In this document: one piece after another, positions 1 through 64,000 of the stretch
How the letters are laid out: the number at the start of each line of letters is the position of its first letter
Position numbering within the stretch: position 1 is the stretch's first letter
Origin: Persicobacter psychrovividus
Lineage (GTDB): Bacteria; Bacteroidota; Bacteroidia; Cytophagales; Cyclobacteriaceae
Assembly (NCBI RefSeq): GCF_036492425.1
Contig: NZ_AP025292.1
Coordinates: 682,001-746,000 of the forward strand
Length of the DNA: 64,000 bases
Direction of reading: 5' to 3'
Translations under genes and position numbers: made by a program
Notes under the pieces: generated by a model
What the model was told of the DNA's origin: nothing
Databases searched by the model: none
What the model saw: the letters and a program-made list of their open reading frames with translations, nothing else

Positions 1-476
1 ACGTAATCAACCTTCCAGTCAAATTTGGCATAAAAATTCTCCTCGAAAGGCATGATACAGAACATTCTGTCCACGTACTTTTTAAGCTTCCAGGCACGTT
101 TGGTATTCCATGCCCATACTTTCGGGGAGATGTAATAAAATACCTTCAGCCCTTTCTTTTTTGCAAATTCAGCAATTTTCAGATTAAACCCTGCATAGTC
201 GATCAGAATCAATACATCAGGCTGATAGTCCATGACGTCCTTTTTGCATTTCTTCAGAAAGCCCTGAATCGTGCGTAGGTTAGCCAATACCTCAACTACC
301 CCCATAAAGGCCGTTTCTTTATAGTGAGTAACTGGCGCCACACCCGAGGCCGCCTGCATTTCATCACCGCCCCAATAGCGGAAAGTGGCTTCGGCATCCT
401 GTTCTTTGATAGCCTTGATTAAATTGCCTCCGTGTAAGTCTCCAGAGCGTTCTCCTGCGATTAAATAATACTTCAT
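1..476 (-). CDS. lpxB: Lipid-A-disaccharide synthase LpxB (C-terminus outside window)
   Basis: The first 158 residues are visible; the gene runs off the left edge. LpxB (glycosyltransferase family 19) condenses UDP-2,3-diacylglucosamine with lipid X to form the disaccharide of lipid A, at the cytoplasmic face of the inner membrane. The N-terminus MKYYLIAGERSGD carries the family GE-SGD signature, followed by the segment GVVEVL and the ISPKVWAW motif near residue 135. The ATG at 476 gives the N-terminus normal for the family. queD lies upstream on the same strand but a terminator hairpin separates them. Identification is from remembered family motifs and is firm. Confidence 0.93.
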   Translation of the reverse strand, partial: MKYYLIAGERSGDLHGGNLIKAIKEQDAEATFRYWGGDEMQAASGVAPVTHYKETAFMGVVEVLANLRTIQGFLKKCKKDVMDYQPDVLILIDYAGFNLKIAEFAKKKGLKVFYYISPKVWAWNTKRAWKLKKYVDRMFCIMPFEENFYAKFDWKVDY

Positions 477-518
477 AGCATTTGTTGCGGTCCGCTTTCA
501 AGCGGCCAATTTTGGGTA

Positions 519-546
519 TAAAAAAAGCACCATGATATTGGTGCTT
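519..546 (-). terminator. Intrinsic terminator of queD
   Basis: On the minus strand AAGCACC/GGTGCTT arms (525-531 and 540-546) enclose an 8-nt loop and are followed by a T-run (519-526). It ends queD before lpxB. Confidence 0.75.
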
Positions 547-590
547 GAATTTATTGTTAAATTCAGTAGTAAAAAATCTTACCGCTGAAA

Positions 591-1013
591 TTATTCGCCG
601 TAATATTCTGCGTAGCTGGTACGGGTTTCGTACAGTTTAAGCTTGTGCAGTTCAGCATGACCTTCACTGGCTTCGGCGACCTTAGGGGCTAAAACCTCCC
701 AGATGGCTTTAATAAACACCTCGGCAGTAGTCATTTTTCCTTCCAGAAAATCAACATCTACATTAAGGTTTTTATGATCCACCTTGGCCAATAATTCCTG
801 TTTAATGATTCTTTTGAGGTCACGGAAGTTCATTACCATACCAGTTTCTGGATGCGGTTCTCCCTTCACGGTCACTGTAAGGTCATAATTGTGTCCGTGG
901 AAATGTTCGTTTGCACATTTACCAAAGATCTCTTCATTGACCTCTTTAGACCATTTGTCGTTGTAAAGTTTGTGTGCAGAACAAAAGCTTACGTCTTTGC
1001 TTAAATATACCAT
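591..1013 (-). CDS. queD: 6-carboxy-tetrahydropterin synthase QueD / PTPS family
   Basis: A 140-residue protein of the 6-pyruvoyl-tetrahydropterin synthase family. QueD converts dihydroneopterin triphosphate to 6-carboxytetrahydropterin, an early step of queuosine synthesis in the cytoplasm. The zinc ligands are visible as SAHKL near residue 13 and HFHGHNY near residue 37, with the catalytic Cys just before in FGKCANEH. The later DHKNLN segment is also typical. The reading frame is open for a further 26 codons upstream, but the start at 1013 (MVYLSKD) fits the family N-terminus and length. QueD rather than eukaryote-type PTPS is inferred from the Cys-His-Gly-His pattern. No other queuosine gene is adjacent. 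Confidence 0.87.
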   Translation of the reverse strand: MVYLSKDVSFCSAHKLYNDKWSKEVNEEIFGKCANEHFHGHNYDLTVTVKGEPHPETGMVMNFRDLKRIIKQELLAKVDHKNLNVDVDFLEGKMTTAEVFIKAIWEVLAPKVAEASEGHAELHKLKLYETRTSYAEYYGE

Positions 1014-1282
1014 GTCTCTTTTGAAAATAGCGTGCAAATATAATCCATAAAGATGGTAATCAAAAATTGTGTCAAAAAAGCTGATGCTCAAAAAAATATT
1101 TCAAGTAATTGAGTGGTTCATCTGCTACAACTAATTAGAATAATACAATTATTCACTGTTCAATTTCAAGTTGTAGGAAATAAGCCAGTGGAAGTTTTCT
1201 ATTTCTGTTTTCAAATAAGATATTTGTGTTCATTGCAAGGCCTGTTGGCCTTGGTTTATAGCCATTGATAAATCAAAAATAT

Positions 1283-2257
1283 ATGATAGTCGTTACTGGA
1301 GCAGCGGGTTTTATCGCCAGCGCCTTAATTGCCAAATTGAATGAATTAGGATTTAATGCCATTATTGCGGTGGATGATTTTGTGAATCTTACACCAGAAA
1401 AAGAGCGCAACTTTACAGGAAAGACGATCCAGCGACGGGTAGACCTGGAGGTCTTCCACGGTTGGCTTGATGAGCATCAGGCAGAGGTAGAGTTCATTTT
1501 CCACAATGGGGCATGTTCGGCAACGACCATCTTTGACAAGGCCGTTTTTGATAAGTTAAACTACAATTATACGATCAAGCTTTGGCAGCAGTGCGTGGAA
1601 TATCAATTACCGATCGTGTACGCTTCTTCAGCAGCCACTTATGGCAATGGGGAGTTGGGTTATGACGATGACCATTCGTTTCCTGAAAAGCTCAAGCCTC
1701 TAAACTTGTACGGGGAGTCGAAAAACAATTTTGATATCTGGGCTTTGGCTCAGGAAGAAAAGCCATTCTTTTGGGCGGGTTTGAAATACTTCAATGTTTA
1801 CGGGCCTAATGAATATCACAAACAGCGCATGGCTTCTGTGGTGCATCACGCCTTTAACCAGATCAATGAAAATGGTGCAATGAAGCTTTTCCAAAGCCAT
1901 AACCCCAATTTTGAGGATGGTGGACAGATGCGGGATTTCGTTTATGTGAAGGATGTCGTTGATGTGCAGATTTTCTTGATGAACAGCCGTAAGCACAGCG
2001 GGCTATACAATGTAGGTACAGGCAAAGCGAGAACTTTCAAGTCGTTGGTACAGGCAACTTTCAAGGCGATGGGCAAAACAGAACAGATCTCATATATTCC
2101 AACGCCAGAGGATATTCGAGATAAATACCAGTATTTCACGGAAGCAAAAATGGACAAGCTGAGCGCGGCAGGTTACCACAAGCCCTTTCATACTTTAGAA
2201 GAGGGGGTAACGGACTATGTCCAAAATTACCTGATGAAAGAAAAAGCCATCTACTAA
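1283..2257 (+). CDS. hldD: ADP-L-glycero-D-manno-heptose 6-epimerase
   Basis: HldD (RfaD/WaaD) epimerises ADP-D-glycero-heptose to the L-glycero form, supplying heptose for the LPS core. The 324-residue protein begins with the Rossmann motif TGAAGFIAS. It then shows ASSAATYG and YGESK, the Tyr-x-x-x-Lys catalytic pair of extended SDR epimerases, and the family segment KYFNVYGPNEYHK. An in-frame TTG six codons upstream exists, but the ATG at 1283 puts the Rossmann strand right at the N-terminus, as in relatives. A hairpin (AGCCATCT/AGATGGCT) overlaps the stop codon but has no clear T-run. Confidence 0.93.
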   Translation: MIVVTGAAGFIASALIAKLNELGFNAIIAVDDFVNLTPEKERNFTGKTIQRRVDLEVFHGWLDEHQAEVEFIFHNGACSATTIFDKAVFDKLNYNYTIKLWQQCVEYQLPIVYASSAATYGNGELGYDDDHSFPEKLKPLNLYGESKNNFDIWALAQEEKPFFWAGLKYFNVYGPNEYHKQRMASVVHHAFNQINENGAMKLFQSHNPNFEDGGQMRDFVYVKDVVDVQIFLMNSRKHSGLYNVGTGKARTFKSLVQATFKAMGKTEQISYIPTPEDIRDKYQYFTEAKMDKLSAAGYHKPFHTLEEGVTDYVQNYLMKEKAIY

Positions 2258-2376
2258 ACAGCAGATGGCTCACAATATGTACTACTTATTATGAAAAGAT
2301 TATTCGTAAGGATGTTCTTTTCTAATGTAACGTGTCAATACCTATTGGGTTAAGTAGCCCGAAATAATGGGAAGTA

Positions 2377-2895
2377 CTATTTTTGTACTTCCCACTCGTA
2401 ATTACCCAATCTTTTGCCATTTTCAAAACGTAAGTCCATGACCATGGCAACAGTTTTGTCGTGCAGCTTGATCTTCAGCCGCTCAATATTTTCTATCGTG
2501 CTGTGATGTCTTTTTTCCAGTTTAGCGCGTAATTTTTCCCATTGCTCGCAGGAGCCTTCCGATTTGGCCTGATCGCAAAACTCATCAGGGGCAAGATTTT
2601 TTATCTCAATATTCATTCTGCCCAGGGCTTCCCCAAGCTCACTCATCGACATCCCAAAGCCTGAAAAAATTTCCGCAAAACCTTTTTCATCTGCATGCTC
2701 CATGCGGTTTCCGAAAGTTTCTGCCCACTGTTCAAAAAAAGCCTCGCCTTCAATTTCTTTCCCTTCTTCGTTGGTCACCGTAAATTTACTTAGTTCGCTT
2801 TCTTTACATGTTTCGATTTTGATGTTTTGAGCGATAGATTGCCCTGTAACAAAGAGCAGGACAAAAAGCACTGAGGGTATGATGATGTTTTTCAT
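2377..2895 (-). CDS. Exported protein of unknown function
   Basis: I do not recognise this 172-residue protein. It has a cleavable signal peptide (hydrophobic residues 3-20, then SIAQ), so it should be periplasmic or secreted. The mature part is mostly charged helices, including the segments EAFFEQWAETFGN and WEKLRAKLEKRHHS, and has three Cys residues (CKES near residue 30, and FCDQ/SCEQ near 107-116), two of which could form a disulfide. A hairpin (GGGAAGTAC/GTACTTCCC) overlaps the stop codon. Its neighbours, an unknown membrane protein and hldD, do not suggest a role. Confidence 0.7.
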   Translation of the reverse strand: MKNIIIPSVLFVLLFVTGQSIAQNIKIETCKESELSKFTVTNEEGKEIEGEAFFEQWAETFGNRMEHADEKGFAEIFSGFGMSMSELGEALGRMNIEIKNLAPDEFCDQAKSEGSCEQWEKLRAKLEKRHHSTIENIERLKIKLHDKTVAMVMDLRFENGKRLGNYEWEVQK

Positions 2896-3027
2896 AGGTA
2901 GTTATTTTCTATTTGCCTGTTTTAATGAGAAAGTTGTGCCAAACTTATAATGCTTGAATACGGACGCTGAGGCATGATTTTTACTTTTAAGGGTGTTCGG
3001 TATCGGACATTGTTGTCCGGATTCGGT

Positions 3028-3058
3028 CAAAAAAAAACCTTGCGGTCAGGCAAGGTTT
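3028..3058 (-). terminator. Intrinsic terminator of the 3.1 kb membrane protein gene
   Basis: Perfect 9-bp arms AAACCTTGC (3035-3043) and GCAAGGTTT (3050-3058) with a 6-nt loop; the T-run on the minus strand lies at 3029-3037, 8 nt beyond the stop codon. Confidence 0.85.
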
Positions 3059-3066
3059 GATAAATC

Positions 3067-3594
3067 TTAGTAGTATCGTTTTCGAGTGAAACAGGCACTG
3101 AGCAGCAATAAGAAGACCGCGAGTGTGCCGATCAGCAGCATACCAGCACTTGGGATGGCGAGCCATTCAAGCGCCTCCTTGGCTTCATGCGTCCCTCCAA
3201 TAGCTGGTGCGGAAAACCCTGCCAATAGCCAGAACAATGAATAACCTAAAGTTCCAAGTCCGAGCATCCAGCTGATGATCAATTTAAAAACCGCGTTGGT
3301 GGGTAAGAATGCCAGTAACAGCAATAAACCAACAACAGCCGCTCCGATTGCTCCTGCATGAAGGTGGGCTCTTTTAAGGTATGACCATGATTTACTGATG
3401 GTCTTGTCCATTTTTTTCTGATCGCCTTTGTACACGCTCGAAAGAACAGCTTGACCATCTGACTTTAATTGACCTTTCAGAGCTGCTTCATTAGCTCCGA
3501 AAACACCTCCTAAGGCAAAGCCACAAAAAATAGTGAATACGGCCAATAGTAATCCCCAGCGGCATGAGCGGATGTTTCTTTCGAAAAATTCCAT
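3067..3594 (-). CDS. Multi-pass membrane protein of unknown function
   Basis: A 175-residue protein with four predicted membrane helices (about residues 12-32, 80-97, 103-126 and 146-168). A soluble loop of some 45 residues lies between helices 1 and 2. A conserved-looking RAHLHAGAIG motif just before helix 2 has two His residues facing the membrane entry and could bind a cofactor or metal, but I cannot name a family. It is followed by a strong terminator and is probably monocistronic. Confidence 0.7.
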   Translation of the reverse strand: MEFFERNIRSCRWGLLLAVFTIFCGFALGGVFGANEAALKGQLKSDGQAVLSSVYKGDQKKMDKTISKSWSYLKRAHLHAGAIGAAVVGLLLLLAFLPTNAVFKLIISWMLGLGTLGYSLFWLLAGFSAPAIGGTHEAKEALEWLAIPSAGMLLIGTLAVFLLLLSACFTRKRYY

Positions 3595-3679
3595 TTGAGT
3601 AAAAGTATTTGTTGATTGATGAAATAAAAGTATATAATAATAAGAACAAAAATGTACTTTATGAAGCTGAATTGCATTT

Positions 3680-4387
3680 TTAGTCTCTTAAATGCTTAAA
3701 GAGTAAGAACATTTCTGTACTGATGCGCTGATTGGCAAGCGTTAGGTTCTCCACCTGCCGATCTTCATAGGGAAGGTGAATCACACGGTCAGCCCCTTTG
3801 AGGTAGGGTGAGCTGTTGTCAAGAATGACAGTACAAAAATCCTGATGGGGTACGCCTTTTTCGTTGGGCCTCAGGGAAGTAATTTTTAAAGGAGCTTGCT
3901 GATAACCATAGTGCAATTGGTAAATTGGCCTTCCATACTCATCTTTATAGGCGATGAATCCCATTTTTTCAAGGACCTTAATCGTTTCATGGTCAATGCT
4001 TCCACCTGTTTCGCTGGCGGCATAAAATGATACCTGCTTGATTTTGAAATAGTGCGCTGCCACGGTCGCCCATGCGAGTGCTAATTGGGTGAGCTGTGGG
4101 TCTTGATCAGTGTAAAATAGGAATCGGGCAGGTAAGTTATTGGCCTGTTTTGTGCGGAAATATTGCGCCATTTGTTTAAGCGAAGTGCGTCGGTAGCCTT
4201 CCACTTGGTCGTAGGCAGGGATGATATCTTTGTAATGATTGTAAATAATCGGGTAAATGCGCTTTCCTTTAATGTCTTCCACTGTCATGTGTTGGTTCGC
4301 CTGTGCCATCAGTTTGGAGGGAATCAAGGAAATCAGCAAGAGGAAAAAAAGCGGTTGATAAATGTTCCTGTTAAAGTGAGCAGTCAT
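3680..4387 (-). CDS. Exported LMW-phosphatase-fold protein lacking the catalytic Cys
   Basis: The 235-residue protein has a signal peptide (residues 12-29, ending LMAQA). The mature part resembles the secreted protein-tyrosine-phosphatase/arsenate-reductase-like (LMW-PTP fold) proteins of Bacteroidota. The helix LALAWATVAAHYF, the strand SFYAASETGG, KVLEKMGF, and the late segment GADRVIHLPYED all match in order. Those relatives carry a P-loop of the CxxNSxRS type at the end of the first strand. Here the same position (residues 90-100) reads LFYTDQDPQLT, with no Cys and no Arg. This implies loss of phosphatase or reductase activity. The frame is intact, so it is more likely a binding or regulatory pseudo-enzyme than a decayed gene. 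The family assignment is from memory of motifs. Confidence 0.65.
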   Translation of the reverse strand: MTAHFNRNIYQPLFFLLLISLIPSKLMAQANQHMTVEDIKGKRIYPIIYNHYKDIIPAYDQVEGYRRTSLKQMAQYFRTKQANNLPARFLFYTDQDPQLTQLALAWATVAAHYFKIKQVSFYAASETGGSIDHETIKVLEKMGFIAYKDEYGRPIYQLHYGYQQAPLKITSLRPNEKGVPHQDFCTVILDNSSPYLKGADRVIHLPYEDRQVENLTLANQRISTEMFLLFKHLRD

Positions 4388-4650
4388 CGTGTTGGGAATT
4401 TAATAGCGGCACAAAAGTGTGAACTGAGTGGTCAGCGAACAAATATAAGGATAAGATTTAATCTTGAAGGATTTATTTTCGATACGAATGCTTGTAATTT
4501 TTGAAGCGCATGCCAATTTATGCGCGCTGTAAGAAGCAAGGGCAAAAAATATTATTTCTGTGGCGGATAGATTAATGGGTATATGTAGAACTTTATGCGG
4601 TTTTGAAAGTATAAAATTAAGGAAATCGATCATTAAAAAATATAATCAAT

Positions 4651-4878
4651 ATGGATAATACAGGAAAAGGCTTACTTGCATTTTTAGCAGGTGTTTCATT
4701 AGGGGTGATTGCGGGCTTGTTGATTGCGCCAGAGTCGGGTGCAGATACACAAGGGCGAATTTCACGCAAAGCGCGGGAATTTGGCGATGATTTAGGCCAT
4801 CAGGCAGATCAGGGGCGACAAAAAATCAATGATGTTGCAGATCGGATCAGTAAAAAAGCTTCAGGGATGATGTCATAA
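4651..4878 (+). CDS. YtxH-domain protein
   Basis: A 75-residue protein with one N-terminal hydrophobic segment (LLAFLAGVSLGVIAGLLIAP), whose Gly-rich pattern ending in APESG is the signature of the YtxH family. A basic amphipathic helix with two RISKKA-like segments follows. YtxH proteins are small membrane-anchored, often stress-induced proteins of unknown biochemical role. It stands alone before the mechanosensitive channel gene. Confidence 0.82.
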   Translation: MDNTGKGLLAFLAGVSLGVIAGLLIAPESGADTQGRISRKAREFGDDLGHQADQGRQKINDVADRISKKASGMMS

Positions 4879-5027
4879 AAATCAGCCCAGAAAATATTCA
4901 AGCGTTACTGCAAAGGTGGTAGCGCTATTTTTTTGTTCTTTTTGATGCTTGGTTTTCGATATTCAAATTAGTTAATTTTTTGTCGATTGCTTAATTTGGG
5001 AGTGTTATATCACTAACTATACCAAGT

Positions 5028-7100
5028 TTGAAAACCTCCAACTTCAAATATGTAACTTTTGAGCAATTTAACAAAGGGTTATTACTGAGCCTTCTGTTGA
5101 TGTTTTTTCTCTGTGTTTCAGCCTTTTCACAAAGTGGGAAGAAGCAGTCTTTTTCTACTAAAACACCACAAGCCACGATCTCTTCCCACCTTTATTTTTT
5201 GGGTAAAGATCATTATCAGCCATCGGTGGCCGCTTATACTATTGCAGGAGATGATATGCAAGTGCAGACTAAGGTTGGCATTGCTATTCAGTTAAAGCAA
5301 ATTATTGGCAGGTTGGGAGGAATTGACCTGAAGGAGGTTCCTGACAAAAGAAATTATAAAGACGCCTTTTTGGGTGGGGAAAAGAAGTACCAGCCCTTCG
5401 AACGGTTTCCTGAAATTTATCTTGAGAAAATAGGGAGCAAATGGCTCTACTCAAAGCAAACCGCACTGAGTGTACCGATGCTCTACGACCGTTTGTTTCC
5501 ATCGCAAAGCTATCAGGAAGATGAGTCCAGGCTGATAGACTCCCTTGCGGTGCTCGATTCGCTGATTCGTGTGGCAGATTACCGTAATGATTCTATTCAG
5601 AAGGCCAAAACGCCAATCGTTAAAACAGTTCCACAGAAAAAAGTTTATACCCTCCCCAAGCAGTTCAACCTGAAAACACCCCGCGGGGCGCTGTCCACGA
5701 TTTTTTATTTCTTGGATGCCGACCATTACCGTCCTGAGCTTTCTGCTCGGGTGCTTGAGGGGGATTATTCAGCGGAGGAAAAGATTGACCTGGCAATAAA
5801 ATTTAAGGAGATTATTGATGGTATGGGTTTGATGATCAATTTTAAGGAGATCTCAAATGATGTAAATTATACTGATACCACCACCAACGATCACCGATAT
5901 TTGGTGCACAAACGATTGCCAGAGCTGTATCTTGAAAAAGAGGGAACGCAGTGGGTGCTTTCTGATGTTTCCGTTGCGATGATTGATGATCTGCACGCAG
6001 GGGTTTATGTTTTTGGGAAAGAGCGTATTGATGGGGTCGCCCAAAAAGTACAGCGTTATGTGGGGGAAACAGCTAAAGACAAACTCTGGGGATTGGAGCG
6101 ATGGCAGGTTGCCTTACTGATATTGGTGATGACTTTCGGCGTGCTCATTTACATTGTGCCCGTTGCGATCTTCACGTTTTTGGTGAAAACCTTCCTCAAA
6201 CAAGAGGAAGACCATAAATACCCTTTGGAGATTTTCGCGCCAGTTTTAGGGGCCATCATCTTTATTCTGTTTTTCCATTTTTTACCAGCAATAGAATTGC
6301 CCCTGGGAATGTACAGTTACCTGCGCTTTTTTGTACGGGTGTTTTACATGATTTTGATCTCTACGGCGATATTCAGAATTCTGGACTGGTGGAGTTCGAG
6401 GAGTCATAAGAAACAGGCGCAAAAGCGAGGGTTGTACCCTTTCTTAGCGATGGTGATGAAGATTGTAACGGTGATTTTTGTGGTGCTGATCTTGCTTTCC
6501 GAAGCGGGAGTAAACATGACAAGGCTTCTCACGGGACTTTCTATTGGGGGTATTGCCCTGGCTTTGGCTGCACAGGAAACGATCAAGAACTTCTTTGGCT
6601 CGGTCATGATTCTTCTCGACCAGCCTTTCACGGTAGGGCAGTGGATCAGTGTCGATACTTATGCTGGCTCAGTAGAAGAAATAGGCTTGCGCTCGACCCG
6701 CATCCGTACCTCCGACAATTCAGTGGTTTCCATTCCAAACAGTAAAATGGCTGATCTGACCATCAATAACCTGGGGCGCAGGGAGTATCGAAAGTTTCGA
6801 ACGGTATTGAAAGTGTCGCAGAATGCCCCTTTGCCACAGATTAACGCCTATATCAGTAGTTTGCGAAGCTATTTTGAGAATCATGACGGCCTTCGGGAGA
6901 ACCCTCGTGTGTATTTGTATGATGTGACGGCCTATTCTTACGACGTGCTGATTTATATTTATCTGAATGTGGACGACTATAATGAGGAGTTGGCGCTTCG
7001 ACATGAACTGGTGCATGAAGTGATTCGCCTATCGGTAGAAAACAACCTGAAATTAGCTTCAGCGCCACAGGTAAGTCTGCCACTGGAGCCACCGCAGTAG
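5028..7100 (+). CDS. MscS-family mechanosensitive channel with duplicated periplasmic domain
   Basis: A 690-residue small-conductance mechanosensitive channel family protein, an osmotic safety valve of the inner membrane. A signal peptide (residues 18-35) is followed by two homologous domains of about 120 residues each (about 47-165 and 217-335). Both start with a TP-x3-L/S-x3-YFL-x3-HY pattern and contain FPEIYLEK or LPELYLEK. Four or five membrane helices follow (from about residue 360). The pore helix and beta domain are typical: GLSIGGIALALAAQETIKNF, then DQPFTVGQWI and GLRSTRIRT. The start is a TTG; no ATG would keep the signal peptide whole. It ends 3 nt from the convergent Omp85-like gene. 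Confidence 0.88.
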   Translation: MKTSNFKYVTFEQFNKGLLLSLLLMFFLCVSAFSQSGKKQSFSTKTPQATISSHLYFLGKDHYQPSVAAYTIAGDDMQVQTKVGIAIQLKQIIGRLGGIDLKEVPDKRNYKDAFLGGEKKYQPFERFPEIYLEKIGSKWLYSKQTALSVPMLYDRLFPSQSYQEDESRLIDSLAVLDSLIRVADYRNDSIQKAKTPIVKTVPQKKVYTLPKQFNLKTPRGALSTIFYFLDADHYRPELSARVLEGDYSAEEKIDLAIKFKEIIDGMGLMINFKEISNDVNYTDTTTNDHRYLVHKRLPELYLEKEGTQWVLSDVSVAMIDDLHAGVYVFGKERIDGVAQKVQRYVGETAKDKLWGLERWQVALLILVMTFGVLIYIVPVAIFTFLVKTFLKQEEDHKYPLEIFAPVLGAIIFILFFHFLPAIELPLGMYSYLRFFVRVFYMILISTAIFRILDWWSSRSHKKQAQKRGLYPFLAMVMKIVTVIFVVLILLSEAGVNMTRLLTGLSIGGIALALAAQETIKNFFGSVMILLDQPFTVGQWISVDTYAGSVEEIGLRSTRIRTSDNSVVSIPNSKMADLTINNLGRREYRKFRTVLKVSQNAPLPQINAYISSLRSYFENHDGLRENPRVYLYDVTAYSYDVLIYIYLNVDDYNEELALRHELVHEVIRLSVENNLKLASAPQVSLPLEPPQ

Positions 7101-7103
7101 GCT

Positions 7104-8258
7104 TTAAAACGCCTCCCCAAATGAAATATAGATTCCGCCGCCTTCTTCCGTCATCCCATAATCAATCCTGAGGTTGGCGGGATCCTGTCGATTGATGTTG
7201 AAACGAAAGCCGACTCCTGCGGCAGTTTTGATGTTATTCAGCCTGACCAGATTGCTGGGCTGCGGAGCGACGGTCCCTGCGCCAGCAAAGGCCGTTAAGC
7301 CAATTCGCCAGACCAGGTGCTGTCGAAATTCAATTTGTGACTGAAAGGAGTTGCGATCTCGGTACCTGCCAAGCATATACCCCCGCATACTCATTTCTCC
7401 TCCCAGCTGGCTCAGTTCCGTCAGTGGGACATCGCCGAGGTTTAATTCCGTCTTGAATTGCAGGGCAAGCACACTTTTTCCTGCGGTTTGAAAATCGAAA
7501 AACTTCCGACCGTCGAAGGTTAATTTGACAAAATTAAAGTCGCTCCCCCACAAAGGTTGATGAAAGGTTACCGTTCCTGCAATGTAATAACCGTGGCTCG
7601 GTGTCATGATCAAATCACGGTGATCACATAAAATACCCAAGCCCAGGCCAATATTGTTTTGGTTGGCGGTTCCGTAAAAGTCTGTTAAATGATAGCCCGC
7701 TGAAGCATCTGTAAGGGAGAGATCATAATACCTGAAGAAGCGTAACTGTGGACCGATAAACAGGCGGTTGGCTATTTTAAAATAAATTTGTTCCTCCAGC
7801 TGAAAAGCCTTCGAGCTGAGGGTCATTTTATTCTCTGGGGTTGTCGATGCGCCTACACCGAAAAAATATTCTGGAAATTGGCGATAGTTAAATTGCCCAT
7901 GCAGGTAAATTTTTTCGCCAGTGGTTAGAATTTCGTGCCTCGATCCAATGGTAAATTGCCCCATCAGTGAGGCCCACCCACTGCCAATAATATTCGACGG
8001 GCGGGTAAGGTGCCCTGCCTTTTTTGGCTTGAACTGATACAGTGTGAAAAGCCCAAAAGTAGCACTCGTTTCTTTGGCATAACTGAAAGTGGGAGAGAGC
8101 AAAATGGCATTTTTATAATGGTCGTCGGGTGTGTTGGTGCGAGGTACCTTCACGAGCCCGTTAAGGTGAAAAGGGCGTGAAGTTGCCGCAGCAAAATTGG
8201 GCAGAACCCCAACAATTATATTTATCACAAGTAAGAAAACTTTCCGAAATGCGCTCAT
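7104..8258 (-). CDS. Omp85-superfamily outer membrane barrel without POTRA domains
   Basis: A 384-residue protein with a signal peptide (residues 1-24). The rest is alternating-hydrophobicity beta strands ending in the C-terminal phenylalanine of outer membrane proteins (GGGIYISFGEAF). The segment MRGYMLGRYRDR near residue 290 is the (V/M)RGF/Y motif of BamA/TamA/D15 surface antigens. There is no room for POTRA domains before the barrel. It therefore belongs to the short BamA/TamA-like barrels, whose function is unknown; some relatives are tied to patatin-like or phosphoesterase partners, but none is visible here. Confidence 0.8.
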   Translation of the reverse strand: MSAFRKVFLLVINIIVGVLPNFAAATSRPFHLNGLVKVPRTNTPDDHYKNAILLSPTFSYAKETSATFGLFTLYQFKPKKAGHLTRPSNIIGSGWASLMGQFTIGSRHEILTTGEKIYLHGQFNYRQFPEYFFGVGASTTPENKMTLSSKAFQLEEQIYFKIANRLFIGPQLRFFRYYDLSLTDASAGYHLTDFYGTANQNNIGLGLGILCDHRDLIMTPSHGYYIAGTVTFHQPLWGSDFNFVKLTFDGRKFFDFQTAGKSVLALQFKTELNLGDVPLTELSQLGGEMSMRGYMLGRYRDRNSFQSQIEFRQHLVWRIGLTAFAGAGTVAPQPSNLVRLNNIKTAAGVGFRFNINRQDPANLRIDYGMTEEGGGIYISFGEAF

Positions 8259-8675
8259 TTTATCCTCAATTAATGTGTTGGATATAAGCAGCGTTCAAAA
8301 ATCAGCCCAAATGTTTAAGAATCGGCCGGCACAAGATGAATTCCCGTGAGGAGGAAATTTTAGACGGTATTTTTCATTTTCAGTGAAGATGTATAAATAA
8401 TATAGGCTTGAATTCTTGTTTCGCGCTTAGTGGCTGTCTGCTTGGCAAAAAATAACGCCATATTCATCAATACTTATAAGCGAAAGGGCAAAAGAGAACG
8501 AAATTTTTGATAAATTCGGCACTTGTACACAAAACTTCTTTTTGCAGATTGTTTTTTTGCGGGTAGAAATAGATGTTTTTGGAGAATGCGCCAAAGTCCT
8601 TTATTTCTTTGCAGATAGGAAGTTTAGCATTGTGTTGAAATTAAACAATAACAGGATAATTTTTAAAATTTAGAG
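8259..8675. other. Intergenic region between divergent genes
   Basis: This 417-bp stretch separates the divergent Omp85-like and peptide transporter genes. It is AT-rich and must hold both promoters. A TTTTTG/TTTCTTTG pair at about 8575-8612 is a poor match to the Bacteroidota consensus. I see no ORF, RNA gene or repeat in it. Confidence 0.5.
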
Positions 8676-10169
8676 ATGAAACAAGACACGAGCTTTTTTG
8701 GGCACCCAATGGGGTTGTCTACGCTGTTCGCTACGGAGTTTTGGGAGCGTTTTTCATATTACGGTATGCGCGCCATCCTTACGCTCTTTTTGACTGCCGA
8801 GTTGGTTAAAGGTGGTTTCGGCTACACAGAGGCGCATGCGTTAGAGATTTATGGTATTTTTACTGGTTTGGTTTATGTAACTCCTATCATTGGGGGGATC
8901 TTGGCTGACAAAGTATTAGGACAACGAAAAACGATTTATATTGGTGGAATTACCATGGCGATTGGTCAGTTTGTACTGACCTATTCGGCAATGCACGGTA
9001 ACGATCCTACTGCACATCACCAGTTTATGTTTAACCTGGGGTTGGCCATCTTGATTTTGGGTAATGGTTTCTTCAAGCCAAATATCTCAACAATGGTAGG
9101 TGGTTTGTATGATGCAAAAGATGATCGCCGTGATGGTGCTTTCACCCTTTTCTATATGGGAATTAACGCTGGAGCCTTCTTTGCGCCATTGGTTGCAGGT
9201 TCTTTGGCTGAAAGTGTTGCCTGGTATTATGGATTTATGTCGGCAGGTATCGGTATGTTACTTGGTACTGCTTGGTTCTATTGGAGAGCCGAAACTTTGG
9301 GCTTTGTAGGGATGCCACCAAAAGCGAAAATCGATGCTTTGCGTATTGCAGCAAAAGACTGGATGGACGTGATCATTTATGCTGTTGGAACCATTGCCGT
9401 GGCTGTTGGTTTTATGTTCGGATGGACGGCTATTGATGGTGATATCCAAGACATCATTTTAGTGGCTGTAGCAGTAGGTGGATCTGCTTATTTGTTGTTC
9501 ACGATTTTCAAAAATACGGAAGGAAAAACAGAGTGGAGCCGTGTTGGTGTGATCTTCTTGCTGACGATTTTTAACATCGTTTTCTGGTCAGGGTTTGAGC
9601 AGGCAGGGGGTACTTTCAACTTGTTTGCCCGCGATATGACCGACCGTTTGGTTTTCGGTTGGGAAATTCCAGCTTCCTATTTCCAGTCTGTTAATGCAAT
9701 TGCGATCTTTATCTTTGCGCCAATCTTTACCGTTATCTGGGCCAAATTAGGAAAGAAAGGAATCAATCCAAGAACTCCTGTAAAGTTTGCATTGGGGATC
9801 TTATTGTTGGGTGCTGGTTTCTTTGTAATGGCACAGGCAGATGCCGCAACAGCGGGTGGAACGATTAAAGTTTCTCCATTATGGTTGGTGTTGGTTTACT
9901 TGATCCACACTTGGGGTGAGCTTTGTTTGTCACCAATCGGTTTGTCAATGATCACCAAATTGTCGCCTCCTAAGATTGTTTCTGTCATGATGGGACTATG
10001 GATGGGATCGATCGCACTGGGTAACTACCTTGCAGCATCTATGAAGTCTATCGTAGCTTCATACGACTTGCCATTGTTCTACTTCATCGGAGTGGAAGCC
10101 GTGATCGCAGCAGTGGTCTTGTTGGCATTGTCACCATTTATGAACAAAATGATGAAGGGTATCCACTAA
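8676..10169 (+). CDS. POT-family proton-dependent oligopeptide transporter
   Basis: A 497-residue inner-membrane symporter of the PTR2/POT branch of the major facilitator superfamily, importing di- and tripeptides with protons. The first helix carries FWERFSYYGMRAIL, the ExxERFxYYG proton-coupling motif. The PTR2 signature FFKPNISTMVGGLY occurs near residue 131. About 14 hydrophobic segments are visible and the length is normal. The gene is monocistronic, ended by a terminator at 10196. Substrate range cannot be told from the sequence. Confidence 0.92.
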   Translation: MKQDTSFFGHPMGLSTLFATEFWERFSYYGMRAILTLFLTAELVKGGFGYTEAHALEIYGIFTGLVYVTPIIGGILADKVLGQRKTIYIGGITMAIGQFVLTYSAMHGNDPTAHHQFMFNLGLAILILGNGFFKPNISTMVGGLYDAKDDRRDGAFTLFYMGINAGAFFAPLVAGSLAESVAWYYGFMSAGIGMLLGTAWFYWRAETLGFVGMPPKAKIDALRIAAKDWMDVIIYAVGTIAVAVGFMFGWTAIDGDIQDIILVAVAVGGSAYLLFTIFKNTEGKTEWSRVGVIFLLTIFNIVFWSGFEQAGGTFNLFARDMTDRLVFGWEIPASYFQSVNAIAIFIFAPIFTVIWAKLGKKGINPRTPVKFALGILLLGAGFFVMAQADAATAGGTIKVSPLWLVLVYLIHTWGELCLSPIGLSMITKLSPPKIVSVMMGLWMGSIALGNYLAASMKSIVASYDLPLFYFIGVEAVIAAVVLLALSPFMNKMMKGIH

Positions 10170-10195
10170 TTGGAATTACCTTCTTGAAAATATCG

Positions 10196-10228
10196 AAAGC
10201 CTCGGGGATAACTCGGGGCTTTTTTTTG
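10196..10228 (+). terminator. Intrinsic terminator of the peptide transporter gene
   Basis: Arms AAAGCCTCG and CGGGGCTTT (one G-T pair) followed by a run of T. Confidence 0.8.
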
Positions 10229-10255
10229 TTTATAAGGATTGCCGCAGAATAAGTC

Positions 10256-10314
10256 CCACGGAATAAATTCCGCGTCTATTTCGAGATGCCCTTTTCAGGG
10301 CAGGTGTGTCGAAG
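10256..10314. repeat. REP-like repeat, left copy beside the RAYT gene
   Basis: A 59-bp block identical base for base to 11000-11058 on the other side of the RAYT gene, in the same orientation. It contains two perfect small hairpins, CGGAATAAATTCCG and TGCCCTTTTCAGGGCA. The following 45 bp to about 10358 are a degenerate copy of the right-hand repeat tail. Confidence 0.85.
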
Positions 10315-10359
10315 TTACATTTTGCAAATGTTGCGGATTGTACTCCGAAGAAAAAATGA

Positions 10360-10812
10360 TCATTCCCATAAATAACGCTCGTCGTATGCTTGTTGATATT
10401 TGTTTAAGAATGCCAAATACTCCTCTTTATAGCCCTTTGTTTGGTGGTGTATTTTCTGATTTTTAATGTATTCAGTAACTGCATCTACCTGTGTTGGGTT
10501 CACCGAAAAAGCCTCGTAACCCGCTTGCCAATAGAATGGTTTAAGGGCATGATCTTGCTCTTTCATCCAAATAGAGGAGCAGGCTTTTATTTTTTTTACC
10601 AAGTCGACTAATGTAATATTTTTGTTGAGCATGCATAGTAGGTGAACGTGATCGAGATATCCACCAACTATTATTGGATGGCAGCTCATATCTTTGCAAA
10701 GGGTTGTCAGGTAGGCAAACAAGCGGTTCTCTATTGCGGGTAGAATGAGTGGAACTCGATTTTTTGTTGAGAAGGTAATGTGCATGTAGTTTTGAACCAA
10801 AGATGAACCCAT
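10360..10812 (-). CDS. REP-associated tyrosine transposase (RAYT, Y1/IS200-like)
   Basis: An intact 150-residue single-domain Y1 transposase. The HUH motif is seen in GGYLDHVHLLCML (His-Val-His near residue 55). The catalytic Tyr is in YIKNQKIHHQ near residue 114. The N-terminus SLVQNYMHITFSTKNR is typical of the group. No accessory TnpB-like gene is present and the gene sits between REP-like repeats, which marks it as a RAYT rather than an IS200/IS605 element. RAYTs cut and join single-stranded DNA at REP hairpins and are thought to spread them. No in-frame damage is seen, so it may be active. Confidence 0.85.
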   Translation of the reverse strand: MGSSLVQNYMHITFSTKNRVPLILPAIENRLFAYLTTLCKDMSCHPIIVGGYLDHVHLLCMLNKNITLVDLVKKIKACSSIWMKEQDHALKPFYWQAGYEAFSVNPTQVDAVTEYIKNQKIHHQTKGYKEEYLAFLNKYQQAYDERYLWE

Positions 10813-10917
10813 CTTACTCTATTTAATGAATATTAAGTTTTTTGCACTTACGAGAGATATGATTTTGGGTATAAACAGATGCTACCTGAATTTTTTTGAG
10901 GTACTTTTTATGACAAA

Positions 10918-10969
10918 TGTGCCGAAGGTACATTTCGCAAAAGCTGCGGATTTCAATCCGTAGAAATTG
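10918..10969. repeat. REP-like repeat, partial middle copy
   Basis: A 52-bp copy of the second half of the REP unit, closely matching 11049-11100. It includes the hairpin CTGCGGATTTCAATCCGTAG. It differs from the right copy at only a few positions. Confidence 0.75.
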
Positions 10970-10999
10970 ATCCGAGGAAAAATATCGGGGTTTGTATTA

Positions 11000-11100
11000 C
11001 CACGGAATAAATTCCGCGTCTATTTCGAGATGCCCTTTTCAGGGCAGGTGTGTCGAAGGCACATCTCGCAAAAGCTGCGGATTTCAATCCGTAGAAAATC
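11000..11100. repeat. REP-like repeat, right full copy
   Basis: The complete unit: 59 bp identical to 10256-10314 followed by a tail shared with 10918-10969. Three hairpins lie in a row. It is 188 bp upstream of the RAYT start and in direct orientation with the left copy. Confidence 0.85.
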
Positions 11101-11204
11101 AGCCCATAAATTATCATTAAACAAGTTTAATTTTATCTAAATCTCATAAAATAAACATTACCCCAAATAAAATTTACCCCCGCTATTGTTTTACAATTAA
11201 AATG

Positions 11205-11300
11205 TCGGATATTTAAACACGGAAAAAGTGTTTTCGTAATTCCTGATCACTTCCACACCTACGCAGCGCTGATAATTAGATATTTATCAGGCTTTTTTTT
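11205..11300 (+). promoter_or_regulatory. Candidate regulatory leader ending in a terminator
   Basis: A hairpin AAACAC/GTGTTT (11215-11233) is followed about 35 nt later by CTGATAA/TTATCAG (11269-11290) and eight T residues (11293-11300). The T-run ends 32 nt before the start codon of the IMPDH/GMP reductase gene, so transcription from upstream should stop here unless antiterminated. It could be an attenuator or riboswitch for purine metabolism, or a separate short RNA. The sequence does not fit the classical purine riboswitch core. I infer regulation only from position and structure. Confidence 0.45.
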
Positions 11301-11332
11301 GTGCGTTAGTTTTTAGGCTAAATATAAATAAT

Positions 11333-12370
11333 ATGAATATCAAAAAAGCATACAGCTTCGACGACGTATTGATTGTCCCTAAATACAACACGATTAAATC
11401 TCGTCGTGATGTTTCATTCCGTACGCGTGTAACCAAAAATCATTCGATCGATATTCCAATTTTGATCGCCAATATGGATACCGTTTGTGAAGCTGATATG
11501 TGTATTGCTGTCGGTGAATTGGGCGGTTTGGGTGTGCTACACCGATTCCTGACCATCGAAGAGCAAGCCGCTGAGGTGTCCAAAGTAAAGGCGGAAGGTC
11601 TGCTTTGTGCTGCCGCTTTGGGTATTAAAGATTATGAAGATCGATTGGCAGCCTTGAGTGAAGCCAAAGTAGATATTATTGTTTTGGACATTGCCCATGG
11701 GCACTCTGAAATGGCCAAAGACACCTTGGTGTTTATCAAGAAAAATTATCCGCAGATTGATGTGATGGTAGGGAATATTGCTACCGCGGCAGCTGCATTG
11801 GATTTTATGGAATGGGGTGCTGATGGCCTTAAAGTGGGCATTGGCCCTGGGTCTATGTGTACCACCCGTATCATGACAGGCTGTGGCGTGCCTCAGCTTT
11901 CTGCGATTGATAATGTATATCAGGCAGTGGCAGGAAAAGTGCCGATCTGTGGCGACGGAGGCATCAAGGTTCCTGGCGACGTGGTGAAAGCGATTGGCGC
12001 AGGGGCTGACAATGTAATGGTTGGTTCTATTGTTTCTGGTACAGATGAAACTCCTGGAGAAGTTGTTTCTATGGACGGTAAAAAATATAAGACCTACCGT
12101 GGAATGGCCTCTTTTGATGCGGCAATTCAGAAATTGAAGAAAGACAATGTGAAATCAATGGAAGTTGTTTCTGTTGAAGGAGAGAAGACATTGGTTGATT
12201 ATAAAGGACCTGTGGAGCCGATCATCAAAAAATACCTTGGTGGATTGGCATCAGGCATGACTTATAATGGTACAAATAACATCGCTGCCATGAAAGGTAA
12301 CGTGGAATTCGTTGAAATTTCTACGCAGGGAATGAAAGAAAGTATTGCGCACGGAGTGAATAAAATTTAA
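11333..12370 (+). CDS. guaC: IMP dehydrogenase/GMP reductase family protein without CBS domains
   Basis: A 345-residue (beta/alpha)8 enzyme acting on purine nucleotides. The catalytic loop [11 protein letters not shown] near residue 180 contains the Cys that binds the purine C2. Phosphate-binding motifs [11 protein letters not shown] and YRGMAS follow. IANMDTV near the N-terminus is like GMP reductase, and the absence of the CBS module and the short length also favour GMP reductase (GMP to IMP with NADPH). However, GVPQLSAI and the C-terminal ESIAHGV resemble IMP dehydrogenase, and the flap lacks an obvious IMPDH Arg-Tyr pair. The family is certain; the reaction is a moderately supported inference. 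A terminator-bearing leader precedes it and a terminator follows. Confidence 0.8.
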
Positions 12371-12399
12371 GCTGCGGCGGAATCATAACTTTAGGTAGT

Positions 12400-12433
12400 A
12401 AGCAGTGTCTCGGCAAGGACACTGCTTTTTTTT
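12400..12433 (+). terminator. Intrinsic terminator of the IMPDH/GMP reductase gene
   Basis: GCAGTGTC and GGACACTGC arms around a short loop, followed by eight T residues. Confidence 0.85.
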
Positions 12434-12581
12434 ATGGCCTTTTTATTCTGATTTATATATAGTATTTTGCCCAAGCTGCGGTATGGCACAAAAATGTATC
12501 GCTTCAGGTATTTTTCATATCCCTGATCTTATTTTTTCGTACCTTTTGTTACACCCCATCACCTCAATAGAATAACAAAGC

Positions 12582-13271
12582 ATGAGCAAATTTTTCTTCC
12601 CATTACTAATCGCTGTTGTTTTAGGTGCATGCCATGCGCCGCCAGAATTACCTCATCAGCCAGAAATAGGTTTCCTGTCGGTGAAGTACTGGGAGACGGA
12701 TTCCCGCCGTGATTCCCTCAATTTAGTCCTTGCTTTTCAGGATGGTAATGGCGATTTGGGGCTCGCTCCCATCGATACCGTTCCACCTTATAACCGTCGG
12801 GATTTCGTGCTTGGCGCCAATGGCCAACCAATAACTTATGCGAATCGTCGTCCCGAAGACCCTATTTTTACCACCAAAAATAATGGTATCAAGTGGGAAA
12901 TACGTACATCAGAGAGTGAGACGGATTTTCAGGCAGATACTTTAAGGATTGAACTGAACCCGAACCATTATAACTATTTTGTTCGCTGGTACCACAAAGA
13001 TGCAGGCGTGGAAGGGGCACAATATGAGGAGTATAACTTTCTTGAGGTAACAGGTGTGCCGCTCGATGGCCGCTTTCCAATATTGAATACCACTGATCGT
13101 GAGCGTCCGTTGCAAGGCGAGCTTAAGTATGGCATTGTCTCCTCTGGGATTCGGCAATTTAGCAAAGATTCCATTCGGTTGGAATTATGGATTCAGGACA
13201 GGGCACTTAATGAAAGTAATCATGTCTTCACACCGAGTTTCACACTAAACGATATTAAGGCGAGTAACTAA
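12582..13271 (+). CDS. Lipoprotein of unknown function
   Basis: A 229-residue protein with a lipoprotein signal peptide whose lipobox is VLGAC (Cys 17), so it is probably anchored in the outer membrane. The segment LAFQDGNGDLGLAP is a pattern I associate with a family of Bacteroidota lipoproteins of unknown role; the Asp-rich loop could bind calcium. The rest looks like beta strands. The gene lies 30 bp upstream of msrB and may be cotranscribed with it. Confidence 0.75.
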   Translation: MSKFFFPLLIAVVLGACHAPPELPHQPEIGFLSVKYWETDSRRDSLNLVLAFQDGNGDLGLAPIDTVPPYNRRDFVLGANGQPITYANRRPEDPIFTTKNNGIKWEIRTSESETDFQADTLRIELNPNHYNYFVRWYHKDAGVEGAQYEEYNFLEVTGVPLDGRFPILNTTDRERPLQGELKYGIVSSGIRQFSKDSIRLELWIQDRALNESNHVFTPSFTLNDIKASN

Positions 13272-13301
13272 ACGGATTCGCCGAACATTTAATTTTAGGC
13301 G

Positions 13302-13769
13302 ATGAAATATTTACTGATTTTGGGTTTGTTGTTGATCAGCATCCCGACGATGGCACAAAAATCTACTGAGATGAAAGAAAAGGATGAAGCTTACTGGAAA
13401 GAAAAACTGAGCCCAGAAGAATACCGGGTACTCAGAGAGAAAGGAACCGAGCGTGCTTTCACGGGGAAATTTGATGATTTCTACGAAGTCGGTTTGTACA
13501 GTTGTAAGGCCTGTGGGCAGGATCTGTTTTTGTCAGATGCCAAATTTGCCAGCCACTGTGGATGGCCGAGCTTCTTCAAAACCATTGGGGAGAAGGCTGT
13601 AACAGAAACAGTGGATCGCAGTCATGGAATGGTACGCACCGAAATTACCTGCTCAAACTGTGACAGCCACCTTGGGCACGTATTTAATGATGGTCCGCCA
13701 CCAACAGGCCTGCGGTATTGCATGAATTCTGTCGCTTTGGATTTTAAGCCGATAAAGAAAGAAGATTGA
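13302..13769 (+). CDS. msrB: Exported peptide-methionine (R)-S-oxide reductase MsrB
   Basis: MsrB reduces the R form of methionine sulfoxide in damaged proteins. A signal peptide (residues 1-18, ending TMAQ) places this copy in the periplasm. Two zinc-binding CxxC pairs are seen (CKAC and CSNC). The HCGWPSF motif, [15 protein letters not shown] and the C-terminal catalytic RYCMNS segment are all intact. The 155-residue length is a full MsrB plus signal. How it is re-reduced in the periplasm is not shown by the neighbours. Confidence 0.95.
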
Positions 13770-13806
13770 TTTGACAAAATACCTCAGGCGATAGGGAAAC
13801 ACTCTC

Positions 13807-13833
13807 GTAGGCACGTTGCATGCAACGTTCGTA
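13807..13833. repeat. Palindromic repeat (GTAG...CGTAC hairpin)
   Basis: Contains the perfect 16-bp palindrome ACGTTGCATGCAACGT (13813-13828) within imperfectly paired flanks. It resembles the dispersed GTAGAGACGT-type palindromes of Bacteroidota, of which related versions occur at 17.25-17.76 kb. Confidence 0.7.
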
Positions 13834-13859
13834 CCGTAGGAAAAAAATATCAGACAAGG

Positions 13860-13892
13860 AAAGCTATTCGAAAGGATGGCTTTTTTTATTTT
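13860..13892 (+). terminator. Probable intrinsic terminator downstream of msrB
   Basis: AAAGCTAT/ATGGCTTT arms (one G-T pair) and seven T residues, about 90 bp after the msrB stop with a palindromic repeat in between. Confidence 0.7.
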
Positions 13893-13955
13893 TTAGAGGA
13901 AACTCGATTGTCGATCAAAGAAAGAAATGCTAATTTATGACTTTAATCTAAAGCT

Positions 13956-14501
13956 ATGAAAGTATATACCAAAACTGGCGATAAAGGAACCACCGCCCTT
14001 GTGAATGGAAAGCGAGTTTCCAAGTCGCATATCCGACTCGATGCTTACGGAACCACAGATGAGCTCAACAGTTACATCGGTTTGATCCGTGACCGTTCAA
14101 CAGATCAGGAGCGCCGAGCGCTGTTGCAGGATATTCAAGACAGACTTTTTACCATTGGTTCGCATTTGGCCAAAGATGGCGAGGTGAAATTCGCATTGCC
14201 AGAGCTGCATGAAGAAGACATCACCATACTTGAAAAAGCCATAGACAAAATGCAGGAGACGGTGCCACCAATGCGGTCTTTTGTTTTGCCTGGTGGCCAC
14301 GAAACCTCATCATTCTGTCATATTGCACGTTGCGTTTGCCGTCGTGCTGAGCGCAATGTGATTAAAGTGTCGGAGGAAAGTGAAGTTCCTGACTTGGTCG
14401 TGAAGTACCTGAACCGTTTGTCAGACTACCTTTTTGTATTGGCGCGGATGGTCATTTATGAACTCAAGCTGGAAGAAATTCCGTGGGTGCCTAAAAAGTA
14501 A
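13956..14501 (+). CDS. Cob(I)alamin adenosyltransferase, PduO type
   Basis: A 181-residue ATP:cob(I)alamin adenosyltransferase that makes adenosylcobalamin from cob(I)alamin. The N-terminal motif YTKTGDKGTT binds ATP, and YGTTDELNSYIG follows. The conserved RRAER segment near residue 129 and LNRLSDYLFVLAR near the C-terminus complete the PduO-type signature. The partner, an adenosylcobalamin-dependent enzyme or salvage gene, is not in the window. It appears monocistronic. Confidence 0.93.
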   Translation: MKVYTKTGDKGTTALVNGKRVSKSHIRLDAYGTTDELNSYIGLIRDRSTDQERRALLQDIQDRLFTIGSHLAKDGEVKFALPELHEEDITILEKAIDKMQETVPPMRSFVLPGGHETSSFCHIARCVCRRAERNVIKVSEESEVPDLVVKYLNRLSDYLFVLARMVIYELKLEEIPWVPKK

Positions 14502-14667
14502 AAGCCCTCTTTTGGTGATCAGTCAATGAAATACCGACTAAATCAGGCTTTTTAGTTTTGAAATGAACAGGACAAAGTTTTTGTGGGATCAATTGCTTAT
14601 CTTTCGGCAATTGTTGGTTTCCATAAGAACATCAATTTAAGATATCAGTAAATATTACCTTTTGAAT

Positions 14668-15729
14668 ATGGCAGAGACGCTCTCAATTTCAGAAAACCTC
14701 GTGGCGGAAAGTAACCTCCCACAAGTTGATTTTAATAACATCCCTTTTGGGCGAGTATATACGGACCATATGTTTGTCGCAGATTACGTCGATGGACAAT
14801 GGACAGATTTGCGCATTGAAGCTTACGGAAATATGTCGTTGAGCCCTGCAAACATGGCCCTGCATTACGGGCAGTCAATTTTTGAGGGAATGAAAGCCTT
14901 CAAAGATGCTGATGGTAATGTATTGATGTTCCGTCCGGAAGAAAATGCCAAGCGCTTAAATCGTTCTGCAGAACGTATGTGTATGCCTTCAATCCCTGAA
15001 GAAATCTTCTTGAGCGGTTTGAAACGTTTGCTTGAAATCGATGGCGACTGGGTGCCGAACTTGGAAGGTACTGCACTTTACATCCGTCCTTATATGTTTG
15101 CGATGGATGAATATGTAGGCTTGAAGCCTTCACTAAACTATCGATTCATGATCTTCTGTTGCCCTGTGGGTGCGTACTATTCTCAGCCAGTAAGCGTAAA
15201 AGTTGAGGAGGAATATTCTCGTGCAGCATCTGGTGGAACAGGTGAAGCCAAAGCAGCAGGTAACTATGCGGGTTCGCTTTACCCTGCGCGTTTGGCACAA
15301 CAGCAAGGTTATGACCAATTGATCTGGACTGATTCTATCGAGCACAAATACATCGAGGAAGCGGGAACGATGAACCTGATGTTTGTGATGGATGGCGAAT
15401 TGTATTCTCCTGCATTGTCAGGTACCATTCTTCCAGGAATCACCCGAGCATCTGTTTTGCAGGTGGCTGAAGAGTGGGGTGTGAAAGTTCACGTTGGTCG
15501 TTTGGCTGTAGAAACTGTGATCGAAGCACACCGCGCAGGTAAATTGCAAGAAGTTTTTGGTGTAGGAACAGCCGTAACCGTAAGTTCAATTTGTCGCATC
15601 GGTTTCCGAGGTGAGGATTTTGAATTGGATATGGAAAACCGTGAGCTGTCACAAAAAATTGCCTCCTATTTCGAGTCGATCCGTTACGGAAAACAAGAAG
15701 ATACACACGGTTGGATTGAGAAGGTTTAA
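14668..15729 (+). CDS. ilvE: Branched-chain amino acid aminotransferase
   Basis: A 353-residue class IV PLP-dependent aminotransferase acting on leucine, isoleucine and valine and their 2-oxoacids. The PLP Lys is in GEAKAAGNYAGSL near residue 192. Substrate and phosphate motifs YIEEAGTMN and GTILPGITR follow. LHYGQSIFEGMKAF near residue 70 is typical of the family. A TTG two codons upstream is open, but the ATG at 14668 is the better start. Pathway neighbours (ilvBCD) are absent, so it stands alone with its own terminator. Confidence 0.95.
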   Translation: MAETLSISENLVAESNLPQVDFNNIPFGRVYTDHMFVADYVDGQWTDLRIEAYGNMSLSPANMALHYGQSIFEGMKAFKDADGNVLMFRPEENAKRLNRSAERMCMPSIPEEIFLSGLKRLLEIDGDWVPNLEGTALYIRPYMFAMDEYVGLKPSLNYRFMIFCCPVGAYYSQPVSVKVEEEYSRAASGGTGEAKAAGNYAGSLYPARLAQQQGYDQLIWTDSIEHKYIEEAGTMNLMFVMDGELYSPALSGTILPGITRASVLQVAEEWGVKVHVGRLAVETVIEAHRAGKLQEVFGVGTAVTVSSICRIGFRGEDFELDMENRELSQKIASYFESIRYGKQEDTHGWIEKV

Positions 15730-15760
15730 TCCGGTTCACCGTAAAATATTATAATTGTAG

Positions 15761-15786
15761 AGCCAGCGCATGCGCTGGCTTTTTTT
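15761..15786 (+). terminator. Intrinsic terminator of ilvE
   Basis: A perfect 20-bp palindrome (15761-15780, centre GCATGC) followed directly by six T residues. Confidence 0.85.
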
Positions 15787-15798
15787 GTGCAAAAAAAC

Positions 15799-15879
15799 CA
15801 ATCCCCAAAGGATTCAATATTAAAGCGATGGGTGAAACCCATCGAAATTTAGCACCCCCGCCACCAACCCTGAAAGGGT
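15799..15879. repeat. Cluster of three palindromes (intergenic repeat)
   Basis: Three hairpins in a row: AATCC/GGATT (about 15800-15814), CGATGGGT/ACCCATCG (15826-15844) and ACCCT/AGGGT (15867-15879). The combination is like dispersed Bacteroidota REP units. The rest of the ilvE-prfB gap, to 16095, holds an AT-rich stretch with a TACCTTTG box at 16029-16036 that is the likely prfB -7 element. Confidence 0.65.
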
Positions 15880-16095
15880 GGAGTTACCTCCATAAGTATC
15901 GTTCATTAAATAAAGGGAGATTCGATTTGTGATTAAACCTCTTCAGGATTGATCGGCTTGTGTATGATAAATCAGTTCGGAAGAAAACACATTTCCCAAT
16001 AAATTTCCGTTCTGAAATTATAATTTCCTACCTTTGCGCAACGGTTTCCTATATAAGGAAATACTAAATCATTATTTTCAACAACTTATCTATCC

Positions 16096-17197
16096 ATGAC
16101 AGTAGAACAACTGAAGGATTTAAAGGCGCGTATTTCGGCCTTGAGGGGGTATCTTTGACTACGATCGTAAGGTATCAGAAATCGCAGAAGAAGAAACAAT
16201 AACTGCTCAGCCTGAATTTTGGAATGATCCAAAGGAGGCGGAGAAAATCCTGAAAGGGATCAGAAATAAAAAAGTCTGGACCGACGCCTTTGCGGTATGC
16301 TTTTCTGGTCTGGAAGACTTAGAGACACTCTATGAGTTTTACCAGGAAGGGGATGTAGACATGGACGAGGTGGACGTGGACTATAAAAAGGTGCTGAATG
16401 ATGTTGAGGAATTGGAGTTCAAGAAGATGCTTTCTGCAGAGGAAGATCAATTGGGGGCCATGCTCGAGATCAACCCAGGAGCAGGAGGTACGGAGTCGCA
16501 GGATTGGTCAGAGATCCTGATGCGTATGTACATCATGTGGGGTGAGAAGAACGGCATGAAAGTGAAGCAGATTGATTACCAGGCGGGGGATGTGGCAGGC
16601 TTGAAGCGTGCGACATTGTCTTTCGAAGGGGAGTTTGCTTACGGTTTGCTGAAATCAGAAAATGGAGTACACCGTTTGGTGCGTATTTCTCCTTTTGATT
16701 CTGGTGGACGTCGCCACACGTCATTCTCATCGGTATATGTTTACCCAATGGTAGATGATACGATTGAGATCAACGTGAACCCTGCGGATATCAAGTTTGA
16801 TACTTTCCGTTCATCAGGTGCTGGTGGGCAGAACGTGAACAAGGTAGAGACGGCAGTGCGTTTGCATCATGGACCTTCAGGGCTCGTGATCGAATGTCAG
16901 CAGGAGCGTTCGCAGTTGGGTAACAAGGAGATTGCTATCCAGATGCTGAAGTCCAAGCTTTACCAATTGGAGGTAGATAAGCGTAATGAGGCACGTGCAG
17001 AGATTGAAGATTCCAAAATGGGAATTGATTTCGGTTCGCAGATCCGTAACTACGTTTTGCATCCCTACAAATTGATCAAGGATGCCCGTACAGGCGTTGA
17101 GCGCACCGACGTTCAGAATGTCCTCGACGGTGATTTGGATGATTATATCAAAGCTTATTTGTTGGCCGCACAAGGCAGCAACAACGAGCAGGATTAA
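16096..17197 (+). CDS. prfB: Peptide chain release factor 2, expressed by programmed +1 frameshift
   Basis: RF2 terminates translation at UGA and UAA. The gene is join(16096..16155,16157..17197): 20 codons run from ATG 16096 to CTT, then an in-frame TGA (16156-16158) is bypassed by a +1 shift into GAC. The full product is 366 residues, the normal RF2 length. The GGQ motif is in [16 protein letters not shown] near residue 240 and the domain 2 specificity region includes HTSFSSV. The frameshift window (AGGGGG, 3-nt spacer, CTT TGA C) matches the well-known Escherichia coli site. Annotation from the internal ATG at 16361 would lose the N-terminal third. The site makes expression self-regulated by RF2 level. 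Confidence 0.96.
16144..16159 (+). promoter_or_regulatory. RF2 programmed +1 frameshift site
   Basis: Internal Shine-Dalgarno-like AGGGGG (16144-16149), TAT, then CTT TGA C. The ribosome pauses at the poorly terminated UGA, and P-site tRNA-Leu slips from CUU to UUU. Confidence 0.95.
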
Positions 17198-17216
17198 TTT
17201 TTCCTCATAGATATTG

Positions 17217-17249
17217 AAAGGGAGTTGTGTGATACAGCTCCCTTTTTTT
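17217..17249 (+). terminator. Intrinsic terminator of prfB
   Basis: GGGAGTTGT and ACAGCTCCC arms (one G-T pair) followed by seven T residues. Confidence 0.85.
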
Positions 17250-17250
17250 G

Positions 17251-17323
17251 ATTTGTAGAGACGTTATTCTTAATGTCTTCTTGCAGTGGGAAAAGGACCA
17301 TGATTTTCATGATTAAAAGGATT
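17251..17323. repeat. Intergenic direct repeat, copy 1
   Basis: A 73-bp unit beginning ATTTGTAGAGACGTTA and ending in an ATGATTTTCATGATTAAAAG segment. It is repeated with a few changes at 17393-17466, 142 bp downstream. The start forms an imperfect hairpin GACGTTA/TAATGTC. Confidence 0.8.
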
Positions 17324-17392
17324 GCCCTGATTTTTTAAACGGCTCCCTGTAAAGGCATAATTCATTATGTCTCACGTCTTGTTTTGATTCAG

Positions 17393-17466
17393 ATTTGTAG
17401 AGACGTTATTCTTAACGTCTTCTTGCACCGGGAAAGGAGATCATGATTTTCATGATTAAAAGGATT
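17393..17466. repeat. Intergenic direct repeat, copy 2
   Basis: A 74-bp unit nearly identical to 17251-17323. Its initial hairpin is perfect here (GACGTTA-TTCT-TAACGTC). Both copies are GTAGAGACGT-type REP-like sequences. Confidence 0.8.
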
Positions 17467-17495
17467 CTTGATTCTTTCTTTGGGGCTCAAGTAAA

Positions 17496-17687
17496 GAGGC
17501 TGTCGCACAACCATAACCTGAAGTTGTCCCTCAAATTTTATTTGGTCGCTGTATGGGCAGACCTGGGTGTCTGCCCAAATTCTCATAAATTTTGGATGGT
17601 TTGGATACACACATAGGTGCATCCGTACAGCTTACAAAATAATCTTTTGTGTCATACTCTAAGAATTAGGTTGTGCAGCAGCCCCTC
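17496..17687. mobile_element. MITE-like element, 192 bp, no coding capacity
   Basis: The ends are imperfect inverted repeats: GAGGCTGTCGCACAACC at 17496-17512, and the complement of GAGGGGCTGCTGCACAACC at 17669-17687. Such GAGGCTGT-GCACAAC ends are reminiscent of IS5-like transposons. No transposase fits inside. The interior has two strong hairpins, GGGCAGAC/GTCTGCCC and GGAT-CAC/GTG-ATCC. No certain target duplication is seen at the edges (GTAAA left, ACGTT right). It is probably moved by a transposase encoded elsewhere. Confidence 0.55.
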
Positions 17688-17740
17688 ACGTTACAATTTG
17701 AATAAATCGAATGAAAAATCTATATGATCAGTATTGTGTT

Positions 17741-17760
17741 AGACGTAAGTAATTACGTCT
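17741..17760. repeat. Palindromic repeat
   Basis: Perfect arms AGACGTAA and TTACGTCT with a 4-nt loop, followed by CTACAG. It is the inverted counterpart of the GTAGAGACGT starts at 17255 and 17397, so the repeat island is bracketed by related sequences in opposite orientation. Confidence 0.7.
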
Positions 17761-17868
17761 CTACAGGATAATGATTTTAACTTGATAATATTGAGGGTGT
17801 TCCAAGCGAGGTGCTTGAATCAGGATAGCTTTATTTCAACTTTCACCGCTCTCAAACCCTTAGACTTT

Positions 17869-17898
17869 TTGGTATTGCTTTTTCTTAGGCTAAATTTG
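17869..17898 (+). promoter_or_regulatory. Bacteroidota-type promoter of the MFS transporter gene
   Basis: TTG at 17869-17871 and TAAATTTG at 17891-17898 with a 19-nt spacer, an exact match to the Bacteroidota sigma-A consensus. Transcription should start about 35 nt before the TTG start codon. Confidence 0.75.
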
Positions 17899-17939
17899 CA
17901 GCCTGCCTTCAGGCCGATTATTTATTTACAAGTAATGCT

Positions 17940-19100
17940 TTGAAAACAACATCCATCTATCACTTCCAATTCTGGCTTTTGTGCCTGAGTTCCCTTCTTT
18001 TCTTCGCCAGTTTCAATATGCTCGTTCCCGAGTTGCCCGAATACCTGACCCGCATGGGTGGAGCGGATTATAAAGGTTGGATCATTGCCCTTTTTACGCT
18101 TACGGCTGGCCTATCGCGACCTTTCAGTGGTAAGCTGACCGACACCATTGGCCGTGTGCCCGTAATGATCTTCGGGGCAAGCGTCTGTTTTGTGATGGGC
18201 TTCCTGTATCCGATCATGCAGACGGTGGGTGGTTTTCTGATGATTCGACTCTTTCACGGACTATCGACAGGTTTCAAACCCACCGCCACCAGTGCTTATG
18301 TGGCGGATGTGGTGCCTGCCAAAAGGCGTGGAGAGGCCATGGGAATTCATGGTTTCTTTGGTTCTACGGGCATGGCATTGGGGCCGTGGTTCGGGAGTTT
18401 GATTGCCAATCAATATGGTATTGATGCCCTTTTCTATACCTCAAGTGTGGTGTCCATTTTGTCGGTGATTATTCTTTTTGGGATGAATGAAACGGTGGAG
18501 GAGAAACAGCCTTTTCAGTTGAAATTACTCAATGTCGGCTTGGATGACTTTTTCGATGCACGCGTTTTAGTGCCTTCGGTGGTGATGTTGTTTACCGTCT
18601 ATTCTTTTGGGGTGGTGCTGACCATCATTCCCGATTTTACCGTGCATTTGGGCATCTCCAATAAGGGAATTTTCTTTACCGCCTTTACCGTGGCTTCCTT
18701 GTTGTGTCGGGTGGTGATGGGGCGCTTGTCCGATAAATATGGTCGCCGACCGATCTCTATCATTGGCCTGACGATCATGAGTGCGGGCATGATCCTTCTG
18801 GGATTTGTCAATAATTTCACCTTGTTGATGGTCGCTGCTGGGCTGTTTGGATTTGGCTTCGGGTCGATGATTCCTGCGATTTATGCTTGGGTAATTGATC
18901 TGGCGGATGATGCCCGTCGTGGTCGGGCAATCGCCACCATGTACATCGCTTTGGAGTTGGGGATTGGTATTGGGGCCTTGGCCTCGCAGGCGGTTTATGA
19001 TAATCAAGCGGATAATTTTCCAATTACTTTTTGGTCTGCAGGGGCAATGTGTTTGATCGCTTTGGGGTATGTGGTATTGCGCGGCAAAAGAACGGCGTAA
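17940..19100 (+). CDS. Major facilitator superfamily transporter
   Basis: A 386-residue inner-membrane transporter with 12 hydrophobic segments. MFS loop motif A appears twice, once in each half: SGKLTDTIGR near residue 61 and GRLSDKYGRRP near residue 260. The half-way symmetry and size point to drug or small-solute efflux, but the substrate cannot be told. The start is a TTG at 17940. The only nearby ATG (17935) is in another frame and stops after two codons. A strong promoter lies just upstream. Confidence 0.85.
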   Translation: MKTTSIYHFQFWLLCLSSLLFFASFNMLVPELPEYLTRMGGADYKGWIIALFTLTAGLSRPFSGKLTDTIGRVPVMIFGASVCFVMGFLYPIMQTVGGFLMIRLFHGLSTGFKPTATSAYVADVVPAKRRGEAMGIHGFFGSTGMALGPWFGSLIANQYGIDALFYTSSVVSILSVIILFGMNETVEEKQPFQLKLLNVGLDDFFDARVLVPSVVMLFTVYSFGVVLTIIPDFTVHLGISNKGIFFTAFTVASLLCRVVMGRLSDKYGRRPISIIGLTIMSAGMILLGFVNNFTLLMVAAGLFGFGFGSMIPAIYAWVIDLADDARRGRAIATMYIALELGIGIGALASQAVYDNQADNFPITFWSAGAMCLIALGYVVLRGKRTA

Positions 19101-20168
19101 TTAATTTTCACAGAGAAAGATCAAACCGTTATATTTTACTATCCAAATATTCTCCTTTTTTAGTCATTTTATCCTGCTTTGGATATCAATAGATTTTTGA
19201 AACCTGTCTTATAGTATCTCAATGAAGGTTTTGGTAGTTTATGAATATTAAACTTAACCAAAACCTATTTTTATGCCTAAATATTGGCTCCTGATTTTTT
19301 GTGGTGCTTTTCTTTTTAGTTGCCAAAGCTCGCCTCAAGATCCACAACCTGATGATGCGATTGATGAACCGCCCAAGGTCGATGTACCCGTTGATGATGA
19401 AGTAAGCCCAATTGAGCCGACTTGTTATCTGAAAACGATGAAAGGGGGGTATAGTCATTCAGATGAGGTCAACTCTATCTCCACCTACAGCTATGATGAA
19501 AACAAGAGATTGATTTCAGTTGTTGATCAAAACCTGAATCCCGAATACACTACTGTTGAAACTTATATATACAATGAAAAAGGGCAGTGTATAGCAATGG
19601 AGTATACAGGAACTGAAGTTGAAGGGAAGATGGGGCATACATACACTTATGATGAGTTAGGGCGCTTGATTAAAGTCTATCTTGATTTGAAAGGTGAAGC
19701 AGTAAACAGCCGAGTAGGAAGAAAACTTAAAGATACTTTTTTCAAACAGTTTTTGGGGATAGCTCATCAGCGACAAAAGCAAGTCAATGAATCCAACGAA
19801 ACGATTACCTTGGTTTATCAGGGGGATGCTAAATATCCCTCACAGATGATTGGTTCCTATGATGTTGAAGGAGAGTCAATTATTCATACGAATGATTTGG
19901 TGTTTGAGAATGGTAATTTGGTGCATTTCTCGGATACTTACATTGATGAAGATGGTCAAGAGGTATTTAGGGAAGTCATTTGCGAATATGATGATAAACC
20001 ATTGATTTTATCTCAGTTACCTCAAGGTATAATTTCCCCCAATCTTCAGACAGCAATCTCTGCTATTTAAATTATTTTCCCTTGAACTCAAAACATCTGA
20101 GCGAGTTATCAAGTGCTTCAGTGAATCTTGTCAAGGGTGCTCCTGTGTTGCGCCTGCGGCAGGAGCAT

Positions 20169-21044
20169 TTACCCGCCCTTGACTGATTCTAAGGAAGCGC
20201 TTACTTTTGCTTCTGATGTTGTTGAGTGCGGCTTGGATTGGTAAAGATCGCAGGGCCTTTTCTCATCGATTGAGCTATGCCTTCTTTCGTTATTGTAAAA
20301 GTTCATATATTCGATAAGTCCTATCTGCAGCTTTAATCCATCGCGATACTCATTCAAATAAATATCTTCATATTTGACCGTTCGCCAAAATCGTTCAATG
20401 TAAATATTGTCGGTTGCTCGACCTTTTCCATCCATGCTAATAGTTACTCCTTGGCCTAAGAGATAGCCCGTAAAGAGATCACTCGTAAATTGACTCCCTT
20501 GGTCTGTATTGACAATTTCAGGAGCGCCATGGTTGTTAATACATTCTTGAATTGTATTGCGGCACCACTCTGCTGACATGGTGTTTGAGAGTGACCAGCC
20601 TACAATATATCGAGAGTGGACATCAATCACAGCCATCAGATACATGAACCCTTTTGCAATAGGAACATAGCTGATATCCGTCTCCCAAACTTGATTTGAA
20701 TGGGTTATTTCAAGGTTTCTAAGTAAATAGGGGTATATTTTATTTTCAGGTGAAGGTTTTGAAGTGTGCGGACCAGGAAGAAGAGAACGAAGCCCCATGA
20801 CTTTGTACAGACGTTCAATTCGCTTCTTATTGATCGGATAACCGCAATCATTAATCAAAAACGAAGTCATAGAAGGTACCCCTCGAAAAGGATGCTCAAG
20901 GTATTCTTTGTCAATTACACGCATCAATTCAAGATTCAATTCACTTTCCCCTTTTGGCTTGTAATACCAGCCCGAACGAGAAATTTGGAGAAGCTCACAT
21001 TGACGTCTAATGCTTAAATCAGCATGTTCCTCATCGACCATCAC
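20169..21044 (-). CDS. IS3-family transposase OrfB (catalytic subunit)
   Basis: A 291-residue integrase-core protein with the DDE triad: Asp in WETDISYVP, Asp in VNTDQGSQF, and Glu in YIERFWRTVKYED. An N-terminal HTH_21 part (SIRRQCELLQISRSGWYY) precedes it. A GTG at 21044 gives this frame, but the usual product is an OrfAB fusion made by -1 frameshifting at 21080-21086. The frame continues open upstream to that site. No inactivating change is visible. Confidence 0.93.
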   Translation of the reverse strand: MMVDEEHADLSIRRQCELLQISRSGWYYKPKGESELNLELMRVIDKEYLEHPFRGVPSMTSFLINDCGYPINKKRIERLYKVMGLRSLLPGPHTSKPSPENKIYPYLLRNLEITHSNQVWETDISYVPIAKGFMYLMAVIDVHSRYIVGWSLSNTMSAEWCRNTIQECINNHGAPEIVNTDQGSQFTSDLFTGYLLGQGVTISMDGKGRATDNIYIERFWRTVKYEDIYLNEYRDGLKLQIGLIEYMNFYNNERRHSSIDEKRPCDLYQSKPHSTTSEAKVSASLESVKGG

Positions 21045-21064
21045 CTGTCTTTCGGTAACGCTCT

Positions 21065-21352
21065 TTACTTCGATGAGGCCTTTTTTAAAAAATCATTCTC
21101 AACTTGAAGTTGTCCTATTTTAGAGTATAATTTATTTAACGCTCCTTCATGATCAGATTCCTGCTTGATAGCCTTACTCCCTTTTTCAAAAACACTCGAT
21201 GCATTCTCCAAAAAAAGTTGTTTCCATTGGCCAATCTGTGCAGGACTGATTTCATATTTCTGACAAAGTTCCGCTGTGCTTTGTTGTTCTTTGATCGCTT
21301 CAAGTGCTACCTTGGCTTTAAACTTGGGGCTAAATTTTCTTCTGCTTTTCAT
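21065..21352 (-). CDS. IS3-family transposase OrfA (helix-turn-helix)
   Basis: A 95-residue HTH_Tnp_1 protein (MKSRRKFSPKFKAKVALEAI start) that recognises the IS ends. A leucine-rich coiled coil follows at its C-terminus (LYSKIGQLQVENDFLKK). Near the end lies TTAAAAAAGG on the coding strand (slippery AAAAAAG at 21086 to 21080). A -1 shift there leads into OrfB via the residues KGLIEVKSVTERQ, giving the full transposase. Confidence 0.92.
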   Translation of the reverse strand: MKSRRKFSPKFKAKVALEAIKEQQSTAELCQKYEISPAQIGQWKQLFLENASSVFEKGSKAIKQESDHEGALNKLYSKIGQLQVENDFLKKASSK

Positions 21353-21654
21353 TGATTTACAAGTTAGTATATTATTTTAACTTGCTGTCTGAATTGTTGG
21401 GGTAATTATAAGGAGAGAGAGTCATTAGTGGTCTGATCTATGAGAATAATTTAATTCACACTCATATCAAAGAAAATGGCGTCAGCCAATTCGAGCAGTT
21501 TTTCAATTTTGAATATGATGAGGAGGGCAAAGCTATTTCTGGAACCTACGCAATGGAACATTATTCTGACGGTATTTCCGGTGGTTATGAGGAGTATGGC
21601 TTTGGGATTTTTGAGTATGATTGTAATGATTAATTTATATAAATATCAACCTAA

Positions 21655-22551
21655 ATGAAAAATTTAGTTTTAGCTGTATTGTCAGCATTTTTGTTGTTCG
21701 GGTGTAGCTCTGATGAAGAAATTGGAGTTAGTAATCAACACCCGAAAGATCTTGAGATTATTTGTCCATTAGTTTCTGTTTCGAGTGATGAGGGATACAT
21801 TTACACCATCAATTATGTTTATGAGGAAAGTAAGCTCGTTTACTACACATTAACAACATCGGACGGTTATCCCAGCACAATAGCTACCTACAAATATAAC
21901 GCACAAGGACTGTTAAGTGAAGAAAAAGCTGGTGGTGTTACAACTTATTACGAATATGATGAGGCTGATCGTTTGATAAAAACTACTCAAAGGTACCCAA
22001 CTGGTGCTTTGCGTAATAAAAGTAGCAAGGGTGCTCGCTTTCCTTTTTATCAGCTTTTGAATAAGAGAAGATCCCACCTAAACACTCGCTTGGGTAATAG
22101 CGAAACTGAAGATGATTACACTGAATATCAATATAGGGCAGGAGAATTTTATCCCTATAAATTGGTGTCATATTATTCTGAGGGAGGAGAAAAGGGTATT
22201 ATGGAAGGTGAATTGGAGTATAAGAATGGAAACGTTACTCGGGTGGTATTAATTAATTCCTTAGATGATGAACGGGTCGAGTATTTGATGCATTATGATG
22301 ATAAGCCGTTGAGCGATGCTTCAGTACCTTTTGCTGTGCGATTTGAAAGCTTACAGTTTGCGGTCAATAATCTTATTCTTGTAGAGGGGTATTTCAATGG
22401 GAAGCTTACCATGGAAGATAAAAGTGAGCCTACTTATTCGGAGAATGGGTTGATAGCTGAAACTAAATTAAGCATTGTTGCATATGATGAGGATGGCGAG
22501 GTAACCTATTCAGAGGAGCAAGTGTTGAAATATAATTATCAGTGCGACTGA
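21655..22551 (+). CDS. YD-motif lipoprotein, paralog of the interrupted gene upstream
   Basis: A 298-residue protein with a lipoprotein signal (LLFGC, Cys 17). It shows YKYNAQGLLSEE and YEYDEADRLIK, reminiscent of single YD/RHS-type repeats, then YDDKPL and a C-terminal YNYQCD. The pattern repeats in the interrupted gene at 19273 and, more weakly, in the lipoproteins at 35906 and 36836. It starts 21 bp after the end of the interrupted gene, so the two were probably a tandem duplicate in one operon. I know no function for this family; a cell-surface beta-structure protein is the likely form. Confidence 0.75.
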   Translation: MKNLVLAVLSAFLLFGCSSDEEIGVSNQHPKDLEIICPLVSVSSDEGYIYTINYVYEESKLVYYTLTTSDGYPSTIATYKYNAQGLLSEEKAGGVTTYYEYDEADRLIKTTQRYPTGALRNKSSKGARFPFYQLLNKRRSHLNTRLGNSETEDDYTEYQYRAGEFYPYKLVSYYSEGGEKGIMEGELEYKNGNVTRVVLINSLDDERVEYLMHYDDKPLSDASVPFAVRFESLQFAVNNLILVEGYFNGKLTMEDKSEPTYSENGLIAETKLSIVAYDEDGEVTYSEEQVLKYNYQCD

Positions 22552-22644
22552 TTTTTCGATAATTTTTTTTGTGGCGGAAGTCGCTAAAAATAATGCAGTT
22601 AACAAAAGGTGAGTGATTGGGCTGAAAAAAAAGCAAACCCCTTG

Positions 22645-22675
22645 TTTGCATTTTTAAATCCGTTGCTTACCTTTG
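22645..22675 (+). promoter_or_regulatory. Bacteroidota-type promoter of the tRNA-Leu array
   Basis: TTTG at 22645-22648, 19-nt spacer, and TACCTTTG at 22668-22675. It lies about 100 bp before the first tRNA. Confidence 0.75.
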
Positions 22676-22779
22676 CAATCCCTTAAGGAAACAAACGCAG
22701 TCAAAAAGCAGGCGTTTTCAGCGGAATCTCAACGGAGATGCTGTTAAGGGCGATTTAATGAATCACAAAGATATTCTCT

Positions 22780-22861
22780 GCGGGTGTGGCGAAATTGGTA
22801 GACGCACTAGATTTAGGATCTAGCGCCGCGAGGTGTGTGGGTTCGAGTCCCTCCACCCGCA
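22780..22861 (+). tRNA. tRNA-Leu (UAG), copy 1
   Basis: 82 nt. Acceptor stem GCGGGTG/CACCCGC, discriminator A, anticodon loop TTTAGGA within CTAGA/TCTAG, long variable arm, and T-loop GGTTCGAGTCC. CCA is not encoded. Confidence 0.95.
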
Positions 22862-22883
22862 CTATTACGACAGAATATCTTTT

Positions 22884-22965
22884 GCGGATGTGGCGAAATT
22901 GGTAGACGCACTAGATTTAGGATCTAGCGCCGCGAGGTGTGTGGGTTCGAGTCCCTCCATCCGCA
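22884..22965 (+). tRNA. tRNA-Leu (UAG), copy 2
   Basis: Identical to copy 1 except for a compensated acceptor pair (GCGGATG/CATCCGC). The spacer from copy 1 is 22 nt. Confidence 0.95.
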
Positions 22966-23016
22966 CTAATTCATTAAATCGAAAATAATATTGATTCTTC
23001 AATAACGATAATGCCT

Positions 23017-23098
23017 GCGGGCGTGGCGAAATTGGTAGACGCACTAGATTTAGGATCTAGCGCCGCGAGGTGTGTGGGTTCGAGTCCCTCCGCCCGCA
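23017..23098 (+). tRNA. tRNA-Leu (UAG), copy 3
   Basis: Same body; acceptor stem GCGGGCG/CGCCCGC. The spacer from copy 2 is 51 nt. Confidence 0.95.
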
Positions 23099-23116
23099 CT
23101 ACGTTATGAAGAATCT

Positions 23117-23198
23117 GCGGATGTGGCGAAATTGGTAGACGCACTAGATTTAGGATCTAGCGCCGCGAGGTGTGTGGGTTCGAGTCCCTCCATCCGCA
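23117..23198 (+). tRNA. tRNA-Leu (UAG), copy 4
   Basis: Same as copy 2 (GCGGATG/CATCCGC). The spacer from copy 3 is 18 nt. A terminator follows directly. Confidence 0.95.
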
Positions 23199-23200
23199 CG

Positions 23201-23231
23201 AAGCACAAATCGAAAGGTTTGTGCTTTTTTT
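23201..23231 (+). terminator. Terminator of the tRNA-Leu array
   Basis: AAGCACAAA/TTTGTGCTT arms followed by a T-run, 2 nt after the last tRNA. Confidence 0.9.
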
Positions 23232-23253
23232 ATGCCTGATTTTTTTTTGGCAA

Positions 23254-23279
23254 TAAAAAACCTCTCGTGGGGAGAGGTT
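23254..23279 (-). terminator. Terminator of the acyl-CoA dehydrogenase gene
   Basis: AACCTCTC/GAGAGGTT arms; on the minus strand six T residues follow. Confidence 0.8.
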
Positions 23280-23298
23280 CTGTTTTTCTTGTGGTTTG

Positions 23299-24459
23299 TC
23301 AAACGTAAAGTCCGTCGAGCTCAGTGAGGATCTTTCGAGAGATCACGATCCGTTGAATTTCCGAGGTCCCTTCATAAATCTGCGTAATCTTCGCATCACG
23401 CATCAGTCGCTCTACATGGTATTCCTTTACAAAGCCATAGCCGCCGTGTATTTGTACGGCTTCTACGGTGGTTTTCATGGCCACTTCAGAGGCCATCAGC
23501 TTGGCCATGGCGCTCCACTTCGAAAAGTCCCTTTTTTGATCTTTTTCATAAGCAGCTTTCAGTACCAGGAGGCGGGCGGCTTCAATTTCAGTGGCCATGT
23601 CAGCGAGTTTAAAGGAGATCGCCTGATGGTGTGCAATGGGCTTGTTGAAGGTCTTCCTCTCGAGGCTGTAGTTTCGGGCCAGTTCGAAGGCACCAGAGGC
23701 TATACCGAGCGCCTGGGCGGCAATACCGATGCGTCCGCCATTCAGGGTGTTCATGGCGAAATTAAAGCCAAAGCCGTCTTCACCAATTCTGTTTTCTTTT
23801 GGTACCTTAACGTCTGTAAAACTCAGCATATGGGTATCGGAACCTCGGATCCCCAGCTTGTCCTCTTTTTTACCTACCACGAAGCCTTCCATTTCTTTTT
23901 CAACAATCAGGCAGTTGATTCCCTTGTGCCCTTTTTCTCGGTCCGTTTGTGCTATGACTAAATAAATGGAGGCGCTATTGCCATTGGTAATCCAGTTTTT
24001 TGTTCCATTGAGCAGGTAATGGTCCCCCATGTCAATGGCTTCGGTCTGTTGGCTTGTGGCATCGCTACCTGCTTCAGGCTCTGAAAGGCAGAAGGCGCCG
24101 ATAAGTGCTCCGCTGGCCAGTGGTTTCAGGTATTTTCCTTTTTGTGCTTCCGTGCCGTATTTCTCCAGCCCCCAACACACCAGGGAATTATTCACAGACA
24201 TCGAAACCGATGCGGAGGCATCAACTTTAGAGATCTCCTCCATGGCCAGAACGTAGGAGATGGTGTCCATTCCTCCTCCATTATATTTGGGGTCTACCAT
24301 CATGCCCATAAAGCCTAAAGCGCCCATTTCCTGGATCTGTTCCGCGGGAAAGGATTGTGCGTTGTCACGTTCGATCACGCCAGGCAGGAGTGCAGTTTTG
24401 GCAAAGTCCCTGGCGGCATCCCTTACGGCAATATGCTCTTCGGTTAAATCAAAATTCAT
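23299..24459 (-). CDS. Acyl-CoA dehydrogenase
   Basis: A 386-residue FAD enzyme that introduces the alpha-beta double bond into acyl-CoA, passing electrons to ETF. The N-terminal helical domain starts at MNFDLTEEH. FCLSEPEAGSDA near residue 124 and WITNG near 158 bind FAD and substrate. The catalytic Glu is in IYEGTSEIQR near residue 366. Length and motifs fit the short-chain/butyryl-CoA group. Use in fatty acid or branched-chain amino acid breakdown is an inference; no beta-oxidation partner is adjacent. Confidence 0.93.
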   Translation of the reverse strand: MNFDLTEEHIAVRDAARDFAKTALLPGVIERDNAQSFPAEQIQEMGALGFMGMMVDPKYNGGGMDTISYVLAMEEISKVDASASVSMSVNNSLVCWGLEKYGTEAQKGKYLKPLASGALIGAFCLSEPEAGSDATSQQTEAIDMGDHYLLNGTKNWITNGNSASIYLVIAQTDREKGHKGINCLIVEKEMEGFVVGKKEDKLGIRGSDTHMLSFTDVKVPKENRIGEDGFGFNFAMNTLNGGRIGIAAQALGIASGAFELARNYSLERKTFNKPIAHHQAISFKLADMATEIEAARLLVLKAAYEKDQKRDFSKWSAMAKLMASEVAMKTTVEAVQIHGGYGFVKEYHVERLMRDAKITQIYEGTSEIQRIVISRKILTELDGLYV

Positions 24460-24778
24460 AAGTGGTCAGTTGTTTTGGGGTGTCAGTAATGAGTTTAGAG
24501 CGTTCATGAAACTAAAACTGCGGTTGGGTGGTTAGTTGATCAACCCGCTCTTAAATAAATTAATGATAATTATCATAATTTAAAAGATAAATCACTGATA
24601 AAGGTTGTGTATGTATTTCAATTATTAGAAATAATACTTACGGTATTCAGTTTATTCATTAAATTTACCCTTAGTTTTAAATGAAGAAGGTTATTGAATT
24701 AGGTGATAATATTTGATATTAAACATATATCATCTTCTCTTTGATCTTTATTTTTATGTGGTTAACTAATTTTTGCGC
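24460..24778. other. AT-rich divergent intergenic region with an operator-like palindrome
   Basis: This 319-bp gap lies between two divergent genes. It holds the perfect 14-bp palindrome ATGATAATTATCAT (24563-24576), which shares AATGATAAT with the classical Fur box. It is 104 bp upstream of the acyl-CoA dehydrogenase start. Nothing else stands out. Confidence 0.4.
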
Positions 24779-26515
24779 ATGTATTTTTTGGAATATTTAA
24801 AAAAGGAAGAAGGTGGGCTGAATAAGAAGGAATACGCCTCGCTGCGAAGTTTAACGCATCTTGTGGACGTTTTTTTCTTGATTCAGGCAATCATTTTATT
24901 GACCACATATTGGGGAGAAATACAAACCGTCAGTACGGTTTTGGCATTCCTGATGTTACTTCCAATGGTTACGTTACTTCTAACGCATTTGCGGTTCAGA
25001 AAGCCGTTGTTAACTATACTATTGTTGGCAGGGCAGGGAGTGGGGCTGTCGGCGCTGTCAGTGGTTTTGATCACTGCTGGAACAGTTTCTGTCCTTGTGC
25101 TGCAGGCGCAAGTCATTTTATTTTATATCTTCAGCATGTTGTTTCCTGCGAAAAAAAGAAGTCTGGAGTTGTTGTTACAGTTGCTGATTATGGCGGGAAT
25201 AGTATTGCCTTTTATACTTGGAGAGGCATTCGCAGGGGCAGATTTGCGTTGGAGCAGTCCTGTGCTGAGCATCATGATATTGACGGCTCTTTTTATTCCG
25301 ATTGTATCGCTTGCGCATCGCATTCAGTTGGTGCTTTATAAGGTTGAGCAGCGATTTCGGACTGAATTAGTGGCGGTGAAGAAAACGGTTGTTGAAAAAC
25401 AACAGGAGTTTGATCAGCAATTTCAACGGGTAAAGGAGCAAAAGCAAAAAGATGAGAAAAGGCAGTGGGTGATTTCTGGTGTTGCTGAGGTAGAGGATAT
25501 TCTGCGGCAGGATGCGGAATCCACCGAAGTGGAAGGAGAGGTGATCAAGGCGATATTGAAGTACCTTGATGCCACGCAGGGGGCATTGTATTTGGTGGAG
25601 GATTTTGAAGCTGAGGAATCCATTTTGGAGCTGACCTCGTGTTATGCCTACGGTCGGAAAAAATTTGTTAGCGATAAGCTTGAGCCAGGGCAGGGGCTGG
25701 TGGGGCAGTGTTATCTGGAACAGGAATATATCCACCTGACCGAGGTGCCGCAGAATTATATGAAAATTACTTCAGGCCTTGGCGCTGCCGAACCAAGTTC
25801 AGTATTGATATTTCCTGTAAAGTGGAATGAGAAAGTGGTCGGAGTGCTTGAGATGGCTTCTTTTGGAGCGTTTACGGCGCATCATTTTGAGTATGTAGAA
25901 AAAGTATCGGTGGCCTTGGCTTCTTTTGTTACTAACCAAAAGGTCAATTCTAAAATCAAGAAATTACTGAGGGCTTCACAGATTGCTGCGGAACAAATGC
26001 GGACACAGGAAGAAGAGGTGCGCCAGAATATGGAGGAATTACAGGCGGCTCATGAGCAGATGGAAAAACTTCAGGCAACGCAAAAGGAACAGCATGAGAA
26101 AATGCTCAGGGAGATTGATGAGCGCAATAAAGTCTTTTTGAAAATTATTGATGAAATGCCTAATCGGGTTGCACTGAAAGATAGTCAGCATAAGTTTGTA
26201 CTGGCCAATAAGGTGGTATGTGAGCTGCACAACCGTACGGAAAAGGAGCTTCGTAATTTGACTGAAGTAGATGTGGCGGGAAAAGAAATCGGTGAAAAAA
26301 TTCTGGCACTCGATCAGGAAATTATGAATGGCACGGAGCGAAAAATCTATGATAAAGTGGAGTGGATTGATGGGCAAGAGCGCCATTTTAAATCCATGAA
26401 AATGCCCTTTTTTATCGATCACCTGAAGGAAACGGGCTTGTTGTGTATTCAGTACGAAACAACGGAAGTACAACAGCTGAAGGCGAAACTTGAGGAAATA
26501 GGTGCTGAAGTTTAG
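24779..26515 (+). CDS. Membrane sensor with GAF and PAS-like domains, no output domain
   Basis: A 578-residue protein. Five or six membrane helices fill about residues 28-190. A charged coiled coil (about 195-235), a GAF domain (about 240-395, including GQGLVGQCYLEQEYIHL), a second long coiled coil (about 400-460) and a PAS-like domain (about 460-570, including MPNRVALKDSQHKFVLANK) follow. There is no histidine kinase, GGDEF, phosphatase or HTH output at the C-terminus. It should therefore signal through a partner or act as a scaffold. The ATG at 24779 is preferred over a TTG two codons upstream. No response regulator is adjacent. Confidence 0.75.
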   Translation: MYFLEYLKKEEGGLNKKEYASLRSLTHLVDVFFLIQAIILLTTYWGEIQTVSTVLAFLMLLPMVTLLLTHLRFRKPLLTILLLAGQGVGLSALSVVLITAGTVSVLVLQAQVILFYIFSMLFPAKKRSLELLLQLLIMAGIVLPFILGEAFAGADLRWSSPVLSIMILTALFIPIVSLAHRIQLVLYKVEQRFRTELVAVKKTVVEKQQEFDQQFQRVKEQKQKDEKRQWVISGVAEVEDILRQDAESTEVEGEVIKAILKYLDATQGALYLVEDFEAEESILELTSCYAYGRKKFVSDKLEPGQGLVGQCYLEQEYIHLTEVPQNYMKITSGLGAAEPSSVLIFPVKWNEKVVGVLEMASFGAFTAHHFEYVEKVSVALASFVTNQKVNSKIKKLLRASQIAAEQMRTQEEEVRQNMEELQAAHEQMEKLQATQKEQHEKMLREIDERNKVFLKIIDEMPNRVALKDSQHKFVLANKVVCELHNRTEKELRNLTEVDVAGKEIGEKILALDQEIMNGTERKIYDKVEWIDGQERHFKSMKMPFFIDHLKETGLLCIQYETTEVQQLKAKLEEIGAEV

Positions 26516-26657
26516 CTTTGGAGCGTATTTAAAAATTGGCCATCCTACCTCAAATTCGGGTGATTGGAGTTGATTTTAAATGATTTATCACTTCTGCAAA
26601 ATGCCAAATTCTTGTTACGAATTTAAGGCTTAAACACGCCATGAGTTATGTGCCGTG

Positions 26658-26693
26658 AAAAAAAAGTCAGTGGGTTTTCCACTGACTTTTTTT
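26658..26693. terminator. Bidirectional terminator
   Basis: AAAAAGTCAGTGG/CCACTGACTTTTT hairpin with A-run and T-run on either side, serving the convergent sensor and CYTH genes. Confidence 0.9.
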
Positions 26694-27177
26694 ATTTCTT
26701 TTCGGCTTCGGTTGGCCAGTCTTTAAAAGGGTAACTGATCAGCGAAGCATTGTAATACTTCGGGTCGCCAGTTACTTCTGCGCCAATCCAGTTTGGTTTT
26801 TCAAATTCGGTATCTTCTGCAGGGAGTTCAATTTCCGCCACAACCAGCCCTTTGTTGTCTCCGTGAAATTCATCAATTTCCCACAGGAACCCCGCCCAGG
26901 GTAATTTGTATCGATGTTTTTCTATCGTTGGACGAAGGCACAGGTCATTCAGGATTTCCTCGGCCTCTTCAAAGGGGATTTCATACTCAAATTCTGGTCG
27001 GCTGGCACCTACGGTTGGCCCTTTGACGGTCATGAAGGCAGTATCTCCAGCAATGCGGACACGAACAGTTCGTTCGGCCTCAGCGCATAAGTAGCCCTGG
27101 TGGTAATAAACCCCTTCAGCAAGTGATTTATAGGCATCAGTATCTACTAAAAATTTACGTTCAATTTCTTTCCCCAT
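26692..27177 (-). CDS. CYTH-domain protein (triphosphate tunnel metalloenzyme)
   Basis: A 161-residue CYTH protein. The ExExK signature is at the N-terminus (EIERKFLV). VRVRIAGDTAFMTVKG and EKHRYKLPW supply basic residues of the tunnel. EIDEFHG and VAEIELP supply the acidic metal ligands. Such short bacterial CYTH proteins typically hydrolyse inorganic triphosphate; an adenylate cyclase role is possible but less likely. Confidence 0.87.
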   Translation of the reverse strand: MGKEIERKFLVDTDAYKSLAEGVYYHQGYLCAEAERTVRVRIAGDTAFMTVKGPTVGASRPEFEYEIPFEEAEEILNDLCLRPTIEKHRYKLPWAGFLWEIDEFHGDNKGLVVAEIELPAEDTEFEKPNWIGAEVTGDPKYYNASLISYPFKDWPTEAEKK

Positions 27178-27251
27178 AATGGTTCTTAAGGTTACGAAAG
27201 CAAATAAAGAAAAAAAATAACAGACGGCGAAACCTTCGGGCGATCAATCAG

Positions 27252-27291
27252 CAAAAAGCCCCTTTCCGACACGGTGGTCAGTAAGGGGCTT
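27252..27291 (-). terminator. Terminator of pruA
   Basis: AAGCCCCTT/AAGGGGCTT arms (27256-27264 and 27283-27291) with an 18-nt loop; the minus strand then reads TTTTT. Confidence 0.75.
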
Positions 27292-27331
27292 CCTTTTTTG
27301 CTGCGTGATTCAGCAGCTCATTGTTGATTTA

Positions 27332-28963
27332 TTATTCAGCATCCATAAATGGGTAGCGAATGTCTTTTGCTGGTACGAATGTTTCTTTGATAGTACGTGG
27401 TGAAACCCAACGTAACAAGTTGATCATCGATCCCGCTTTGTCGTTCGTTCCTGAAGCACGGCCACCACCAAACGGCTGTTGCCCTACGACTGCGCCAGTA
27501 CACTTGTCATTAATGTAGAAGTTTCCTGCAGCATTTTTAAGCGCTTTTGTTGCTTTGGATGCCGCATAGCGATCCTGCGAGAAAATAGCACCAGTAAGTG
27601 CATAAGGAGAAGTTTGGTCGACGATTTCCAATGCCATATCGAAATCATTGGCATCGTAAACATAGATCGTCAATACAGGACCAAAAATCTCTTCTACCAT
27701 TGTAGTCGATTGTGGATCATGCGAAAGGAAAACAGTCGGCTCTACGAAATACCCTTTGGATTTATCGTAGTTTCCTCCAGCAACCAATTCCACCATGGCA
27801 TTTTCTTTGGCGCCATCAATGTATTTAGCGATTTTATCAAATGACTTTTCGTCAATGACCGCATTCACAAAGTTCGAGAAGTCTTCTGTTGGGCCCATCT
27901 TGATTGTTTTCAGGGTCGCCGTCAGTTTTTCTTTAACCTCCTCCCAGATCGTATGCGGGATGTAAGCACGAGAACATGCCGAACATTTTTGCCCCTGGAA
28001 CTCAAAGGCACCACGAACAAGCCCTACAACCAGAGCATCAATGTCTGCAGACTCATGCGCAAGGATAAAGTCTTTACCGCCTGTTTCCCCAACAATGCGA
28101 GGGTAAGATTTATACTTGTGAATGTTTTCACCGATGGTTTTCCAGATGTGCTGGAATACGCCTGTAGAACCCGTAAAGTGAATTCCTGCAAACTCTGGAT
28201 GATTAAAGATCACCTCTCCTGCCGTTGGGCCATCGACATGCACAAGGTTAATTACCCCGTCAGGAACGCCCGCTTCCTTGAAAACCTCCATCAATACATT
28301 GGCAGAGTAAATCTGTGTGTTGGAAGCCTTCCATACAATGGTGTTGCCCATCATGGCAGCTGAAGTAGGTAGGTTGCCCGCAATTGCCGTGAAGTTGAAT
28401 GGCGTAAGGGCAAACACAAAACCTTCCAGTGGACGTTGCTCCAGACGGTTCCAAACTCCAGGAGCGGATTGTGGCTGTTGCTTATAAATTTCTGTCATGT
28501 AAGAAACGTTGAATCTCAGGAAGTCAACAATCTCACAGGCAGAATCAATTTCTGCTTGAAAAGCATTTTTCGACTGGCCAAGCATCGTGGCTGCGTTGAT
28601 TTTTGCCCGATATGGTCCAGCAATTAAATCGGCAGCTTTCAGGAAGATCGACGCACGGTGCTCCCATGTCAATTCTTCCCATTCTGGTTTTGCAGCCAAA
28701 GCGGCGTCTATGGCTTGCTGAACGTGTCCTGCATCTCCTTCATGGTAATAGCCAAGAATATGCTGATGGTCGTGTGGGGGCGACATCGGGTGCTTCTTCT
28801 CGGTGCGTACTTCCTCTCCACCAATAAACATCGGAACGTCAACTTGTGTTGCTCGTGCCGCTTCAATCGCTTTTTTCAGGGTCTCGCGCTCGGCTGATCC
28901 TGGCTGATATGAAAGAATAGGTTCGTTGATCGGTGTCGGGACATTAAAAACTCCTTTAGCCAT
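27332..28963 (-). CDS. pruA: L-glutamate gamma-semialdehyde (P5C) dehydrogenase
   Basis: A 543-residue aldehyde dehydrogenase that oxidises glutamate semialdehyde to glutamate with NAD, the second step of proline catabolism. The catalytic Cys is in FQGQKCSACSRAY near residue 325 and the Glu in VGETGGKDF near residue 291. HFTGSTGVF and EEIFGPVLTIYVY are cofactor and structural motifs. The ATG at 28963 gives the usual length of single-domain P5C dehydrogenases; an in-frame upstream extension to 29041 is not needed. Proline dehydrogenase is not nearby. Confidence 0.95.
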   Translation of the reverse strand: MAKGVFNVPTPINEPILSYQPGSAERETLKKAIEAARATQVDVPMFIGGEEVRTEKKHPMSPPHDHQHILGYYHEGDAGHVQQAIDAALAAKPEWEELTWEHRASIFLKAADLIAGPYRAKINAATMLGQSKNAFQAEIDSACEIVDFLRFNVSYMTEIYKQQPQSAPGVWNRLEQRPLEGFVFALTPFNFTAIAGNLPTSAAMMGNTIVWKASNTQIYSANVLMEVFKEAGVPDGVINLVHVDGPTAGEVIFNHPEFAGIHFTGSTGVFQHIWKTIGENIHKYKSYPRIVGETGGKDFILAHESADIDALVVGLVRGAFEFQGQKCSACSRAYIPHTIWEEVKEKLTATLKTIKMGPTEDFSNFVNAVIDEKSFDKIAKYIDGAKENAMVELVAGGNYDKSKGYFVEPTVFLSHDPQSTTMVEEIFGPVLTIYVYDANDFDMALEIVDQTSPYALTGAIFSQDRYAASKATKALKNAAGNFYINDKCTGAVVGQQPFGGGRASGTNDKAGSMINLLRWVSPRTIKETFVPAKDIRYPFMDAE

Positions 28964-29080
28964 GCTTGTGGTATTATTTAGCTGATAATTAATTAAAAAA
29001 GTCCTTTTTCTGGATGAAAAAGGCGGTCTGTTGTTTGACAAGACCCTTAAAGTTACAGAAATGAAGTGAAAATCCGAAAA

Positions 29081-29428
29081 CTATTTTTTCAGCTTAGGAT
29101 TGTTTTTGTGTCGATTAATATCTCTGATGTTCTTTTTCTCGAAATTTTTTTGTAGTGCTTCCGTAAGGTCAATTCCCGTCTGGTTAGCCAGGCAAATCAA
29201 TACCCAGAGCACATCGGCCATCTCATCTCCAAGATTTTTGTCAAGGTCAGATTTTTTAAAAGATTGATCTCCGTAGGTTCGCGCCATGATGCGGGCAAGT
29301 TCCCCAACCTCTTCGGTCAGGATGGTCATATTGGTCAGTTCGCTAAAGTAGCGTACGCCAACCGTTTTAATCCAGTGATCGACTTGCTCCTGAGCCTCAC
29401 GGATGGTTATTGCTTGTGGTTCGTTCAT
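29081..29428 (-). CDS. MazG-like nucleotide pyrophosphohydrolase
   Basis: A 115-residue all-alpha NTP pyrophosphatase-like protein. The metal-binding pattern EEVGELAR (ExxE) is followed by LGDEMADVLWVLICLAN (ExxD), as in MazG/RS21-C6 proteins that hydrolyse nucleoside triphosphates to monophosphates. The start codon is 1 nt from the dtd stop, so the two are translationally coupled. A house-cleaning role is inferred. Confidence 0.87.
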   Translation of the reverse strand: MNEPQAITIREAQEQVDHWIKTVGVRYFSELTNMTILTEEVGELARIMARTYGDQSFKKSDLDKNLGDEMADVLWVLICLANQTGIDLTEALQKNFEKKNIRDINRHKNNPKLKK

Positions 29429-29429
29429 A

Positions 29430-29882
29430 TTATTCTTTATTTTTACTGTCGATCATGATCGTAACTGGGCCATCATTGGTGAAGTTTATCTGCATATCTG
29501 CGCCAAATTCTCCCGTGTAAACAGGCTTGTTCATAACACGCTGCGCTTCTTCAACAAAGGCTTCATAGAGTGGGATGGCGATGGCAGGTTTAGCTGCTTT
29601 AATGTAGGAAGGGCGATTGCCTTTCTTGGTCGAGGCGTGTAAGGTGAACTGGCTTACGATCATTAAATCTCCGCCAGTGTCCAGTAAGCTCAGATTCATT
29701 ACGCCCTGTTCGTCGTTAAAGACCCTCAGATTAGTGATTTTTTTGACCAGCCACTGAATGTCTTCCTGACTGTCGGTATCCTCTATGCCCACTAAAACCA
29801 CCAGTCCGTTGCTGAAACTGCCTCGGTCGATGCCATTGGCCACAATATTTGCATTTTTGGCTCTTTGTATGATAATCCGCAT
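29430..29882 (-). CDS. dtd: D-aminoacyl-tRNA deacylase
   Basis: A 150-residue homodimeric DTD that removes D-amino acids (and glycine mischarged on tRNA-Ala) from tRNA. Its two diagnostic motifs are present: SQFTL near residue 77 and the cross-subunit Gly-Pro loop in TNDGPVT near residue 138. The start MRIIIQRA is standard. It leads a probable dtd-mazG operon. Confidence 0.95.
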   Translation of the reverse strand: MRIIIQRAKNANIVANGIDRGSFSNGLVVLVGIEDTDSQEDIQWLVKKITNLRVFNDEQGVMNLSLLDTGGDLMIVSQFTLHASTKKGNRPSYIKAAKPAIAIPLYEAFVEEAQRVMNKPVYTGEFGADMQINFTNDGPVTIMIDSKNKE

Positions 29883-30030
29883 GCTAATAATTTTTATTCA
29901 AAACCGTTAAAAGTTCTTTTCTTCGTAAAGATGTAAGGCTTGGCGTATTTTTTTAGAAAAAAGCGCCAATTATTGATGAAATATATATTAAAAAACAAAC
30001 AATTTAAAGAAGCCTTCGTTGAGTAAGATT

Positions 30031-30447
30031 ATGAATTACAAACTCATTAAAACCCAAACGTTACAGGAAGAGGAAATCTTCATGAAATATCACCCCTCTG
30101 AAGGTATTCTGGAGGGGATAGCGACTGGTTACATGTATGAAGATGTATTTCAGGAGCGTGGAGAAGCGCTGCTCCGTATTGCTGAGGAACGAGGTGTAAA
30201 AAGGATGCTCCTCAGTTGCGAGGTATTAAATGTACTGAAGCCTTCAAATCAATTATATCTCAGGGATCATTGGTTTCCTGCACTTTACCGACTTGGAGTA
30301 AAAAAAGTAGCCATTGTTGAGCCGATAGATATGCTGAGCAATTGCTCCCTGAAACAGGCGGTGGATTTGATGGGTGCAATGAACACCAAGGAATTTTATC
30401 AGTACTTTTCAGCAAGAGATCAAGCCATTGCGTGGCTTAAAGCATAA
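30031..30447 (+). CDS. STAS/SpoIIAA-like domain protein
   Basis: A 138-residue soluble protein with the beta-alpha alternation of STAS/SpoIIAA-like proteins: GILEGIATGYM, KRMLLSCEVLNVL, and VKKVAIVEP in order. Function is unknown. A TTG at 30019 is open, but the ATG at 30031 (MNYKLIKT) looks more natural. It ends in a bidirectional terminator shared with the following convergent gene. Confidence 0.6.
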   Translation: MNYKLIKTQTLQEEEIFMKYHPSEGILEGIATGYMYEDVFQERGEALLRIAEERGVKRMLLSCEVLNVLKPSNQLYLRDHWFPALYRLGVKKVAIVEPIDMLSNCSLKQAVDLMGAMNTKEFYQYFSARDQAIAWLKA

Positions 30448-30450
30448 AAC

Positions 30451-30483
30451 AAAAAAGCTTGTCGTTTGACAAGCTTTTTTTTT
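30451..30483. terminator. Bidirectional terminator
   Basis: AAAAAAGCTTGTC/GACAAGCTTTTTT, very strong stem between convergent genes. Confidence 0.92.
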
Positions 30484-31138
30484 AGGTTAGTAATTCTTGA
30501 TTTTCATAGACATGGTTGCCCGAGGTTTCATATTGTGCCACCTGGTACATTTTTTCAGCAACCGTGGAGGCTTCAATAGCTCGGTACTTTTTTAGCGAAC
30601 CCACCAATATCAGGTTGAGTACAGGGCTGAGCAGCTTGCCAATTTCTTCCATCAGTCTGGTTTCTTTCCTATCGCCAAGCAATAAAGAGGGGCGCAAAAC
30701 ACTGAACTGCTCGAAGCCGACTTCCTTAATAGCCTCTTCGAGTTCTCCTTTCACCTTACTATAAAAAGCCTTTGATTTTGGCGAGGCTCCGAGGGAGGAG
30801 ATCAGAAGGAAATGGGGGCAACCTTTATGATGAGCTGCCTTGGCAAGGTGCAGTGGAATGTTATAATCCACTGCGCGGAAGGCCTTTTGGCTTCCCGCTT
30901 TTTTAATGGTAGTTCCAATACAACAGAAAACCTCATCGAAGTGTGCGGGCAATTCATGGGTGAGATGTGATAGCTGAAAATTGCTGGTCACAAAATGAAT
31001 TTTCGGATGACTCGAGGCTGGTGGCCGACGGCCAAGCACCACAATTTCACGGTACTGATCATCCTGGATCAGGTGTTTCATTAAATGTCCTCCGATAAGC
31101 CCAGTGGCTCCGATGACTACTGCCGTTTTTTTACTCAT
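30482..31138 (-). CDS. NAD(P)-binding atypical SDR oxidoreductase
   Basis: A 218-residue Rossmann-fold protein of the NAD(P)H-binding (HTATIP2/YbjT-like) atypical short-chain dehydrogenases. The dinucleotide motif is VVIGATGLIGGHL at the N-terminus; CCIGTT and LLISSLGA follow, with YSKVKGELEEAI carrying the Tyr-x-x-x-Lys pair. The substrate is unknown. The start overlaps the stop of the upstream thioredoxin-like gene by 4 nt (ATGA), indicating coupling. Confidence 0.82.
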   Translation of the reverse strand: MSKKTAVVIGATGLIGGHLMKHLIQDDQYREIVVLGRRPPASSHPKIHFVTSNFQLSHLTHELPAHFDEVFCCIGTTIKKAGSQKAFRAVDYNIPLHLAKAAHHKGCPHFLLISSLGASPKSKAFYSKVKGELEEAIKEVGFEQFSVLRPSLLLGDRKETRLMEEIGKLLSPVLNLILVGSLKKYRAIEASTVAEKMYQVAQYETSGNHVYENQELLT

Positions 31139-31728
31139 GGGTTGCTAATTACTGTAAATTCTTCCTGAATGGTTTTTCCTCGATCTTTGGCATACCACTT
31201 TTGTACTTTTACCGCTTTCTCATTGGTATCTGTGCCTCCAGCGGCTTTCCAGTCGAGTACAATTTGTTGGGCAGCAGCGGGTCTTGGTCCCCACTGAAAC
31301 TGTTCGTCCATGGTTTCAGCATCAAAAGCGATTAATTTAGGGATTGCGCGCCCACCGTTGGTTAAGTATTGATCCGTCAGTGGCAAGTGCTCATCTCTTA
31401 ACAGAATGCGCAGTTGTATGTTGGGGTTCGAGGCCGCCATAGCCGCAATGTGTGGTAAATTAAGTGCGGCATCACCACACCAGGCTTCAGCGAGTACCAC
31501 CCAGTATTGTGGTCGTTCAATACGACGGAGGGCAGCGACTGTTTCGTCCTGTAGTTTGAATGTTTTCGCTGCGCGGTGCATGCGTTGTTCATTCAGTTTG
31601 GTGTATTCAATTAAAGCTTCAGACTGATCCGTCCCTGAGGTTTTACCCTCTTGAGTTAAATGACTGACCAACTCCTGATACTGCTCGTAGGTATATCCTT
31701 TTTCAAAAATCGCTGCATTAATTGCCAT
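31135..31728 (-). CDS. Thioredoxin-fold protein with a single active-site Cys
   Basis: A 197-residue thioredoxin-family protein. The active site region reads EAWCGDAALN near residue 84, so the second Cys of CxxC is replaced by Ala. The EAWCGDA pattern recurs in a known Bacteroidota family, so this is a family trait and not a local mutation. A role in monothiol chemistry or as a non-redox fold is possible. It is cotranscribed with the oxidoreductase downstream. Confidence 0.8.
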   Translation of the reverse strand: MAINAAIFEKGYTYEQYQELVSHLTQEGKTSGTDQSEALIEYTKLNEQRMHRAAKTFKLQDETVAALRRIERPQYWVVLAEAWCGDAALNLPHIAAMAASNPNIQLRILLRDEHLPLTDQYLTNGGRAIPKLIAFDAETMDEQFQWGPRPAAAQQIVLDWKAAGGTDTNEKAVKVQKWYAKDRGKTIQEEFTVISNP

Positions 31729-31758
31729 AGTGGTGTTGATAAATTAAATGGGAATTGA

Positions 31759-32199
31759 TTATTCTTCTCGCTCCAAAATTGTCGTCTTTTGGTTGCGTTT
31801 CCAATCTTTGTAACGTTCAATTTCATGGCGCAGGGAATGATACACCCATAATATGACAGATATGTCGTCTACAAGTCCAGCGACAGGGAAAAAGTCAGGA
31901 ATGACATCAATCGGGCTGACGAAATAGATCAGGCCAGCAACGATCATCACAATAGAGCTCCACGGGATATCGCGGTATTCTCCCTTGGCGTAAGCGGCCA
32001 CCATCTCGACCAGCAGCAGGACCTCTTGTTTGATTTCATTGATTTTCCCTTTTTTATCTGTCAGGTGAAATTTAACATCATCAATCAGGCTTTGGCTATT
32101 TTTATAGTCGGCTAAAATATGGGCGGCCTGCTGGAGGGCATATCTGAAGAATCCGCTATTGACCGCCTTATTTAGAATATTATTACTTTTCTTTCCCAT
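31759..32199 (-). CDS. YkvA-family (DUF1232) membrane protein
   Basis: A 146-residue protein with the DUF1232 core SSIVMIVAGLIYFVSPIDVIP near residues 82-103 and the following DDISVILWVYHSLR. SPIDVIPD is the family signature. One or two membrane segments are expected. The function of the family is not known. The gene lies 30 nt upstream of the thioredoxin-like gene on the same strand. Confidence 0.85.
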   Translation of the reverse strand: MGKKSNNILNKAVNSGFFRYALQQAAHILADYKNSQSLIDDVKFHLTDKKGKINEIKQEVLLLVEMVAAYAKGEYRDIPWSSIVMIVAGLIYFVSPIDVIPDFFPVAGLVDDISVILWVYHSLRHEIERYKDWKRNQKTTILEREE

Positions 32200-32220
32200 A
32201 TTAATTGCTTAAAAATGAAA

Positions 32221-32251
32221 AGAGGCGAAGGAATTCTCTTCCCTTCGCCTC
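32221..32251 (-). terminator. Probable terminator of the 32.3 kb gene
   Basis: GAGGCGAAGG/CCTTCGCCTC perfect 10-bp arms (32222-32231, 32242-32251); the minus-strand T-run is interrupted (TTTTCATTTTT). Confidence 0.6.
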
Positions 32252-32291
32252 CCTGTCCTATTATACGGAATAAAAGATCTCCATGTTGAGC

Positions 32292-32810
32292 TTAGAAGAT
32301 GCTTCGGATTTCGTTTTTTACACTACTGAGCGCAAAGGTAATGTAATCTTCCTCCTTGGCCATACGTTCAAATACCGCTTTGGCAAGCTCCATGCTTGTG
32401 GCCTTTGGGGAAAGTTTTTCCGCCTCCTCGTTAATGAGCATGATCAGTCGGTCGGCAGTGGAACGAACAAGGTTCCAGGCGTCGTCACTCATATAAACTT
32501 GTTGGCTTAAATTGTGGTTCAACTCCTCTCGGATTTCGTGTCCAAGAATTTGCTTAAATTCGTTGGCACTCATGCCACTCTGGTTTACCCTTGGCAGTAG
32601 GTTATGAGGGCTGATTCGCTCTAAAAACAAGCAGATGCGCTCATAGGCCTGAAGGCGGTTAGGTAAAATAACCTCACTGTTTTTTATTTTCAGACTCAAC
32701 AATTGTTTTTCAAAATCTTTTTGAAGGAACGACTGGGTGGTCAAATACATGGCGTAAAGCACCAAGGCTGCAGGAAGAATGATCTTTACGAAATCAAATA
32801 ATAAATCCAT
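32292..32810 (-). CDS. Conserved membrane-anchored protein of unknown function
   Basis: A 172-residue protein with one N-terminal membrane helix (residues 4-26) and a cytosolic helical domain. Segments such as NRLQAYERICLFLERISP and QVYMSDDAWNLVR look typical of a family common in Bacteroidota that has no assigned role. The start MDLLFDFVKI is the only reasonable one. Confidence 0.7.
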   Translation of the reverse strand: MDLLFDFVKIILPAALVLYAMYLTTQSFLQKDFEKQLLSLKIKNSEVILPNRLQAYERICLFLERISPHNLLPRVNQSGMSANEFKQILGHEIREELNHNLSQQVYMSDDAWNLVRSTADRLIMLINEEAEKLSPKATSMELAKAVFERMAKEEDYITFALSSVKNEIRSIF

Positions 32811-32920
32811 GATTGAAAAATGTCTTTTTGGTGATGTATTTGCTTTTAATAATTCGTTAAATGAGCACTGAAAAGCTTATTTTAGCACAAATTTGGCTTA
32901 AAATTTTGAATTAAGAATAT

Positions 32921-33223
32921 ATGGAACCGATAAAAATCACCGAAAAAGCCCAAAAGTATCTGAAAGAAGCTTTAGCCACCAAAAAAATCCCTGAAGGATT
33001 CATGTTGCGTATGGGAGCAAAAGGTGGCGGCTGCCATGGTGTAAACACTTACCTTGGCTTTGATAAAGAAACAGAAGAGGACAAGCGCTATACCATTTCA
33101 GGTATTGAGTTGATTATCAAGAAAAAAGAGGTGATGTTTTTGATTGGTAAAAAATTGGACTATGTTGATGAAGGCGAAGTTCAAGGGTTCGTATTTCTTA
33201 CGGCGAGTGCTGAGGAAAAATAA
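32921..33223 (+). CDS. HesB/IscA-family protein with only one of three cluster Cys
   Basis: A 100-residue protein with the IscA-type beta fold: ITEKAQKYLKEAL, then GGGCHGVNTYLGF, then VEGF-like strands ending QGFVFLTASAEE. A-type Fe-S carriers have a first Cys (present, about residue 38) and a C-terminal CGC motif. The C-terminus here has no Cys at all. It may bind a cluster by other ligands or as a dimer, or have another role. Relatives of this type occur in Bacteroidota, so this is not a local truncation. Confidence 0.8.
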   Translation: MEPIKITEKAQKYLKEALATKKIPEGFMLRMGAKGGGCHGVNTYLGFDKETEEDKRYTISGIELIIKKKEVMFLIGKKLDYVDEGEVQGFVFLTASAEEK

Positions 33224-33261
33224 AAAAAGGGAATGCCTGATGAAAGGCATTCCCTTTTTTT
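33222..33261. terminator. Bidirectional terminator
   Basis: AAAAAAAGGGAATGCCT/AGGCATTCCCTTTTTTT between the convergent HesB-like and kdsA genes. Confidence 0.92.
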
Positions 33262-33269
33262 GATCTGAA

Positions 33270-34046
33270 TTATTTTAATTTTTTCAGCACGTCTTCAAAC
33301 TGGTGCAATGGGATCATGTTTGGCCCATCAGAAAGGGCGTGGTCAGGGTCTTCATGTACTTCAAAGAAGAAGCCGTCAACGCCAACCGCTTTAGCCGCAG
33401 CAGCAATGTAAGGCGCGTATTCGCGGTTTCCACCACTTCTGCCACCAAGTCCGCCAGGCTTTTGCGTAGAGTGGGTGACGTCCATGACTACTGGGTAGCC
33501 CAGGTTTTTCATGTCGACCAAATTACGGATATCCACCACCAAATCACCATAGCCCATCAAAGTGCCGCGCTCTGTCAGCATCACTTTGTTATTGCCAGAA
33601 TCAATGACTTTCTGCGCAGGATACACCATGTCTTTACCTGAAAGGAACTGTGCTTTTTTAATATTGACAATCTTGTCTGTTTTTGCGCAGGCCACCAATA
33701 GGTCGGTCTGGCGGCAAAGAAAAGCAGGGATTTGCAGGATGTCGATGACCTCCGCCAAAGGAGCTGCCTGGCAAGATTCATGCACATCGGTGGTGATCGG
33801 TAAATTGAATTGCGTTTTCACCTTTTCCAAAATGCGTAAGCCTTCTTCCAAGCCTGGGCCTCTGAAGGAAGAGATCGAGGTTCTGTTGGCCTTATCAAAA
33901 GAAGCCTTGAAGATATAAGTTAAATGCTGGCGTTCGCAAATTTCGGCAATTTGTTCCGCAAGTCGCATCACCATGTCTTCACTCTCGATGACACACGGGC
34001 CAGAGATAATGAATGGTGCCGATTTTAGTTTATTATATAGTTCCAT
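33270..34046 (-). CDS. kdsA: 3-deoxy-8-phosphooctulonate synthase
   Basis: KdsA condenses phosphoenolpyruvate with arabinose 5-phosphate to Kdo 8-phosphate. The 258-residue TIM barrel shows ISGPCVIES at the N-terminus and [12 protein letters not shown] near residue 46. [18 protein letters not shown] and [18 protein letters not shown] follow. It is the last gene of kdsD-kdsB-kdsA, with gaps of 4 and 12 nt. Kdo joins lipid A to the LPS core. Confidence 0.96.
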
Positions 34047-34058
34047 AAAGGTATATTT

Positions 34059-34820
34059 TTACTTGTTTGGAGTCTCCATCAGGGATTTTACTTTTTCAAA
34101 ATCCTCGAGGGTATCAACGCCTATAGGACTGTGTTGTGTTTCGATCATCTTAATGGCATAACCATTTTCGATTGCACGAAGTTGTTCCAGCTTTTCCACC
34201 CCTTCGAGGTAGGATGGGGCCATTTGTGCATACTTCAGCAAAAATGATTTGCGATAGCCATAAATGCCGAGATGTTTGAAATACTGAAGGTCTTCAGGGA
34301 CATAGCCACTTTGCAGTTCCTCAATACGGTCCCTGTAAAAAGGGATGGGGGAACGTGAAAAGTAAATGGCATGACCACTTTGGTTGGTGATGACCTTGAC
34401 GTTATTGGGATTGTTCAAAGTTTCGCAACGCTTGATGGGCGTCATGACGGAAGCCATCGGCAATGTACTGTCGGACTTAAATTCAGCAGCGAGTTGCGTA
34501 ATGATTTCCGAAGGAATCTGTGGCTCATCTCCCTGAACGTTAATAATCACCTCGGCCTCCATTTGCTGTGCCGCTTCGGCGATACGGTCGGTACCACTCT
34601 GGCAATCAACGGACGTCATGATGATGTTTTCTGTAAAACTCAGGCAGCGGTCCCGAATTTCTTCGGCATCCGTAGCGATAAATACAGCATCAATGCCATC
34701 GGCAGCCAATGCTTTCTCATAGACCCATTGTACAATCGGTTTGCCTTGAATTTCCAGCAGAATCTTGCGTGGAAGGCGGGTGGATTGCAGCCGAGCGGGA
34801 ATAACAACAATTGTTTTCAA
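34059..34820 (-). CDS. kdsB: 3-deoxy-manno-octulosonate cytidylyltransferase
   Basis: KdsB activates Kdo with CTP to CMP-Kdo. The 253-residue nucleotidyltransferase begins VIPARLQSTRLPRKIL, with the basic signature for CTP binding. VINVQGDEPQIP near residue 95 carries a metal-binding Asp, and FKHLGIYGYR and IETQHSPIGVDT are typical further on. It lies in the kds operon. Confidence 0.96.
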   Translation of the reverse strand: MKTIVVIPARLQSTRLPRKILLEIQGKPIVQWVYEKALAADGIDAVFIATDAEEIRDRCLSFTENIIMTSVDCQSGTDRIAEAAQQMEAEVIINVQGDEPQIPSEIITQLAAEFKSDSTLPMASVMTPIKRCETLNNPNNVKVITNQSGHAIYFSRSPIPFYRDRIEELQSGYVPEDLQYFKHLGIYGYRKSFLLKYAQMAPSYLEGVEKLEQLRAIENGYAIKMIETQHSPIGVDTLEDFEKVKSLMETPNK

Positions 34821-34824
34821 AAGA

Positions 34825-35778
34825 CTAAAGGTTAAGGTCGTAAATTTGGATCACCCCTAACAGCTGTTCGTCTTCAGTAACTAACAGGGAGTTGATTTTA
34901 TGCTGATTCATCAATTGGTCCGCTTCACCAAGTTTGGCGGTTTTATTGATGGTTTTGGGATGAACGCTCATCAGGTCTTTTGCCGACATGGTAAAGAAAT
35001 CTGCCTCGTGGCTTTCCATATTTCTACGGATGTCGCCATCAGTAATAATCCCTTCAACCTGTCCATTTTCAATCACGATCGCCAATCCCAGTCGTCCTTC
35101 TGAAACGCGCTGTACGACCATCAAAGAGCTGGTGTCAGGCGCAACGATAGGCAGGTTTTCTTTACGCATCAATGTTTCGACATTGGTGAGCAGCATACGG
35201 CCAAGGCTGCCTCCAGGATGGAAACGTGCAAAATCTTTGGCTTCAAATTGTCGCTTTTTCATCAGTGCCACCGCAAGGGCATCGCCCATGGCCAAAGTGG
35301 CCGTGGTGGAGCTTGTAGGCGCCAGGGCCAAAGCACAAGCTTCTTTCTCTACGGCAACATTAAGGTGGTGATGCACATTTTTTGCCAGGATAGAATCGGG
35401 CTTGCCCGTCATCCCAATCAGAAGATTGCCATTGTCCTTGAAGAATGGGATCAGGTTCAATACCTCATCGGTTTTACCGCTGTTGGAAATCAAAAGTACG
35501 GTATCGTTTGGGGTTACCATTCCGAGGTCGCCATGAAATGCTTCGCCAGGATGCAGGAAGAAACTCGGCGTACCAGTACTCGCTAATGTTGCAGCAATTT
35601 TTTTTCCGATATGTCCAGATTTGCCCATCCCACAGATGATGAATTTTCCCGTGCTTTTTAGGACGGCTTCCACTGTGGCGACAAAGTCACTGTCGATTTG
35701 GTTGGCAAGTTGCTTAACGGCCTGGGCTTCAATTTCAAAAACTTCTTGAGCCAGTGCCAATATTTCATGTTTACCCAT
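34825..35778 (-). CDS. kdsD: Arabinose-5-phosphate isomerase (KpsF/GutQ family)
   Basis: KdsD isomerises ribulose 5-phosphate to arabinose 5-phosphate, the first step toward Kdo. The 317-residue protein has a SIS domain (about residues 30-175, with CGMGKSGHIGKK and LLISNSGKTDE). Two CBS domains (about 200-255 and 265-317) follow. ATLAMGDALAVALM and HPGGSLG are typical. It is the first gene of kdsDBA; the upstream region contains TAGTTTTG, a likely -7 box. Confidence 0.94.
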   Translation of the reverse strand: MGKHEILALAQEVFEIEAQAVKQLANQIDSDFVATVEAVLKSTGKFIICGMGKSGHIGKKIAATLASTGTPSFFLHPGEAFHGDLGMVTPNDTVLLISNSGKTDEVLNLIPFFKDNGNLLIGMTGKPDSILAKNVHHHLNVAVEKEACALALAPTSSTTATLAMGDALAVALMKKRQFEAKDFARFHPGGSLGRMLLTNVETLMRKENLPIVAPDTSSLMVVQRVSEGRLGLAIVIENGQVEGIITDGDIRRNMESHEADFFTMSAKDLMSVHPKTINKTAKLGEADQLMNQHKINSLLVTEDEQLLGVIQIYDLNL

Positions 35779-35905
35779 GGGTGATCGATCTAAGAAATGA
35801 TAATAGCTACAAAACTAAAAAAATAAGTTCAACAATTAAATGGTACATTCAATCCTTTTCAGGCTAATCCTTGTTATCTCAGTACTTAAGTAAAAGGAGG
35901 GGGAT

Positions 35906-36787
35906 ATGAAAGTTGTTGCAAGAGGGGTATTCTTATGGTTTTTTTTAGGATTGGTAAGCTGTCAGGGCCCTGCGGTAGAAACCATTCAAATCGGGCCTGT
36001 GCTGCCGCCACCACCACCACAAGAGGAGAAGCTGCCACTGGTCATTACACAGCTATTGGATGGGGTGCCCGACACTGTATTGGCATTCCGCTATGCGCAA
36101 AACGACCAATTTGTGCAGGCAAGGTGGCGGGATCGTCATGTTTTTTTCTTTGAGTTTGATCAGCAACAGCAGTTTAGGTCTTATACCTTGCGTGTGGATG
36201 GCTACGATGTGAAAAAAATTGACAAAATTAGCCAGCAGGACGATCAGATTTTTTTCAGGCAGGAAATTATTGATCAGGAGATTTTCTTGCGGTACAGGAA
36301 ATCCAGGATGAAGGTACTTTCCGCAGATTTAAACATTATTGAAAGGCTTGATGAAAATAACCATGCGGAATCCATGACTTTCAGGGATATTGAGGCCGAT
36401 ACCATTGTGGGAATGGTGAAATTTGACCGTATGCCCAATGGTAATTTGCTGAAGCTGGAAGAAATAAGTCGGGCCCCTGAGGTCACGCAGCCTTTATTTA
36501 CCATTAATTTTGAACATGATGATCGGCAAACTTATTTTGGGCGCTTCGGACAGTTGCCTGAAGTGGTGTTACTGGATATATTTGAAGAAACCCGTCTGAG
36601 TGCTTTCAGCATGGGAAATAATGCGACAAAACTGGCGGTAGAAACCCAAAGGCGGACCCGCAGATCGCAGGAGGTGAACCATTACGAATACATTTATGAT
36701 GAGCAGGGTTACCCTTTGGCATTAGATTTTATCACGGATCGGTTTGGTGTTCTCGATACTGTAAGGTATTTTATAACTTATCGATAA
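35906..36787 (+). CDS. Lipoprotein of unknown function
   Basis: A 293-residue protein with a lipoprotein signal (LGLVSC, Cys 19) and a proline-rich tether (VLPPPPPQEE). The beta-rich domain ends with HYEYIYDEQGYPLALDF and a YFITYR terminus. The FGRFGQLPEVVLLDI segment matches FGSFGKLPQIVSYFI in the next gene (36836), so the two are diverged tandem relatives. GGGGG occurs 15 nt before the start (aaaaggaggggg), a rare strong Shine-Dalgarno-like element. No function can be named. Confidence 0.75.
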   Translation: MKVVARGVFLWFFLGLVSCQGPAVETIQIGPVLPPPPPQEEKLPLVITQLLDGVPDTVLAFRYAQNDQFVQARWRDRHVFFFEFDQQQQFRSYTLRVDGYDVKKIDKISQQDDQIFFRQEIIDQEIFLRYRKSRMKVLSADLNIIERLDENNHAESMTFRDIEADTIVGMVKFDRMPNGNLLKLEEISRAPEVTQPLFTINFEHDDRQTYFGRFGQLPEVVLLDIFEETRLSAFSMGNNATKLAVETQRRTRRSQEVNHYEYIYDEQGYPLALDFITDRFGVLDTVRYFITYR

Positions 36788-36835
36788 AAATTACGAATAC
36801 TGTTATATTACATAACGCTCTACCCAACATAACTT

Positions 36836-37759
36836 ATGACCTTATTAAAAAATGTATTTGTTGCATTAATTGCAGTGGTGGCTTTCGCTGCCTGTAAATC
36901 TGATGACGCTGCTCCGCAGGAAATTGCTACACCAACGATGCTGACCATCAACTCTACTACTGGAGAGATTCCATTGTATGAGTTTGAGTATAATGAAGAT
37001 AAATCGATCAAGGAGATCATATTAGAAAATTATGGTGTAAAATGGGCTTTTGAGTATGACGATCAGGGGAGGTATGAATCCCACGGACTGATGAGCCTTG
37101 ATGGGCAGCTCACCCTTCAGCAGCACCAGGCAATTTGGGGGAATAATGAGCAAATTTCAGAAATTAAATATTTTATCAATATTGATAACAGTACCTCCAG
37201 GCTCAAAAAGAATTCATCGTTTTTGGGTATTAAGCAAGGAAAGCAGTTCTACCTCCAAAATTCAAATTTAAGAACATCGGAATTGGTGGAAGTTTTAACC
37301 TACGAGCCGTTTTATCAGGGAGGCCGCATGAAAGAGGCCAACTTCAACCAGGGGGAGTTTAACCTGGGGAAAATGGTTTTTGAATACGGGGATAACGGTC
37401 AGTTATTGTCTGCGGAACAGATTTACGATTTTAATGATGGTGAAGAAGATATATTTCAGTCTACTAAATTTGCTTTTACCTACGATAACCGTGTAGCACT
37501 TTTTGGCAGCTTTGGGAAATTACCGCAGATCGTTTCTTATTTTATCATGGAAACCCTATTGAGTAATAATATCGATTTGCTGTTGCCGAGTGCTGTAAAT
37601 AACCCGACGACATTACAGTACACGGTATCAGATGGGAATGATGCTGACGGTTTTGTAGAGTCAATCGCTTATGAGTATGACGACAAAAACCAACCGATAA
37701 GAATCCTTATTGGGCCAGAAGGGCAGGAGTTTGTGAAAAATGCCGCTTATTCTGAATAA
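36836..37759 (+). CDS. Lipoprotein of unknown function, relative of the preceding one
   Basis: A 307-residue protein with a lipoprotein signal (VAFAAC, Cys 20). It contains several YD-type segments (FEYNEDKSIKEI, FEYDDQGRYES, FEYGDNGQLLS, YEYDDKNQPIRI), like the lipoproteins at 19.3 and 21.7 kb, and FGSFGKLPQ shared with the gene upstream. It starts 48 bp after that gene. The four proteins appear to form one family of surface lipoproteins of unknown role. Confidence 0.75.
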   Translation: MTLLKNVFVALIAVVAFAACKSDDAAPQEIATPTMLTINSTTGEIPLYEFEYNEDKSIKEIILENYGVKWAFEYDDQGRYESHGLMSLDGQLTLQQHQAIWGNNEQISEIKYFINIDNSTSRLKKNSSFLGIKQGKQFYLQNSNLRTSELVEVLTYEPFYQGGRMKEANFNQGEFNLGKMVFEYGDNGQLLSAEQIYDFNDGEEDIFQSTKFAFTYDNRVALFGSFGKLPQIVSYFIMETLLSNNIDLLLPSAVNNPTTLQYTVSDGNDADGFVESIAYEYDDKNQPIRILIGPEGQEFVKNAAYSE

Positions 37760-37924
37760 TGAACGTGGCCGCTGATCAGCCTTGGGGCTTTGTAGCACAT
37801 GCACTCCGATGGTCGATTCATCAGTTATTTTTTCAGCGCTGAAGTTCATGAGTGCTGAAAATGAATTTTTCGGGATTTAGCCTTAAATAAGAAAGTAAAT
37901 ATTTTCTGAGAAATCACACCACAG

Positions 37925-37955
37925 AAAAACCGTTTCAGCAGGAACGGTTTTTTTG
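37925..37955 (+). terminator. Intrinsic terminator after the lipoprotein pair
   Basis: AAACCGTT/AACGGTTT arms and a T-run; 165 bp after the stop of the second lipoprotein. Confidence 0.75.
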
Positions 37956-38011
37956 TTTTATATGGGCTACCTGTTTGATTTTTACGATCTTTGTACAAAT
38001 ATCGAAACACT

Positions 38012-38491
38012 ATGCAATCATTGAAATATAATATTAAAATGGTCATCACGGATGTGGATGGCACCCTTACCGACGGTGGGATGTATTATACCGAGCAAGG
38101 GGATGAGTTTAAAAAGTTCAATGCCAAAGATGGTATGGGGATGAATCTTCTGCGCAAAGCGGGGATCGAGGTTGGGATTATCAGCCACGGAAAAGCACCA
38201 CACATGGTCCTGAACAGGGCCGAGCGTCTTGGACTGAAATATTGCTATGTGGGGCAGGAGCCTAAGATGAAGGTGCTCGAAGGTTGGTTGAAAGAACTGA
38301 ACATTTCTGCGGCGCAGGTATGTTATATCGGTGATGATATTAATGATCAGGAAATCATGGAGTCTGTAGGTTTGTCGGCTTGCCCTGCCGATGCTGTCAA
38401 GGTAATTCGTGCCACCGCAGACATCGTTTTGAGCCGTGGTGGAGGCGATTGCGCTTTCCGTGAGCTGGTCGATGAACACCTTTTGGGTTAA
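38012..38491 (+). CDS. kdsC: 3-deoxy-manno-octulosonate-8-phosphatase
   Basis: KdsC removes the phosphate from Kdo 8-phosphate to give Kdo, the step between KdsA and KdsB. The 159-residue HAD (C0 type) enzyme shows the nucleophile motif TDVDGTLTDGG, the KDGMGM segment, IISHGKA, and GDDINDQEIM for magnesium. The ATG at 38012 is chosen; a TTG seven codons upstream is likely part of the promoter. It is on the opposite strand and 2.2 kb from kdsDBA. Confidence 0.94.
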   Translation: MQSLKYNIKMVITDVDGTLTDGGMYYTEQGDEFKKFNAKDGMGMNLLRKAGIEVGIISHGKAPHMVLNRAERLGLKYCYVGQEPKMKVLEGWLKELNISAAQVCYIGDDINDQEIMESVGLSACPADAVKVIRATADIVLSRGGGDCAFRELVDEHLLG

Positions 38492-38606
38492 GCGAAGCCT
38501 CGTGGGTGGAGGAATAGTCTGTCGGTTGGTTTTTTATTCTGCCAACTAAGGGTTATTTTTGCCATTCTTTTTTTAATGGATTAAAAACTGCTTTAATAGA
38601 AAGCTC

Positions 38607-40391
38607 ATGAATATAAATAGTGCAATCAAAAAAGCCATTTCTGAGGCTTTTCAGGCGCAATTTGGTGCCGAATTACCTGTTGAAGAAGTGAAGCTTCAAC
38701 CTTGTCGTAAGGATTTTGAAGGAACACATACTTTCCTGACTTTCCCTTTTGCGCGCATCAGTAAGAAAAATCCTGAGCAAACGGCGCAAGTTTTAGGGGA
38801 ATACCTGAAAGAAAATAGCGAAGTGATCGCTGATTTCAATGTGGTGAAAGGTTTCTTGAACTTGGTGCTGGAGCAACAGGTGTGGGTTGATGCCCTGAAA
38901 ACGATGGCCGCTGACGATCAATATGGTTTCGCCGCTTCGAATGGCAAAAAAGTGATGGTGGAATATTCTTCCCCAAACACCAACAAGCCATTGCACTTGG
39001 GGCATTTGAGAAATAACTTCCTGGGGTATTCTGTTTCTGAGATTTTGAAAGCGGCAGGTTACGAAGTGCAAAAAGTGAACTTGGTCAACGACCGTGGTAT
39101 CCACATTTGTAAGTCGATGCTTGCCTACCTGAAGTTTGGTGAGGGGGAAACGCCTTCGACAGCAGGGATCAAAGGCGATAAGCTGGTAGGGAACTACTAT
39201 GTGAAGTACGATCAGGAGTACAAAAAAGAAGTACAGGCATTGGTTGCTGAGGGGAAATCGGAAGAGGATGCCAAGAAAGAAGCCCCTTTGATGGTTGGCG
39301 CTCAGAAAATGTTGCGTGACTGGGAAGCTGGCGAAGAAGAAGTGGTTGCACTTTGGAAGAAAATGAACGGATGGGTGTACGATGGCTTTAATGCGACTTA
39401 CAAAACCATGGGCGTTGATTTCGACAAGTTCTACTATGAGTCGGATACTTACCTTTTGGGAAAAGACATCGTGAATGATGGGCTTGAAAAAGGCGTTTTC
39501 TTCAAAAAAGACGATAACTCCGTTTGGGCTGACCTTTCGAATGAAGGATTGGACGAGAAACTGGTATTGCGTGGCGATGGCACTTCGGTATATATCACAC
39601 AAGATATGGGGACGGCAGATCTTAAACACAAAGATTTTGCCTTCGATCAGTCTATTTATGTGGTAGGGAATGAGCAGGATTATCACTTCGATGTGTTGTT
39701 CCGCATTTTGAAAAATGTTGGTCGTGAGTATGCTGAAGGAATGTATCACCTTTCTTACGGAATGGTAGATTTACCTTCAGGGAAAATGAAATCCCGTGAA
39801 GGAACAGTGGTTGATGCCGACGATTTAATGCAGGAAATGTTTGATACTGCTGAAGCGCACACCAAAGAGTTGGGTAAGATTGACGGCTTTACAGAAGCAG
39901 AAGCTTCAGCACTTTATCGCCAGCTGGGCTTGGGTGCACTGAAATATTTCTTGCTGAAAGTGGATCCGAAACGCCGAATGATGTTCAACCCAGAGGAGTC
40001 TATCCAGTTCCAGGGAAATACAGGCCCGTTCATCCAATACACGCACGCACGGATTTCCGCAATTTCCCGCAAAGCGAAGGAGCAGGGGATCGATACGTCG
40101 AATATCGGTGAGTTGACTGACCTTCAGCCATCAGAAATTGAAGGTATCCGTCTTTTAAGTACTTTCCCTGACGTGATCAAGGAAGCGGCAAGCAACCATT
40201 CTCCTGCGGTTATTGCTAACTTCTGCTTTGAGTTAGCCAAAGAATATAACCGCTTCTATGCCGAGGTAGCGATCTTTAATGAAGAAGATCCTCAAAAACT
40301 GGCCTTCCGTGTCGCTTTCTCTGAGAAAGTTGCTGAGGTGATTCGTCGAGGAATGCAATTATTGGGTGTTGAAGCACCAAATCGCATGTAA
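38607..40391 (+). CDS. argS: Arginyl-tRNA synthetase
   Basis: A 594-residue class I synthetase charging tRNA-Arg. An ArgRS-specific N-terminal domain is followed by SSPNTNKPLHLGHLRNN near residue 120 (HIGH motif as HLGH). LVNDRGIHICKSM is family-specific. The KMSKS equivalent is GKMKSREGTVV near residue 393. The C-terminal DALR anticodon-binding domain ends in a hydrophobic helix. Length is normal; a terminator follows. Confidence 0.97.
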   Translation: MNINSAIKKAISEAFQAQFGAELPVEEVKLQPCRKDFEGTHTFLTFPFARISKKNPEQTAQVLGEYLKENSEVIADFNVVKGFLNLVLEQQVWVDALKTMAADDQYGFAASNGKKVMVEYSSPNTNKPLHLGHLRNNFLGYSVSEILKAAGYEVQKVNLVNDRGIHICKSMLAYLKFGEGETPSTAGIKGDKLVGNYYVKYDQEYKKEVQALVAEGKSEEDAKKEAPLMVGAQKMLRDWEAGEEEVVALWKKMNGWVYDGFNATYKTMGVDFDKFYYESDTYLLGKDIVNDGLEKGVFFKKDDNSVWADLSNEGLDEKLVLRGDGTSVYITQDMGTADLKHKDFAFDQSIYVVGNEQDYHFDVLFRILKNVGREYAEGMYHLSYGMVDLPSGKMKSREGTVVDADDLMQEMFDTAEAHTKELGKIDGFTEAEASALYRQLGLGALKYFLLKVDPKRRMMFNPEESIQFQGNTGPFIQYTHARISAISRKAKEQGIDTSNIGELTDLQPSEIEGIRLLSTFPDVIKEAASNHSPAVIANFCFELAKEYNRFYAEVAIFNEEDPQKLAFRVAFSEKVAEVIRRGMQLLGVEAPNRM

Positions 40392-40418
40392 TTTCTAAAT
40401 AAAAAAAACATTTTCATA

Positions 40419-40449
40419 AACCCTTTCGTAATAGCGAAAGGGTTTTTTG
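40419..40449 (+). terminator. Intrinsic terminator of argS
   Basis: Perfect arms AACCCTTTCG/CGAAAGGGTT and six T residues. Confidence 0.9.
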
Positions 40450-40532
40450 TTGCCAAGATCATCATTATCTTTGCGAATTGATCCTTATTTTTTGAATCAA
40501 ACAATCAACAATACCAAACAATCAACAACACC

Positions 40533-41147
40533 ATGAAAAAAGTAGCAATTGGGATTTGCTTAGTAGCCTTCGCGCTGGGGATCCTTACAAGTTGTGGCGA
40601 CGCAACCGTAAAGTCGAAGCCTGCAGCAACCGCAACCACAGTAAATCCTGAAAAGGCAGCAGTGGTAAGCAACAGTGCTTTTTATGATTTCAAGATGAAT
40701 GATATTGATGGCAATGAGATCGATTTCTCAAAATTCAAAGGAGAAAAAGTTTTGATTGTCAATGTGGCCTCAAAATGTGGTTACACACCGCAGTATGAAG
40801 GTTTGGAAGCCTTGAACAAGCAGCATGGCGACAAGGTGATTATCCTTGGGTTCCCTGCCAATAACTTCGGAGGGCAAGAGCCTGGTTCAAATGCGGAAAT
40901 CAAGAAGTTCTGTACAGGTAATTATGGCGTTTCGTTCACCATGATGGAAAAGGTGAGTGTGAAAGGGGCGGACCAGAACGCACTCTACACCTGGTTGTCT
41001 GATAAAGACAAAAATGGCTGGAATGATCAAGCGCCAAACTGGAATTTCAATAAGTATTTGATCAATGAAAAAGGGGAGTTGGTGAAGTACTTCGGTTCGA
41101 AAGTGAAGCCTATGTCGCCAGAATTGGTGAACGCTATATTGGATTAA
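40533..41147 (+). CDS. Glutathione peroxidase-family lipoprotein
   Basis: A 204-residue protein with a lipoprotein signal (ILTSC, Cys 21), an Ala/Thr-rich linker and a complete thioredoxin-like GPx domain. The peroxidatic residue is Cys in NVASKCGYTPQ near residue 85. The Gln and Trp of the catalytic triad are within FPANNFGGQEPG and WNFNKYLI. Most bacterial members use thioredoxin, not glutathione, as donor. The lipid anchor puts it outside the cytoplasm. Upstream TATCTTTG at 40466-40473 is a possible -7 box. Confidence 0.92.
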   Translation: MKKVAIGICLVAFALGILTSCGDATVKSKPAATATTVNPEKAAVVSNSAFYDFKMNDIDGNEIDFSKFKGEKVLIVNVASKCGYTPQYEGLEALNKQHGDKVIILGFPANNFGGQEPGSNAEIKKFCTGNYGVSFTMMEKVSVKGADQNALYTWLSDKDKNGWNDQAPNWNFNKYLINEKGELVKYFGSKVKPMSPELVNAILD

Positions 41148-41170
41148 TTATTATATTTGCATTATAAATG

Positions 41171-41200
41171 AAGTCAGGCATTTGTGTCTGACTTTTTTTT
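41171..41200 (+). terminator. Intrinsic terminator of the peroxidase gene
   Basis: AAGTCAG/CTGACTT arms and a run of eight T. Confidence 0.85.
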
Positions 41201-41404
41201 GTAGTGTGTTTAATACTTAAAATTCGCAACGAAAATTTGCCGTATTGTAAAAGTGATGAAGAATTATTTTTGAGTGCATAGCAGCGCTACTGTTGATCAA
41301 TAATTCAAAATCAGTTCCAATCATTCGAATTTGCAGTAGGATGGTGAGTTTTTAAACATACGCTTATTCATTTTAGCATAAACAATTTCGATCTTCAACT
41401 TCAA

Positions 41405-42325
41405 ATGAATCAAACCCATACGCCTCCGAGTAAAGCCAAGGCATGGTTATCTGCTTTTAGGTTACGAACACTTCCATTGGCCTTTTCAAGTATATTTTTA
41501 GGCAGCTTCGTGGCTGCATATCAAGGGGTGTTTCATTGGCAAATTTTACTGCTTGCCAGCCTAACGACCCTTTGTTTACAGGTGCTGTCCAATTTAGCCA
41601 ATGATTATGGCGATAGCATCCATGGTGCTGATTCCGCAGACCGTACAGGCCCACAGCGGGCAGTTCAGGCAGGTTTAATTTCTGCCCAGGAAATGAAAAA
41701 GGGCATGATCGCCTTTGCCGCACTTTCTTTTATTTTCGGTCTTTTGCTGATTTTGGTGGCTTTTGGTGCCAATTTAAAATTACTTCTCATTTTCCTCGGG
41801 ATGGGGGTGGCCGCAATAATTGCCGCAATTACTTATACCGCAGGCGTGCGCCCTTATGGTTATATGGGGCTGGGAGATTTGTCCGTATTTATCTTTTTTG
41901 GTGTGGTCGGGGTAATGGGCGTTTTCTTTTTATATGCCCAGCAGTGGCAAAATGAGTTGCTGCTGCTTGCTATTGGTGTTGGTGCCCTGAGTACAGGCGT
42001 GTTGAATGTGAATAATATTCGAGATATTGATTCTGACCGCAAGGCGGGGAAAATCTCCATTCCTGTGCGTATCGGCCGATCAAAAGCCGTTGTTTACCAT
42101 TGGGTGTTGCTTGCTGTTGGTGTACTCGCTCCTGTATGGTATATGAAAGCTAATATTAATCATGTTTGGCAATGGGCTTTTTTGCTGGTGGTTCCTTTAT
42201 TTTTTAAAAATGGAATAGCGGTTTCTCGATATCAGGATGCTAAAGCACTCGACCCTTATTTAAAGCAGCTTGCGATTTCTACCTTTTTGTTTGTGATTTT
42301 GATTGGTGTATGCCTTTTGTCATAA
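41405..42325 (+). CDS. menA: 1,4-dihydroxy-2-naphthoate polyprenyltransferase
   Basis: MenA attaches the isoprenoid tail to dihydroxynaphthoate in menaquinone synthesis. The 306-residue UbiA-family membrane protein has eight or nine helices. The first Asp-rich motif is NLANDYGDSIHGAD near residue 60 (NDxxD), followed by GPQRAVQAG. The second is NNIRDIDSDRKAGK near residue 200 (DxxxD). Other men genes are not in the window. Confidence 0.93.
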   Translation: MNQTHTPPSKAKAWLSAFRLRTLPLAFSSIFLGSFVAAYQGVFHWQILLLASLTTLCLQVLSNLANDYGDSIHGADSADRTGPQRAVQAGLISAQEMKKGMIAFAALSFIFGLLLILVAFGANLKLLLIFLGMGVAAIIAAITYTAGVRPYGYMGLGDLSVFIFFGVVGVMGVFFLYAQQWQNELLLLAIGVGALSTGVLNVNNIRDIDSDRKAGKISIPVRIGRSKAVVYHWVLLAVGVLAPVWYMKANINHVWQWAFLLVVPLFFKNGIAVSRYQDAKALDPYLKQLAISTFLFVILIGVCLLS

Positions 42326-42352
42326 ATCTACCTGTTAAGTATTTTGTGTAAC

Positions 42353-42385
42353 TTTGGATAAATAGGGATTTTAGCATTAAATTTG
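42353..42385 (+). promoter_or_regulatory. Bacteroidota-type promoter of the Fnr-like regulator gene
   Basis: TTTG at 42353-42356, 21-nt spacer, and TAAATTTG at 42378-42385. A second TAACTTTG box overlaps the upstream element (42349-42356). Confidence 0.6.
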
Positions 42386-42397
42386 TAATGTTGTGTA

Positions 42398-42436
42398 TGA
42401 CCTAAATGGGATATTGAAAATAAGAACATTAGGTCA
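42398..42436 (+). promoter_or_regulatory. Inverted repeat in the leader of the regulator gene
   Basis: TGACCTAA (42398-42405) and TTAGGTCA (42429-42436), perfect 8-bp arms 23 nt apart, ending 28 nt before the GTG start. It could be a regulator-binding site or an mRNA hairpin. Confidence 0.5.
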
Positions 42437-42464
42437 GGTTGGTTGTAAATTTAAGTAGGTAATT

Positions 42465-43193
42465 GTGGCTAATAATAAAGTTCCAAAAAATACCTGTGAC
42501 TCATGCCCTCGCTTGGAGGATACCCTTTTTAATGGTGTTAATGGCGACGAGTTACTGAAAGTATCGGAGAATAAATCTTGTATCAGGTATAAGAAAGGCC
42601 AGACGCTCTATTATGAGGGCACGCGCCCAATGGGGATGTTCTGTGTCAATTCTGGTAAAGTGAAGGTTTTTAAGATGAGTTCTGACGGCAAAGAGCACAT
42701 TGTTCACCTGGCAAAAGCAGGCGATTTTTTGGGATATAAAGACCTTATCGGTGAAGAATTCTATACAACTTCAGCGACGGTACTTGAAGATTCGATCATC
42801 TGTTATATCCCAAAAACAAACTTCCTGAGTTTGCTAATGTCTAATCCCGACTTTTTCTCTAAAGTAACGAAAGCCATTATTCGCTCTCATGGAATTTTGG
42901 AGAACAAGCTTTTGAACATCGCCCAGAAATCTGTTCGTGAGCGTTTGGCGGCAACATTGTTAATGCTGAAAGAAACTTACGGTATGGATACTGAAGAGCA
43001 GGGGGTTTTGTTGGATATTGCTTTGACTCGTGAAGATTTAGCCAATATTATCGGGACAGCAACGGAAACGGTGATTCGTTTGCTCAGCGAGTTTAAGAGC
43101 GAGAAAATGGTCGCACTTCAGGGCAAGAAGATTAGGATTATCGACGAGCCTTCGTTAGTGAAAACGGCAGATTTTTACGAAACGCTTAATTAA
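42465..43193 (+). CDS. Crp/Fnr-family transcriptional regulator with N-terminal cysteines
   Basis: A 242-residue protein: a cyclic-nucleotide-binding-like beta barrel (about residues 30-145), a dimer helix and a winged helix-turn-helix (about 165-230, with LTREDLANIIGTATETVIRLL, an Fnr-type recognition helix). Cys 11, 14 and 39 (CDSCPRL, SCIRY) and one or two internal Cys could hold an Fe-S cluster as in FNR. The cAMP phosphate-binding motif is absent. The start is GTG. The next gene is a universal stress protein, a common FNR target, so oxygen sensing is a fair inference. Confidence 0.87.
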   Translation: MANNKVPKNTCDSCPRLEDTLFNGVNGDELLKVSENKSCIRYKKGQTLYYEGTRPMGMFCVNSGKVKVFKMSSDGKEHIVHLAKAGDFLGYKDLIGEEFYTTSATVLEDSIICYIPKTNFLSLLMSNPDFFSKVTKAIIRSHGILENKLLNIAQKSVRERLAATLLMLKETYGMDTEEQGVLLDIALTREDLANIIGTATETVIRLLSEFKSEKMVALQGKKIRIIDEPSLVKTADFYETLN

Positions 43194-43215
43194 GATATTC
43201 AGTCGTGTGATTGTT

Positions 43216-43259
43216 AAAAAAAGTGGATGCTTATTTTGTTAAGCATCCACTTTTTTTTT
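43216..43259 (+). terminator. Intrinsic terminator of the regulator gene
   Basis: AGTGGATGCTTA/TAAGCATCCACT perfect 12-bp arms followed by nine T residues. Confidence 0.93.
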
Positions 43260-43529
43260 GGTAATATTTTTTGATAATATTCAATAGGTGGTCTGATAAT
43301 TGTCAGTGCTTACGCAATAAAATTGATGTAACTTTGTTTAAGTAGGATTATATCTACCTGATAACAAGTGAGATATAATTTATGTAAGTAATAGAACAAT
43401 CAATTGACCTTAAACAAGACAATCAATTTTTTTAATTAATTGTAAACAGCTTTTGTTGTGACGCTTCCTTGAAAAAGGAAGAACAATATTTTTTAAGAGA
43501 AACAATAGAGCTAACCATAGAAAGAAATT
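43260..43529. other. Intergenic region with an FNR-like site
   Basis: With the terminator before it, this forms a 336-bp gap. It contains TTGATAATATTCAA (43271-43284), nine of ten positions of the FNR consensus TTGAT-N4-ATCAA. CTGATAATTGTCAG follows at about 43293, TAACTTTG at 43329-43336 is a -7 box candidate, and CAATCAATT occurs twice further on. The universal stress protein gene follows. No ORF is seen. Confidence 0.45.
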
Positions 43530-44297
43530 ATGGCAAGAATATTAGTAGTTATAAATGACGACTTCGCAGCGCTCAATGGGCTGAGTGTGATCGTAGATAG
43601 ACTTGACGGAGTGAAGGATTCCTACTTTGATATTTTACTGTTGTCTTCACCATCCCAAACAGAAGAGTTGCGCACTAAACGTCGAAAAGAAGTTTCCGCT
43701 ATTATCGACGAGTCCCCACTGAATATCCGAATAAAGCCTTTGATGGTCAATAAAGCATCAGATGTTGTAGATGTTACCTCCTTCTATGATATGATCTTAT
43801 TTGATTATAATGCGGCCTTTTCTTTCATTGATGATAAAGGCGATACCGCAAATTTATTGTATATCCTTAAGGGCTCGCGTTGCCCTGTCATGATTCTCCC
43901 AGAGGATTATAGCGAGTTAAAACACTTGATTTTTACTTATGACGGAAAAGATACTTCCGTATTTGCAATCAAGATGTTTACCCTGCTTTTTGGGGACCAG
44001 TGCAAAGATACTGAAATCACAATTCTTTCTGTTGTTCAGGAAGATGAGGACGAGTTGTTTTACTATGAACGCCACCTGATGGATTTTGTCAGAAGTAAAT
44101 ATAAGAACGTCGGCCTCAAGCACGTTTATGGTGAAGAGGCTTCAAGTGAGATTTATAAAGTAGCGCAGATCATGACGGATTCCCTGATCGTGATGGGGGC
44201 TTACGATCGCCAGCTGGAATCTTACAAAGAGCGGCCTTCTGCAGCACGTCAGATTATTTTAAAGCAAAATACCCCGCTGTTTATTGCCCATCATTAA
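43530..44297 (+). CDS. Universal stress protein with two Usp domains
   Basis: A 255-residue cytoplasmic protein made of two Usp-like halves. The first (about 1-130) is degenerate, with RILVVINDDFAAL. The second (about 130-255) contains HLIFTYDGKDTSVFAI and ends SLIVMGAYDRQ with RQIILKQNTPLFIAHH, close to the ATP-binding GxxG-x9-GS/T region but lacking it in full. Usp proteins respond to growth arrest, hypoxia and stress. The preceding Fnr-like gene and site suggest redox control. Confidence 0.82.
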   Translation: MARILVVINDDFAALNGLSVIVDRLDGVKDSYFDILLLSSPSQTEELRTKRRKEVSAIIDESPLNIRIKPLMVNKASDVVDVTSFYDMILFDYNAAFSFIDDKGDTANLLYILKGSRCPVMILPEDYSELKHLIFTYDGKDTSVFAIKMFTLLFGDQCKDTEITILSVVQEDEDELFYYERHLMDFVRSKYKNVGLKHVYGEEASSEIYKVAQIMTDSLIVMGAYDRQLESYKERPSAARQIILKQNTPLFIAHH

Positions 44298-44313
44298 TGC
44301 TGTGAACAGCCAT

Positions 44314-44354
44314 AAAAAAAGCCAAATGCGATCGTTCAGCATTTGGCTTTTTTT
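44314..44354. terminator. Bidirectional terminator
   Basis: AAAAAAAGCCAAATGC/GCATTTGGCTTTTTTT between the convergent usp and Nudix genes. Confidence 0.92.
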
Positions 44355-44356
44355 GT

Positions 44357-45037
44357 TTAACGGCTTTTTATCGTCTTCTCATTAAAACGTTCCCATACAA
44401 TATGAATGGAGGGGAAAGTATTTTTTAGTGCAATATCAATCTCCGCATCGCTCATCCACCTTACATCAGTAATGTCCTCCTCAAGCTGTGGTTTCATCTT
44501 TCGGTCGTCAAGGCATTTCATTTCATACCAGTGGGATTTCTTCAGCACATTTTTGCCTTTATAAACATAGGTGTGCCAGGTGTGGCAAATCTTTTCCGCA
44601 AGTGCCACCTTAATATTGCATTCTTCCTCAACTTCCCGCAAGGCACCATCAGCAGCGGCTTCCTTTTTCTCCAGCTTGCCTTTGGGAAGGTCCCATTTGC
44701 CCAGGCGGAAAATCATCAGCTTTTTACCTTTATCATTCAGTACCAGTCCGCCCGCAGCTTCCACAATATTGAATTGCTCCTTGAAAAACGTCTTTGCAGG
44801 CGCAAGGTCCTCAAATTGCATCGTTACGCTGGTCCATCGCCCAGCATCTTTGCGTCGGCTGATCTCAATCACTTGCGAAACATGCACAAGCCCCGCATTT
44901 TTAATGAAGACCGTCCCCTGAAGCGATGTCTTGAGGTGTTCTTTGGTCCCATCGAGGATATGGTCAAAAGCACTTTGACGATATTCCTTTTTTTTGCTGA
45001 TGAGCCGAATAATTCGATCGTTGATGAAAATCTTCAT
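44357..45037 (-). CDS. Nudix hydrolase
   Basis: A 226-residue protein. The Nudix box GKLEKKEAAADGALREVEEE lies near residue 120 and matches Gx5Ex7REUxEE. It is preceded by WDLPKG. An N-terminal domain of about 85 residues has no recognised role. The substrate is unknown; Nudix enzymes with RNA-cap, dinucleotide-polyphosphate or ADP-ribose specificity are possible. Divergent from pyrE over a 94-bp gap. Confidence 0.88.
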   Translation of the reverse strand: MKIFINDRIIRLISKKKEYRQSAFDHILDGTKEHLKTSLQGTVFIKNAGLVHVSQVIEISRRKDAGRWTSVTMQFEDLAPAKTFFKEQFNIVEAAGGLVLNDKGKKLMIFRLGKWDLPKGKLEKKEAAADGALREVEEECNIKVALAEKICHTWHTYVYKGKNVLKKSHWYEMKCLDDRKMKPQLEEDITDVRWMSDAEIDIALKNTFPSIHIVWERFNEKTIKSR

Positions 45038-45131
45038 GCTTTGTAAGGATTGTGCTTAATTTTTTCTCAAAAGTGAATATAGAATACCAAAATTTGAATG
45101 GTTCCCCAAAAATAGTTTTTAAATTTGTACC

Positions 45132-45776
45132 ATGAATATGGATCCTAAAGAAATTTCTCAAAAAGTTGCTTCTGTACTTTTAGAAGTGGAAGCAATCAAG
45201 TTAAGCCCAAGCAGCCCTTTCACTTGGAGCTCAGGCTGGAAGTCCCCAATTTACTGCGATAACCGTGTTTCTTTGGCTTATCCTGCAGCAAGAACCTTCA
45301 TCAAGGAATCGTTGGCGGCGATGATCAAGGCCAACTATCCAGAAGTTGAAGCGATTGCAGGTGTTGCTACCGCAGGTGTACCACAAGGTGCCTTGGTGGC
45401 AGATGCTTTGGGAGTGCCGTTTATGTATGTACGTTCGTCGCCGAAAGGCCACGGAATGGAAAACCTGATTGAAGGTGCGCCTAAAGGCGGACAGAAGGTG
45501 GTTGTTTTAGAGGACCTGATCTCCACTGGAGGAAGCTCACTGAAAGCCGTTGATGCTTTGCGCAAGGCAGGTATTCAGGTGTTGGGAATGGCGGCAATTT
45601 TCACCTATGGTTTCCAGATTGCTGATGATAACTTCAAGGCTGCGGATGTTTCTTTGTCGGTATTGTCAAATTATGGCGATATGATTGAAACCGCTTTAGC
45701 GACAGCATATGTGAAGGCAGAGGATGTTGAGTTGTTGAAGGCGTGGAGAGTGGACCCAGCCAATTGGGGTGCATAA
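45132..45776 (+). CDS. pyrE: Orotate phosphoribosyltransferase
   Basis: PyrE joins orotate to PRPP to form orotidine 5'-phosphate in pyrimidine synthesis. The 214-residue type I PRTase shows WSSGWKSPIYCDNR near residue 35, the catalytic-loop segment RSSPKGHG, and the PRPP motif VVVLEDLISTGGSS near residue 122. TAAATTTG lies at 45120-45127, only 4 nt before the ATG. If it is the -7 box, the message would have almost no leader, but no clear -33 element was found at normal spacing. Confidence 0.95.
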   Translation: MNMDPKEISQKVASVLLEVEAIKLSPSSPFTWSSGWKSPIYCDNRVSLAYPAARTFIKESLAAMIKANYPEVEAIAGVATAGVPQGALVADALGVPFMYVRSSPKGHGMENLIEGAPKGGQKVVVLEDLISTGGSSLKAVDALRKAGIQVLGMAAIFTYGFQIADDNFKAADVSLSVLSNYGDMIETALATAYVKAEDVELLKAWRVDPANWGA

Positions 45777-45798
45777 GGATTAAAAAAATTAAGGATTG

Positions 45799-45826
45799 AA
45801 AAAAGCCTGTTTTTGCAGGCTTTTTT
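45799..45826. terminator. Bidirectional terminator
   Basis: AAAAAAGCCTG/CAGGCTTTTTT hairpin between convergent genes. Confidence 0.88.
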
Positions 45827-45836
45827 CTGTTTGTGG

Positions 45837-46628
45837 CTACAGCTCGAAGTCGCCATTTTTTTCATTGACACCAATACCGAAAAGCGCGAGATCGTATTTT
45901 ACAGGATCCAGCGGATCAAACGCTTTCAGGTTTTCTGTCAGTTCCACAGCCGCAAGCCAGTCGGTTTGTTTGCGGGTAAGTAGGTCCAGCCGTCGCGCAA
46001 TGCGATCCACATGAACATCGCAGGGACATATAAGCTGTGCAGGGCTGATTTTTTTCCACAGCCCAAAATCGACGCCCCCTTCAGCACTTCTGACCATCCA
46101 GCGCAGGTACATATTAATCCGCTTGCAGGCGGATTTCCGCGCAGGGGTAGCGACATGTTTTCCCGTTCGCTGTGGGAAAGTGTCTCGCTGAGTAAAAGCC
46201 TCATTGAAATAGATCAGGCCCCGTTCTATATTGGGAGCGTCCAGGGCATCTTTCAGGCAAAACCACTCTTCCAGGCTGTTGTGTTCTTTATAGCAGTATT
46301 TCAGGAAATCAACAAAATAAAGCAAGTCTTCTTCATTGAATGTTCGGTGCTTAAAACCGAGCAGTTTTTTCAGGTCAGCAGACTGATGGTGAAGGATGAA
46401 ATCATGAGGCGCATTGTCCATGCGCTCCATCAGTTCTGTACATTTATTGATGATGGTTTTCCGTTGCCCCCAGGCGAGCACGGCAGCAATGAACCCCGAT
46501 ATTTCTATGTCTTGTTTTTTACGGAAGCGATGCGGAATACTGATGGGATCATGGGGGATGAAATCAGGCTGGTGGAATTGCTCAAAGTGGGTGTCGAGCA
46601 ATTGCTGAAGATCGTTGGGTGTTGCCAT
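45837..46628 (-). CDS. TIGR02757 family protein (DUF2400)
   Basis: A 263-residue protein that I assign to TIGR02757 from IEISGFIAAVLAWGQRKTI near residue 40 and the later RWMVRSAEGGVDFGLW and PLDVH-like (CPCDVHVDRIARRLDLL) segments. The family has a helical fold reminiscent of HhH base-excision glycosylases, but its function is not known. The start MATPNDLQQ at 46628 avoids overlap with the upstream gene, although the frame is open further. Confidence 0.85.
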   Translation of the reverse strand: MATPNDLQQLLDTHFEQFHQPDFIPHDPISIPHRFRKKQDIEISGFIAAVLAWGQRKTIINKCTELMERMDNAPHDFILHHQSADLKKLLGFKHRTFNEEDLLYFVDFLKYCYKEHNSLEEWFCLKDALDAPNIERGLIYFNEAFTQRDTFPQRTGKHVATPARKSACKRINMYLRWMVRSAEGGVDFGLWKKISPAQLICPCDVHVDRIARRLDLLTRKQTDWLAAVELTENLKAFDPLDPVKYDLALFGIGVNEKNGDFEL

Positions 46629-46678
46629 AAGGAAAGAGGTCGTCCACTGCCTTGTTTTGCAGTGGACGGAAAGTTTTT

Positions 46679-47869
46679 TTAAAGCTGATAAAGCATTTGT
46701 GTGGCGACTTCTTTGGATCGAAGTGCACAATCTTCAATCGATAGTCCATCGAAATAGTTTCCAGTAAAGAAAATCGGCAGCGCCTTGCTCTCTTGCTCAA
46801 TCGTTCTGACGATGTCTTTATGGCCAAGTCTCAGGCTCGGTAAAATGTTCTCTTTCTTGAACTGATGAACGATATGATCTTTGCGGATTTTTAATACATC
46901 GCAGATGGTGTCGATCTTGACAGCATCGCTCAAATGCTGTGGCTTGAAGTGAAAGGTAAACCCTCGGTATCGGTCATCTTCCACCACATCGCGCGAAACA
47001 ACCGAATAATAGCTGCCATTAGGCGCAAATATACCCGCCACTTCAGGGATCGAAAGGTCTTTCTTTTTTACCATCACCCCCATGGCTTCGCTTTTGGCTA
47101 CGGGGATTTTGGCAAGGGCAATCGTGAGTGCCTGATGGTGGGGTGTCATGAGCCTTTGTGCCTCATCGGGAGGGGTGGCAAAGGCTAATTGTTGCGCCTC
47201 GAATACCTGCCCACTGTTCAGCGTAGCGGTAACCACCGAGCCTGTATAGCTGATACTATCGACGGTGGCATTGGTAATCAACTTAATATTGGGATGGTGC
47301 GCCAGGCTTCGGGGTACAGACTGAAGGCCGCTTTTCATGGTGAAGCTCCGTAAAATGTCCTTCCGTTTCTCACGTTTTTTGAACAGCATATCGGCGGGAA
47401 ATTCATCCACAGGCTGGCAGGGAACAGCCGAAAATACATGACTGAAGTAGTTTTGGTAATTTTTTTTGCCAAGAATTTTCCCGTAGTATTCAGCAACCGT
47501 TTTCTCTTCTTTTTTGGCGAAGAAAATATTCGGTACAGCAGTAATGGCATTCAGCCAGCTCATGGGTTTGGTCACTCCTGCAAGCTTGTTTTTGTGCAAT
47601 ACCTTGTAGGGGACTTTCTTTCGGGCATTGAGCGCCGTAAGTCCCTGGCTTTTCTCAATAAGCTCAATAAATGCCTGATAAGAATTATAGGAGGTGTGCG
47701 CACCCATTTCCAGCCAGAAGGAATCATCTTCGGAAGAGGTTGCTGACCGTAAGCACCCCCCGACGTGATCTGACTGTTCTAAAACCAATACTTTTTTTTG
47801 GGCTTCAGCAAGATGAAAAGCCAAGCTGACTCCACTGATTCCCGCTCCAATGATGATTGCGTCGTACAT
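46679..47869 (-). CDS. FAD-dependent amine oxidase-superfamily protein, protoporphyrinogen oxidase-like
   Basis: A 396-residue flavoprotein. The FAD motif is AIIIGAGISGVSLAFHLAEA at the N-terminus, with GGCLRS soon after. The C-terminal FAD contact FFTGNYFDGLSIEDCALRS is like HemY-type protoporphyrinogen IX oxidase (penultimate heme synthesis step). It is somewhat short for that enzyme and no heme gene is next to it, so the assignment is tentative. It is 50 bp upstream of the TIGR02757 gene on the same strand. The ATG at 47869 puts the Rossmann strand at the N-terminus. Confidence 0.75.
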   Translation of the reverse strand: MYDAIIIGAGISGVSLAFHLAEAQKKVLVLEQSDHVGGCLRSATSSEDDSFWLEMGAHTSYNSYQAFIELIEKSQGLTALNARKKVPYKVLHKNKLAGVTKPMSWLNAITAVPNIFFAKKEEKTVAEYYGKILGKKNYQNYFSHVFSAVPCQPVDEFPADMLFKKREKRKDILRSFTMKSGLQSVPRSLAHHPNIKLITNATVDSISYTGSVVTATLNSGQVFEAQQLAFATPPDEAQRLMTPHHQALTIALAKIPVAKSEAMGVMVKKKDLSIPEVAGIFAPNGSYYSVVSRDVVEDDRYRGFTFHFKPQHLSDAVKIDTICDVLKIRKDHIVHQFKKENILPSLRLGHKDIVRTIEQESKALPIFFTGNYFDGLSIEDCALRSKEVATQMLYQL

Positions 47870-47937
47870 GAATACTATGATGATTGATCTCAAAAATAAT
47901 TGATCGACGCCAATAAAAAAATCATCGCTGTTAAATC

Positions 47938-48375
47938 CTACAAATTCTCTACGTAACAGAACACATTCCCTTGCCGATCAAGGGCAACAAGTGCCTGTTG
48001 TTGGTTAATCGTCATCTTGCCAGTATAAATCATTCCCATTTTTACCTGTTCCTCAAGGTGGTCTTCCCCTTTCCACGAAACACATTTCTTTTTCAGTACC
48101 TCACAAAACGACTGATTGTCCACGGGTGCGAGTCGCTCCCTGAACCGAATCAAATCCATGGGCTGATCAATTCTGAAATGAAAAAAAGAATGTTGCTGAT
48201 CTTTATCGAAAACCGTAAAGTCCATGTGTTCATCAGGCAATAGGTGTGAAATTGCAGGCAGGATGTAAGACTTCAATTGATCGGAAGGCTGTTGCGCAAA
48301 AGCAAACGTCATGGAAGAAAACAGGAAGAGAAAACACAGGGAGAAAAGAACGAGATATGGCTTGCGGTCGATCAT
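47938..48375 (-). CDS. Exported protein of unknown function
   Basis: A 145-residue protein with a signal peptide (hydrophobic residues 7-26, ending FAFAQ). The mature domain of about 115 residues looks alpha/beta and contains FCEVLKKKCVSW, with two Cys that could pair in the periplasm. I recognise no family. It is 68 bp upstream of the PPO-like gene on the same strand. Confidence 0.65.
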   Translation of the reverse strand: MIDRKPYLVLFSLCFLFLFSSMTFAFAQQPSDQLKSYILPAISHLLPDEHMDFTVFDKDQQHSFFHFRIDQPMDLIRFRERLAPVDNQSFCEVLKKKCVSWKGEDHLEEQVKMGMIYTGKMTINQQQALVALDRQGNVFCYVENL

Positions 48376-48698
48376 TGATGGCGGAAAAAAATTAAATTAA
48401 AGGCTGAGATTACATATAAACAAGGTAATCATTTACGATGTCTTAAAATAACAATTTACCATCCCAAATCGAAATAATTAACCCGAAATTATTCTGTGAT
48501 TTAATGGAAGTTTCTACTTGTAAAATTCACATCAATTGGTCAAAATGCAATATTAAGCATGATTTTTGATAGTATTTAGCCGCATCAGCTGATAACCTGC
48601 ATTGATTTTTGCATAGCACTGATATACCTCCTAAATTGTAAACAGGAGCATAATCCTATTTTTGTCTTTTTTGAAACTAACTATTAAATATCATACCG
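48376..48698. other. AT-rich divergent intergenic region
   Basis: This 323-bp gap separates the exported protein gene (minus) from the four-gene cluster (plus). Its right end holds the cluster promoter at 48636-48664. The rest shows no ORF or repeat I can support. Confidence 0.5.
48636..48664 (+). promoter_or_regulatory. Bacteroidota-type promoter of the secreted-protein cluster
   Basis: TTG (48636-48638), 18-nt spacer, and TATTTTTG (48657-48664). Predicted start of transcription is about 30 nt before the ATG at 48699. Confidence 0.7.
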
Positions 48699-49478
48699 AT
48701 GAATAAACCACTGGTAAACGCTACCTTCTTCGCAGGCGGTTTCCGCCCAATGATGCTTGCACTTGGGCTCTTTGCCGCAGCCTCCCTGCAATCCTGTAAA
48801 AAGAAACCTGCGCAAAGTGAACCTGTAGCTCAGGAGGTCAGTCAGGTCAGCAACAAAACTCAGGAGTTGGTCGAGCAGGCGCAATATCTTTATGATAATA
48901 TGAATAAAATGTCTGTTGACCATGTTAAAAGTGAAGTCAGCAGAATTCGTTCCGAAGCCGCTGGTAATGCGCAAGTGGAGGCCATTCTCAAAAAAGTGGA
49001 GGAAAAGCTGTCGGTGAAAGAACAACTCAACCACGCGCAGTTACTGATAGATAATTTTGAAAATTACGACCTGGCTTACCTGAAAGAAGAAACGGAGAAA
49101 CTCCACAACTCTCCTTACAGCGAAGTTAAAGCGCAAGCCAACCAACTCGACAGTATGATTACAGCCCGTGAGAAGCGTGCTTCGGATGCCCGCCCAACCA
49201 AAGTGAGGCTCAACGAGTACATGCGCAATATTGGCAGCGCAAGCTCTCCTGCCAAAGCAGACCAGGAGATTGAGAAAGCACTGAGCTTGTTCTCTAACCC
49301 AAATGTGGATGTGCTGATTATTATTGGTGTTTTCGATGGGGAAAAGGATTTTGACAAGCCAACCACCATTGGGCAATATTTGGAATACCTGAAATTACAG
49401 AAAAAAGCACCGTACAGCATCGAGAATATTGAAACAGATGCCAGCGGTAAAATTCGTTTGTTGGAACTTCAAAAATAA
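48699..49478 (+). CDS. Helical lipoprotein, first gene of the secreted cluster
   Basis: A 259-residue protein with an atypically long lipoprotein signal (residues 1-33, ending ASLQSC followed by KKK). Most of the mature part is charged, Gln/Glu-rich helix, probably coiled coil (EVSQVSNKTQELVEQAQ, AEAAGNAQ-like runs). Toward the C-terminus an alpha/beta stretch (VDVLIIIGVFDGEKDFDKPT) begins with a sequence seldom found in coiled-coil lipoproteins. It is 10 bp from the next gene, so the two are cotranscribed. Function unknown. Confidence 0.72.
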   Translation: MNKPLVNATFFAGGFRPMMLALGLFAAASLQSCKKKPAQSEPVAQEVSQVSNKTQELVEQAQYLYDNMNKMSVDHVKSEVSRIRSEAAGNAQVEAILKKVEEKLSVKEQLNHAQLLIDNFENYDLAYLKEETEKLHNSPYSEVKAQANQLDSMITAREKRASDARPTKVRLNEYMRNIGSASSPAKADQEIEKALSLFSNPNVDVLIIIGVFDGEKDFDKPTTIGQYLEYLKLQKKAPYSIENIETDASGKIRLLELQK

Positions 49479-49488
49479 GTAGTGCATT

Positions 49489-50082
49489 ATGATATCAGCA
49501 AAAATGATTAAGCAATTTTTTTTTATGGTGCTGCTGCTTACGGCGAGTGCCAATGTATGGGCGCAATCTGCAGAGCCAGACATCAGCCCCGACCGAAAGC
49601 AGGCCATTGATTCTCTCGCATTGGAGAAAGTGCGTGACCTGAGTAAGTACATCACCATCATCGGCGATAAGAAAACCCGTGATGTGGAGGCCAATGCGGC
49701 TATTGAGCGTGCAGTAGAGCTCTTCGATGCCGATGCGCAAATTGATGTCTCGTCATTGAATACCCAGAAAACCAAAGCATACGGCGTAAAGGATTATCTT
49801 AAAAGACTGAAGTTGCTCAATTACGATCAGGTGAATATTGAGTGGTTTCACATTCAGTATATTTCTGATTTGGTAAAACAGGCCGATGGCCGTTATGTGG
49901 GGGTCATCACCATTTATCAGCGATTTGAAGGGAAGCGCAAGGATGGGATGAAATATGTCGATACCACCAAGAAAGATATTACCGTATATGTAGAACGAAA
50001 GAAGACCACGATTCAAGGCAGAACGATCGGTTTTTGGGATGTGATGTTGGGTGATATTCGGGTAACGAACACCTATAAGTAA
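49489..50082 (+). CDS. Exported NTF2-like-domain protein of unknown function
   Basis: A 197-residue protein with a signal peptide (ending VWAQ). The mature domain has a helix (ALEKVRDLSKYITIIGDK), then strands VEWFH-like and GVITIYQRFEGKR, and ends IGFWDVMLGDIRV. By eye it aligns with residues 25-180 of the LRR protein at 51021 (IGD/LGD, YLKRL/YLKDI, VNIEWFHIQYISDL/VQFNYTVESIEPL, then a double strand). This suggests a shared NTF2/SnoaL-like fold. A terminator-like hairpin follows. Confidence 0.7.
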   Translation: MISAKMIKQFFFMVLLLTASANVWAQSAEPDISPDRKQAIDSLALEKVRDLSKYITIIGDKKTRDVEANAAIERAVELFDADAQIDVSSLNTQKTKAYGVKDYLKRLKLLNYDQVNIEWFHIQYISDLVKQADGRYVGVITIYQRFEGKRKDGMKYVDTTKKDITVYVERKKTTIQGRTIGFWDVMLGDIRVTNTYK

Positions 50083-50096
50083 ACATCTTTTCTGAA

Positions 50097-50133
50097 AAAC
50101 AGGCAAGGCGTGGTGCGTTTTGCCTGTTTTTTT
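50097..50133 (+). terminator. Terminator within the secreted cluster
   Basis: AAACAGGCA/TGCCTGTTT arms with a 15-nt loop and seven T residues, between the second and third genes. It may split the cluster or act as an attenuator. Confidence 0.75.
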
Positions 50134-50157
50134 ATTGGATGAAAACGATAATCAGTT

Positions 50158-50982
50158 ATGCTATCTTTAAAACGCTTAATGCTATTGCTGCTGTGTGCCT
50201 GCTCGAATTTGCTGGCGCATGCCCAGATTGGTGATTACCTCAATGCGGAAGATTTTTATGCCCGTACAAAGCAGGTGAATCAGTTTATCCGAAGGTTTAA
50301 CGGCGAGGAAACCTTGAGGGGGCAACGTTTACTGCCTACGGACAGGAATTACCATGGCGATCGACTGAGGAAGCGGTTTTTGCCACAGCTGATCGATCAG
50401 CAAAATAAGCAGGTGGCCGATCAGCTTCAGGCTTTTGGCGAGCGGGTACTTGATGCCAATGATCCGCAATTTCTCGATTTCTACAACCCCAACTGGTTTG
50501 CTGAAGTGCGCACGATGGTGGACTATCAGGGGAAGCAAATGCCCATGACTTTTTTCCTGACCCTCGAGGAGGTAAACGGAGGCTGGAAGTGGGTGATCGA
50601 CAGGATCAATTTTGCCCCTTACGACAAACTGTTCAATATGAACCATGCGCCTAAAAAATTCCTCAATCCCATGAGTCATGAGCTTTATTTTATGCCTCTG
50701 GAGAAAGCGATGAACCACCCGGAGAACCTCGAAGACTATATTCAAAAAGGGTATCAGCCCAATACACTGACGGTATTTCTGGCGGATATGAAAAGAGGGT
50801 TGCTGAAGTTTGAGCGTGTCTCGCAGGTGAATCTTCACTTCTTTCAGGTGAAGGGCTGGTATTTTCAGGTCTCAGAGATTAACCGCGCCGGGAAAAATGC
50901 CGGTTGGTTGATGACCAACCTCGTGCAGGCCGATCAGCCAACAAAAGAAAAGCTCAAGGCTTATATACAGGAGCAGGAATAA
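50158..50982 (+). CDS. Exported protein of unknown function, third gene of the cluster
   Basis: A 274-residue protein with a signal peptide (ending LAHAQ). The mature region contains DFYARTKQVNQFIRRFNGEE, then FFLTLEEVNGGWKWVIDRI, again a helix-then-sheet arrangement as in NTF2-like domains. A second half of about 110 residues (LYFMPLEKAMNHPENL, then LNLHFF-like strands) has no recognised family. It lies 38 bp before the LRR gene. Confidence 0.7.
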   Translation: MLSLKRLMLLLLCACSNLLAHAQIGDYLNAEDFYARTKQVNQFIRRFNGEETLRGQRLLPTDRNYHGDRLRKRFLPQLIDQQNKQVADQLQAFGERVLDANDPQFLDFYNPNWFAEVRTMVDYQGKQMPMTFFLTLEEVNGGWKWVIDRINFAPYDKLFNMNHAPKKFLNPMSHELYFMPLEKAMNHPENLEDYIQKGYQPNTLTVFLADMKRGLLKFERVSQVNLHFFQVKGWYFQVSEINRAGKNAGWLMTNLVQADQPTKEKLKAYIQEQE

Positions 50983-51020
50983 CAAGTGCCATTTTTTATT
51001 CCATAAAGAATCAATAGAGA

Positions 51021-53654
51021 ATGCAAGGAAGAAATAAAATCTGGATCATTTTGATCCTTTGTCTGGGCATGGTGGGAAAAGGCTTTGCCCAGCAGGAGAA
51101 GCTCGATAAATACAAAGAAGATGCTGGCCGCCTGATTAATTACTGGCAGGTTTATGTGAATATTCTTGGCGATTCTACTGAAGCCATGGATGATAAAGAG
51201 CGTATTGTGTCGGAAAGTTACCTGCGGGTAATCCGTGATTCCAAAGTTCAGATAGAGGACGATTTGGATGCCAACCGTCTCGTTCCTTATTATAAAGATG
51301 CGCAGGCCTATTTAAAAGACATTACCTTCTTTTATCGTCAGGTGCAATTTAACTATACGGTAGAATCCATTGAACCATTAGTAAACGACCAGGGGGAGTA
51401 TAGCCTGATCGTTAAAACCCAGCGCAACCTGCAGGGGATATTGGTGAAGGATCGGCAGGCGGTGGAAGATACCAAAACGGTATATTTTGAAATGACGGTG
51501 AATCAGAGTGATGAAACCGTGAAAATCGTCAGTGTATATTCTACCAAACTGAACGAGGACGAAGAACTTTACAAATGGTGGTTTGCCTTGTCGCCAAACT
51601 GGAAAACCATTCTTGGAAGCCATACCTTCCTTGCGGACAGCAGCAAGCTTGCAGACCTGCAGCCCTTTGTTGCCCCCGATTCTTCTGCCGTTGCGGAACA
51701 GGTGCCGGCATCAGCCACCGACAGCCTGAGCACGCAACCAGTCGATTCATCAGCAGTGGCCATCACGAAGGCTGATTACATCAATGCGATAAAGCGTGCA
51801 GTAAGTACAGAAGCTTTGGATCTATCAGACCATATGGAGCTTTATGATTTTGACCCGCTGAACAAACTGACCAACCTTCGTACCCTCAACCTGAGTCATA
51901 CTTTCATCGATACGCTTTATATGGTTCGAAATATGACACAGCTCGAACGATTGGATATTTCCTACACCCGAGTTCGCGATTTGGGCAATCTGCGCTATTT
52001 GGCCTCGTTAAAGGAATTATCTGCACAATACAGCCCCATTGAAAATGCCCTGACCCTCAGTAGGCTTCGGGGGATTCAACGTCTGAATTTAGCATATACC
52101 CCTTTCGATTCCCTCAATATTCTAAAGTACAACAATCATTTAAAAGTGCTTGACCTGTCCGGAACGGCCAACTATGACCTCAGCCCGCTTGCCGAGGTTC
52201 ACAGCCTGACAGAATTGCATCTGGAGTCAGATTCGCTGGTTGATTTTCAGCAGCTTGCCCAGTTCAAAAAACTTGAAAAATTGGAATTGACCAATACCAA
52301 TATTGCCGACCTTTCGGTACTGAAACCACTAACGCAGCTACAGGTGCTTTTTATCAAGAACACCAGGGTTGCCGACCTTGCGCCACTTCAGGAATTGCCG
52401 TCATTAAAAACGGTGTATTGCGATAACTCTGGCGTAGATATTAATCATGCACAGAAGTTTATGCGTGAAAAAGCGGGTACACTGGTGGTGGCAGATTCAA
52501 AAATGCTACAGCAATGGTGGCAAACGCTTCCCTCTGCCTGGGCGGAGGTGTTCCATGCCATGCTCCCTGACAGCCTTCAGGAACCAACAGGGGAGTGGTT
52601 GCATCAAACGGTTTTTGGGGTGACAGATTTAGCGGTGAACGGTAAGGACATCATGGATTTGGAACCACTGCGGATGCTGGTCAACCTGAAAAAACTCGAT
52701 ATTTCACATACAGGGGTTTATCGACTTGACCCACTGAAGGATTTAGTCAGCTTGCAAGAGCTCAACCTCTCCGATACCAAAGTTACCAGCCTGAGCGCAT
52801 TGAAAAGCCTCGGGCAGCTGGAGAAAATAGACTTTTCGGGGACACCGATTGCCACCATTACCGATCTGAAATCTTTGCATCAGCTGAAGCAAATTAATGG
52901 AGATGGAACGCAGGTTGGCGACCTGAAAGCACTGGACAGCCTGAAACAGCTTTCGAAAATCCATTTTGACGATACACGGGTGGAAGATCAGGACGTGAAA
53001 GAATTTCTACAGGTGCATCCCAAAGCCATGGTGATCTACAAAACCAAAGCACTGAAGCAATGGTGGTCGGGAATGTCAAGGGCATGGAAAAGTGCTTTTG
53101 ATAAAAATACAGGACTGGGGCTGTTGCCCACCTCAGAGCAGTTGCATGAGTTGATTTTGAGCGATCAAATCGACCTCTCTAATATGCCTGATGTTCAGCG
53201 GCTCGATGCCTTGGCGCCTTTCGTAAACCTGAAGCGCCTTGTGGCTCGCAATACCCGCCTGATGGACATCAGTCCTTTGGCCAAACACCCCGGCCTGACC
53301 TATCTTGATATTTCCAATAATCCTATTGAAAATATTGAAACGGTTAGTCAATTGCAGCATCTGAACGTGCTGTTGCTTGAGAATGCACAGGTGCCTTTGT
53401 TTGACCCTATCGCTACGCTGCCTCAGCTGAAGCAACTCAACATTGCAGGTACCCGCATTAAGCGGATTCATGGGGTGGAGATGCTTAAAAGTTTGGAGGA
53501 CTTCTCTTTTTACAATACTAAAATTCGAGGAATTTCCCGCTTGGCAGATTGCCCTAACTTGAAGAAAATTTCATGTTATAATTCAAAAGTAAGAAGCTCG
53601 GATATCGAGAAGCTTAAGGCGAAACACGCAACCTTGTCGGTGAATTATTATTGA
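51021..53654 (+). CDS. Exported modular leucine-rich-repeat protein
   Basis: An 877-residue protein. A signal peptide (residues 1-23, ending GFAQ) is followed by an NTF2-like domain (about 25-185), a Ser/Ala/Asp-rich linker (about 210-245) and three blocks of 22-residue SDS22-type leucine-rich repeats. Each block is headed by a Trp-rich helix: LYKWWFALSPNWKTI near residue 187, LQQWWQTLPSAWAEVF near 494, and LKQWWSGMSRAWKSAF near 674. Blocks end with a cap of the form HPKAMVIY or HATLSVNYY. LRRs of this kind bind proteins. No membrane anchor or T9SS C-terminal domain is evident. Followed by a terminator at 53681. Confidence 0.82.
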   Translation: MQGRNKIWIILILCLGMVGKGFAQQEKLDKYKEDAGRLINYWQVYVNILGDSTEAMDDKERIVSESYLRVIRDSKVQIEDDLDANRLVPYYKDAQAYLKDITFFYRQVQFNYTVESIEPLVNDQGEYSLIVKTQRNLQGILVKDRQAVEDTKTVYFEMTVNQSDETVKIVSVYSTKLNEDEELYKWWFALSPNWKTILGSHTFLADSSKLADLQPFVAPDSSAVAEQVPASATDSLSTQPVDSSAVAITKADYINAIKRAVSTEALDLSDHMELYDFDPLNKLTNLRTLNLSHTFIDTLYMVRNMTQLERLDISYTRVRDLGNLRYLASLKELSAQYSPIENALTLSRLRGIQRLNLAYTPFDSLNILKYNNHLKVLDLSGTANYDLSPLAEVHSLTELHLESDSLVDFQQLAQFKKLEKLELTNTNIADLSVLKPLTQLQVLFIKNTRVADLAPLQELPSLKTVYCDNSGVDINHAQKFMREKAGTLVVADSKMLQQWWQTLPSAWAEVFHAMLPDSLQEPTGEWLHQTVFGVTDLAVNGKDIMDLEPLRMLVNLKKLDISHTGVYRLDPLKDLVSLQELNLSDTKVTSLSALKSLGQLEKIDFSGTPIATITDLKSLHQLKQINGDGTQVGDLKALDSLKQLSKIHFDDTRVEDQDVKEFLQVHPKAMVIYKTKALKQWWSGMSRAWKSAFDKNTGLGLLPTSEQLHELILSDQIDLSNMPDVQRLDALAPFVNLKRLVARNTRLMDISPLAKHPGLTYLDISNNPIENIETVSQLQHLNVLLLENAQVPLFDPIATLPQLKQLNIAGTRIKRIHGVEMLKSLEDFSFYNTKIRGISRLADCPNLKKISCYNSKVRSSDIEKLKAKHATLSVNYY

Positions 53655-53680
53655 TGAACCCGACGAGTACAGGAAGCATG

Positions 53681-53715
53681 AATCGGCAGGCAATTTTTGT
53701 CTGCCGATTTTTTTT
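53681..53715 (+). terminator. Intrinsic terminator of the LRR gene
   Basis: AATCGGCAG/CTGCCGATT arms with an 11-nt loop and a T-run. Confidence 0.9.
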
Positions 53716-53765
53716 ATATGCTTATGAAGCCGTAGTTTAGCGGGGTCAAAAAAATAATTCTTATA

Positions 53766-54590
53766 GTGGAAAAAGTCTTCTTAGTAACGGGCGGTTCTTC
53801 AGGTATTGGGAAGGCCATTGCGCTTCATTTAAAAGCAAATGGCTACCGTGTATTTGGTACCAGCCGTCGCATGATAGCGAATGATCCTTCGGGGTTGGAA
53901 TTTATCCAGATGGATGTCAATAACGATGAGGCTGTAAAGGCGGGGATTCAGCAGCTGATCGAAAAAACGGGCCGATTGGACGGGGTGATTAACTCGGCAG
54001 GTTTAGGGACGATTGGTGCCGTGGAGGAAATGCCTATTGATACCATAAAGGAGGTTTTTGAAACCAACTTTTACGGCGTGCTGCGGGTTTGTCAGGCAGT
54101 GTTGCCCATCTTCAGGGCTCAGAAGTCTGGGCATATCATCAATATTTCGTCTATTGCAGGAGAGGTTTCTTTGCCTTTCAGAGGGTTCTATTCAGCCAGT
54201 AAGTTTGCCGTAGAGGCGATGACGGAGGCTTTGCGTATGGAGGTGAAAGGTTTCGGAATTGAGGTGTCGATGATTCAGCCAGGGGATTTCAATACCAATA
54301 TTGCGAGTGCAAGAAAAAATGCCGATCTCGATGCCAACTCTCCTTATGCCAAGCTGATCGAGGAGATGAATGTCCTGATTAAGAAAGGGATGGACAGTGC
54401 ACCAACACCTGAGGCTGTTGGCGTTGCCGCATTGAATATTGTGGAAAATAAAAAACCCACACTGCGTTATCCAGTGGGGGCTTTTGTAGAGAAAATATCG
54501 ATTAAGCTGAGGAAATTTCTTCCAACAAAACTTTACGAGAAAATCATTATGGGGCATTATAATATGCTCGACGACCGCATGTATAAATAA
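53766..54590 (+). CDS. Short-chain dehydrogenase/reductase
   Basis: A 274-residue classical SDR. The cofactor motif is VTGGSSGIGKAIAL at the N-terminus, with NSAGLG near residue 78. The catalytic Ser is in INISSIAG and Tyr/Lys in YSASKFAVEAM near residue 149. Arg residues after the second strand (TSRR) suggest NADP preference. The substrate is unknown; it resembles the oxidoreductases that act on lipids or steroids. The start is GTG at 53766. Confidence 0.88.
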   Translation: MEKVFLVTGGSSGIGKAIALHLKANGYRVFGTSRRMIANDPSGLEFIQMDVNNDEAVKAGIQQLIEKTGRLDGVINSAGLGTIGAVEEMPIDTIKEVFETNFYGVLRVCQAVLPIFRAQKSGHIINISSIAGEVSLPFRGFYSASKFAVEAMTEALRMEVKGFGIEVSMIQPGDFNTNIASARKNADLDANSPYAKLIEEMNVLIKKGMDSAPTPEAVGVAALNIVENKKPTLRYPVGAFVEKISIKLRKFLPTKLYEKIIMGHYNMLDDRMYK

Positions 54591-54600
54591 TCTATAGAAA

Positions 54601-54658
54601 CGGGAGCATGGCTGCCATGGGGCGTTTGGTTTTCCTGATCGGGAGAGGCATGCTCCCG
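54601..54658. repeat. Inverted repeat between the SDR and sigma factor genes
   Basis: CGGGAGCATG (54601-54610) and CATGCTCCCG (54649-54658) are perfect 10-bp arms 38 bp apart, followed by GAGC/GCTC and a T-run at 54675-54681. It may act as a terminator of the SDR gene or be a REP-like unit. Confidence 0.5.
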
Positions 54659-54691
54659 ATGAGCAACAGCTCCCTTTTTTTATCACGTCCT

Positions 54692-55315
54692 TCAAATAGT
54701 TTCGGATTGCGCCTCGAGCTGCCGACGTATATGGCGTTTGAATGCAGGGTTTTCATCGACAAGCGATTTCAGCCGTTTGAGGCATTTGCTCTTTTTGTTT
54801 TTCAGCGCCTGAGCACTGCTGAAAGGGCTTTCGATCACGGCTTCTTCATAGCGGAGCTGATGAAAATAGTAATCCATCAGGACTTGTTTACAACCTTCAG
54901 GAAGGTGGTCGAAAATATTTTCTATCGCTTCCTGTTTATTAATGACGGGCAATTGCAAAGACTCGTCAATTTCATCTTCTACCCGTGGGATGATGACCTT
55001 CTGATTGACCAACTCCTCAAAATTTTCAACAGCGGTAAATCGCTCATTTTTTTTCAGCTGCTGTAGCCATCGGTTTCTTGAAATGGCATAAAGAATGGTG
55101 GTGATACTTGCCTTGTATTTGTAGTCGTTTCTTTTTATCAGGTCGATAAGAATTAAAATGGCTTCCTGAAAAATGTCCTCGGCATCTTCCACCCGACCAT
55201 TATTATAGCATATCCATCTTTTTACACTCGGGAAACTTTTATGGTAAAGGGACAGCATCGCCGTTTGCATATTCTGTCCGTTTTTGATCTGCCTAAGCAT
55301 ATCTTTATCTGTCAT
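54692..55315 (-). CDS. Sigma-70 family (ECF-like) RNA polymerase sigma factor
   Basis: A 207-residue sigma factor. Region 2 includes EDAEDIFQEAILILIDL near residue 43 (polymerase core and -10 binding). Region 4 includes LPEGCKQVLMDYYFHQLRYEE and SSAQALKNKKSKCLKRLK, a helix-turn-helix for the -35. The connector of about 60 residues between them is acidic and longer than in most ECF factors. No anti-sigma factor gene is adjacent. Targets are unknown. Confidence 0.87.
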   Translation of the reverse strand: MTDKDMLRQIKNGQNMQTAMLSLYHKSFPSVKRWICYNNGRVEDAEDIFQEAILILIDLIKRNDYKYKASITTILYAISRNRWLQQLKKNERFTAVENFEELVNQKVIIPRVEDEIDESLQLPVINKQEAIENIFDHLPEGCKQVLMDYYFHQLRYEEAVIESPFSSAQALKNKKSKCLKRLKSLVDENPAFKRHIRRQLEAQSETI

Positions 55316-55425
55316 GTCCTATCACTATACTTGGTTCTTTCAGACTAACGGAGCGAATGAACGGTCAGCTAAAAGGAAAGGTAACCCAAATATGTTAGGT
55401 TTTCGTCAGATTGCAGAGGAGTTCC

Positions 55426-56034
55426 TTACAGATGAAAAGAGTAGCCTAAAGTGAAGGTAAGCGCATTATTGAGCAAGGCATTGTTGTTTTCCCTGTTGTT
55501 GGTTACATCAGTCAGGCCGATGGAATAATAAACCGACATCAGGAAGTTGGGGCGAAGGGCATATTCAATACCAATATTGGCGGAAATATCCAAGGGGTTG
55601 AGCACCTTGGTGATATTTCGCTTCTGTCCATTTTCTACCTCTGTGGCATTGAGCAAAAAGCCAAACTGAGGGCCGGCAATCATGTTGAGGTTTTTTTGGT
55701 TGATCGACACTTTTCCCCACACGGGAATCTGAATATACTGCAAGTTAAGATCGAAGGTCGCGACCTCTGATTTGAAGTGCGCCCCCCCCTGCATATAAAA
55801 TAGGCCGACTTTAGTATAGATGTCATTATTCAGGGGAAGTACAATCATGGACCCAAACTGTACGCCGACAAGTCCCGATCCACCTTCCTGCCCAACACCA
55901 CTCATAAACGAATAGTTGAGCCCCATTTGAGATTCTACACTTATTTTGTGAAAGACACCATTGAACTTCCAAGCCCTTGCAAAGGAAGATAGGTGGATGA
56001 CGACAAAGAAGGCAATCAGGGCAATTTTTTTCAT
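55426..56034 (-). CDS. PorT-like outer membrane beta-barrel protein
   Basis: A 202-residue protein with a signal peptide (residues 1-20) and an 8-strand-like barrel: GLNYSFMSGVG, VQFGSMIVLPL, TKVGLFYMQGGAHF, IQIPVWGKV and ALTFTLGYSFHL at the C-terminus. It fits the small PorT/OmpW-like barrels of Bacteroidota. Most of these have no known function; only PorT itself serves gliding/T9SS. The ATG at 56034 is used. Confidence 0.8.
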   Translation of the reverse strand: MKKIALIAFFVVIHLSSFARAWKFNGVFHKISVESQMGLNYSFMSGVGQEGGSGLVGVQFGSMIVLPLNNDIYTKVGLFYMQGGAHFKSEVATFDLNLQYIQIPVWGKVSINQKNLNMIAGPQFGFLLNATEVENGQKRNITKVLNPLDISANIGIEYALRPNFLMSVYYSIGLTDVTNNRENNNALLNNALTFTLGYSFHL

Positions 56035-56251
56035 ATTCAAGAAATGAGAGCGGGCAGTTTATGCACAATCGTTTTGTGGTGCAAAGCTAAAAAAATATTG
56101 AAATGCACAGAAGAAAAAGGGCAATTAAAGGTGGGGTGTTTTAAAATTGATGGCTTTTTGGCCATGAAAAAAGGCCTGCCCTCATCATTTTCTGATAAGA
56201 TACAGGCGTAATATTTTTCACTAATTCCATTTGGAAAGACGCTTTTTCCAA

Positions 56252-56638
56252 TTAAACCTCCAACATCAGCTGTTCATATTCTTTTCTCGATCGGTCAATG
56301 GTGATCTTGGATCGGAAACAAACACCGCCAATGGGTGGGTTAAATTTAGAGATGACCACCTTGCATCGTTTTACGGCAGGGATCTTGGCCATAATTTTCA
56401 TCAGTACCCGCTGGGCAACATTCTCCAGAAGTTTGGAGGGCGTAGCCATTTCTTCCTTGATAATATTGTAAAGCAGGGTATAATCGACGGTTTTCTGCAG
56501 GTCGTCGTCAATGGCGGCATTCAGCAAATTGGTGTCTACCACCACGTCCACGCCATACTTGTTGCCAATCATCTGTTCTTCCTTATGGAACCCGTGATAG
56601 GCAAAAAACTCCATCCCTTCTAAGCTGACTTGTCCCAT
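56252..56638 (-). CDS. folB: Dihydroneopterin aldolase
   Basis: FolB splits 7,8-dihydroneopterin to 6-hydroxymethyl-dihydropterin and glycolaldehyde in folate synthesis. The 128-residue protein begins GQVSLEGMEFFAYHGFHKEE with the YHG motif, then DYTLLYNIIKEEM, TPSKLLENVAQRV and VVISKFNPPIGG with the terminal Lys region. Length is normal. It is 3 nt downstream of divIVA in one operon. Confidence 0.93.
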   Translation of the reverse strand: MGQVSLEGMEFFAYHGFHKEEQMIGNKYGVDVVVDTNLLNAAIDDDLQKTVDYTLLYNIIKEEMATPSKLLENVAQRVLMKIMAKIPAVKRCKVVISKFNPPIGGVCFRSKITIDRSRKEYEQLMLEV

Positions 56639-56641
56639 GTT

Positions 56642-57466
56642 TTATAGCTGGTCAAAAAATGAAGTACTTCCTTCCTGCGAATGATCAGAAGCAGGAGGGG
56701 TCGCCTCTTTTTTAGGCGGAACACTTTGGTGGTCTGGGGCAGGCTCTGGGCTGTCAATCTCAGGCATGCCGTATTGTTCAGGCTTCTCAGCAATAATTTT
56801 TTCCTCTTCCTCTGGTACATTTGTAATCACTTCCCTGAGGTCGTTGTTTTTAATCAACTCACTGTTCAGGCGGTGCATATTGGCAAATACCTGCTCATGC
56901 TTTTTGCGCAGCTCCCGTTTTTTGAATTCCATTTTGCTGACACGAATCTGCAAATCTTCCATATTTGCTTTAATTTCAGCAATAAGGTCCTCGCTCATGC
57001 CATCTGTCGCGGCATAATTAAGCTGCATATTTTTCAGCTCCTGCTCAGCATTGAGTTTAAACTGATGGGTCTTTTGCTTCAGTTCATGATCAAGATTTGC
57101 GACATGCTCCTCGGCATCGTTCACCATTTTTGACGCCTCAAGCTGTGCCTTACCGATAATTTGCCCTGCTTCATTTTGCGCCTCACGTAAAATAAGCTCA
57201 GCCTCTTTGGTGGCCTGCTCCTTGATATTGGCACCTGTGTCCTCGGCGGTTTTCAGTGTTTTAAACAGCGAACTTTCCACCTCTCGGAGCTTCTCAACTT
57301 CTTTTTCCGCAGCCTCCATTCGGAATTTCAGCTCTTTGGACTCATCGAGCATTTGTTCCCACTGTACCGACAGCGATTTAAGAAAGGCATCGACTTCCTC
57401 TTTGTCATAGCCTCTGAAGACTTTTTCAAAGGATTTTTGTCTGATTTCGATAGGGGTTACTTTCAT
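56642..57466 (-). CDS. DivIVA-domain protein
   Basis: A 274-residue coiled-coil protein. The N-terminal DivIVA membrane-binding module is clear: MKVTPIEIRQKSFEKVFRGY then DKEEVDAFLKSL. A long coiled coil (about residues 28-215) and a Pro/Ser/Glu-rich disordered tail follow. DivIVA proteins mark cell poles or division sites in Gram-positive bacteria; in Bacteroidota their role is not established. The start overlaps the stop of the WD40 gene by 4 nt. Confidence 0.88.
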   Translation of the reverse strand: MKVTPIEIRQKSFEKVFRGYDKEEVDAFLKSLSVQWEQMLDESKELKFRMEAAEKEVEKLREVESSLFKTLKTAEDTGANIKEQATKEAELILREAQNEAGQIIGKAQLEASKMVNDAEEHVANLDHELKQKTHQFKLNAEQELKNMQLNYAATDGMSEDLIAEIKANMEDLQIRVSKMEFKKRELRKKHEQVFANMHRLNSELIKNNDLREVITNVPEEEEKIIAEKPEQYGMPEIDSPEPAPDHQSVPPKKEATPPASDHSQEGSTSFFDQL

Positions 57467-58380
57467 GACTTTTCGTTGAAGTTAATGTTCCAGATGGAAA
57501 TGTTGCGGTCGTCGCTCCCAGAGATCAGTTCTTCAGAAGGCGTTAACCATATCAATTTATTTACCGAGGTGGCATGCCCCGCATGTCGGGACTTATCCAA
57601 CACTTTAAGTAAGCGAAAATCTGAATATCGCCAAAGTTTTATAGATTTATCCATACTCGCCGAAGCAAAATAATCTCCCGAAGGGTCAAATGCAAGGCTA
57701 TTGATGGCATACATATGTGCAGGAATATTCTTGACCATGCGGTACGCGTCTTCACTTTTCCACACCTTGATCTGCGCATCCCTGCCAGTGGTCAGCAGGC
57801 AACTTTCGTCGGGGGAGTACACCACACTGAAGACCGAACTGCTGTGCCCTTCAAGGGTGTGTTTCAGTTCGTGGGTATGGAGGTCGAAAATTCTTACCTG
57901 ATGATCGCTGAAACCTACGGCCACCTCCTGATTTTTTGCTGAAATGGCAATGGTTCGGGCGGCCTTTTCAGTGGCTTGAATCCGTTCAAGTACCGTTACA
58001 GAGGGCAGGTCTATGAGGAGTAATTCCCCATTTCCACAGGCGACCCAGGCTTTGTCCTGATATACCTGAATATCGAAAATATTGGCATCGGTACATTTCA
58101 GGCTGGCAATTTCTTTGGCTTCTGCCACCTTGATCAAGTGCAGGCCTTCAAAATTGTGGCCAACAAGCAAAATATCCTGCTCGGGCAAATACCTCAGGGC
58201 GTAAACGGAGTTTTTTAGGCGGGCGACCAGTTTGCCTTCATCAGGCTGGGCGATATCCCAACCGACGACCATGCCATCTCCTGCACCACTGAAAAACTGC
58301 TGTTCGCCAGGGCCTTTTTCAAGGGAATAAACACAATCTTTATGACCTGAGAAGGTGTATTTTTTATCGACTTGTATCAA
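57463..58380 (-). CDS. WD40-repeat protein
   Basis: A 305-residue protein that is a single seven-bladed beta propeller. GHKDCVYSLEKGPGEQQFFSGAGDGMVVGWD is blade 1 in part, and later blades end VRIFD, IKVWK, IKLWR and ISIWN. The frame is open to 58473, but the TTG at 58380 (IQVDKKYTFSGH) follows an AAAGGA sequence and leaves a promoter gap before the divergent gene, so I prefer it. It has no signal peptide and is cytoplasmic. It heads the operon with divIVA and folB and may scaffold the DivIVA protein. Confidence 0.82.
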   Translation of the reverse strand: MIQVDKKYTFSGHKDCVYSLEKGPGEQQFFSGAGDGMVVGWDIAQPDEGKLVARLKNSVYALRYLPEQDILLVGHNFEGLHLIKVAEAKEIASLKCTDANIFDIQVYQDKAWVACGNGELLLIDLPSVTVLERIQATEKAARTIAISAKNQEVAVGFSDHQVRIFDLHTHELKHTLEGHSSSVFSVVYSPDESCLLTTGRDAQIKVWKSEDAYRMVKNIPAHMYAINSLAFDPSGDYFASASMDKSIKLWRYSDFRLLKVLDKSRHAGHATSVNKLIWLTPSEELISGSDDRNISIWNINFNEKS

Positions 58381-58474
58381 TTTATTTTCCTTTTGATAGA
58401 TTATTCTGATGACCTCTACGGTTAGTTTACAGAATTCTGTAATTTTGAAGCTCACCAATAATGCTTGATTCAAA

Positions 58475-59101
58475 ATGTTGGATGCTAAGATAAAAAAATT
58501 AAAGCAAAACCTGTTTTATAGTGTCGTTGAAATTACGGATAAGATTGAAGTGGACTTGGTGGACTTCCCTGAACTCGAGCGAATTCGGCATCAGGCAAGG
58601 CAGCGAGAGTCTTATGCGGTTCGTTTGGCGCTCAAAGCACTGATCAGCAAGCTCGGTTTGCCCTTTTTGGGGCTGAACTACAACGAACGGCGGAAGCCTT
58701 TCCTGAAAGGGTCAAATGCGGGGATCAGCCTGACGCACGGGCATGGGCTGGCCATTGCGGTATGGCTTGAGGGGGCAGCTGTTGGTGCTGATTTTGAGAA
58801 AATTTCTCCCAAGCTGCTGCGTGTGGCCAAGCGATTCTGTAATGAGGAGGAGTTGGCCTACTGTGGGGAAGACCTCGATAAATTGGCAGTACTGTGGACG
58901 GTGAAAGAGGCGGTTTACAAATGGTATGGCTTGGGTGGGGTAGATTTTCAGCAACACATTCATGTGCCCCCTTTTGAACTGGTGGCCACGGGTGGCGATC
59001 TGCTTGCCGAACTGAACTATAAATCGTTTTCAATTCCGCTGCAGGTGCATTATATGCCAATAGGGGAAGGTATGTTTTCGATCTGTTATCAGCAGAAATA
59101 A
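58475..59101 (+). CDS. 4'-phosphopantetheinyl transferase superfamily protein
   Basis: A 208-residue Sfp-type transferase that attaches phosphopantetheine from CoA to carrier proteins. The three family motifs are visible: SLTHGHGLAIAVW, VGADFEKISP with the magnesium-binding Asp, and WTVKEAVYKWYG with the catalytic KEA. Bacteroidota use such enzymes for acyl carrier protein or for secondary metabolism; no carrier protein or synthase is adjacent. The ATG at 58475 sits beside the divergent WD40 gene. Confidence 0.9.
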   Translation: MLDAKIKKLKQNLFYSVVEITDKIEVDLVDFPELERIRHQARQRESYAVRLALKALISKLGLPFLGLNYNERRKPFLKGSNAGISLTHGHGLAIAVWLEGAAVGADFEKISPKLLRVAKRFCNEEELAYCGEDLDKLAVLWTVKEAVYKWYGLGGVDFQQHIHVPPFELVATGGDLLAELNYKSFSIPLQVHYMPIGEGMFSICYQQK

Positions 59102-59137
59102 AAAAAAGCAACATGCGTTTGGCACGTTGCTTTTTTT
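59101..59137. terminator. Bidirectional terminator
   Basis: AAAAAAAGCAAC-ATGC/GCAC-GTTGCTTTTTTT hairpin between convergent genes. Confidence 0.92.
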
Positions 59138-59141
59138 GGGC

Positions 59142-61898
59142 TTAGAATAAATCTTGCCAGCTTCGGGTTCTGTTGATTTTCAGATCTCTCAACAAAGACG
59201 ATTTGGCGTTGATCGTGATATTGTAAGACTGATATGCTCCAAAAGGAATCCAGTTGAAGGACATCTGCCAACAGTGTAAATCCCTGTTCACGCCAATGTT
59301 GGTCTGGGTCATGGCCATGGCCTTGAAATCGTAACCTGAGCTGAAGTTGATCTTCCAGTGCTCGGTCAGGGTCAAATCTCCAGACATCCTGATGGCCTGC
59401 GTGGTGGTGGCATCTGCAAATCCCCGCTTATTATAAGTGAAATCATAATTCAGCCTCAAACTCCACGGAATGTCGAAGTCCACATAAGCGTCGGGGTTGG
59501 CAATCAGCCAGGCCTTGTCAGCAATATCGAGGTCGGAATCATCCACCCCTTTCTGGAATTTCTGTTCTTTCTCCCGCGCTTTAGGGTTCAGGTTGGTACT
59601 GAAACTCGCCCGAAAGGAGGACAGTGAACCAATACCATTACCAGATTTCCAGGCATATTCATTAATTCTTACCTGATCGACCCTTCTTTCACCAGTGTTG
59701 TCGACGTATTCATCGAGTAACTTGTAGGTGTATGGATCGACAGTGGCATTCAAACTGATGTTCAGTTTTTTGTTGAAAATAGCCGTCCTTGCCGCAATAT
59801 TGAAGTTCGACAGGTTAAAGGAGTCGGCAACAAAGTTGTAACCCGAACTGAACGAGAAGTTGTCCAGAATAGAAACCTTCTTGCTTTTTACGCCTGTAGA
59901 ATCCTTTTTGTCCAGCACCTTGGCTTCGAGAGTATTGGATAAGGAGAAGCTCATCGAGGCGGAATTACTCGCACTCGGTGTGCCGTAAGCATAACCCTGA
60001 TAGCGGGACAGCTTGCGGAATTCTCCTGGAGCAACCTGTACATCCTGATAGTACCCGTAGGAATCGTCTGTAAAGTCAGGTGCAGCACTAAAACTCACCG
60101 AAGGGGTCATCACGTGGCGAATGGCCTGTAAATTTCCACCTTTAAAATATTTGGTTCCATACAGACGGGTATTTACCGATACCGAAGCACTGTAATCATA
60201 TACCCTGTTGAAACCGCTCAATGTATCTACCTGTACCGCTTCCTGGGCAGGGATATAAGTGTAGTTCAGTGAGGATGCATAATCCCTTTCTGTGTAGTTC
60301 ATCGACGGCGATACCGTGAAGAAATTGAACAGATTAAAGGAGGTGGACACTGGAATGGTGTGCTTTACCCCAAACTGCCCCCTTGCCAAAAGTTGCGAAA
60401 GGTTATCCTGGTTGAAGTCAATAATATCACCCGCATTAGGGTCTTCGTTCGCTATCGTAAACCCTGGGTTTGAACTGATCGCCTTATTGCTGAGCTGGTT
60501 GGTCATCACCCCGTTATAGTTCAGGTTGATTTTCTCATACCAGGTATCTCCCTTGCTGTTTTTTCCACGGAAGGGATAAATACGGTTCATTAAACTCCAC
60601 GAAAGATCGGGCAGGGTAAGATCCGTTTGTTTGGTCTGCACATTCTGGTTCACCCTTGCTGATGAACTGAAGTTGAAAACATTACCAATTTTACCAGAAT
60701 ACTGCACACTCGAGGTAAAGTTCTGGCTCAGGTTATTGTCCAAACCGCCCTGCCCGTAGCCAGGGTTAATTTGGTTGTAGTTATTCGACATCAGGTTTAC
60801 ATTGGCAGAGAAACGCCCCTGTCCTGGTCGGGATTTTGGACTGTGTCGCCACTGAAAACGGAAGGTGTTGGAGCTCCCTCCGTCGTTCAGGATACCATCC
60901 AGGCTGTTGTTTACCTGATATTCTATATTTACACCACCATCATAGCGGTAACGGTCACGGTAAGTGGATTCGGCACGGAAACCCCAGTCGCCTCGGGAAT
61001 AAATTGTTCCGTAGAGGGTAAGGTTGACGTAATCACTGATATCGAAGAAATAACCCGCATCCCTCAAAAAGAAACCCCGGTTACGCTCTTCCCCAAAAGA
61101 AGGAATCAAAATACCTGACGATCGCCGGTCGGGCATAGGGAACATCCCCAGCGGGAAAATCGCCGGCGTAGGAATATCCATGATATACACTTGGAAAGGT
61201 CCCGAAACGAGTTTGTTTCCCGGGATCATCTTAATCTTATTGGCCTCAATATAAAAGTGAGGGTGTGGTAAGTCACAGGTGGTGTACCGGGCATGATCCA
61301 CCATCAGCTCATCCTGAGGGTTTTTCATGATCGTGTCGCCATGAATAAAACCATCCTGCTGCTTGGTGATTACGCCGGTAATCATCGCTTTTTTGGAACC
61401 AAAGTTATAGGCCATGTTTTCTGTTTCGTAAACCTGCCCATCATCACTGAATACCGGTTTACCCTTCATGTTGCCCGTGGTGTCTTCCGTTCCTTCGGCA
61501 CGAACTAAATTTGTTGAATAATTGAGCTGAATATGATCTGCATCGAGCTTGATTTTACCATAATTAACGGCTCCTTCGCCGTACATTTCTACATCTTGAG
61601 TACGTAAGTTTAGCACCAAAGAATCCGTCGCACCATAATCAATCTTGGTCTGGATTGGCCCTTTGGGAATTCTTTGAAGAGAATCCGCCAAAGCGAGCGA
61701 GTCCATCGCAAGGCTGTCTAATGAGAGCGAGTCTGCAAGGGTGGAGTCAACAACAGTTGAGTCACTACGTAAATTATTTACAGGAATCTGGTAGCTTGTG
61801 TCGCTAATTGCTGCAATATTGAGCAAGGAGATCAAAGCTAACAGACATAGGTATTGGATTTTTTGCACTCCTATTTTTCCGTTTTTAGAAAAATTCAC
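59142..61898 (-). CDS. lptD: LPS-assembly protein LptD (OstA)
   Basis: A 918-residue outer membrane protein that, with LptE, inserts LPS into the outer leaflet. A signal region (about 13-35) and a Ser/Asp/Leu-rich low-complexity linker (DSLSLDSLAMDSLALADSLQ) precede the OstA/jelly-roll domain (about 95-260). The C-terminal barrel begins around FPMPDRRSSGILIPSFGEE, a typical LptD segment. Start: GTG at 61898, with another GTG at 61868 as an alternative. It is divergent from the amidase over 17 bp. The few Cys (TTCDLPHPH, HCWQM) differ from the E. coli disulfide arrangement. Confidence 0.88.
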   Translation of the reverse strand: MNFSKNGKIGVQKIQYLCLLALISLLNIAAISDTSYQIPVNNLRSDSTVVDSTLADSLSLDSLAMDSLALADSLQRIPKGPIQTKIDYGATDSLVLNLRTQDVEMYGEGAVNYGKIKLDADHIQLNYSTNLVRAEGTEDTTGNMKGKPVFSDDGQVYETENMAYNFGSKKAMITGVITKQQDGFIHGDTIMKNPQDELMVDHARYTTCDLPHPHFYIEANKIKMIPGNKLVSGPFQVYIMDIPTPAIFPLGMFPMPDRRSSGILIPSFGEERNRGFFLRDAGYFFDISDYVNLTLYGTIYSRGDWGFRAESTYRDRYRYDGGVNIEYQVNNSLDGILNDGGSSNTFRFQWRHSPKSRPGQGRFSANVNLMSNNYNQINPGYGQGGLDNNLSQNFTSSVQYSGKIGNVFNFSSSARVNQNVQTKQTDLTLPDLSWSLMNRIYPFRGKNSKGDTWYEKINLNYNGVMTNQLSNKAISSNPGFTIANEDPNAGDIIDFNQDNLSQLLARGQFGVKHTIPVSTSFNLFNFFTVSPSMNYTERDYASSLNYTYIPAQEAVQVDTLSGFNRVYDYSASVSVNTRLYGTKYFKGGNLQAIRHVMTPSVSFSAAPDFTDDSYGYYQDVQVAPGEFRKLSRYQGYAYGTPSASNSASMSFSLSNTLEAKVLDKKDSTGVKSKKVSILDNFSFSSGYNFVADSFNLSNFNIAARTAIFNKKLNISLNATVDPYTYKLLDEYVDNTGERRVDQVRINEYAWKSGNGIGSLSSFRASFSTNLNPKAREKEQKFQKGVDDSDLDIADKAWLIANPDAYVDFDIPWSLRLNYDFTYNKRGFADATTTQAIRMSGDLTLTEHWKINFSSGYDFKAMAMTQTNIGVNRDLHCWQMSFNWIPFGAYQSYNITINAKSSLLRDLKINRTRSWQDLF

Positions 61899-61915
61899 AA
61901 TTTTGTGTAAAGTTA

Positions 61916-62728
61916 ATGTGTTTATGCCATACCAAGCGAAAAAAATTGAAAAATCTTAGCATACTATTTTTACTCTCTATAGGATTTGTCCTGATGTCCT
62001 ATACGACCCTGAACACACATAGATACAGTGTGAAGACCGTTGTTATTGATGCCGGTCACGGTGGTAAGGATCAGGGAACCCATGGTAAACTCTTGAAGGA
62101 GAAAGATGTAGCGCTGAGTGTTGCATTGAAACTCGGCAAGATCATCAAGGAGAATTTACCCGATGTGAAGGTCATTTATACCCGGGATTCCGATCATTTT
62201 GTAGAATTAAACGATCGGGCGTTAATTGCCAATAAAAATAATGCTGACGTATTTATTTCTATTCACTGTAATTCTTCGCCTCATAACGATGGGGTTCACG
62301 GTACCGAAACCTACACGATGGGGCTGCATTCCAGCAAAGGCAACCTGAATGTGGCCATGCGGGAGAACAGTTCTATGCTTATGGAGGATGATTATAATAA
62401 TAATTATGATGGTTTTGATCCCAACTCTCCAGAATCGTATATATTATTTAACCTTTACTTGAGTGCATATTCGGACAATAGTCTTAATTTAGCATCGAAA
62501 ATTGAAGGTCAGTTTAAGCGAAGGGTTGGAAGACATAGCCGGGGAGTAAAACAAGCCGGTTTTGTAGTGTTGTGGAGAACCTCGATGCCGAGTGTTCTGG
62601 TGGAGACGGGATTCCTGAGTAACCCCAAAGAAGAAAAATATTTGGGAGACCCTTTGGGGCAGACCTATATCGCATCAGGTATCTATCGAGCCTTTCGTGA
62701 TTATAAAAAAGAGATAGAATCAATTTAA
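61916..62728 (+). CDS. N-acetylmuramoyl-L-alanine amidase (Amidase_3)
   Basis: A 270-residue zinc amidase that cleaves peptide stems from peptidoglycan. An N-terminal hydrophobic segment (SILFLLSIGFVLMSY) acts as a signal or anchor. Catalytic motifs are VVIDAGHGGKD (His), a Glu in DHFVELNDR, SIHCNSS (His), and VLVETGFLSN (Glu) in order. It may serve in daughter-cell separation. The ATG at 61916 is closest to lptD; a TTG at 61946 is a possible alternative. Confidence 0.92.
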   Translation: MCLCHTKRKKLKNLSILFLLSIGFVLMSYTTLNTHRYSVKTVVIDAGHGGKDQGTHGKLLKEKDVALSVALKLGKIIKENLPDVKVIYTRDSDHFVELNDRALIANKNNADVFISIHCNSSPHNDGVHGTETYTMGLHSSKGNLNVAMRENSSMLMEDDYNNNYDGFDPNSPESYILFNLYLSAYSDNSLNLASKIEGQFKRRVGRHSRGVKQAGFVVLWRTSMPSVLVETGFLSNPKEEKYLGDPLGQTYIASGIYRAFRDYKKEIESI

Positions 62729-62739
62729 TAAATTTAGTT

Positions 62740-63699
62740 TTGAGTAAATTTAAAAGTAAAGAACTGAAAGTGGGCGCAATGGTCGTCATTGCTTTTGCTT
62801 TATTATATGTCGGCTTGAGGTTTCTCAAAGGCATTAATTTCTTTTCCTCATCGAGGACCTATTATGCTGTTTATGAAAACGTAGATGGCCTGGTAGCTTC
62901 CAACCCTGTGATGGTCAATGGCCTGAATGTGGGAATGGTTTCTCATATCGACATTATGCACGATGAAGGCAATAAGCTGAAAGTAGAGTTATTGATAAAA
63001 AATGATGTGGCTATTGGCCCCAAGACCGTTGCTGAACTTTCCAGTAATGGACTGCTGGGCAGTAAAGTGATCAATCTAAATATTGAGCCTAATATCACCC
63101 AGCCTTTAGAGGATGGTTCGCGAGTGCTCTCGATGGCCGACAAACCTTTTACCGCACTGGTGGCTGATCAAGCCGCGCCTTTGGTGGAAAAGCTTGATAA
63201 ACTCATGACTGACTTTCAGGGCAGTGGGGCCGAAGCGAAAAACATGATGCACTCCTTTACAAAAACGTCTTCGAGTGTTGATTCTCTGATTGTGGCAAAC
63301 CAGGTAAAAATTACGCAGCTGGTGGGCAATTTGGCGCAAACAACCTACCTGCTGAACCGTTCCTTGGCGGATCTGCAACCTACTTTGGAAAACCTCAATA
63401 AGCTGAGCACTGATATGGCCAAAACAGACCTGTCGAAAACCGTGGAGGCACTGGATAAAAATCTGGCATCCTTGCAGGCAGTACTTGATAATGTGAACAA
63501 CGGCAATGGCAGTATGGGTAAACTGATGAAAGACGAACAGTTGTACAACAACGTCAATCATACGGTACAATCGATGGACAGCCTGCTGATGGACCTTAAA
63601 GCGCACCCAAAACGCTATGTACATTTTTCTGTTTTTGGAAAGAAGGATAAAGCACCCAAGGAAGTGAAAAGCGCCGTTGATACTGAAGCCGCAGAATAA
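62740..63699 (+). CDS. MCE/MlaD-family protein
   Basis: A 319-residue protein with one N-terminal membrane helix (about residues 11-28) and the MCE domain (about 35-115: VYENVDGLVASNPVMVNGLNVG and LLGSKVINL). A helical tail of about 190 residues follows. MlaD-type proteins form periplasmic hexamers that move phospholipids between inner and outer membranes with an ABC transporter; the ABC partners are not in the window. Start is a TTG at 62740, 12 nt after the amidase, so they share an operon. Confidence 0.9.
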   Translation: MSKFKSKELKVGAMVVIAFALLYVGLRFLKGINFFSSSRTYYAVYENVDGLVASNPVMVNGLNVGMVSHIDIMHDEGNKLKVELLIKNDVAIGPKTVAELSSNGLLGSKVINLNIEPNITQPLEDGSRVLSMADKPFTALVADQAAPLVEKLDKLMTDFQGSGAEAKNMMHSFTKTSSSVDSLIVANQVKITQLVGNLAQTTYLLNRSLADLQPTLENLNKLSTDMAKTDLSKTVEALDKNLASLQAVLDNVNNGNGSMGKLMKDEQLYNNVNHTVQSMDSLLMDLKAHPKRYVHFSVFGKKDKAPKEVKSAVDTEAAE

Positions 63700-63738
63700 G
63701 GCTTGTATTTGGCTTTAACGCATTTAAAATATTACATT

Positions 63739-63772
63739 AAAGGGTTTCTTGTCGTAAAGAAACCCTTTTTTG
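63739..63772 (+). terminator. Intrinsic terminator of the amidase-MCE operon
   Basis: AAAGGGTTTCTT/AAGAAACCCTTT perfect arms and a T-run. Confidence 0.92.
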
Positions 63773-63822
63773 ATTACATTGTTCTTTTTAATAAATGAGG
63801 GAGAACGACGGACTACGGTACA

Positions 63823-64000
63823 ATGGTGAATGAGCAAGAATTTAAGGCGATGGTATCGCTTTTGGATGATGAGGACCTGACGATCTCAGGGCAGATTTCT
63901 GATAAAATTATGTCGATGGGCACAGATGTGTTGCCTATGCTGGAACAGGCATGGACCGATGCGCCTTTTGATTCTCCTTTGCAAATGCGGGTGGGCGATA
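63823..64000 (+). CDS. Transglutaminase-like (SirB1-type) protein, N-terminal fragment
   Basis: The gene is cut by the right window edge; 59 residues are visible. The segments FKAMVSLLDDEDLTISGQ, SDKIMSMGTDVLP and LEQAWTDA resemble the start of Bacteroidota transglutaminase-like (SirB1-type) proteins, which contain a helical N-terminus. The catalytic domain lies outside, so the call is tentative. The ATG at 63823 follows a terminator and is the first in the frame. Confidence 0.55.
   Translation, partial: MVNEQEFKAMVSLLDDEDLTISGQISDKIMSMGTDVLPMLEQAWTDAPFDSPLQMRVGD

Follow-up and report, generated by a model that had tools for sequence, protein, structure and literature searches.

A recurrent four-gene cassette of exported proteins very probably encodes an undescribed envelope complex in Bacteroidota

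Do four consecutive genes for exported proteins in the Persicobacter psychrovividus genome make up one system, and if so, what could that system do in the cell envelope? The genes lie in the window (the whole 64-kb stretch of DNA that was analysed) and are labelled here A (lipoprotein), B (NTF2-like), C (third gene) and D (leucine-rich-repeat, LRR, protein). A preliminary description, made from the sequence alone, had set out four open reading frames, each with a signal peptide, preceded by a promoter and followed by a terminator, and all of these elements were recovered; the signal peptides were seen by eye at each protein start, that of A with a lipobox. The features of the locus are as follows.

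48636–48664, plus strand: Bacteroidota-type promoter match TTG-N18-TATTTTTG (−33/−7), 35 bases 5′ of the ATG of A
48699–49478, plus strand: gene A, lipoprotein of 259 aa, lipobox LQSC (Cys33), lysine-rich at +2 to +6
49197–49475, plus strand: C-terminal domain of A (residues 167–259), resembling the first half of B (hhalign E 3.4e-6)
49489–50082, plus strand: gene B, exported NTF2-like protein of 197 aa (AlphaFold2 model and fold searches)
50094–50132, plus strand: terminator-like hairpin and T-run in the B-C gap (−25.8 kcal/mol, z −5.9)
50158–50982, plus strand: gene C, exported protein of 274 aa of no known family, two predicted helix-then-sheet halves
51021–53654, plus strand: gene D, exported LRR protein of 877 aa (Pfam LRR)
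51093–51575, plus strand: N-terminal domain of D (residues 25–185), probably related to B (profile comparisons)
51576–53651, plus strand: LRR region of D, three WW cap motifs (residues 186, 499 and 681), each before an LRR block
53680–53710, plus strand: intrinsic terminator after D, a 14-pair hairpin followed by a T-run

Searches of Pfam and NCBIfam returned above cut-off only LRR families, all in D, and matched no enzyme family for A, B or C, which agrees with the earlier statement that no enzyme domain was recognisable. No PADLOC model for known anti-phage defence proteins was matched at E ≤ 0.01, and the defence and plasmid searches of the cassette were negative except for one weak Runella plasmid match. 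Three of the four protein families have no entry in Pfam, NCBIfam or PADLOC. A search of a library of open-access papers found no published description of the four-gene set. The set is unlike any described system that we found, though its parts are known folds.

The block had been called lineage-specific, which proved wrong: the order A-B-C-D recurs across Cytophagales and environmental Bacteroidales. The comparison of gene order across relatives that the preliminary description had proposed found the order conserved, being kept in most of 80 loci from many genera in a scan of genome contigs. One of these loci, L052, has a B identical (100%) to that of the window, which places the window in a Persicobacter genome. 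A protein search detected B at E ≤ 0.001 in 28 of 59 relatives, with A-B-C-D order around most of the matches. Carriers included Marivirga, Fulvivirga, Flexithrix, Thermoflexibacter, Algoriphagus, Ohtaekwangia and many MAGs labelled Bacteroidales. When genomes were drawn evenly from the phylum, B was matched in only 8 of 296, so the cassette is widespread but patchy, and many close relatives within the family lack it. The genes overlap or are closely spaced (C and D overlap in 67 of 88 cases), and the flanking genes vary outside the genus; among the fetched loci, neighbours were conserved within narrow groups and none beyond them.

The genes also keep company irrespective of their position. 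At E < 1e-50, B and the D N-domain were shared by one and the same set of 24 genomes among the 59 relatives (G000, 1, 2, 4, 5, 6, 8, 10, 13, 14, 16, 17, 19, 21, 22, 26, 27, 29, 32, 33, 35, 39, 56 and 58, G000 being the genome of the window) and both absent from the other 35, in a comparison that sets two search tables side by side and ignores kinship. Seven genomes carry broken cassettes, and in these the missing genes were present elsewhere in the genome: A, B-C and D occupy three contigs or places in G039 and G058, C and D lie away from the A-B locus in the genomes of loci L077, L068, L078 and L090, and D lies away from A-B-C in the genome of L055. Pairwise distances of the four families correlated over 79 loci (r 0.73–0.82), as expected under co-inheritance. 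The conserved order, the identical presence of B and D in the 59 genomes and the retention of the set when split bear out the proposal of a dedicated envelope gene set. Because the set travels together even where the operon is broken, we infer that the four exported proteins very probably assemble into a single envelope complex that has not been described before.

B was the most conserved member, with a median pairwise identity of 70% compared to 47% for C, 40% for A and 35% for D. Its AlphaFold2 model (pLDDT 88.8) matched 3rob over 129 residues (VIA-align Z 14.3, rmsd 2.4), 763 of 999 chains in the same fold search reached Z 8 or more, and Foldseek agreed, so the NTF2-like fold suggested earlier was borne out for B. 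The model shares the helix and curved-sheet arrangement of the NTF2-like superfamily (3rob, LinA, ketosteroid isomerase, the CaMKII hub). B differs from these proteins in having no sequence family match, in being exported and in occurring as one set alongside a lipoprotein, C and a solenoid protein. No catalogued NTF2-like family was found for B at E ≤ 1 in Pfam or NCBIfam, and a PDB sequence search with the B profile gave nothing credible. NTF2-like folds are common also in enzymes and ligand binders, and the fold alone does not give the function.

The domain that B was said to share with the N-terminus of D survived in profile comparisons but not in plain BLASTP, in which the two window sequences were not significantly similar (E 1.3). 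An initial hhalign score of E 7.5e-7 came partly from the signal peptides, which had inflated it, and the comparison was therefore repeated without them, giving E 4.8e-4 with 32% probability over 54 columns. In a small ORF set, an HMM of the D N-domain built without signal peptides gave co-linear matches of ~129 residues to some B proteins, the best at E 1.8e-5. With signal peptides removed, hhalign scored almost every other pairing of different domains at E 0.03–0.42, and the D N-domain at E 0.004 against its adjoining LRR region. These profile results point to a moderate relation between the N-domain of D and B. The C-terminal ~90 residues of A, passed over in the preliminary description, are similar to the first half of B (hhalign without signal peptides, E 3.4e-6 across 39 columns), and an HMM of this region had 25 B matches in a small database. 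A kinase upstream of a divergent B copy (L027) seemed by eye to have an A-like tail, which the A HMM did not support.

The claim of a similar segment in C fared worse. The fold comparison proposed for these proteins was run for B and C through fold searches, and only B came out clearly NTF2-like: the C model (pLDDT 85) had as its best VIA match a designed NTF2 protein at a weak Z of 4.3, with none at Z 5 or more, and gave no Foldseek match with E under 0.001. A PDB sequence search with the C profile found nothing credible, and profile comparisons detected no relation of C to B or D. As profiles gave it no support, homology of C to the NTF2-like B was not upheld.

On which side of the membrane would A lie? 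Lipoproteins of Bacteroidota destined for the cell surface carry acidic residues after the lipid cysteine (K-(D/E)2, PMC5080379). In the window the sequence after the cysteine of A reads CKKKPA, and the 93 homologues averaged 3.2 K/R and 0.03 D/E at positions +2 to +6, KSKK being common; the acidic residues of the export signal were absent from the window protein and all but absent from the family. Lysines in these positions are the reverse of the surface-export signal, indicating that A probably faces the periplasm; it may even be retained in the inner membrane. The middle region of A is charged and probably helical.

The bulk of D consists of tandem LRRs (LRR_4 in Pfam, E 3e-48, 9 stretches), and 62 of 86 homologues have three WW motifs, each before an LRR block. 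At two other loci (L026 and L149) the B-C pair is followed by a 949-aa protein that begins with a match to the D N-domain (E 9e-10 for L026, E 7e-11 for G249); the L026 protein carries TPRs. Thus the same N-domain is joined to either LRR or TPR solenoids. At L027 a 917-aa TPR protein occupies the position of D, with no D N-domain match found in it.

The promoter match before A is of a kind expected by chance 1.4 times in the 64 kb on both strands, where it was found twice; 50 of 91 A homologues had TAnnTTTG in their upstream sequence, compared to 15.3 expected from shuffled sequences. The hairpin reported in the middle of the block was confirmed, and its terminator-like nature, which had been missed, recurs: a second Persicobacter genome has a similar hairpin with a T-run at the same place between B and C, and such elements occupied 19 of 40 distinct B-C gaps (40–600 bases long) compared to 0.6 expected from dinucleotide shuffles. 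The hairpins differ in sequence from one another. The same gaps were not enriched in TAnnTTTG (3 compared to 3.55 expected), and at L077, L078 and L090, which have no C downstream, B is still followed by a terminator-like element. The simplest reading is that a leaky terminator after B would permit read-through into C and D, so that A and B would be made in excess over C and D and the cassette would have two expression levels.

How might these parts work together? We favor, at a probability of roughly 0.45, a lipoprotein-tethered periplasmic scaffold with B as its hub and D as its client-binding arm, a model whose physical complex, oligomeric hub, stoichiometry, membrane side of A and client binding are all inferred. 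A would be lipid-anchored, the inner leaflet of the outer membrane being its most likely site, and its charged helical spacer would reach into the periplasm, where the C-terminal half-NTF2-like domain would dock onto B, the highly conserved NTF2-like hub. D would join through its B-related N-terminal domain, leaving the solenoid (LRR here, TPR in the variants) to bind a client protein or polymer, and C would be a further obligate partner. A more far-reaching version, which we put forward only tentatively and regard as doubtful, would make the four proteins an obligate periplasmic machine of the Bacteroidota that has not been described before. In it, one NTF2-like module would be reused in at least three partners (the half-domain of A, hub B and the N-domain of D), LRR and TPR client-binding arms would be interchangeable, the terminator would set A/B versus C/D, and variants would have been adopted by T6SSiii loci.

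Several other roles were weighed against the scaffold. The cassette could instead be a housekeeping factor of envelope biogenesis or the cell wall, as the 70% median identity of B across phylum members, the penicillin-binding protein gene 3′ of D in five loci, and lgt and menA (identified by eye) flanking B-C in Bernardetiaceae-like genomes would suggest; the patchy distribution, with absence from many close genomes of the same family, and the conservation of neighbours in narrow groups only make this unlikely. LinA, ketosteroid isomerases and dehydratases stood among the closest fold matches of B, and A and B might accordingly be ligand-binding or enzymatic proteins of the ketosteroid isomerase, SnoaL or LinA type that process a periplasmic small molecule, with D as a recognition partner. 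However, identity to these matches is 5–18%, and what chiefly fills the list is the fold itself. Neither Pfam nor NCBIfam gave a match to an enzyme family, and the D N-domain and the A half-domain, although related to B, form no recognisable enzymes, which renders this reading rather improbable. Display of D outside the cell as an internalin-like receptor or adhesin anchored by A would draw on PDB sequence searches, in which its LRRs resembled those of internalins and Roco-type proteins. Yet no lipobox was seen by eye in D, which also gave no match to the T9SS C-terminal sorting domains of Pfam (Por_Secre_tail, CHU_C), the lysine-rich residues after the A cysteine are opposite to the surface-export signal, and the internalin models scored far below their cut-offs (class 1 internalin of NCBIfam, 135 bits compared to a curated 1600); surface display is thus improbable. 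The LRR region of D is like those of SDS22, internalin and Roco-type proteins, from which D differs in its B-related N-domain, its three WW-capped LRR blocks and the lack of a cell-wall anchor or GTPase.

In G026 and G046, divergent B-C cassettes adjoin or sit within gene clusters that look like T6SSiii, with ClpV-, TssB-, TssC-, Hcp- and VgrG-like genes (ClpV was confirmed by Pfam, the other names were given mostly by eye), and the cassette might therefore serve such a contractile (T6SSiii) secretion system as an accessory. This is very unlikely as a general role, since G000 has no TssC homologue, TssC occurs in 3 of 59 relatives compared to 24 for the cassette, and B and C, unlike TssNQOP (PMC10781749), have signal peptides that look cleavable. 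The Pfam models VipB and TssR proved poor T6SSiii probes, VipB matching nothing even in cluster-bearing genomes and TssR matching 3 genomes. A T6SS function as the main role in Persicobacter was rejected in view of the missing T6SSiii TssC, unless an undetected contractile system exists; an accessory T6SSiii role could still apply to the divergent B-C copies.

Among known systems, the T6SSiii membrane complex TssNQOPR (PMC10781749) is likewise a multi-protein Bacteroidota envelope assembly with one lipoprotein, but the cassette proteins differ from it in topologies and predicted folds, and the genome of the window has no T6SSiii. The type IX secretion system shares phylum and envelope location with the cassette, but no conserved T9SS neighbour was seen beside it; SprA was present in 57 of 59 relatives, with or without the cassette, and a T9SS link is therefore uninformative. 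The set offers a defined target for knockout, four genes with one highly conserved hub, and bears on an unexplained feature of the envelope in a phylum that departs from Proteobacteria in its outer-membrane biology. The TPR-bearing and the T6SS-associated variants had both been missed in the preliminary description, and an RHS with Imm25 adjoins one of the T6SSiii-like clusters of G026 and G046.

The SDR-like, sigma-factor-like and outer-membrane-barrel-like genes that follow the four-gene cassette in the window remained adjacent to it only in the second Persicobacter genome:
window 53766-56040: these three kinds of gene, downstream of the cassette
In Fulvivirga-like genomes (L082, L100, L114, L127), the gene for the LRR protein D was followed on the same strand by a penicillin-binding protein gene, whose product, checked in L082, comprised a transglycosylase and a transpeptidase. 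The pair formed by the NTF2-like B and the exported protein C was flanked by apparent lgt and menA genes in Bernardetiaceae-like genomes (L035, L037, L084, L117), and in both such genomes checked (n=2) the lipoprotein gene A and D lay away from this locus.

Several loci carried variant architectures:
L026 4495-10471 and L149 6506-12631: variant B, C and 949-aa protein
L027 10137-11732: protein kinase gene, immediately preceding a B-C pair of divergent sequence
The B homologues of L026 and L149 bore a beta-rich N-terminal extension and were followed by C and the 949-aa protein, which began with a domain resembling D-N, the N-terminal domain of D, and in the L026 copy contained TPR repeats. The L027 pair was accompanied by a 917-aa TPR protein. 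At least eight additional D-N-like domains, in proteins of ~220-944 aa, were found in the L055 genome (G355) and represent a local expansion.

Divergent B-C cassettes were also adjoined or enclosed by clusters resembling T6SSiii (L147 and L146 in G026, L148 in G046), which contained ClpV, TssB-, TssC-, Hcp-, VgrG- and PAAR-like genes; RHS and Imm25 adjoined one of them.
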